In this document: piece by piece, positions 1-34,869 of the stretch | Position numbering within the stretch: the first letter of the stretch is position 1 | How the letters are laid out: every line of letters starts with the position of its first letter | Assembly (NCBI GenBank): GCA_007694025.1 | Contig: RECL01000129.1 | Location: forward strand, 1 to 34,869 | Direction: 5' to 3' | DNA length: 34,869 nucleotides | DNA from: Spirochaetaceae bacterium | Lineage (GTDB): Bacteria; Spirochaetota; Spirochaetia; DSM-27196; SLST01 | Translations under genes and position numbers: made by a program | The notes under the pieces: model-generated | Database searches by the model: none | Seen by the model: only the letters and a program-made list of their open reading frames with translations | Told to the model about the DNA's origin: nothing

Positions 1-2590
1 GCAGGTCGGAGAGCGTCGCGATCTCGTAGTGGCTCGTCTCAACGCTTCGATCGCGATCGATTCTGATCAGCCCACCACGGGATCGCGTACCGGAGGGCTG
101 TGCCTCTCGTTCGGAGTCGGGAGACGAGTCGGTCTGTGCCGCGGCGTCACCGGGGCCGTCGATAGCGTCGGCCGATTCGCCATTGTCAGCGATCTCGAGC
201 GCGTCGATGTTGGTCGTGAAATCGGGCTGCTGCAGCGCGCGCGGCACCCGCACGACAGTTCCCTTCCCGAACGAGAAAAAACCCGCCCCAAACGTCGTAG
301 ACGGCCGAGTGAGCTCCGAAAGCTCCTCGGCCTCGTCGAGCTCACCGAGCTCCTCAGCGTCATCGAGCTCACCAAGCTCCTCGGCCTCATCGAGCTCACC
401 AAGCTCCTCGGCCTCGTCGAGCGCGTCCGTCGCTTGGCGCGTGTTGTCGTCCGCCGCGGCGATTCGGTCTACCCGAACGAGCTTTTCGCCCTGCGCGTCG
501 CCACCACCGGCCAGCCACTCGAGCTCGGTCAGTTCGTCGAGCGCATCTATCGACACGTTAGTCGGCAGACGCACCTCGCGCGCGGCTGTTACCGGGGCAA
601 CCGCTCCATCGGCGGAATCTTCGGTGTCGGGCTCATCGACCTCGTCGTCGACCTCCTCCGCCAACCGGTCATCCGTCCAGTCGTCGACGGGCGACGCTCC
701 GTCCTCTTCGAGCCCGGCAAGCTCCTCGGCACCGTCGGCGTCCTCGAGCTCAGCGACTTCGACAGCCTCACCCAGGTCGTCCGCATCCTCGAGTTCGCCG
801 GCATCTGCCACCTCATCGAGGCCGGCGTCCTCAAGCTCGTCGGCGCCGTCGGCGTCTTCGAGCTCGACGACTTCGATAGCCTCACCCAGGTCGTCCGCCA
901 CCTCGAGCTCGTCGGCATCGTCCACCTCCTCGAGGTCGGCGTCCTCGAGCTCGTCGGCGCCGTCGGCGTCTTCGAACTCGACGACTTCGATAGCCTCACC
1001 CAGGTCGTCCGCCACCTCGAGCTCGTCGGCATCGTCCACCTCCTCGAGGTCGGCGTCCTCGAGCTCGTCGGCATCGTCGACGTCTTCGAGCTCGGCATCA
1101 TCGAGCTCCTCGATGTCGTCGACGTCATCGTCGATCTCTTCGACCTCTACGGGACCGGACATCGCGGGCGCGGTGGGAACCGCTGCGGAGGGGGTAGGAT
1201 GCTCCGCACGCGGTGCCGACGGAGCGATCTGCGCTATCGAAGCCGTCGAAAGGCGCCGACTCAGCTGGTCGATGATCTCCTCGATTCGGTCGACATCGAT
1301 CGACGATGCCGGTCGATCGCCCGCGCGATGGCTGAGCACGTCGATGATCTCGTCCCAACTCTGGTCGATCAGCGCATCGACCTGCTGCGATTTGTCCGCT
1401 CGGATGTGCCCGATTCCCCGTCGGATCTGCTTACTGACTTCGTCGCGCCTATCCGCAAGTTCAACTTTCCAGCGTTGGAAGTCCAGGTCATCCTTACGCT
1501 CCATGAACTCCCGAAGCAGATTGATCTGAAAGCGCTTCACCCGATCCGATAGCACCACGACCGGATCCTGTCGAATGTTCAGGAAGAGGAAGATCAACAG
1601 AAAGGTGGTCAGAAACACCGCGCCGACGAGCGTGTACTGCAGCGCAACCGGCATCGTAAGCGATGCCGCCGGCTCCGCGTACACGTACGGCCCGTGAAAG
1701 CTCGAGTCGACCGTGAACACCTCGTACGCGAACGATGGTCTTCCGTCGGCTTCGTCGGAGACGATCGACGTCCGAACAGGACTCTGTCTGATTTGCGGCC
1801 ACGCGCCGACCACCGCCGCAGAAAAGGTGTCAGCGAGCGCCGAACGGACGTTGACGACCACGCCGCCCGACTCGAGCAACCGTAGCTCCTCACCGGTCCC
1901 GATCAATCCTCGTCGAATCAGCGTTGAACGCAGGTCGCGTAGATTCACGTAGAACAGCGCGGCGCCCTGAAGGACCCCATTCGCATTGACCGCCGGAAGC
2001 CGATAGACAAACTGGTGCGTCGGATAGCCGATCAGGACTTCGGGTTGTGGAAGCGACGCTCCCGACGGAAGCGCAGAGTCGGGCAATGCATCGAAGAAAG
2101 CCAGCGACTCGACCGGGAACGGTTCGGTTGACCGCTCGGACACTTGATCCGGCCTCAGATACGTTCTCTGCGTCGCAGTCTGCCGGAAATCCGCCGGATT
2201 CGAGCTGTAGTGCAGCTCGGATCCGTCGAGATTGATGATCCGAACCACATCGAGCGATGCCTGCTCGGACTTCATCGCATCGAGCCGCACCTGCCGTTCG
2301 CGCAAATCCGCCGCGGAGGCGTTCAGACGAAACGAGTTAGTAACCGCCTGGTCGAGCGTGAACTCCCGGTACCGGGCGATGTTCGTCCTGTGAAACGATT
2401 CGATCGCATCAGCCACCAACGCGGCACGAGCAGCGACGTTTTCCTCTACCCGAGGGACGTAGAACCGAGTCTCCAGGATCCGGAACCGGTCGACCGCAAC
2501 CAGAACCGCAAGTACGCTGAACACGACGACGGAGATGAGAAGACTGATGCTGAACTTCTGCGCACCGGTCATACGCGAGCCCGGCGCCAT
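1..2590 (-). CDS. Membrane-anchored sensor-like protein with a giant acidic tandem-repeat tail (3' end outside window)
   Basis: I read 863 open codons from an ATG at 2590 to the window edge. The N-terminus has a transmembrane segment at about residues 13-33, an extracytoplasmic region to about 318, and a second segment at about 319-338 rich in Leu/Phe. This TM-periplasmic-TM layout resembles sensors with a Cache/PDC-type input domain, but I see no kinase, cyclase, HAMP or chemotaxis signalling motif. Residues 339-480 look charged and helical. From about residue 480 the chain is overwhelmingly Asp, Glu, Ala, Leu and Val, with three 38-residue repeats near 505-618 and about four 9-residue repeats of the type LDEAEELGE near 723-756. 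The gene follows the rplQ terminator; a GATAAT hexamer at 2612-2617 may be its -10. Upstream ribosome binding is weak, and Met7 is an alternative start. The family is not recognised and the function is unknown. Confidence 0.8.
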   Translation of the reverse strand, partial: MAPGSRMTGAQKFSISLLISVVVFSVLAVLVAVDRFRILETRFYVPRVEENVAARAALVADAIESFHRTNIARYREFTLDQAVTNSFRLNASAADLRERQVRLDAMKSEQASLDVVRIINLDGSELHYSSNPADFRQTATQRTYLRPDQVSERSTEPFPVESLAFFDALPDSALPSGASLPQPEVLIGYPTHQFVYRLPAVNANGVLQGAALFYVNLRDLRSTLIRRGLIGTGEELRLLESGGVVVNVRSALADTFSAAVVGAWPQIRQSPVRTSIVSDEADGRPSFAYEVFTVDSSFHGPYVYAEPAASLTMPVALQYTLVGAVFLTTFLLIFLFLNIRQDPVVVLSDRVKRFQINLLREFMERKDDLDFQRWKVELADRRDEVSKQIRRGIGHIRADKSQQVDALIDQSWDEIIDVLSHRAGDRPASSIDVDRIEEIIDQLSRRLSTASIAQIAPSAPRAEHPTPSAAVPTAPAMSGPVEVEEIDDDVDDIEELDDAELEDVDDADELEDADLEEVDDADELEVADDLGEAIEVVEFEDADGADELEDADLEEVDDADELEVADDLGEAIEVVELEDADGADELEDAGLDEVADAGELEDADDLGEAVEVAELEDADGAEELAGLEEDGASPVDDWTDDRLAEEVDDEVDEPDTEDSADGAVAPVTAAREVRLPTNVSIDALDELTELEWLAGGGDAQGEKLVRVDRIAAADDNTRQATDALDEAEELGELDEAEELGELDDAEELGELDEAEELSELTRPSTTFGAGFFSFGKGTVVRVPRALQQPDFTTNIDALEIADNGESADAIDGPGDAAAQTDSSPDSEREAQPSGTRSRGGLIRIDRDRSVETSHYEIATLSDL
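323..424 (-). repeat. About four tandem 27-bp (9-codon) repeats
   Basis: A 27-bp unit recurs about four times and encodes LDEAEELGE-like nonapeptides on the minus strand. It sits in the same acidic tail as the 114-bp repeats and is separated from them by a less repetitive stretch of about 100 codons. Confidence 0.85.
736..1077 (-). repeat. Three tandem 114-bp (38-codon) repeats in the acidic tail
   Basis: Units begin at 736, 850 and 964 and are exactly 114 bp apart. The copies at 850 and 964 are nearly identical at DNA level; the one at 736 has diverged. In the minus reading frame each encodes an Asp/Glu-rich block containing the motif ADDLGEAIEVVE or close variants. The length is a multiple of three, so copy-number change would keep the frame. 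Confidence 0.9.
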
Positions 2591-2654
2591 GCGAGACGGT
2601 TCATCGATACGATTATCGGCATAGACGCGGCCGTCTGTGAGCCAACCACGCCCC

Positions 2655-2689
2655 CAAAGATAAGAAAGGCCTCGCCCGAAAGCGAGGCC
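2655..2689 (-). terminator. Intrinsic terminator after rplQ
   Basis: An 8-bp perfect GC-rich stem (2668-2675 with 2682-2689) around a 6-nt loop is followed on the minus strand by a T-rich tract, TTTCTTATCTTT. It lies 38 bp after the rplQ stop and marks the end of the ribosomal protein transcription unit. Confidence 0.9.
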
Positions 2690-2727
2690 GTCATCCGTAC
2701 CAGCGACACCTGGATCGCCCGCGGCTA

Positions 2728-3363
2728 CTACTCGACGGCACCCTTCGAGCCGGAGTCGGGTTCATCGACCGCATCAGCGCTTTCCGGCGCGTCCGACTCG
2801 ATGTCGGTCGCCTCCGTATCGTCAGCCACCGTGGCAACCTCAGCCGCTTCCGCTTCGACTGCCTTTGTCTCCGCAGCCACCTGCTTGCCGGAACTCTTCT
2901 TTGCAGCCTCATCCTTCTTCTTGGCAGGCTTGGAGTCGGCTCCTGCGCGCTTCGATGCCGCGGCAGCCGCCGTATCGCGCTTCTTCCGCGTACCCGAGAC
3001 CGGCTTCTCATCGCCGACCAGCTCGAGCAGGACCATCTCGCTCGCATCTCCGTCGCGATAGCCGATCTTCAGCATTCGCGTGTACCCACCCGGCCGCTCC
3101 TTGAACCGCGGACCAATCTCTACAAAGAGCTTCGCGAGCACCGCCTTGTCCTTGATGTCGCGAGCGACCATGCGGCGATTGTGAACGCTGTCTACCTTCG
3201 CACGGGTGATCATCTTCTCAGCGGTTCGCCGAATGGCGCGGGCCTTGGCCTTCGTCGTCCGGATCCGCTCGTGATGGAACAGCGACGTGACCATGTTCCG
3301 GTGCAACGCCTTACGGTGCGCGGACTTACGCCCCAGTGTGTTGAATCCGACCCTATGCCTCAT
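2728..3363 (-). CDS. rplQ: 50S ribosomal protein L17 with long C-terminal extension
   Basis: The first 120 residues are canonical L17, beginning [20 protein letters not shown], a structural protein of the large subunit near the exit-tunnel outlet. Bacterial L17 usually stops near residue 120-130. This one continues to 211 with a low-complexity tail that is Lys/Ala-rich first (about 125-165) and Asp/Glu-rich at the end (about 165-211). The ATG lies inside the end of rpoA, an 11-bp overlap that implies translational coupling. It is the last gene before the terminator. The L17 identity is certain; the role of the tail is unknown. Confidence 0.97.
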
Positions 3364-4408
3364 TTTCTTCGTCCTTCTTCTTCTTCATGCGAACCGCCTG
3401 TCGAAGCTGCCCGTAGTCCGACATACCCAGGCTCAGGTTCCACTCGTTGAGCTTCTCCTTGATCTCCTGGAGCGACTTCTTGCCGAAGTTCCGCGTCTTG
3501 GCGATATCCTCTTCGGTTCGAGCGGTCAAATCGCCAATCGAGCGAATATTCGCGTTCTTCAGACAGTTACTCGACCGAACACTCAGTTCGAGTTCCTCGA
3601 CGGGAGTCTCCAGGAGCTGACGAATCCGCTCCTCCTCCTCATCGACATCGTCATCGCCGAGAATCCTGTCCTCGTCGAAGTTGATGAAGACCGTGAAGTG
3701 GTCCTTCGCGATCTTCGCTGCCTCGGCCAGGGCGTCTTCGGGCCGAATCGTGCCGTCGGTCCACAGCTCCATCGTGAGCCTATCGTAGTCGGTTCGTTGA
3801 CCGACCCGGGTGTTCTCCACCTCGTACCGGCAGCGCCGGACCGGAGAGAATATCGCGTCGATCGGGATCGTCCCGATGACCTCTATGTACTTCTCGTTCA
3901 GCTCGGCCGGAACGTAACCGCGGCCCAGATCGATCTGCAGTTCCATCTCGACGTTCGCATCGGGCATGAGCGTCATGATCAAGAGGTCCTTGTTCGCGAC
4001 ACGAATTGCCGTATCCACTTCGAGCGCTGCGCCGGTGACAACTCCCTTGCCCTTCGACTCGATTACGATCGTGCGCTGTTCCGTGTCCTCGGGCAGCGAG
4101 ATCTGAAGCTGCTTCAACCGGTTGATGATGTCCGGGGTATCTTCCACGACGTTCGGGATCGACTCGTACTCGCTCGAAAGCACGTGAGCGGTTCCAGCAT
4201 CATCGTAGCTCGTGATGCGGATCGCCGTCACCGCGTAGCCCTGGATGGACGACAACAGAACGCGCCGCAACGAGTTTCCGATGGTAGTCCCGTATCCGCG
4301 CTCGAACGGCGACGCAACGAACTTTCCGTACGTCGCGCTCACCTCGCTGTGTTCGAACGTGATTCCTTTCGGGCGCTTGAAACCCTTGAGAAGGTTCGTT
4401 CTTGCCAT
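3353..4408 (-). CDS. rpoA: DNA-directed RNA polymerase alpha subunit
   Basis: This 351-residue protein is the alpha subunit, which nucleates core enzyme assembly and contacts UP elements and activators. The N-terminal dimerisation domain includes the conserved [17 protein letters not shown] block. A short acidic linker leads to the C-terminal domain with the LSVRSSNCL motif, which includes the DNA-contacting Arg equivalent to E. coli Arg265, and a helix-hairpin-helix. I chose ATG 4408 because GGAGGA lies just upstream and the protein then begins [15 protein letters not shown]; an open extension upstream has no family similarity. The usual rpsD between rpsK and rpoA is absent. Confidence 0.98.
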
Positions 4409-4419
4409 AGATCCTCCAG

Positions 4420-4803
4420 CTATACTCGCCGGCTCTTGCGCGGGCGACAGCCGTTGTGCGGAATCGGAGTGACATCCTTGATGGTCTTGACCCAAAGGCC
4501 AAGATTCCCGAGGCTGCGAATCGCCGATTCCCTTCCAACACCGGGCCCTTTCACGTACACGTGCACTTCACGGAGCCCGACGTCCATCGCCTTGCGAGCG
4601 GCCGTCTCGGCAGTGGTCTGCGCGGCGTACGGAGTCGACTTCTTTGCGCCGCGGAACCCAAGGCTTCCGGCGCTCGCCCACGAGATCCCGTTTCCGCCGA
4701 TGTCGGTGATTGTGACGATCGTATTGTTGAAGGTCGCCTGAATGTAGACGTTTCCCTCAAAAATCGACTTCTTCTCTTTCTTCTTCTTGACAACCTTTGC
4801 CAC
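4420..4803 (-). CDS. rpsK: 30S ribosomal protein S11
   Basis: The protein is 127 residues, normal for S11 of the small-subunit platform. Recognisable blocks are [26 protein letters not shown] and the basic C-terminus [11 protein letters not shown]. The start codon is GTG, preceded by AAGGAG six bases upstream; no ATG fits the family start. It sits between rpsM (10-bp gap) and rpoA (11-bp gap), the standard alpha-operon position. Confidence 0.97.
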
Positions 4804-4813
4804 AATCTACTCC

Positions 4814-5185
4814 TTACACCGCTTTCTTCTTGCCGGCAACCGTCTTCTTTCGGCCTTTCCTGGTTCGTGCATTCGTTCGGGTTCGCTGACCGCGAACCGG
4901 CAAACCGCGGCGATGACGCAACCCGCGATAGCATCCGATATCCATCAGTCGTTTGATGTTAAGCGAGGTTTCGGTCCGCAATCGTCCCTCAACCTTGTAG
5001 TCGTTTTCGATGACAGTCCTGAGCTTGTTCGCATCCTCCGCGGACACGTCGTTCATCCTGGTCATCGGGTCAATGCCGGTCGATTCGCAGATCGCCACCG
5101 CGCTCGATCGTCCGATACCAAAGATATAGGTGAGCGCAATCGAAACCGGTTTGTTTGGAAGGTCAATGCCTGCTATGCGAGCCAA
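4814..5185 (-). CDS. rpsM: 30S ribosomal protein S13 (TTG start)
   Basis: This 123-residue protein begins [13 protein letters not shown] and ends in a Lys/Arg-rich tail, as expected for S13 of the 30S head, which contacts P-site tRNA and the intersubunit bridge. It contains the [15 protein letters not shown] signature. The initiator is TTG at 5185, with AGGAGA six bases upstream; this is the only start that gives the family N-terminus. It follows rpmJ by 14 bp. Confidence 0.96.
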
Positions 5186-5199
5186 TGGAAATCTCCTCT

Positions 5200-5313
5200 T
5201 CAGCGCTGGCGCTGCTTATGCTTGGGGTTGCTGCAGATGATTCGCACGACGCCGCGGCGTCGGATGACCTTGCACTTGTCGCACATCGGTCGTACGCTAA
5301 CTCGAACTTTCAT
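5200..5313 (-). CDS. rpmJ: 50S ribosomal protein L36
   Basis: This short gene encodes 37 residues from ATG 5313 to TGA 5200. It starts [15 protein letters not shown] and has the C-x2-C ... C-x4-H zinc ribbon of L36 (CDKC, then CSNPKH). It sits between secY and rpsM. In many bacteria adk, map and infA separate secY from rpmJ; here the gap is only 9 bp. Confidence 0.96.
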
Positions 5314-5322
5314 CCTGAACTC

Positions 5323-6645
5323 CTATAGATTCCTTGAGCGAATCCGGCCTTTCTTCACGAGACCTTCGTGATGGTGCATGCGCAGACTACCTTCGATCTG
5401 TGACATCAGGTCGAGGTCGACGCCGACCATGATCAGAAGCGACGTACCGCCCATCAAAAACGCCACTTCCTGCGGAAAACCGAACATCTGCTGCAGAATC
5501 GTGGGAATAACCGCGATGAATGCCAGGAACAGCGATCCCGGGAGGATGATCCGGTTGAGGATCCTCGTGAAGTACTCCTCCATCTTTTCAGAACGGATGC
5601 CGGGAATCGACCCGCCGTTCTCGCGGATATTCTTCGCAATCTCCATAGGATTGAGCGTGACCTGCGTGTAGAAGTACGCGAAGAACACGATCATCAGCGT
5701 ATACGTGATCAGATACGGAGCGCCCCCTGGACGCAGCCAGACCGCAAAGCTGTTGAGCCACCGCACGGTCGGCCCGAGGCTCTGCGCGATCTGAAGCGGG
5801 AACACCAGGATCGAACTGGCAAAGATCACGGGAATGACTCCCGACGGGTTGATCTTGAACGGCACGTAGGTGTTCTGCGCACCGTACATCCGGCGACCAA
5901 CGACTCGCTTCGCGTAGTGCACGGGAATCTTTCGCTGGCCGCGCTGCTCGTAGATCACCAGCATGACAACCGCGACGAACATACCGAGTACTACGATCAC
6001 GAACACCGGATTCAGTTCATCGCGCTGCACGGCCTGAACGAGCGACCAGATCGCGCTCGGCATCCGCGCGACGATCCCCGTGAAGATGATCAGCGAAATT
6101 CCGTTCCCGATACCTCGCTGGTTGATCTGTTCGCCAAGCCACATCAGAAACACCGTGCCGGTCGTGACCGTCAGGAGCGACACAAACGTGTACAGCCCTC
6201 GCGACAGCGTGATCGCGTTCGGGATGCTGTCGGCGTAAACCGTCACGGCGAACCCCTGGATCAGGCACAGCACGACGGTCCCGTAGCGGTTGTAGCGCTG
6301 AATCTGCTTTCGTCCGCCCTCTTCCTGCGAGATCTTCTTGAGCTTCGGGAAGACAAGCAGCAGCAGCTGCATGATGATCGTCATACTGATATACGGCATG
6401 ATGCCGAGCATGAAGACCGAGAACTGCGTGAAGGCGCCACCGGAGAAGAAATCGAGATAGTCGGTAACCGAAAGACCGCCGCCTGCTCGCTGCGTCAGGA
6501 AGTACGCCTGAAGCGCGCTCACGTTGATACCTGGAATCGGGAGGTGCGAACCGAGCCTGTGGATCAGCAGCACCCCGATCGTGAACAGGATTCGGTCACG
6601 GAGATCCTTGATTCTGAAGATGTCAGCGAGAGCGTTGGTCGCCAT
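5323..6645 (-). CDS. secY: Preprotein translocase subunit SecY
   Basis: This 440-residue polytopic inner-membrane protein is the channel subunit of the Sec translocon, working with SecE (encoded at 29097-29276). The sequence shows about ten hydrophobic helices, the N-terminal LGSHLPIPGI region that precedes the plug, and basic cytoplasmic loops such as YEQRGQRKIPVHYAKR. Length is normal for the family. It starts two bases after the rplO stop, in the usual spc position. Confidence 0.98.
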   Translation of the reverse strand: MATNALADIFRIKDLRDRILFTIGVLLIHRLGSHLPIPGINVSALQAYFLTQRAGGGLSVTDYLDFFSGGAFTQFSVFMLGIMPYISMTIIMQLLLLVFPKLKKISQEEGGRKQIQRYNRYGTVVLCLIQGFAVTVYADSIPNAITLSRGLYTFVSLLTVTTGTVFLMWLGEQINQRGIGNGISLIIFTGIVARMPSAIWSLVQAVQRDELNPVFVIVVLGMFVAVVMLVIYEQRGQRKIPVHYAKRVVGRRMYGAQNTYVPFKINPSGVIPVIFASSILVFPLQIAQSLGPTVRWLNSFAVWLRPGGAPYLITYTLMIVFFAYFYTQVTLNPMEIAKNIRENGGSIPGIRSEKMEEYFTRILNRIILPGSLFLAFIAVIPTILQQMFGFPQEVAFLMGGTSLLIMVGVDLDLMSQIEGSLRMHHHEGLVKKGRIRSRNL

Positions 6646-6647
6646 AC

Positions 6648-7196
6648 CTACTCTGTGTCCTTTTCGTCGGTCGGTGCCGCATCGGGAGCCGGAGCGTCAA
6701 CCGAAGGCTGCGCCTTCCTGGCCGAATGAGCCTTCTTTGCCGGCTGAGCCGTCACGACACTACCTTCGATCGTCCCACCCGCCGCTTCGATCTTCGCGCG
6801 CGCAGCCGCAGAAACCGCCAGCCCGGAGATTGTAAGCTTCTTTGTTACGTCGCCTCCAGCAAGTACCTTGACGAGCCGTTCGCTCCGCGAGATCACACCG
6901 TGTGCGCGGAGTGTCTCAAGCGACACAGTCGCGCCAGTGTCAAACCGTTCCTCGAGCACTGCAAGGCTGACCGCGACCATCTCGACTTTGAACGGATAGT
7001 TCGAGAACCCACGTCGCGCGATGCGCCGGTAGAGCGGCATCTGCCCACCCTCGAATCCGGGCCGAACTCCGCCGCCCGACCGCGAGTTCTGGCCCTTGGT
7101 GCCCTTTCCCGCGGTCGTGCCATTACCAGTACCGGGTCCGCGGCCAAGCCGCTTCTTCGACTTGGTCGCACCGATCGGTCGCTTCAAACTACCCAT
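6648..7196 (-). CDS. rplO: 50S ribosomal protein L15 with C-terminal extension
   Basis: Residues 1-150 are L15, with the Gly-rich N-terminal [19 protein letters not shown] segment that threads into 23S rRNA. Family length is about 145-150; this protein has 182 residues, ending in an Ala/Pro/Asp-rich tail. I place the start at ATG 7196, whose A is the last base of the rpmD stop. A GTG three bases earlier is also possible and adds one residue. Confidence 0.96.
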
Positions 7197-7378
7197 CACG
7201 ATAGCTCCTCAATCCGCACCATATGATCGATCGCCCGCACCATACCGCGGATCGCAGAATTGTCGTCCTTTTCTACGGTCTGGTGGAGCTTGCGCAGGCC
7301 GAGCGATCGAACTGTGCGTCGATGCTTCGGAAGCGTCCCGATCGGACTGCGTACCAGCGTAATCTTCAAGCGTGCCAT
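7196..7378 (-). CDS. rpmD: 50S ribosomal protein L30
   Basis: The protein has 60 residues beginning [14 protein letters not shown] and includes the [17 protein letters not shown] block typical of L30. It starts immediately after the rpsE stop with no spacer, and its own stop overlaps the rplO start by one base, so the three genes are probably translationally coupled. Confidence 0.96.
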
Positions 7379-7867
7379 CTATCCCCACATTTCCTTGATC
7401 GCCTTGCCACGACCACGGGCAATCTGCCGCGCATCCATGAGTCCCTCGAGACCGACGAACACCGCTTTCACGATGTTAACCGCGTTCTGGCTTCCGAGCG
7501 ACTTGCTCAGGATGTCGTTGATCCCCGCGACCTCCATCACCGCACGAACCGGGCCACCCGCAATGATCCCCGCGCCCGGGGCAGCGGGCTTCAGCAGCAC
7601 CTTCGCGCTCTTGAACTCGCCCTGGATGAGATGCGGTATGCTCGCCTTCTTCATCGGGACCTTGACCATGTTGCCCTTTGCGCGTTCAACGCCCTTGCGG
7701 ATCGCCTCCGCGACGTCATTCGCCTTCCCATAGCCGTAGCCGACCGTTCCGTTCTTGTCGCCAACAACGATCAACGCCGAAAACGAGAACCGGCGTCCGC
7801 CCTTGACGACCTTCGCGACGCGGTTCAGCTTGATTAGCTTCTCAGTTAACTCTCGATCGTGTTCCAC
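7379..7867 (-). CDS. rpsE: 30S ribosomal protein S5
   Basis: This 162-residue S5 carries the double-stranded RNA-binding fold with [17 protein letters not shown] and the C-terminal block [19 protein letters not shown]5 helps decoding accuracy and mRNA unwinding at the entry channel. The initiator is GTG at 7867 with GGAG upstream. Length and order (rplR-rpsE-rpmD) are standard. Confidence 0.97.
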
Positions 7868-7875
7868 GTTCGCTC

Positions 7876-8235
7876 CTAGAACGAGATGCCGGCTTTGCGG
7901 GCACCATCAGCGACTGCTTTCACGACACCGTGAAAGAGATATCCGTTTCGGTCAAACACCGCCGACGTGATCTTCGCATCCTTCATCCGGACGCCAAGCA
8001 CCTCACCGAGTTTGCCCGCGTCCGCAACATTTGGACGCAGGCCCTTCGTGTCACCGCTCTGACTGGACACCGACAGCAGTGTGCGGCCCTCCGCGTCGTT
8101 GATGACCTGAACGTAGAGGTGCTTGTTGCTGCGGAACACGGTGATACGCGGCCGCTCGGCCGTTCCCGAGATCTTGCCACGAATCGACTTCTTACGCCGA
8201 TTTCGACGCTTCGTTTTTTCGATCAGACGTTTCAT
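7876..8235 (-). CDS. rplR: 50S ribosomal protein L18
   Basis: The 119-residue L18 binds 5S rRNA in the central protuberance. It has a basic N-terminus ([18 protein letters not shown]) and the C-terminal [20 protein letters not shown] block. It starts from ATG 8235, eight bases after the rplF stop. Confidence 0.97.
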
Positions 8236-8243
8236 ACTCTTCC

Positions 8244-8783
8244 CTACTTCACGCCGGACTTGCCGACCTTGCGCCGTACGTACTCGTCTTCGTACCTGAC
8301 ACCCTTGCCCTTGTACGGCTCCGGCGGCCGGATCGAACGTATCTCAGACGCCGTCTGGCCGACTCTCTGCCGGTCGATACCCGACACGACGATCTTGGTG
8401 GGCCCGTCGATCGCTATCGTCACATCTTCAGGAATCGGAAACTCGATTGGATTCGAGTAGCCAAGATTCAGCACGAGCACAGTCCCCTGCACTTCGGCAC
8501 GGTAACCGACGCCGTTGATGAGCAAGGTCTTCGCAAACCCATCGGAAACGCCCGCGACCATGTTTCGTACCAGACTCCGGTACAGACCGTGCATGCTCTT
8601 CGCGCGCTTGCTCTCCGACGTGCGGCTGACGCGGACCGAACTCCCGTCAACATCGAAGCTGACCTCGGGCGAGTACGACTGCGTCAGTTCTCCCTTGGGC
8701 CCCTTCACGGTTACGCTGCCGGGATAGACATCCACGGAAACACCGGACGGGACAGATATTGGAAGGACACCAATCCGCGACAT
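8244..8783 (-). CDS. rplF: 50S ribosomal protein L6
   Basis: The 179-residue L6 begins MSRIGVLPISVPSGV and ends with the RSIRPPEPYKGKGVRYEDE motif near the sarcin-ricin loop contact region. It contains two L6-fold repeats and has the normal family length. It lies between rpsH and rplR with 8-bp spacers. Confidence 0.97.
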   Translation of the reverse strand: MSRIGVLPISVPSGVSVDVYPGSVTVKGPKGELTQSYSPEVSFDVDGSSVRVSRTSESKRAKSMHGLYRSLVRNMVAGVSDGFAKTLLINGVGYRAEVQGTVLVLNLGYSNPIEFPIPEDVTIAIDGPTKIVVSGIDRQRVGQTASEIRSIRPPEPYKGKGVRYEDEYVRRKVGKSGVK

Positions 8784-8791
8784 GATTCCCC

Positions 8792-9190
8792 CTACCAGAC
8801 CGAGCAGATCAGCTCGCCGCCGACCTTCCGCTCAAGGGCTTTGCGACCGGTGGTCACACCCTCCGATGTCGAAACGATCAACGTGCCGAACCCGTTATAG
8901 ACGCGAGGCATTCTCTTGTACCCCGCGTATACCCGCCTGCCCGGCGTCGAGATTTTCTCGAGCCCCTGGATGATCGGCATCGACTTCTCATTGTACTTCA
9001 GGAAGATCCGGATGAACGTAATGTTCCCTTCGGTGACCTTCTTGAAGTTCTTCACGTACCCTTCATTCTTCAGAATCTTTACGATCTCAAGCTTAAGCTT
9101 CGACGTGGGAATATCGACTTTTTCAAACTTCGCAAGCGCAGCATTGCGGATCTTCGTCAGCATGTCTGCAACAGGATCTGAAACGCTCAT
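8792..9190 (-). CDS. rpsH: 30S ribosomal protein S8
   Basis: S8, 132 residues, begins [17 protein letters not shown] and ends with the [20 protein letters not shown] block, which forms the 16S rRNA binding site. In E. coli S8 represses the spc operon by binding the rplE leader; I cannot show such a site here. Confidence 0.97.
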
Positions 9191-9199
9191 TCCTCTCTC

Positions 9200-9385
9200 C
9201 TACCAACTCGACTTCGTGACGCCCGGAATCATGCCTTCGCTGGCGAGCTTTCGGAAGCAGATACGGCACATCTGAAACTTCCGCATGTATCCTCGCGGCC
9301 GCCCGCATATCCGGCACCGTCGAACCAGCCGACTGCTGTACTTCGGAGTTCGCTGGGCCTTGATGATCAACGATTTCTTGGCCAT
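9200..9385 (-). CDS. rpsN: 30S ribosomal protein S14, zinc-binding type
   Basis: This 61-residue S14 is the short type-Z form. Two CRIC motifs, 12 residues apart (C-x2-C-x12-C-x2-C), would bind one zinc. The C-terminus ends in KSSW as usual for this class. It sits between rplE and rpsH. Confidence 0.97.
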
Positions 9386-9399
9386 CTCTGATTTCCCTC

Positions 9400-9957
9400 C
9401 TAGTTCCTAAAGGGCATGCCCAGCTTTCCGAGCAACTGCCGAGCTTCCTGATCCGTACGCGCGGACGTGCAGACAACGACGTTCAAACCGCTCACGCGTT
9501 CGATGCGGTCGTAGTCGATCTCGGGAAAGATGATCTGCTCCCGAATGCCGAGCGCGTAGTTCCCGTGGCCATCGAACGAGTTGGGGTTGATCCCCCGGAA
9601 GTCCTTGACGCGCGGCAACGCGACATTGACCAATCGGAAGAGAAACTCCCACATTCGATCGCCACGAAGCGTTACTCGCGCGCCAATCTCCATCCCTTCG
9701 CGAACCTTGAAGTTTGCCACCGACTTCTTTGCTTTCGTCTTGACGGCTTTCTGACCCGAGATCAGACCGAGCTCGGCAACCGCAGCATCGAGTAGCTTCT
9801 TGTTCTGGATCGCTTCCCCAACGCCAACGCTGATCACGATCTTCTCCAGCCGGGGCAGCTGCATCGGGCTTGTGTACCCGAACTCTTCGGTCAGCGCCTT
9901 TGCGACCTCTTCCCGGTACTTCTGCTTCAGCTCAGGTACGTATGTCGTCTCTGCCAT
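9400..9957 (-). CDS. rplE: 50S ribosomal protein L5
   Basis: L5 has 185 residues and binds 5S rRNA in the central protuberance. Blocks include [32 protein letters not shown] and the [17 protein letters not shown]-terminus. It starts at ATG 9957, ten bases after the rplX stop. Confidence 0.97.
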
Positions 9958-9967
9958 CTCGATTCAC

Positions 9968-10279
9968 CTATACCGCTTCGCCGGTTGTACGGGCGATACG
10001 CGTCTTCTTTCCATCCTTCATCTCGACCCCGACCCTCGTTGTCTTGCCGTTTCGCGTTACGAGCATCACGTTCGAGATGTGGATCGGCAGCTCAATATCA
10101 ATGATGCCGCCGCGGTCTTCCTGTCGCTTCTTCCGGACAGCCTTGCGCGCAAGGTTGACGCCCTCGACGAGGACGCGCTCGCTTTCGCGATCCACGCGAA
10201 GCACCCGGCCGACCTTCCCCTTGTCTTTTCCGGCGATGACCTTGACCTGGTCATCTTTCTTGATCGAAAACTTCGGCAT
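9968..10279 (-). CDS. rplX: 50S ribosomal protein L24
   Basis: L24 initiates assembly of the large subunit. The 103-residue product starts MPKFSIKKDDQVKV and holds the KOW motif VIAGKDKGKVGRVLRV. I prefer ATG 10279, with GAGGA five bases upstream; an in-frame GTG at 10291 would overlap rplN but adds non-family residues. Confidence 0.96.
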   Translation of the reverse strand: MPKFSIKKDDQVKVIAGKDKGKVGRVLRVDRESERVLVEGVNLARKAVRKKRQEDRGGIIDIELPIHISNVMLVTRNGKTTRVGVEMKDGKKTRIARTTGEAV

Positions 10280-10287
10280 AGCCTTCC

Positions 10288-10656
10288 TCACAGGACCTCT
10301 GGGGCCAGCGAAACAATCTTCATGAAATCGTCATCGCGAAGCTCGCGCGCGACCGGACCGAAGATACGCTTCCCCTTCGGGTTCTGACCGGCATCGATGA
10401 TGACGCACGCGTTATCGTCGAACCGGATGTACGTGCCGTCGGCCCGCTTGTACTCCTTGCGGGTACGAACGATTACCGCGCGCTCCACGTTTCCCTTCTT
10501 CACCGGAGCGCCTGGAAGCGCATCCTTCACGGCAACGATAATCACGTCACCGACGCCAGCGTATTTCCGCTTGGAACCGCCGAGCACCTTGATGCACTGC
10601 ACGCGCTTCGCGCCACTGTTGTCCGCAACATTCAGATACGTCTGCATTTGAACCAT
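10288..10656 (-). CDS. rplN: 50S ribosomal protein L14
   Basis: L14 has 122 residues, with [17 protein letters not shown] at the start and the [15 protein letters not shown] and [11 protein letters not shown] blocks. It forms an intersubunit bridge with 16S rRNA. Length is exactly that of the family. It lies between rpsQ and rplX. Confidence 0.98.
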
Positions 10657-10667
10657 CGCGTAACCCC

Positions 10668-10952
10668 TTACCGTGCCCGCTCGACGATTTCAAGGAGTCG
10701 CCAGTGCTTCTCTTTGCTGATCGGACGCGACTCAATGACCCTGACGGTGTCTCCGATGTGGGCCGAGTTCTCCTCGTCATGCGCCTTCAGCTTTTTCGTC
10801 TCCTGCACGTACTTCTTGTACAGGCGATGCACGCGACGATTACTCACCTCGACGACGATCGTCTTGTCCATCTTGTCGCTGACGACCTTCCCCTGGAAAA
10901 TCGTCTTCCCGGTCTTGACCACAGGTGCCCTCTGGCCCTCTTCAACTGCCAT
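10668..10952 (-). CDS. rpsQ: 30S ribosomal protein S17
   Basis: S17 has 94 residues, an OB-fold protein with the [18 protein letters not shown] and [18 protein letters not shown] blocks. It carries about ten extra N-terminal residues ([10 protein letters not shown]) compared with the shortest family members. It starts four bases after the rpmC stop. Confidence 0.96.
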
Positions 10953-10956
10953 CCGT

Positions 10957-11163
10957 CTATTCCTCCATCGCCTGCGTGACGTCGGCGTGGTTGTAGATCA
11001 GCGTGTTAAGACGCGCAATCTGCCGGCGCAGCGTCCGCTTGCGAAGCGGGTTGTCAACGTGACCAACGACCATATTGAAACGCAGTTCGCGATACTGCTT
11101 TTTGGCCTCTTCTCGCTTCGTCAGCAGTTCCTCGAACGTCAGATCCTTGAATGAGTCTCTCAT
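10957..11163 (-). CDS. rpmC: 50S ribosomal protein L29
   Basis: L29 has 68 residues, a two-helix protein at the exit tunnel that helps dock SRP and trigger factor. The [20 protein letters not shown] and [11 protein letters not shown] blocks identify it. Its ATG shares one base with the rplP TAA stop. Confidence 0.95.
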
Positions 11164-11588
11164 TACGCAACATCCTTCCGAGACACAAACTTGGTCTGGA
11201 TTGATAGCTTGCTCGACGCGAGGTTCATTGCAGACTCCGCAAGCTCCCTGCTCACGCCGGCGATCTCAAACATCACCGTTCCAGGCCGCACCGCGGCAAC
11301 CCAGTATTCGGGTGATCCCTTACCTTTTCCCATCCGCGTCTCGGCCGGCTTCTTGGTGTACGGTATGTCCGGAAAGATCCGAATCCACACCTTGCCGCCA
11401 CGCTTGATGTGACGGGTCATCGCGATACGCGCGGCTTCGATCTGACGGTTGGTGACCCATCCGCTATCGCCCGAAACCAGCCCGTGCTCGCCGAATGCAA
11501 TCGTGTTCCCGCGCGTCGCCGCACCAAGAATCGTCCGCTTGACGCGTCGCTGGCGCTTTCTGAATCGTGTTCTCTTCGGACTCAGCAT
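11163..11588 (-). CDS. rplP: 50S ribosomal protein L16
   Basis: L16, 141 residues, begins [14 protein letters not shown] and contains the [18 protein letters not shown] and [13 protein letters not shown] blocks; it organises the A-site region of the 50S subunit. I start at ATG 11588, overlapping the last base of the rpsC stop, with AGGAG six bases upstream. A GTG one codon earlier is the alternative. Confidence 0.97.
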
Positions 11589-12292
11589 CACTCGCTCCTG
11601 GCACCGGCGTTCTCACGCCGCTTTCGGACAAGAAGCCCAGCGTCTTCCTTCGAATCCTTACGCAGCACTTCGCCGTTGAAGATCCAGACCTTGACCCCTA
11701 TCGTACCGAACGTGGTCTTCGCTTCAGCGAATCCGTAATCGATATCCGCGCGCAGCGTGTGGAGCGGAACCCGGCCCGACCGCTGCGTCTCAACCCTGGA
11801 CATTTCCGCGCCACCGAGTCTGCCGGCAATCCGGATCTTGATACCGAGCGCGTTCGCCTTGACCGCGCTGCCGATTGCCATTTTCAACGTCCGACGGAAC
11901 GAACTGCGTGTACGCAGCTGCCGGGCCACGTTGAGAGCAACGATCTGCGCGTTGGTCTCTGGTCGCTTGATTTCCTTGATCTTGATCTGGATCTTCCGCC
12001 CGGCCGCCTTCTGCAACGTCGCGCCGATCTTCTCGATATTCGATCCCTTCGTTCCGATGATCACGCCGGGACGAGACGTTTCGATTATCAGTGTAATGCG
12101 CTGGGGATGACGGATGATCTCGACATCCGCGATCTCCGCATTACGGGTTTCCGGCATATTCTCCAGGATCTTGCGAAGCTTCAGATCTTCGTGCAACGTC
12201 TTTGCGTACTCACGAGGGTCGACGTACCACTTCGACTTCCATCCCTTGTTGATACCGATCCGAATCCCATACGGGTTGACTTTCTGACCCAT
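11588..12292 (-). CDS. rpsC: 30S ribosomal protein S3
   Basis: S3 has 234 residues and lies at the mRNA entry channel. It begins [14 protein letters not shown], has a KH domain with the [14 protein letters not shown] loop (GxxG), and the C-terminal domain block [19 protein letters not shown]. It starts directly after the rplV stop and overlaps rplP by one base. Confidence 0.97.
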
Positions 12293-12652
12293 CTACTCCC
12301 CCGTCCGTCCGATCTCGTCGACTACAGCCGTTATGTGGCTCATGCGCTTGTGCAGCATGTCGGCCCGCCCACGCGCACGATGCCAGATCCGCCGTAGCCG
12401 TGGACCTTCGTCGATGCGGAGCTCCTTGACGTACAGCATATCTTCATCGAGCTGGTTGTTCGCCACCAGCGCGTTCGCCGCGGCGGACTTCAGCACCTTC
12501 TTGATCAGCCCGGCGCCCTTCTGCGGCAAGTTGTCAAGAATCGCTACTGCCTGCGTATAGGGAAGTCTGCGCACCGCGTTCGCCACCGGCCGAACCTTCG
12601 ATGGAGACACCAGGATGTACTTCGCGATCGCACGGTACCCTTCAGTTGCCAT
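12293..12652 (-). CDS. rplV: 50S ribosomal protein L22
   Basis: L22, 119 residues, lines the exit tunnel with a long hairpin. Blocks: YILVSPSKVRPVANAVR near the start and RLRRIWHRARGRADMLHKR, which contains the tunnel hairpin, near the end. Order rpsS-rplV-rpsC is canonical. Confidence 0.97.
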   Translation of the reverse strand: MATEGYRAIAKYILVSPSKVRPVANAVRRLPYTQAVAILDNLPQKGAGLIKKVLKSAAANALVANNQLDEDMLYVKELRIDEGPRLRRIWHRARGRADMLHKRMSHITAVVDEIGRTGE

Positions 12653-12654
12653 AT

Positions 12655-12933
12655 CTACCGTCCCGCTTTCCGGTCGCTGCGCGCATGCCCGCGAAACAAT
12701 CTCGTCGGTGCAAACTCACCAAGCTTGTGACCTACAAGGTTCTCGGTCACGTAGACCGGAACCCACGTCTTGCCGTTGTAGACGCTGATCGTGAGCCCAA
12801 CCATCTCCGGGATGATCGTGCTCGTACGCGAGTAGGTCTTGATCATCTTCTTCTGTCCACCCTTGCTCATATCAACAACCCGCGTATACAGGCTCTTCTC
12901 TATGAACGGGCCCTTCTTGATTGACCGTGACAT
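12655..12933 (-). CDS. rpsS: 30S ribosomal protein S19
   Basis: S19 has 92 residues and lies in the 30S head beside S13. It begins [15 protein letters not shown] and ends with [18 protein letters not shown], both signature segments. The ATG is two bases after the rplB stop. Confidence 0.98.
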
Positions 12934-12935
12934 TC

Positions 12936-13760
12936 CTACCTCCGCCGCTTCACAATGAACTTGCTCGACGACTTACGCTTCTTGCGGGTCTTGTACCCCT
13001 TGGTTGGCTGACCCCACGGACTGACCGGATGACGACCGCCCGAAGTACGACCTTCACCACCACCGTGCGGGTGATCGACCGGATTCATGACGACACCACG
13101 AACCTTCGGGCGCCGGCGCAAGTGTCGGGAGAGCCCTGCCTTACCGAGCGACACGTTCATGTGGTCTTCGTTACCGACCGACCCCACGGTCGCGCGACAC
13201 CGGCGAAACACCAGCCGAGTCTCACCCGACGGCAGCTTCACGGTGACGTAGTCCTTTTCCTTTGCGACGACGACCGCACTAGCCCCCGCCGCCCTTACCA
13301 GCTGGCCACCGCGGCCGAGCTCAAGCTCAACGTTATGGACACTCGTTCCAAGCGGCACTCGTTCGAGCGGAAGGCAGTTCCCAACGGTCGGCGCAGCCTG
13401 ATCGCCCGACAGAATAGTCACACCCCGCTCCAGACCGCGAGGAGCGATGATATACCGCTTCTCGCCGTCGGCGTACACCACCAGAGCGATGTTCGCGCTG
13501 CGGTTCGGGTCGTACTCGATCGCAACAACGCGACCGGGAATGTTTTCCTTGTCCCGCTTGAAATCGATCGAGCGATATCTGCGCTTGTTCCCTCCGCCTC
13601 GACGACGAACACTGATTCGCCCTGCCGAGTCGCGGCCCGCGTTCGCCGGATGACCCTTCGTCAACCGCTTCTCCGCAGGCTTCTTGTCAAGATCGCTGTA
13701 GTCGAGCGACGTCCGGCCTCGAAGCCCGGGCGTGTTCGGTCGATACTCCTTCAACGCCAT
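12936..13760 (-). CDS. rplB: 50S ribosomal protein L2
   Basis: L2 has 274 residues and is needed for subunit association and the peptidyltransferase centre. The C-terminal [13 protein letters not shown] motif includes the conserved His equivalent to E. coli His229. The N-terminus ([15 protein letters not shown]) and length are normal. It starts one base after the rplW stop. Confidence 0.98.
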
Positions 13761-13761
13761 G

Positions 13762-14046
13762 CTACGCTCCTTCGAAAATGCCGATCGACTCGTTGGCAGG
13801 GAGCGTCACGATCGCCTTCTTCCACCGAGCGGTGTACCCCTTTCGGTACCGAAGCCGCTTCGGCTTTCCCTTCACGTTCATCACACGGCATGCAATCGGA
13901 TGCACGTTGAACAGCTCCTCGAGCGCGCTGCGGACCTGAAGCTTGTTGGCTCGAGGATCTACTTTGAACGAGTACGTGTGCGCCTCGCGCAGAGCGTTCG
14001 TCTTCTCGGTCAGCAGAGGCTCGATTATCACCTGATCTGCGTCCAT
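13762..14046 (-). CDS. rplW: 50S ribosomal protein L23
   Basis: L23 has 94 residues and sits at the exit tunnel, where trigger factor and SRP dock. The block [16 protein letters not shown] and the basic loop [19 protein letters not shown] identify it. It lies two bases after the rplD stop. Confidence 0.96.
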
Positions 14047-14048
14047 GA

Positions 14049-14684
14049 CTATTCCTCTCCCCCGTTGCCGTAGAACGCGCAGAGGTTCTTCGCCGCGCTT
14101 TCGGTGACCACGAGCTTGTCGCTGTAGAGCAGATCGTGCGCGCGCAGCCGACTGTACGTCAGGTATTTCATCCGCGCGATGTTACGCCCTGCCCGCTTGA
14201 CCATCGCGTCATCGTCACCAAGGATCAGAACCGTCTTCTGATCCCCTGCCAACGCGCTCAGGATCTCAACCAGTTCGCGAGTCTTACCCGACTCGATTGT
14301 GAAGTCCTCAACGACAATCAGATCATCATCGCGCGTTTTCATACTCAACAGCGACATCATCGCGGCCCGCTTCATCTTCCGCGGGAGGGTGTACGAGTAG
14401 TCGCGCGGCCGCGGTCCGAAGGCCCGACCACCGCCAACCCGTACCGGGCTCTGGTACGTGCCCGCACGCGCGCGTCCGGTGCCCTTCTGCCTCCACGGCT
14501 TACGGTGGCTTCCGGCGACTTCGCTTCGCGTCTTCGTCTTGGCCGTCCCGACGCGCGCGTTCGCAAGCTCATTGCGAACCGCGTGGTAGATCGCGCCGTC
14601 CGACACTTCGCGACCAAAGACCGCGTCGTCGAGACTGATCGTCCGCAGTTCAGCACCCTTTACCGACAAGACCTTCCTGTCCAT
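14049..14684 (-). CDS. rplD: 50S ribosomal protein L4
   Basis: L4 has 211 residues and reaches into the exit tunnel. The tunnel loop segment KPWRQKGTGRARAGTYQSP is clear. In E. coli L4 also autoregulates the S10 operon through the rpsJ leader; here the rpsJ upstream region is short (51 bp after tuf), so that classical leader is not evident. Confidence 0.97.
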   Translation of the reverse strand: MDRKVLSVKGAELRTISLDDAVFGREVSDGAIYHAVRNELANARVGTAKTKTRSEVAGSHRKPWRQKGTGRARAGTYQSPVRVGGGRAFGPRPRDYSYTLPRKMKRAAMMSLLSMKTRDDDLIVVEDFTIESGKTRELVEILSALAGDQKTVLILGDDDAMVKRAGRNIARMKYLTYSRLRAHDLLYSDKLVVTESAAKNLCAFYGNGGEE

Positions 14685-14687
14685 TCG

Positions 14688-15314
14688 TCAACCCTTCTTC
14701 TTTGACCGGCGGACGATGACCATCCCGTCGTTCGCACCCGGAATCGCTCCGCCGACGACGATCATCTGCTTGTCGCTGTCGATGCGGACGATGCGCAGAT
14801 TCTGCGTGGTCGTCCGGGCGCCGCCCATTCGTCCGGGCATCTTCGTGCCCTTGATCACCCTGGCCGGGTACGCTGCCATACCGGTCGAACCGCCCTCGCG
14901 ATGGAACTTGCTGCCATGGGTCTTGCGACCGCCACCGAATCCGTGGCGCTTCATGACACCCTGGTAGCCCTTACCCTTGGACGTGCCGATCACATCGACG
15001 AACGCGTCGTTCTCGAAGATCTCGACCCCGAGCGAATCACCGATACTGCACTCCTGTTCGAAGTCGCGCATCTCGATCATGTGACGCTTCGGATCGACGT
15101 TGTTCTTCGCGAACTGCCCTTTCACCGGCGACGTGACCCGATTCGGCTTGACCGACATCGCTCCGAGCACAACGGCGCTGTATCCGTTCTTTTCGAGTGT
15201 GCGCTCACCGACTACCACGTTCGGCTCGATCTGGATAACCGTCACCGGCATCAGCTCGCCAAACTGGTTGAACATCTGAGTCATCCCGACTTTTTTTCCG
15301 ATCAACCCTAACAT
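14688..15314 (-). CDS. rplC: 50S ribosomal protein L3
   Basis: L3 has 208 residues and an extension towards the peptidyltransferase centre. The N-terminus [15 protein letters not shown] and the block [20 protein letters not shown] are diagnostic. It starts 44 bp after the rpsJ stop, the widest spacer within the S10 genes. Confidence 0.97.
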
Positions 15315-15335
15315 CTTCGTTCCTATGCTGCGCCC

Positions 15336-15359
15336 GGGCAGCCCGCAGCGGTGCTGCCC
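15336..15359 (-). other. Hairpin in the rpsJ-rplC spacer
   Basis: Seven-base perfect arms (GGGCAGC at 15336-15342 and GCTGCCC at 15353-15359) enclose a GC-rich 10-nt loop directly after rpsJ. There is no T tract, so it is not a terminator. It could be a processing or stability element. Confidence 0.45.
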
Positions 15360-15667
15360 TATTGCTTGATCTCGACATCCACGCCGGCAGGAAGCTCAAG
15401 CTTCATCAGCGCGTCCATGACGGCAGAAGTCGGTTGCATAATGTCAATCAGCCGCTTATGCGTTCGCATCTCGAACTGCTCGCGCGATTTCTTGTTCACG
15501 TGCGGAGACCGCAACACCGTGTACTTGTTGATTCGGGTCGGCAACGGAATCGGCCCCGACACACCCGCCCCCGACTTCTGCACCGTCTCAACGATAGCCT
15601 TCGCACTCTGATCGACGAGCTCGGTGTCAAAGCCTCTCAGGCGAACCCGAATCCTTTCGCTAGCCAT
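15359..15667 (-). CDS. rpsJ: 30S ribosomal protein S10
   Basis: S10 has 102 residues; it is part of the 30S head and, as NusE, of antitermination complexes with NusB. It begins [14 protein letters not shown] and contains [20 protein letters not shown], the family signature. I chose ATG 15667 because GGAGG lies just upstream and the family N-terminus begins there; a longer in-frame reading is not conserved. It follows tuf by 50 bp containing a hairpin. Confidence 0.97.
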
Positions 15668-15684
15668 CCTGCCTCCATTAAGAG

Positions 15685-15710
15685 AGAGCCCCACCCTCGG
15701 GTGAGGCTCT
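15685..15710 (-). other. Hairpin between tuf and rpsJ
   Basis: An 11-12-bp stem with one G-U pair and a tight loop lies 8 bp after the tuf stop. On the minus strand it is followed by CTCTCTTAAT, too weak a U tract for strong termination. It may be a partial terminator or attenuator that lowers ribosomal protein expression relative to EF-Tu. Confidence 0.5.
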
Positions 15711-15717
15711 TCCATTC

Positions 15718-16911
15718 CTACTCGACTACCTCGATGACCTGGCCCGAGGCAACCGTACGGCCACCCTCCCGGATAGCGAACCGCAGCCCCTTATCCATCG
15801 CGATCGGATGGATGAGCTCACAGATGATCTCGGTGTTGTCTCCAGGCATTACCATCTCCTTGCCCTCGGGCAGGTCGACGGTGCCGGTGATATCGGTCGT
15901 CCGGAAGTAGAACTGAGGCCGATAGCCACCGAAGAATGGGCTGTGACGCCCGCCCTCTTCCTTGCTCAGGCAGTAGATCGTGCCCTTGAACTTCGTGTGC
16001 GGCGTGATCGATCCCGGCTTTGCGAGAACCTGACCGCGCTCAACCTCTTTCTTGTCGATACCGCGCAGTAGCGCCCCGATGTTGTCGCCGGCCTGCCCCT
16101 CATCGAGCAGCTTGTTGAACATTTCAACACCGGTAACGACGGTCTCCTGCGTTTCGCGGATACCGATGATCTGAACCTTGTCGTTGACGTGGACAACGCC
16201 CCGCTCGATACGACCGGTCACAACGGTACCACGACCCTGAATCGAGAACACGTCTTCGATCGGCATCAGGAAGTCCTTGTCGACAGCGCGCTCCGGCTCG
16301 GGGAAGTAGGTGTCCATCGCCTCGAGCAGCTCCAGGATCGGCTTGATCGCCTCTTCATCGGTCGGATTGCTCATCGCGTTGAACGCGCTCCCCTTGATGA
16401 TCGGAATGTCATCGCCCGGGAAGTCGTAGTAGTTGAGTACCTCGCGAACCTCTTCCTCGACGAGCTCGATCAGCTCGGGATCGTCGACCTGGTCGGTCTT
16501 GTTCAGGAAGACAATGATGCCGGGAACACCGACCTGGCGGGCGAGCAGGATGTGCTCGCGCGTCTGCGGCATAACCGAATCGGGAGCGGATACAACGAGC
16601 ACCGCACCGTCCATCTGCGCGGCTCCAGTGATCATGTTCTTGATATAGTCGGCGTGCCCCGGGCAGTCGACGTGCGCGTAGTGGCGATTCGCCGACTCAT
16701 ACTCGACGTGACGGGTGTTGATCGTGATGCCACGCGCCTTCTCTTCCGGAGCGTTATCGATCTCATCGTAGCTCATCACCTTGCCGGAGCCGAGCTTCGC
16801 CGCGCTGATCATGGTGATGGCCGCCGTCAACGTGGTCTTACCATGGTCGACGTGACCGATAGTCCCAACGTTGATGTGGGGCTTCGTCCTTGAAAACTTC
16901 TCCTTAGCCAT
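15718..16911 (-). CDS. tuf: Translation elongation factor Tu
   Basis: This 397-residue GTPase brings aminoacyl-tRNA to the ribosome. The G1 loop GHVDHGKT is at residues 19-26, DCPGHADY at 82-89 and the guanine-specificity motif at 137-140. That motif reads NKTD rather than the common NKCD, and the G5 segment reads GSAFNAM rather than GSALKAL; neither change should abolish GTP binding. Domains 2 and 3 follow with normal length. AGGAGGG precedes ATG 16911. fusA, usually next door, is absent, and a 347-bp gap separates tuf from rpsG. Confidence 0.98.
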
Positions 16912-17258
16912 TACGCCCTCCTAGCGATGTTCCACGATTGTGGGTCCTTCCAAAGCTCTAGGCAATCGACCAGGTCGACTGCATTGTGACCAAAAGACAG
17001 CGCAAGGTGGGGTTAAACGGGCGTCACTGAGGCGTGAGCCGCGACCACCTTGCCACCCCCGAACGCTTTTCCCGGGATGCGTCGGAACCCTTGATCTACC
17101 GGGGGGTGACCGGTTTGGTGCGTGCAGATACAAGTCTGCTGTAAAAGAACGACGGACGACCGCAGTCGTCTCAAACCCGCCCGGACACCGCACCGGCACC
17201 CGATTGGGAGCGCCCCCGCCAGGGGGACGCGAAGGAGGTCATGCCTCCCGCTATCAGT
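16912..17258 (-). other. 347-bp non-coding gap upstream of tuf
   Basis: I see no credible gene here; the open frames on both strands lack family similarity and a ribosome site. On the minus strand it contains an 8-bp GC-rich hairpin (17210-17230) just after rpsG, then a 6-bp hairpin at 17155-17170 followed by CGTCGTTCTTTT, a possible weak terminator. No convincing promoter for tuf could be picked; TTGCCT and CACAAT spaced 17 bp just before the tuf start are a weak candidate. This is where fusA lies in many bacteria. Confidence 0.6.
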
Positions 17259-17729
17259 CTACCAGCGATAGTGGCTGAAGGCCTTGTTGGCCTCCGCCAT
17301 CCGGTGCGTATCTTCCTTCTTCTTGAACGCGGTACCCGTCTGGTTTGCCGCGTCGACGATTTCCGCGCCGAGCTTCTGACTCATGCTTCGTCCGCTGCGC
17401 GCACGAGCGGCGGCGATGATCCAGCGCATCGCCAGAGCTTCGCGGCGGGTCTCACGGACCTCGACCGGCACCTGATACGTAGAACCACCCACCCGTCGAC
17501 TTTTGACCTCGACGGTCGGCTTCACATTCTCTATCGCCTTCAGGAACGCCTCAAGCGCGGGCGCATCGCTCTTCTTCTCTATGTCGTCCATCGCGCCGTA
17601 GAAAACGGACTGAGCGGTGGACTTCTTTCCGTCGAGCATCATTCGGGTGACGAACTTCGCAACGACGCTATTGCCATACCGCGGATCGGGTACGGCCGCT
17701 TTTCTTGGTACTACGTGACGGCGTGGCAT
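17259..17729 (-). CDS. rpsG: 30S ribosomal protein S7
   Basis: S7 has 156 residues, a primary 16S rRNA binder that nucleates the 30S head near the E site. It begins [20 protein letters not shown] and contains [20 protein letters not shown]. It starts 8 bp after the rpsL stop. In E. coli S7 represses the str operon; a comparable site cannot be shown here. Confidence 0.97.
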
Positions 17730-17737
17730 ATCTCTAC

Positions 17738-18112
17738 CTACGCCTTCGGTCGCTTCGTTCCATACTTGGAACGGGCCTTGCGCCGATCGTCGACGCCTAG
17801 TGTATCCTTCGCTCCACGAACGATGTGGTAGCGCACACCAGGAAGGTCTTTGACGCGGCCACCCCGAAGAAGGACCACCGAGTGCTCCTGAAGATTATGG
17901 CCGATACCTGGTATGTAGGCGGTCACCTCGATCCCATTGACAAGCCGGACACGGGCAACCTTTCGTAGCGCAGAGTTCGGCTTCTTCGGAGTAAACGTGA
18001 AGACTCTGGTGCAGACGCCGCGCTTTTGAGGGCACGACTGTAGCGCCGGGGCCTTGTTACCCTTCTTGATGGCCTTACGGCCCTTCCGAACCAACTGATT
18101 TATAGTTGGCAT
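17738..18112 (-). CDS. rpsL: 30S ribosomal protein S12
   Basis: S12 has 124 residues and monitors decoding in the A site. It begins [13 protein letters not shown] and keeps the [11 protein letters not shown] and [13 protein letters not shown] loops; the lysines that mutate in streptomycin-resistant strains are wild type. I chose ATG 18112, after AGGAACT, because an upstream in-frame extension is non-family and would run into the promoter at 18151-18179. Confidence 0.97.
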
Positions 18113-18150
18113 AGTTCCTGGACACTCCCTTCGTTCATTCGTGAGCTGGT

Positions 18151-18179
18151 AATCTACCAACTGACTATATCGTTGTCAA
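18151..18179 (-). promoter_or_regulatory. Sigma-70-type promoter for rpsL-rpsG
   Basis: A consensus TTGACA (18174-18179) lies exactly 17 bp from TAGATT (18151-18156). The predicted start is about 32 bp before the rpsL ATG. A 5-bp inverted repeat, TGGTA/TACCA (18147-18159), overlaps the -10 and could be an operator or chance. The promoter implies the rpsL unit can be transcribed independently of rpoBC. Confidence 0.8.
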
Positions 18180-18190
18180 GCAGAGCTCAC

Positions 18191-18212
18191 GAAAAGTCGC
18201 GCAGAGAGCGCG
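18191..18212 (-). terminator. Possible weak terminator after rpoC
   Basis: A 5-bp CGCGC/GCGCG stem with a TCTCT loop (18198-18212) is followed on the minus strand by ACTTTTC. The stem is short and the T run only four bases, so termination is likely partial at best. Confidence 0.35.
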
Positions 18213-18220
18213 CAAAAGTC

Positions 18221-18244
18221 CGCCGCGCGCCCCGCCGCGCGCCC
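18221..18244. repeat. Perfect tandem 12-bp GC-rich repeat
   Basis: The unit CGCCGCGCGCCC occurs twice in a row between rpoC and the rpsL promoter. It is entirely G and C. No known function; it may simply be slippage. Confidence 0.75.
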
Positions 18245-18276
18245 CGCTTCGCGTACGGCATGAGCCCCGGGGGCCG

Positions 18277-22506
<4,230 letters not shown>

Positions 22507-22534
22507 AGTCGCTCCTTGGTAAACGCTGCGGGCT

Positions 22535-25500
22535 CTAGAAATTGCTTCCCTGGCGGTTGATGAGTTCCTCATCGCGCTCGGTCAGCGGGATCTGTTTTCC
22601 CTTTCCGTCCCAGATCGAAATGTCGAGCGCAAGCCCCCGCAGTTCCTGCACAAGGACGTTGAAACTCTCGGGAACCCCGGCGGTTGTCGACGGCTCTCCC
22701 TTGACGATACTCTCGTAGATCTTTGCTCGCCCGTTCATGTCGTCGCTCTTGATTGTCAGGAGCTCCTGCAGCGTATTCGCGGCGCCGTACGCCTCGAGCG
22801 CCCAGACCTCCATCTCACCGAGTCGCTGACCGCCAAACTGGGCCTTACCGCCAAGCGGCTGCTGCGTCACGAGCGAGTACGGGCCCGTCGAACGGGCGTG
22901 CATCTTGTCATCGACCAAGTGGTGCAGCTTCAGGATATACATGTAGCCGACCATGACCTCGTTCTCGAACGGTTCGCCGGTGCGACCGTCGTGGAGAACC
23001 GTCTTCGACGATCCGGGCAGACCCGCCTGGGCAAGCTTGTCGGCGATCTGTTCGTTGGACGCCGACTCGAAGACGGGCGTCGCATACCACTCGTCGAGCG
23101 CGGCTGCGGCCCACCCGAGCTCGCTCTCAAGGATCTGGCCCAGGTTCATTCGGCTCGGGACGCCGAGCGGGTTCAGACACAGTTCGAGTGGCGTGCCGTC
23201 GGCCATGAACGGCATGTCCTCTTCGGCGAGTACGCGAGCGATGACTCCCTTGTTCCCGTGACGGCCGGCCATCTTGTCGCCCTCGCGCAGCTTGCGCTTC
23301 GTCGCGACCAGGACTTTGACGATCTCATCGACACCGGGCGACAGGTCGTCGCCTTCGCTGCGCTTCAGCCGCTGCACGTCGATGACGGTGCCATCGACGC
23401 CGTGAGGAATCTTCAACGAGGTGTCGCGCACCTCCTTGGCCTTCTCTCCGAAGATCGAGTTGAGCAGCTTGAACTCGGGCGTCGTCTCGGTCTCGCTCTT
23501 CGGCGTGACCTTGCCGACGAGGATGTCGCCGCTGCCGACCTTCGCACCGACCTGCACGATCCCCTCTTCGTCGAGGTGATCGAGCGCCTTCTCCGCGGTG
23601 TTCGGGATGTCGCGGGTGATCTTCTCCGGTCCGAGCTTGGTCTCCCGGACCTCAACCGCGAACTCCTTGATGTGGATACTCGTAAACAAATCGTCCTTCA
23701 CGAGCTTCTCGGAGATCAGGATCGCGTCTTCGAAGTTGTACCCGTTCCACGGCACGAACCCGACGAGCACGTTGCGGCCGAGTGCCAGCTCGCCCTGATG
23801 CGTCGCGGGTCCGTCGGCGAGCACGTCGCCGGCCTTCACCTTCTGGCCAAGGCTCACGATCGGCTTCTGGATGAAGCAGGTGTCCTGGTTCGTCCGCTGA
23901 TACTTGACCAGATCGTAGACGTCGACGTCGTTCGCGTTCTTCGCGTCGGCCGGCTTCACCCGGATCGCGCGCGAGGTGACGTGGACGATCTCACCGGCGC
24001 GGCGCGCCTTGACGAGCACGCCCGAATCGTAGGCGCACTTCGCCTCCATGCCGGTCCCGACGCGCGGCGGCTCGGGGAAGACGAGCGGGACGGCCTGCCG
24101 CTGCATGTTGCTGCCCATCAGCGCACGGTTGGCGTCATCGTGCTCAAGGAACGGGATCAGAGCGGCCGACACGCTGATGACCTGCTTCGGCGAAACGTCC
24201 ATGTACTGGATCTGTTCGGCCGGCTTCGCGGTGTAGTCGCCGCTCTTGCGGACGGCGACCAGCGGGGTCATGAACGCGCCGGTCTTCATGTCGAGCTGTG
24301 CGTTCGCCTGCGCGATGAAGTACTTCTCTTCGTCCATCGCAGACAGGTACTCGATCTGCGATGTTGCCTTGCCGTCGATGACCTTGCGGTACGGAGTCTC
24401 CAGGAACCCGTAGTCGTTGACCTGCGTGTAGTTCGCCAGGCTCACGATGAGCCCGATATTCGGACCTTCCGGGGTCTCGATCGGACACATCCGGCCGTAG
24501 TGCGTGTAGTGTACGTCGCGCACTTCGAAGCCCGCGCGGTCGCGCGACAGCCCCCCCGGTCCGAGCGCGTTCAGCCGCCGCTTGTGCGTGAGCTCCGACA
24601 GCGGGTTGACCTGGTCCATGAACTGCGACAGCTGCGACGAACCGAAGAACTCTTTGATCGCCGCGACGACCGGTTTGATCGACACCAGATCCTGCGGCTT
24701 GATCGTGTCGGTCTCCTTGAGGCTCATCCGCTCCTTGGCGATGCGCTCCATCCGACTGAACGCGGTCTTCAGTGCGTTCGACAGAAGCTCTCCGACGCTG
24801 CGGATCCGCCGGTTTCCCAGGTGGTCGATATCGTCAACGTTCGCCTCTCCGATGTAGACCTTGATCAGGAACGCCATGGTATTGACGATGTCTTCGCGGG
24901 TCAGCAGGTGGCTTTCCACCGGCTCGTCGTAGTCGAACTTCTTGTTCAGCTTGTAGCGGCCGACTCGACCGAGGTCGTAGCGGCGCGGCGTGAAGAACAT
25001 GCTGTTGAAGTCCTTCTCTGCGCTTTCGATCGTGATCGGCTCGCCGGGCAGGAGGATAGAATAGACGGCCGACAGCGCATCCTCGTAGCTCGGCTCGTCA
25101 ACGTCCTGGTCATCGCGCGTGAACTTGCTCTCTTCGCGCTCAAAGCAGTTGAGGATGACCTCGGAGTGGAGGCTCGTCGGATCGGCCATGTCGATGACTT
25201 CCAGTTCGCGGACACCAGAGTGGAACAGATCATCGATATCGTGCGGGTGAATCTTCTCCCCCGCCTTGTAGAGCTTGCGGGTGGTTTCACCGCCATCGGA
25301 GCTCGCCTCTGTTATATAGACCGCCCGAGCGAGCACCTGACCGTTGAGCGCCTCCATAGCGTCGCGCTGATCGCTCACCGGCATCGTCGTGCGGCGGTAG
25401 AACACATCGATGATCTTTTCGCGCGTGTCGAAGCCGAGCGCCCGAAGGAAGAGCGTACCGAGGATTCGCTTCTTGCGGTCGATCTTCGCGTAGATCAGTT

Positions 25501-26053
25501 CCTTCTTCTGGTCGATCTCGAACTCCAGCCAGCTCCCGCGATACGGGATGATCCGCGAACTGTAGATGCCCTTCTCATGAGAGAAGATCACCCCGGGCGA
25601 CCGATGGATCTGGCTGACAACGACACGCTCGGCACCGTTAATGATGAAGGTGCCGCGCTCGGTCATCAGCGGTATATCGCCCATGTAGATGTCTTTCTGG
25701 CGGATTTCACCGGTTTCCAGGAACACGAGGTTTATGCGCGCCTTGATCGGGATCGCGTACGTGAGACCCTTCTGCTTGCACTCGGCCTCGGTCAACTTGA
25801 TGTTCTCTTCGTCGAGCACGTAGTGGTCGTACTCGAGCCGCATGTCTCCGTTCTGACTTTCGATCGGGAAGACGGCCTGGAACACCTCTTCGAGCCCCTG
25901 CTCGTTGATCGGCTCGCCACGAAGCATCGTCTCGCGCTGGAGGAATCGCTCGAACGAGGCGATCTGGATTCCGACCAGATCCGGAAGGTCCATGACCTCG
26001 GTCGATCTCTGACCGACCTTGACGCGGTTGATGACCGTAGTCCGATCAAGCAT
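22535..26053 (-). CDS. rpoB: DNA-directed RNA polymerase beta subunit
   Basis: This 1172-residue subunit, with beta', forms the active site and the rifampicin pocket. The rifampicin region begins [20 protein letters not shown], followed by [11 protein letters not shown]. Asn495 replaces the Ser equivalent to E. coli Ser531, the change reported for naturally rifampicin-tolerant spirochaetes. The [11 protein letters not shown] block and the C-terminal [15 protein letters not shown] are intact. I chose ATG 26053, with AGGAGG upstream and the start [15 protein letters not shown]; an upstream open extension is non-conserved. It is preceded by a 200-bp structured spacer. Confidence 0.98.
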
Positions 26054-26068
26054 ACTTCCTCCTGGTAC

Positions 26069-26089
26069 CGGTGTGCGCCGCGCACACCG
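26069..26089 (-). promoter_or_regulatory. Hairpin just upstream of the rpoB ribosome site
   Basis: Perfect 8-bp arms (26069-26076 and 26082-26089) enclose a 5-nt loop. The hairpin ends five bases before AGGAGG of rpoB, a position that could affect initiation. Confidence 0.5.
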
Positions 26090-26176
26090 TGATGCGACCG
26101 GTCGCCCTGACCCGTCGCGCGCGACTCGAAACCACGGGCAGGAAGTCGATTCCGACCCGGGGAATAGAGACAACTA

Positions 26177-26209
26177 CACCATTGGAGCAGGGATTCTGCT
26201 CCAATGGTG
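26177..26209 (-). promoter_or_regulatory. Perfect 14-bp hairpin in the rplL-rpoB spacer
   Basis: Arms at 26177-26190 and 26196-26209 pair perfectly across 14 bp with a 5-nt loop. No U tract follows on the minus strand. The place and shape match an RNase III-type processing stem such as that known between rplL and rpoB in E. coli; this is an analogy. Confidence 0.6.
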
Positions 26210-26211
26210 AG

Positions 26212-26242
26212 AAAAAACCGACTGTTAAGCCGTCAGTTCCGG
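26212..26242 (-). terminator. Candidate attenuator between rplL and rpoB
   Basis: A bulged stem (CCG and ACTG pairing with CAGT and CGG, 26218-26242) is followed by six T residues on the minus strand (26212-26217). The stem is only about seven pairs, so partial termination is likely, as in the classical rplL-rpoB attenuator that lowers rpoBC expression. Confidence 0.5.
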
Positions 26243-26253
26243 TAAGCGTACGC

Positions 26254-26646
26254 TTACTTGACTTCGACTTTCGCTCCGGCAGCCTCGAGCTTTTCTTTGA
26301 TCGAAGCGGCCTCTTCCTTGGAAACGCCTTCCTTGACAGCCTTGCCTCCGGCTTCAACAAGTTCCTTCGCTTCCTTGAGTCCCAGGCCGGTGATCGCGCG
26401 GATCTCCTTGATGACCGGGATCTTTGCGCCATCCGCGAAGCTCGCGAGAATGACGTCGAACTCCGTCTGCTCGTCCTCGGCGGCTTCACCACCGGCAGGA
26501 GCCGCAGCACCAGCCGCAGCGACCGCAACCGGAGCCGCAGCCGTCACGCCGAACTTCTCCTCCATCGCCTTGACGAGTTCGCTCACGTCGAGCACCGTCA
26601 TCCCGGCAATGGCATCCAGAATCTCATCCTTTGTCAGTGTCGCCAT
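26254..26646 (-). CDS. rplL: 50S ribosomal protein L7/L12
   Basis: This 130-residue stalk protein recruits translational GTPases. It has an N-terminal dimerisation domain ([13 protein letters not shown]), an Ala/Gly/Pro-rich hinge at about residues 37-57, and the C-terminal domain with [10 protein letters not shown] and [17 protein letters not shown] 26646 is chosen because GGAGGA precedes it. Its TAA stop lies inside a perfect 16-bp palindrome at 26242-26257. Confidence 0.98.
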
Positions 26647-26693
26647 ATTATCTTCCTCCTTGAATTGTTGCGGCGATAGCATGCAACACGTAT

Positions 26694-26716
26694 CGAAGAC
26701 TAACGCCGCGTCTTCG
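26694..26716 (-). promoter_or_regulatory. 7-bp hairpin in the rplJ-rplL spacer
   Basis: CGAAGAC at 26694-26700 pairs with GTCTTCG at 26710-26716 around a 9-nt loop, within the 121-bp gap before rplL. No T run follows. It may shape the higher translation of L7/L12 relative to L10; that is inference. Confidence 0.45.
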
Positions 26717-26767
26717 GATCCGATCCGGCGACTGCATCAACGATGCCTCACCGGTCGGTCGGAATAC

Positions 26768-27304
26768 CTACTCCTGGGCCTTCTTGTCGGCCACCGCCTG
26801 AAGCACACGAACGAGCTTCTGCGTAACACCGTTCATCGCGTAGACCAGGTTCTGCAGCGGCGCGTTCATCGTAGACATCAGCTGCGCAATCAGCTGATCC
26901 CTGCTCGGCAGCTTGCTGAGCGCCTCAGTCTGGGCGGCGTCGAAGAACCGTCCGTCGACGTAGGCACCCTTCACCTGAACCGGGGTGTCCTTGGCAAAAT
27001 CGAACAGAAGCTTCGCGGCCGCGGCCGAGTCCTGCTTGATAAGCGCGATCGCGGTCGGACCGACGAACACCCCGGCGGCAGCGCCCTTGTCGAGCTGCTC
27101 GAATGCAAGCTTCGCGTACCGGTTCTTGACAACCTTGTAGTCTGCCTGCTGCGCACGCAGCCGTCCGCGCAGTTCGGTGATCTGCTCAACCGTCAACCCG
27201 CGGTAGTCGGTGAAGATGAACTCCTGGTTCCGACTGAGCGTCTCCTTGAGAACTTCGAGCGCCTCGGTCTTGTGCGGTTGGACTTTTGTTACGTGCGCGG
27301 TCAT
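26768..27304 (-). CDS. rplJ: 50S ribosomal protein L10
   Basis: L10 has 178 residues and anchors L7/L12 dimers to the stalk base. The N-terminal domain includes [18 protein letters not shown] and [12 protein letters not shown]; the long C-terminal helix for L7/L12 binding ends in [10 protein letters not shown]. Its ATG overlaps the rplA stop by four bases (ATGA), leaving no room for the usual L10 leader. Confidence 0.97.
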
Positions 27305-27984
27305 TCCTGCTCTCCAGTGGTAGCGATCTTCACCCCGGGCCCCATCGTAGACGATACGGCCACGGTCTTGACGAACTCTCCCTTCGTGTCGGGCGGACGA
27401 CGCCGCTCGACCTCACCGACGACCGCGGTGATGTTCTCAACAACCTTGCTCGGCTCCATCGACACCTTGCCAACCGCAAGGTGGATGACTCCGGTCTTGT
27501 CCGAGCGAAACTCCACCCGGCCTTTCTTGAGCTCGGCGAGCGCGGCTGCAAGATCGAAGGTGACCGTCTGCGTCTTCGGGTTCGGCATCAAGCCTCGCCG
27601 ACCAAGAATCGGACCAAGGCGACCGACATCCTTCATCATATCCGGCGTCGCGACGGCGACATCGAAGTCGAGCCACCCGTCACGGATCTTCTCTATCAGA
27701 TCGTCATCACCGACATACGCGGCGCCGGCCTGGCGCGCTTCATCGGCCTTTTCACCCTTCGCGAAAACGAGCACCTTCTTCTCACCGCTGAACTGATTCG
27801 GAAGCACGAGCGTATCACGGACCGTCGCACTCTTCTTCAGGTTCAGGTTCATCGACAGCTCGATCGTTTCGTCGAACTTCGCGTACGAAAGCTCCTTGAG
27901 CAGCTTCACAGCCTCTTCGGGCTCGTACCTGCGCTGCCGGTCGATCCGGGTGAGCGCTTCCCGATACTTCTTGCCGCGTGCCAT
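27301..27984 (-). CDS. rplA: 50S ribosomal protein L1
   Basis: L1 has 227 residues and forms the mobile stalk near the E site. Blocks include [20 protein letters not shown] and [17 protein letters not shown]1 commonly represses its own operon by binding the rplK leader. It starts directly after rplK and is coupled to rplJ by ATGA. Confidence 0.97.
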
Positions 27985-28416
27985 CTACCCCTCCACCTTC
28001 ACGCCCATGCTCCGGGCGGTTCCGGCGATGATCGCCATCGCGGCCTCTACGTCGTTCGCGTTCAGGTCGGGCATCTTCTGCTCGGCAATCGCGCGAATCT
28101 GGGCACTCGTGATCTTACCGACTTTGACCTTGTGAGGTTCGGCCGAGCCCTTTTCGAGCCCGATCGCCTTCTTGATCAGTACAGCTGCCGGAGGTGTCTT
28201 CGTGATGAACGAAAACGACCGATCGGCGTAGACCGTGATAACGACCGGGATGAGAAGCCCGGGCTCGATATCCTTGGTCACGTCGTTGAACTGCTGTACA
28301 AACTGCGGTGCGCTCACCCCGTGCGGGCCGAGCGCCGGACCTACGGGCGGCGCGGGCGTCGCCTTCGCGGCCGGCACCTGCAGTTTGATGATGGCAGTTA
28401 CTTTCTTCTTTGCCAT
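27985..28416 (-). CDS. rplK: 50S ribosomal protein L11
   Basis: L11 has 143 residues and forms the GTPase-associated centre with 23S rRNA. The N-terminal Pro-rich segment [15 protein letters not shown] and the C-terminal [19 protein letters not shown] are signature blocks. ATG 28416 follows AGGAG; the longer in-frame reading is not conserved. The 98-bp gap before it could hold an L1 operator, but I could not identify one. Confidence 0.97.
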
Positions 28417-28514
28417 TCCCACTCCTTTGTGGTTCGAACGTCGGGCTTCAGGCTCGACTCCCACAAGCTGTCAATGCGAAGCACCCGAACCGACCCGATC
28501 GGTCGGCGAGGACG

Positions 28515-29069
28515 CTATACCTTCTCTACCTGGAGAAAGTCCACTTCCACCGGTGTGGCGCGACCAAAGATCCCGACCATCACGCGAAGCTTGCCTTTCT
28601 CCAGATTGACCTCTTCAACCTGACCGGTGAACGAGTCGAACGGCCCTTCGACGATCCGTACATTTTCACCGACCGTGAAACTCTGCTTGGGCTTCAGCGT
28701 CTTTTCGCCCTTCAGTTCGCCGGTCTTCTGCAGGATCGTCCGCGCCTCTTCCTGACTGATCGGCTGAGGCTTCATCCCCGGCGACGCGCCGACAAAACCG
28801 GTCACACCGTTGATGCGCCGGATCGCAGCGCACGGCGTCTTCCATCCGATATCGGGCAGATCCATCTCAAGCAGGATGTACCCCGGAAGAAACTTCTTCG
28901 TCGAAATCTTCTTCTTTCCGTCGCGAACCTCGACAACCTGTTCCGAAGGAACTTTGATGTCGGCAATGGTGTCGCCGAGCTCGCCGTTCTCCATCATCGT
29001 CCGGATCGTACGCTCGATCTTGTTCTCGTAACCGGTATAAGTGTGTAGTACGTACCAGCCTTTAGCCAT
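28515..29069 (-). CDS. nusG: Transcription elongation/antitermination factor NusG
   Basis: NusG has 184 residues and couples RNA polymerase to Rho or the ribosome. The NGN domain begins KGWYVLHTYTGYENKIERTI and includes KKFLPGYILLEMDL; the C-terminal KOW domain carries GENVRIVEGPFDSFTGQVEE. It lies 27 bp after secE, as in most bacteria. Confidence 0.98.
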   Translation of the reverse strand: MAKGWYVLHTYTGYENKIERTIRTMMENGELGDTIADIKVPSEQVVEVRDGKKKISTKKFLPGYILLEMDLPDIGWKTPCAAIRRINGVTGFVGASPGMKPQPISQEEARTILQKTGELKGEKTLKPKQSFTVGENVRIVEGPFDSFTGQVEEVNLEKGKLRVMVGIFGRATPVEVDFLQVEKV

Positions 29070-29096
29070 CCCGCCTCGCTTTGCCGTCGACCGGGA

Positions 29097-29276
29097 TCAG
29101 AAGATCAGGTCGATACCCTGCAACAGCAGGAAATCGACGATGCCGAAGATCGCAGCAAAAATGAGGACCGACACAAGGACGACCTTCGTGTTCGAGGCGA
29201 CTTCTTCCTGGGTAGGCCATTGCACCTTCCGGAGCTCGGCGTAGCTGTCTTTGAAAAACTGGATTATCCTCTTCAT
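29097..29276 (-). CDS. secE: Preprotein translocase subunit SecE
   Basis: This 59-residue single-span protein is the short bacterial SecE, which clamps SecY. It begins MKRIIQFFKDSYAELRKVQW, has the conserved amphipathic segment WPTQEEV, and one transmembrane helix at about residues 32-53 ending in LLLQGIDLIF. It lies between tRNA-Trp and nusG. Confidence 0.95.
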   Translation of the reverse strand: MKRIIQFFKDSYAELRKVQWPTQEEVASNTKVVLVSVLIFAAIFGIVDFLLLQGIDLIF

Positions 29277-29300
29277 GCCCCCACCGCCCTTGTGCTGCTA

Positions 29301-29374
29301 CAGGCCAGCCAGGATTCGAACCTGGAACATTCGGTTTTGGAGACCGACGCTCTACCAATTGGAGCTACTGGCCT
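29301..29374 (-). tRNA. tRNA-Trp (CCA anticodon)
   Basis: A 74-nt cloverleaf: acceptor arms AGGCCAG and CTGGCCT pair, the TCGGT/ACCGA anticodon stem holds loop CTCCAAA, and the T arm contains TTCGAAT. The anticodon CCA reads UGG. No 3' CCA is encoded. It sits five bases from rpmG and is likely processed from the same transcript. Confidence 0.95.
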
Positions 29375-29378
29375 AAGA

Positions 29379-29555
29379 CTACTTGACCTTACCTTCCCTG
29401 TGGAGCGTATGTCGCCGGTCGTGCGGACAGTACTTCTTGAGCTCAAGCTTCCCCTGCATGTTCCGCCGGTTCTTCTTGGTCGTATAGTTTCTGCGATCGC
29501 ACTCGGTGCACTGCAGCGAGATAAGCTCCGTCGCACCTTTTTTTGCCTTGGGCAT
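29379..29555 (-). CDS. rpmG: 50S ribosomal protein L33
   Basis: L33 has 58 residues, with [19 protein letters not shown] and [17 protein letters not shown]. The first CxxC pair is intact (CTEC), but the second zinc pair reads CPHD, with Asp where the zinc form has Cys. Zinc binding may be altered. The initiator is ATG 29555, preceded by GAGGTG. Confidence 0.95.
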
Positions 29556-29577
29556 TGTTCACCTCACAGAGTCATCG

Positions 29578-29606
29578 AGCGTACCCCTTCCAACCGATGT
29601 TGTCAA
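29578..29606 (-). promoter_or_regulatory. Promoter upstream of rpmG
   Basis: TTGACA (29601-29606) lies exactly 17 bp from TACGCT (29578-29583), within the tRNA-Thr to rpmG gap. The -35 is perfect and the -10 matches three of six. It would drive rpmG, tRNA-Trp, secE, nusG and onward. Confidence 0.7.
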
Positions 29607-29658
29607 GGCCGGAGGGCGCATCGGTACAGTTCTTGCATGAAGAATCTGCCCGTATGAA

Positions 29659-29731
29659 AGCCCCCGATCGGATTTGAACCGATGACCCCATCCTTACCAT
29701 GGATGTGCTCTACCGACTGAGCTACAGGGGC
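29659..29731 (-). tRNA. tRNA-Thr (GGT anticodon)
   Basis: A 73-nt cloverleaf: acceptor arm GCCCCTG pairs with CGGGGGC (one G-U), the CATCC/GGATG stem holds loop ATGGTAA, and the T loop reads TTCAAAT. The anticodon GGT reads ACC/ACU. No 3' CCA is encoded. It is first in the unit that includes rpmG. Confidence 0.95.
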
Positions 29732-29742
29732 AAGTAGCCGAG

Positions 29743-29771
29743 AAAGTACCAATGCGTCGGTGTCCAGTCAA
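29743..29771 (-). promoter_or_regulatory. Promoter upstream of tRNA-Thr
   Basis: TTGACT (29766-29771) is separated by 17 bp from TACTTT (29743-29748). The predicted start lies only a few bases before the tRNA. It may serve as the primary promoter for the whole cluster, with the rpmG promoter as a second input. Confidence 0.65.
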
Positions 29772-29796
29772 GGTTCGGCGACCGATCGATCGCGCG

Positions 29797-30291
29797 TCAG
29801 GAAAAAGCCGCCCTCAGCTGCGCAGACCAGGAGGAGATGCGGTCGTCGGTCAGATCGCTCTGATTGTCCTCGTCGATCACGAGCCCGACGAACTTTCCGT
29901 CGCGTTCCGCCTCGGAATTGTCGTAGCGATAGCCGTCGGTCGATGTGTGCCCGACGACCGTGCCGCCCTGCTGCTCGACCGCATCGACCAGGATCGCCAT
30001 TGCATCCACGAAGGTGTCTCCGTAGTTCTCCTGATCACCAAGACCCAGGATCGCGACCCGCTTCCCGGAAAAGTCGACGTCATCCAGATCGGGCAGGAAG
30101 TCCTCCCAATCGTCCTGCAGGTCACCCGCCCCCCAGGTCGACGTCGCGAACACGATCCGATCGTACCCGGCTATCGTTGCGGCGTCGACATCGGTGATGT
30201 TATGGAGGTCTCCGCCGAGCGCTTCGTGGAGCTTGACGGCAACATCCTTGGTGTTTCCGGTCGACGAACCGTAGAAAATGCCTATCGACAT
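29797..30291 (-). CDS. Flavodoxin, long-chain (copy 1)
   Basis: This 164-residue protein is an FMN-binding electron carrier that can replace ferredoxin under iron limitation. The phosphate loop GSSTGNT is at residues 8-14, the 60s loop STWGAGDLQDDW supplies the Trp that stacks on FMN, and GLGDQENYGDTF gives the second aromatic. Length and the inserted segment place it with long-chain flavodoxins. It follows a second flavodoxin by 13 bp in an operon, with GGAG before the ATG. The redox partner is not visible. Confidence 0.94.
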   Translation of the reverse strand: MSIGIFYGSSTGNTKDVAVKLHEALGGDLHNITDVDAATIAGYDRIVFATSTWGAGDLQDDWEDFLPDLDDVDFSGKRVAILGLGDQENYGDTFVDAMAILVDAVEQQGGTVVGHTSTDGYRYDNSEAERDGKFVGLVIDEDNQSDLTDDRISSWSAQLRAAFS

Positions 30292-30304
30292 CGCTCCGCG
30301 CTCC

Positions 30305-30805
30305 TCAGATCTGACCCTGCAGTTGAGCGACCCATTTGACCACCCGGTCCTGCGTCAGGTCCGACTGGTTCTCCTCGTCGAGCGCCAGTCCTATGAACGA
30401 GCCATTTTCCTCGGCATCCGAGGAGTCGAACGTGTAGCCGTCGGTCGCCGTCGACCCGATGAGCGTCGCGCCACGGTCACGCGCGGTCTTGCCGACGATC
30501 CCCATCGCATCGACGAACGTGTCGGGGTATCCTTCCTGATCGCCAAGACCGAACACCGCAACCTTCTTGCCGGAGAAATCCATCTCCTCGAGCGTCGTCA
30601 TGAAGTCTTCGAAGTCGTCCTGCAGGTCTCCGGTGCCCCAGGTCGACACGCCAAAGATGATCAGATCGTGCGCGAGGATCTCGTCAGCAGACGTCGCGGT
30701 GATGTTCGTGGATGCGACGCCACCGCCGAACGCCTGCGCGATCCGGTCGGCTGCATCCTCAGTATTGCCGGTTGAAGAGCCGTAGAAAACGCCAATAGAT
30801 GCCAT
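30305..30805 (-). CDS. Flavodoxin, long-chain (copy 2)
   Basis: This 166-residue protein is a paralogue of the adjacent gene, with [19 protein letters not shown] and [12 protein letters not shown]. The segments DFSGK, GLGDQE and DTFVDAM are shared with copy 1, showing tandem duplication. I chose ATG 30805, with GGAGG four bases upstream; the longer in-frame reading crosses the promoter. It is first in the two-gene operon. Why two copies are kept is unknown; divergent partners or conditions are possible. Confidence 0.94.
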
Positions 30806-30820
30806 GGTGCCTCCGCGCCC

Positions 30821-30849
30821 AATGTAGCCGACGCCCATGCGGGCGTCAA
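30821..30849 (-). promoter_or_regulatory. Flavodoxin operon promoter with internal inverted repeat
   Basis: TTGACG (30844-30849) lies 17 bp from TACATT (30821-30826). Seven-base arms GACGCCC and GGGCGTC (30830-30847) form an inverted repeat filling the spacer, a classic operator position. The implied leader is only about 10 bases. Confidence 0.7.
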
Positions 30850-30883
30850 TGGTTCGAAGTCGCCCGATGGCCAGGGCAGACGC

Positions 30884-30912
30884 TTGCGTCGACCAGACGC
30901 TCATGCGATAAT
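30884..30912 (+). promoter_or_regulatory. fucI promoter
   Basis: TTGCGT (30884-30889) is 17 bp from GATAAT (30907-30912). The -10 matches five of six. The candidate DeoR operator (30910-30923) starts within the -10, suiting repression. A GACGC/GCGTC inverted repeat (30879-30890) overlaps the -35. Confidence 0.65.
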
Positions 30913-30923
30913 CGAAAGAGATT
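30910..30923 (+). promoter_or_regulatory. Candidate DeoR-family operator at fucI
   Basis: The sequence AATCGAAAGAGATT matches 13 of 14 bases of the element before the DeoR gene and is a near-perfect inverted repeat (AATCG, AAAG spacer, AGATT). It covers the predicted transcription start. Confidence 0.6.
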
Positions 30924-30948
30924 CAACCCCAAAATACAAGAGGTACGT

Positions 30949-32763
30949 ATGGCAGACATAAGCTCGATGAAGAACACCGGACCGACGCGTCGGCTGCGCG
31001 GGACGCTCCCGAAGATCGGCATACGTCCGACGATCGACGGAAGGCTCGGAGGTGTCCGCGAGAGCCTGGAGGCGCAGACGATGCGCATGGCGCAGAACGC
31101 GAAGCGATTCCTGGAGGAGAACCTGCGCCACCCGAACGGGATGCCAGTCGAGTGCGTGATCGCCGACTCGACGATCGGCGGCGTCGCGGAAGCCGCGGCG
31201 TGCCAGGAGCAGTTTGAGCGCGCCGGGGTCGGCGTGTCGCTCACGGTCACCCCGTGCTGGTGCTACGGGTCAGAAACAATGGACATGACGCCGAGCATTC
31301 CGAAGGCTGTCTGGGGCTTCAACGGAACCGAGCGGCCCGGAGCGGTCTACCTGGCCGCGGTGCTGGCCGGACACGCGCAGAAGGGCCTACCCGCATTCGG
31401 GATCTACGGACGAGACGTGCAGGACGCCGGCGACGAGTCGATTCCCGGCGACGTGCAGCAGAAACTGCTGCGATTCGCGCGCGCCGGGCTCGCGGTCGCT
31501 GAGATGCGCGGCAAGAGCTACCTGAGCATGGGTGCAGTCAGCATGGGAATAGCGGGCTGCTACGTAACCGAGTCGTTCTTCAAGAAGTACCTGGGTATGC
31601 GTAACGAGTACGTCGATATGAGCGAGTTCATCCGTCGCATCGACGGTGGGATCTACGATCCCGATGAGTTCAAGACCGCACTCGCGTGGGTCAAGAAGAA
31701 CTGTCCCGAAGGCCCCGACCCGAACGAAACGTCGGCGCAGCGAAGCCGCGAACAGAAGGACCGCGACTGGGAGACCGTCGTAAAGATGACGCTCATCGCG
31801 CGCGACCTGATGGTCGGCAACCCCAGACTCACGGCGCTCGGATACGGCGAAGAGGCACTCGGGCACAACGCGATCGCGGCGGGCTTCCAGGGACAGCGCC
31901 AATGGACCGATTTCATGCCGAACGGAGACTTCCTGGAGGCGATCCTGACGTCGAGCTTCGACTGGAACGGAATCCGTGAGGCGTTCATCGTCGCGACGGA
32001 GAACGACAACCTGAACGCGATGAGCATGCTTTTTGGTCACCTGCTGACGGGCACCGCGCAGATCTTTGCCGACGTCCGCACGTACTGGAGCGCAGACGCG
32101 GTCAAGCGGGTGACGGGCCACACGCTCACCGGCGACGCCGCGAACGGGCTGATTCACCTGATCAATTCGGGACCCGCAACGCTCGATGGAACCGGCGAGC
32201 AGACGCTCGGCGGCAAGCCAGCGATGAAACCCTTCTGGGATATCACTCCCGACGAGGTCGGGCGCTGCCTGGACGCGACGGTCTGGTGCCCGGGTGAAAC
32301 CGGCTACTTCCACGGCGGGGGATACTCGACGCGCTACCGCAGCCGCGGCGGAATGCCGGTCACGATGAGCCGCCTGAACATGATCGACGGCTTGGGTCCG
32401 GCACTCCAGATCGCAGAAGGGTGGACAGTCGAACTACCCGAAGACGTCCACGATACGCTCGACAAGCGAACGAACTTCACGTGGCCGACCACCTGGTTCG
32501 TCCCGCGCCTGGTCGACAACCCGCGCTTCCGCGACGTCTACTCGGTCATGGCCAACTGGGGCGCGAATCACGGCGCGATCGGGTACGGTCACTTCGGCGC
32601 GGACCTGATAACGCTCGCGAGCATGCTTCGCATCCCGGTCTACATGCACAACGTAGCCGAGGCCGACGTCTATCGCCCGGCCGCGTGGACCGCGTTCGGC
32701 ATGGACCTGGAGGGAAGCGACTTCCGCGCGTGCGAGACATTCGGCCCGCTCTACAAGGACTGA
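30949..32763 (+). CDS. fucI: L-fucose isomerase
   Basis: This 604-residue enzyme converts L-fucose to L-fuculose (and D-arabinose to D-ribulose), the first step of fucose catabolism, with Mn2+. Long stretches match E. coli FucI (591 residues): [73 protein letters not shown] and [17 protein letters not shown], the last containing the metal-ligand His. The end, FGPLYKD, matches too. I chose ATG 30949 with AGAGG upstream. Fuculokinase, aldolase and transport genes are not adjacent. Confidence 0.97.
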
Positions 32764-32796
32764 CCGACCGCAGAGAAGACGGCTGATTGCCACCGA

Positions 32797-32819
32797 CCGG
32801 GACCGCCGTGCGGTCCCGG
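32797..32819. other. 10-bp perfect hairpin after fucI
   Basis: Arms at 32797-32806 and 32810-32819 pair perfectly with a 3-nt loop. No T run follows on either strand, so it is not a standard terminator. It may block readthrough or stabilise the fucI 3' end. Confidence 0.5.
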
Positions 32820-32849
32820 CGGCACGACTCGCGCCCGCCGACGGTGGGC

Positions 32850-32878
32850 TTGCCGGACCTTTGACTCTGCGGTACAAT
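32850..32878 (+). promoter_or_regulatory. Promoter of the DeoR-family gene
   Basis: TTGCCG (32850-32855) is 17 bp from TACAAT (32873-32878), five of six at the -10. The predicted start is near 32885, about 21 bases before the ATG. The candidate operator sits on it. Confidence 0.6.
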
Positions 32879-32886
32879 AGAAAGCG

Positions 32887-32900
32887 AATCGAAAGCGATT
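32887..32900 (+). promoter_or_regulatory. Candidate DeoR-family operator (autoregulation)
   Basis: AATCGAAAGCGATT is a perfect inverted repeat, AATCG and CGATT around AAAG. It also sits in an 11-bp direct repeat of GAAAGCGA. It lies just after the -10 and matches the element at fucI. Confidence 0.65.
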
Positions 32901-32905
32901 AGAAG

Positions 32906-33691
32906 ATGTTTCCAAACCTTACCGAACGCGAACGTCAAACACTCGAGCTTCTTGTCGACGAGGAAGGTATATCGATCGCCGACATGGGTAAGCGGTTGTC
33001 GGTGTCGACGGTCACGATCCGAACGACGCTGAACACGCTCGCCGAAAAGGGTGTGATCGTTCGCACGTGGGGCGGCGCGAGCCCGGCGTTTCATCCGGAA
33101 ATCGTCGACCGCCTGCGGACCGAACACGCGGCGAAGCTACGCATCGCCGAACGAGCGGCTTCGCTGGTCGAAGACGGTGACGCGGTGATGATCGAAGCGG
33201 GCACGACGACGTCGCTTGTCGGACGATACCTGTTCGGCCGGCGCGACATTCACGTGGTGACCAACTCGATGCTGTTCGTGCCGTACGGCCGGTCAAACCC
33301 GGCGCTCAAGGTAACGGTCGTCGGAGGGACGTTTCAGCCGGTCACCGAATCGCTCGTCGGTCCGCTCGCGCTGCGGGAGCTCGAGCAGTTTCACGTCCGG
33401 CTTGCGTTTTTGGGAGCCGACGGATGGAGTCTGTCGGACGGCACAACGACGCACCTTGTCGAGGGTGCGGAGATCGTCCGCATGATGGCACGTCGTGCCG
33501 ACCGGTCGGTACTGCTCGCCGACAGCAGCAAGTACGGTCGAACGGGTTTTGCGTCGGTACTCGATCTGCGCGAGTTTTCGCTCGTGGTGAGCGACACCGG
33601 CCTGCCGCAGGAAGCACGGGATCAGATAGCGGAGGCGGGAATCGAACTGTCTCTGGTCGAACGCGAAGAGAGGAAGAACAATGGCAACTGA
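32906..33691 (+). CDS. DeoR-family transcriptional repressor, probable regulator of fucI
   Basis: This 261-residue protein has an N-terminal winged helix (about 6-58) with SVSTVTIRTTLNTLAEKG and the family end VRTWGGA. The C-terminal sugar-phosphate-binding domain carries DAVMIEAGTTTSLVGRYL. DeoR proteins usually sense a phosphorylated sugar, which releases DNA. Position and shared operators suggest a fucose-derived ligand such as L-fuculose-1-phosphate; this is inference. ATG 32906 has only a weak AGAAG before it. The stop overlaps the E2 start by 11 bp. Confidence 0.93.
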   Translation: MFPNLTERERQTLELLVDEEGISIADMGKRLSVSTVTIRTTLNTLAEKGVIVRTWGGASPAFHPEIVDRLRTEHAAKLRIAERAASLVEDGDAVMIEAGTTTSLVGRYLFGRRDIHVVTNSMLFVPYGRSNPALKVTVVGGTFQPVTESLVGPLALRELEQFHVRLAFLGADGWSLSDGTTTHLVEGAEIVRMMARRADRSVLLADSSKYGRTGFASVLDLREFSLVVSDTGLPQEARDQIAEAGIELSLVEREERKNNGN

Positions 33692-34869
33692 GGTGCTCCT
33701 GCCAAAGCAGGGAAACAGCGTTGAAAGCTGTATCATCACGAGCTGGAAAGTCGCCCCCGGCGACGCGGTCAAGACAGGAGACCCGATCGTCGAGGTGGAG
33801 ACCGACAAGACGACGATGGAGGTCGAATCGACCGCCGACGGTGTACTGCTGCGTCAGCTCGCGGCCGAGGGCGATGAGGTGCCGGTGCTGAGCCCGATCG
33901 CGCTCATCGGCGAACCCGGCGAAGCTGTCGCCGATGCGCCGCCGCGTGAAGAGCCCTCAGCCGGCACCGAACCTCGTGTCGACGCGACGCAAAATGCTCC
34001 GGCGGAGGCTGCGAAGACGCCGCGCGCGCGGCGCCGCGGCGGTGCACGGATCAGCCCGCGCGCGCGCAAGCTCGCGGACAGCCTGAACGTCGATACAGCC
34101 GGGTTGTCCGGGTCGGGGCCCGGCGGACGGATCATGGCGCGAGACGTACAGGACGCAGCCGATTCGGGAGCGGTCCGAGAGGCGTCCAGCGCGCCTGCGA
34201 TCGCAAGCAGTTCGGGGCGCGCGACCACGGAGCCGAGGGGCACAGGGCCGGCGCACGTGGCGTCCGAACAGCGCGTGAGCGGGGTGCGAAAGCTCATCGC
34301 ATCGCGGATGCAGCAATCGCTCGCGTCGACCGCGCAGCTGACGATGGACGCCTCGGCCGACGCGCGGGGCCTCCTCGCCTACCGCGCGAAGCTGAAGAGC
34401 GCGAGATCCGAGTCGCTTCAGAAGATCTCGATCAACGATCTGGTGCTCTTCGCGACCAGCCGCGCGGTCGCCGACTTCGACGAGGTCAACGCGACCTTCG
34501 CCGACGGGACGATCACTCGCTATTCGGGCGTCGATCTGGGCTTCGCGGTCGACACGCCAAAGGGACTGATGGTACCCGTCATCCGCGGCGCCGACTCGCT
34601 GTCGCTCGTACAGATCGCCGAAGCCGCTCACACGCTCGCCGAGCGGTGTGTCGCCGGAACGATCGACGCCGACTCGCTGTCGGGCGGCACCTTCACGGTG
34701 ACGAACCTGGGAGCGTTCGGGATCGAGCGGTTTACACCGGTGCTCAACGCGCCGCAGGTTGCGATCCTCGGCGTGTGCTCGATCACGCACCGGCAGGCGC
34801 CCGATGGAAGCGGCACGATCCCGATGATCGGCCTGTCGCTCACCGTTGACCACCAGGTCGTCGACGGCG
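33681..34869 (+). CDS. Dihydrolipoamide acyltransferase E2 of a 2-oxo acid dehydrogenase complex (3' end outside window)
   Basis: I see 396 codons. The lipoyl domain (about 1-78) carries ETDKTTMEVES with lipoylated Lys43. A Pro/Ala/Glu linker leads to a peripheral subunit-binding domain at about 121-158 (RISPRARKLADSLNV, then GPGGRIMARDV). The acyltransferase domain starts near 199 (SGVRKLIASRMQQS) and ends in DHQVVDG, the HxxxDG active site, at the window edge. E1 and E3 genes are not visible, so the substrate (pyruvate, acetoin, 2-oxoglutarate or branched-chain) is undecided. The start overlaps the DeoR gene, with AGAGGA upstream. Confidence 0.93.
   Translation, partial: MATEVLLPKQGNSVESCIITSWKVAPGDAVKTGDPIVEVETDKTTMEVESTADGVLLRQLAAEGDEVPVLSPIALIGEPGEAVADAPPREEPSAGTEPRVDATQNAPAEAAKTPRARRRGGARISPRARKLADSLNVDTAGLSGSGPGGRIMARDVQDAADSGAVREASSAPAIASSSGRATTEPRGTGPAHVASEQRVSGVRKLIASRMQQSLASTAQLTMDASADARGLLAYRAKLKSARSESLQKISINDLVLFATSRAVADFDEVNATFADGTITRYSGVDLGFAVDTPKGLMVPVIRGADSLSLVQIAEAAHTLAERCVAGTIDADSLSGGTFTVTNLGAFGIERFTPVLNAPQVAILGVCSITHRQAPDGSGTIPMIGLSLTVDHQVVDG

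Follow-up and report, generated by a model that had tools for sequence, protein, structure and literature searches.

Membrane-bound sensors of bacteria normally end in a kinase, cyclase or methyl-accepting domain, which raises the question of what is done by a spirochaete membrane protein, encoded next to the ribosomal protein gene rplQ, whose cytoplasmic part instead includes a long stretch rich in aspartate and glutamate. The window analysed here, a stretch of 34,869 nucleotides, is an entire contig (G000:C25) of a Spirochaetaceae genome in 449 contigs, and the gene lies at its very edge.

The reading frame and the contig end

On the minus strand of the window, an open frame of 863 codons starts with the ATG at position 2590 and runs off the contig edge. 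Since 80 relatives all share the methionine of residue 7 (position 2572), this is probably the true translation start, and the CDS of this dCache/acidic-linker protein was placed at 2..2572 (−), with the ATG at 2590 as alternative and the 3' end cut by the contig edge. The preliminary description had considered that the frame might be lost on extension, and this did not occur in relatives: the two N-terminal parts available from the same genus are 55% identical to the window protein, and complete relatives of the rplQ-linked type have open frames of 846–1360 residues, with one split gene as the exception. An assembly or frame artefact was ruled out by the same architecture in dozens of genomes.

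The rest of the C-terminus was sought on the other contigs of the source genome and was not found. The last readable residues, YEIATLSDL (2..28, −), align with ADYEIATIADVL of a same-genus relative (L033/L034), just before its C-terminal module, so the source copy breaks off just ahead of what would be its most informative segment, and both the C-terminal module and the GAF domain described below are absent from the readable sequence as the contig stops first. A 516-aa open frame on the plus strand (2–1552), antisense to the acidic tail, most probably follows from the codon pattern of the many D and E residues there.

A double-Cache sensor domain without a classical output

The protein had been described from its sequence as membrane sensor-like, with two hydrophobic segments and no recognisable output domain, and all three statements were borne out. 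Kyte-Doolittle peaks were found at residues 9–40 and 314–348, in agreement with the helices predicted by an AlphaFold model of residues 1–440 made with 80 relatives (mean pLDDT 86.7), in which transmembrane helices at residues 9–38 (2477..2566, −) and 315–339 (1574..1648, −) enclose a folded domain at residues 46–311 (1658..2455, −). In the model, this extracytoplasmic domain consists of a long N-terminal helix followed by two Cache/PAS-like folds in tandem, and a Foldseek search of the PDB placed the ligand-binding dCache domains of TlpC and vpHK1S-Z8 first among solved structures (E ~1.5e-5, probability 1.00), with further fold matches to the domains of Tlp3 and Mlp24. The search against Cache families that had been proposed gave Pfam dCache_1 in 10/80 relatives (best 7.6e-8) and no dCache_1 match in the window protein itself, and searching the PDB by sequence with the sensor part returned nothing. 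By its predicted fold and its transmembrane – double Cache – transmembrane topology the protein is a dCache receptor, as are the chemoreceptors, sensor kinases and cyclases of the dCache_1 family.

The second helix is followed by a cytoplasmic juxtamembrane domain (residues 343–425; 1316..1564, −) of four predicted helices, which has the best-conserved sequence of the family, with the signature LRQDxVVxSERxKRFQ...KSWDEI. No HAMP, MCP or kinase family of Pfam was matched in the N-terminal 440 aa of the 80 relatives, juxtamembrane domain included, and HATPase, HisKA, GGDEF, EAL, MCPsignal and cyclase output domains were found neither in the window protein nor in the full-length relatives scanned. 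As the domains that define these classes were looked for and not found, its domain content places the protein outside the MCPs, sensor kinases and cyclases; unlike the dCache_1-family receptors, which share its topology and fold, it has a private helical domain, an acidic linker and an end module in the place of MCP, kinase, GGDEF, EAL or HAMP domains.

In relatives the acidic stretch leads to a conserved end module

The acidic tail is real, exceptional within the window and no chance effect, with a net charge of −0.40 per residue over 300 aa, versus −0.10 for the ORF of the window that comes second in acidity. It was first reported to cover some 380 or more residues, which overstates its extent, as the acidity is concentrated in a core at residues ~485–660 (611..1138, −; a 114-bp or 38-aa repeat in 3.3 copies), where about half of the residues are D/E with 0–1 K/R per 60 aa, and in a second patch at residues ~724–757 (317..421, −; a 27-bp or 9-aa repeat in 3.8 copies). 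Residues 461–774 average 41% D/E, and residues 671–723 and 760–863 are far less acidic. Nor does the acidic stretch form the end of the protein, since in relatives it serves as the linker before a private module of ~37 residues with the pattern DGVxxI...LVDSVL, to which the window's branch adds a GAF-fold domain. The length of the linker ranges from roughly 114 to 620 aa among relatives at the stricter cut-off, with a wider spread at the looser one, and the arm is short in a T. pallidum-like homologue, but its net charge is always negative despite the varying length; we infer a disordered tether in which acidity and reach, not the exact sequence, are kept.

Bacterial SSB tails and FtsZ linkers also have a long variable acidic or disordered linker which ends in a short conserved module. 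This layout of linker plus tip may be compared with the arrangement seen here by analogy only, as there is no sequence relation and the arm in the present family hangs on a membrane sensor. Linker matches to ChePep and SclA were compositional and do not represent homology: with ChePep (NF041272), a glutamate-rich chemotaxis regulator, the likeness is confined to a Glu-rich repeat, and the match (E 1.8e-4 in L063) reached 20 of 650 bits, far under the family cut-off.

The end module was searched for in 17 genomes with an alignment (A8) made from extracted sequences. One convincing match was obtained in 14/17 genomes, always inside this gene, and weak matches alone in the other three; all further matches were short and near chance. 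The pattern was not recognised in 21 complete-looking relatives lacking the GAF domain (e.g. L081, L086, L095), and hence the module is common but not universal.

In the relatives of the rplQ type, the window's branch, the module is followed by a GAF-fold domain which ends the protein, whereas most Treponema-type relatives end with the module or close to it and lack this domain. The fold was recognised in a model of the relative L077, in which the C-terminal part is confidently predicted only for residues ~140–280 (top structural match E 3.5e-6, probability 1.00). Pfam gave no significant GAF family match for the domain in relatives, and searching the PDB by sequence with the C-terminus returned only chance-level sortases. 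The predicted domain thus has the fold of GAF domains such as the Leptospira-type Lcd1 GAF with cAMP (5w10), but differs from them in showing 13–14% identity only and in controlling no enzyme. A known signalling domain in the missing C-terminus had been named beforehand as the finding that would speak against an output-free protein. GAF being a known signalling (sensory) domain, this expectation came half true, in that relatives do carry such a domain there, but not an enzymatic output. In genome G015 (L053:6567–9075, −) two ORFs share the gene between them, one of 567 aa with sensor and linker and another of 262 aa with a GAF-like domain, which represents either gene fission or a frameshift.

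Distribution within the Spirochaetia and a possible partner

In a protein search, 46/61 near relatives were seen to have the gene, and a class-wide profile search recovered it in 190/392 genomes, in 161/315 of the good ones and in 91/134 of the sampled Spirochaetia genera, a few of these 91 only through weak matches. Five of the 190 matches were weak and four of these five were gone with a broader profile, and 185 genomes are therefore counted as gene-positive below. Scanning genome contigs with a single protein had found nothing, and a broad first alignment was too divergent for patterns, in contrast to a usable alignment of seven sequences. The gene usually occurs once per genome, and much of the class conserves this single-copy receptor, a T. 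pallidum-like genome included. Outside the class, three sampled genomes gave matches, all weak; one of them, G408, shows on visual inspection both the acidic repeats and an end that resembles GAF. In G420, likewise outside the class, a distant homologue (L171:6421–9553) has stretches of the acidic repeat that are masked or gapped, and its GAF-like end lies on a second ORF. No named Pfam or NCBIfam family matched over the full protein length, and searches of an open library for this gene in T. pallidum and for its rplQ-linked form in spirochaetes turned up no paper on it. The protein is a real and conserved spirochaete membrane protein, hitherto undescribed.

The order of its parts, the modelled sensor fold, the GAF fold predicted in relatives and the lack of a recognised output enzyme are established as far as sequence and structural models allow. 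A sensor, an acidic arm and a conserved end-piece together resemble a receptor holding a partner, rather than an enzyme. With somewhat better than even confidence, we interpret the protein as a non-enzymatic dCache-type receptor or tether of the inner membrane, with an acidic arm that holds out a docking module to a partner in the cytoplasm which belongs to the motile cell body; conservation of the juxtamembrane region and end module, with a linker of varying length, is consistent with this. The dCache domain would sense a ligand outside the inner membrane, and its binding would alter the juxtamembrane helices inside, which may in turn change the capture of the partner. The flexible arm would present the end module, alone or together with a GAF domain, to one cytoplasmic partner; the module would be the binding part, and the sensor would control that binding. 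If this tether reading is right, the protein would be a receptor whose output is neither enzymatic nor chemotactic, and it would offer a concrete candidate for what connects the envelope with the motile cell body of spirochaetes.

It is the distribution of the gene which suggests a partner in this motile cell body, be it in the flagella, in chemotaxis or in the filaments of CfpA. Several candidates for this role were tried in 80 chosen genomes, 38 with and 42 without the gene. Strong matches to FliG were present in 38/38 genomes with the gene vs 18/42 without, and CfpA, which was identified in a T. pallidum-like genome via NCBIfam NF040882, in 31/38 vs 3/42, both counts being uncorrected for phylogeny. 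Such patterns are leads and not proof, and any one specific partner has at most a small probability.

One of these leads is that the protein would anchor the CfpA cytoplasmic filaments to the membrane, its arm and end module binding the ribbon found under the inner membrane of Treponema and relatives, in a chiefly structural role. Cytoplasmic filaments run directly beneath the cytoplasmic membrane (PMC13398306), and the same paper cites tomography work on components that bridge and anchor (Izard 2004). Restricting the smaller sample to flagellated genomes left CfpA in 31/38 with the gene vs 2/18 without; several flagellated lineages lack the gene, which counts against the receptor/tether reading, and in the flagellated families without it in the sample (f14, f22, f26, f27 and f28) CfpA is absent too. 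Among the 392 genomes, gene and CfpA occurred together in 116, the gene alone in 69, CfpA alone in 16 and neither of them in 191, so that the gene is found in 116/132 CfpA-positive vs 69/260 CfpA-negative genomes, counts in which shared ancestry is uncorrected and which shared ancestry alone could yield. The association is strong, but it is broken both ways. Many of the 69 genomes with the gene and no CfpA match belong to genus g71, and CfpA-negative genomes, for example G220 and G330, retain the end module. Conversely, most genomes with CfpA only are fragmented assemblies, but among them three complete or nearly complete ones, G289, G361 and G381, have CfpA with no gene detected, also with the broader profile. 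We consider this anchor role unlikely as it stands. The source genome itself encodes CfpA, as a partial gene at a contig edge (G000:C422:3–893).

An accessory chemoreceptor, in which the dCache domain senses ligands and the cytoplasmic part feeds the chemotaxis arrays, would account for the best structural matches of the sensor, which are mostly ligand-binding domains of chemoreceptors, and for the presence of CheA in 37/38 genomes with the gene vs 17/42 without (80 genomes, shared ancestry uncorrected); an MCP gene is also the upstream neighbour in 7/47 loci away from rplQ. Against this, dCache domains are common to kinases, cyclases and chemoreceptors, neither an MCP signalling domain nor HAMP was present in any relative scanned, and G150 has the gene with no CheA match, which makes a chemoreceptor improbable. 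There is a rather slim chance that the receptor/tether favoured here represents a spirochaete-specific class of receptors that signal or anchor through a tethered bait. In it the dCache sensor would control, from the other side of the inner membrane, an acidic arm with a private end module gripping the filament or motility apparatus of the cell, and the protein would be the missing membrane link of the CfpA cytoplasmic filaments.

Genomic neighbourhood

Upstream of the gene lies rplQ, encoding ribosomal protein L17 (2728..3363, −). Between the two there is a terminator-like hairpin with a T-rich tail (2668..2689, −), and a promoter-like site upstream of the gene (CTCACA-18-GATAAT; 2612..2641, −) matches the consensus at 9 of 12 positions, a consensus match only. 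Comparable hairpins were present in 5/14 relatives checked (L034, L035, L054, L057 and L063). Orthologues beside rplQ, which the preliminary description had proposed to look for in other spirochaetes, were found in the window's order and several others, where the gene follows rplQ and is itself followed by rnhA-comM-htrA-uvrB or rny-ymdB-ftsJ. The suggested conservation of the place after the ribosomal operon therefore applies to many relatives and to the GAF branch, but not to most Treponema-type genomes, which carry the gene elsewhere, often beside hflX.

A ribosome- or translation-linked membrane protein, with the acidic arm binding ribosomes or basic ribosomal proteins, had been hinted at by this location. 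The strong acidity, the position after rplQ in many lineages and an upstream gene for HflX, a 50S-binding GTPase, in 29/47 non-rplQ loci are in line with such a link, which is nevertheless weak: hairpin and promoter-like site separate the gene from rplQ as what is probably a transcription unit of its own, most Treponema-type copies are located elsewhere, other lineages have neither rplQ nor hflX as neighbour, and roughly half of the sampled genomes lack the gene although every one of them has ribosomes, leaving this explanation very unlikely. That the arm serves by bulk charge, buffering cations or basic proteins with the remainder as anchor only, would explain why charge is kept while linker sequence and length drift, but is hardly credible with dCache, juxtamembrane and end modules all much better conserved than the arm, and with the arm short in the T. 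pallidum-like homologue.

With regard to other neighbours, an M23 peptidase gene is located downstream in 16/39 non-rplQ loci. An M15-type peptidase gene adjoins the gene in the T. pallidum-like genome, and in two Treponema-type genomes (L161:4333–7805 and L162:6284–9833) such a gene overlaps or abuts it, upstream in one and downstream in the other. In family f8 (L055, L058, L059, L061, L064, L144 and L146) the gene is found near murE-, yicC- or UPF0047-type genes rather than rplQ, and these copies keep the GAF domain where complete. RplQ of the window has a long C-terminal extension rich in Ala, Asp, Glu and Lys (211 aa in total), and the first-start ORFs of its relatives are about 122 to 215 aa long. 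Elsewhere in the window, positions 22523–26173 contain long open frames on both strands of the same stretch, of 1189 and 1212 codons from stop to stop.
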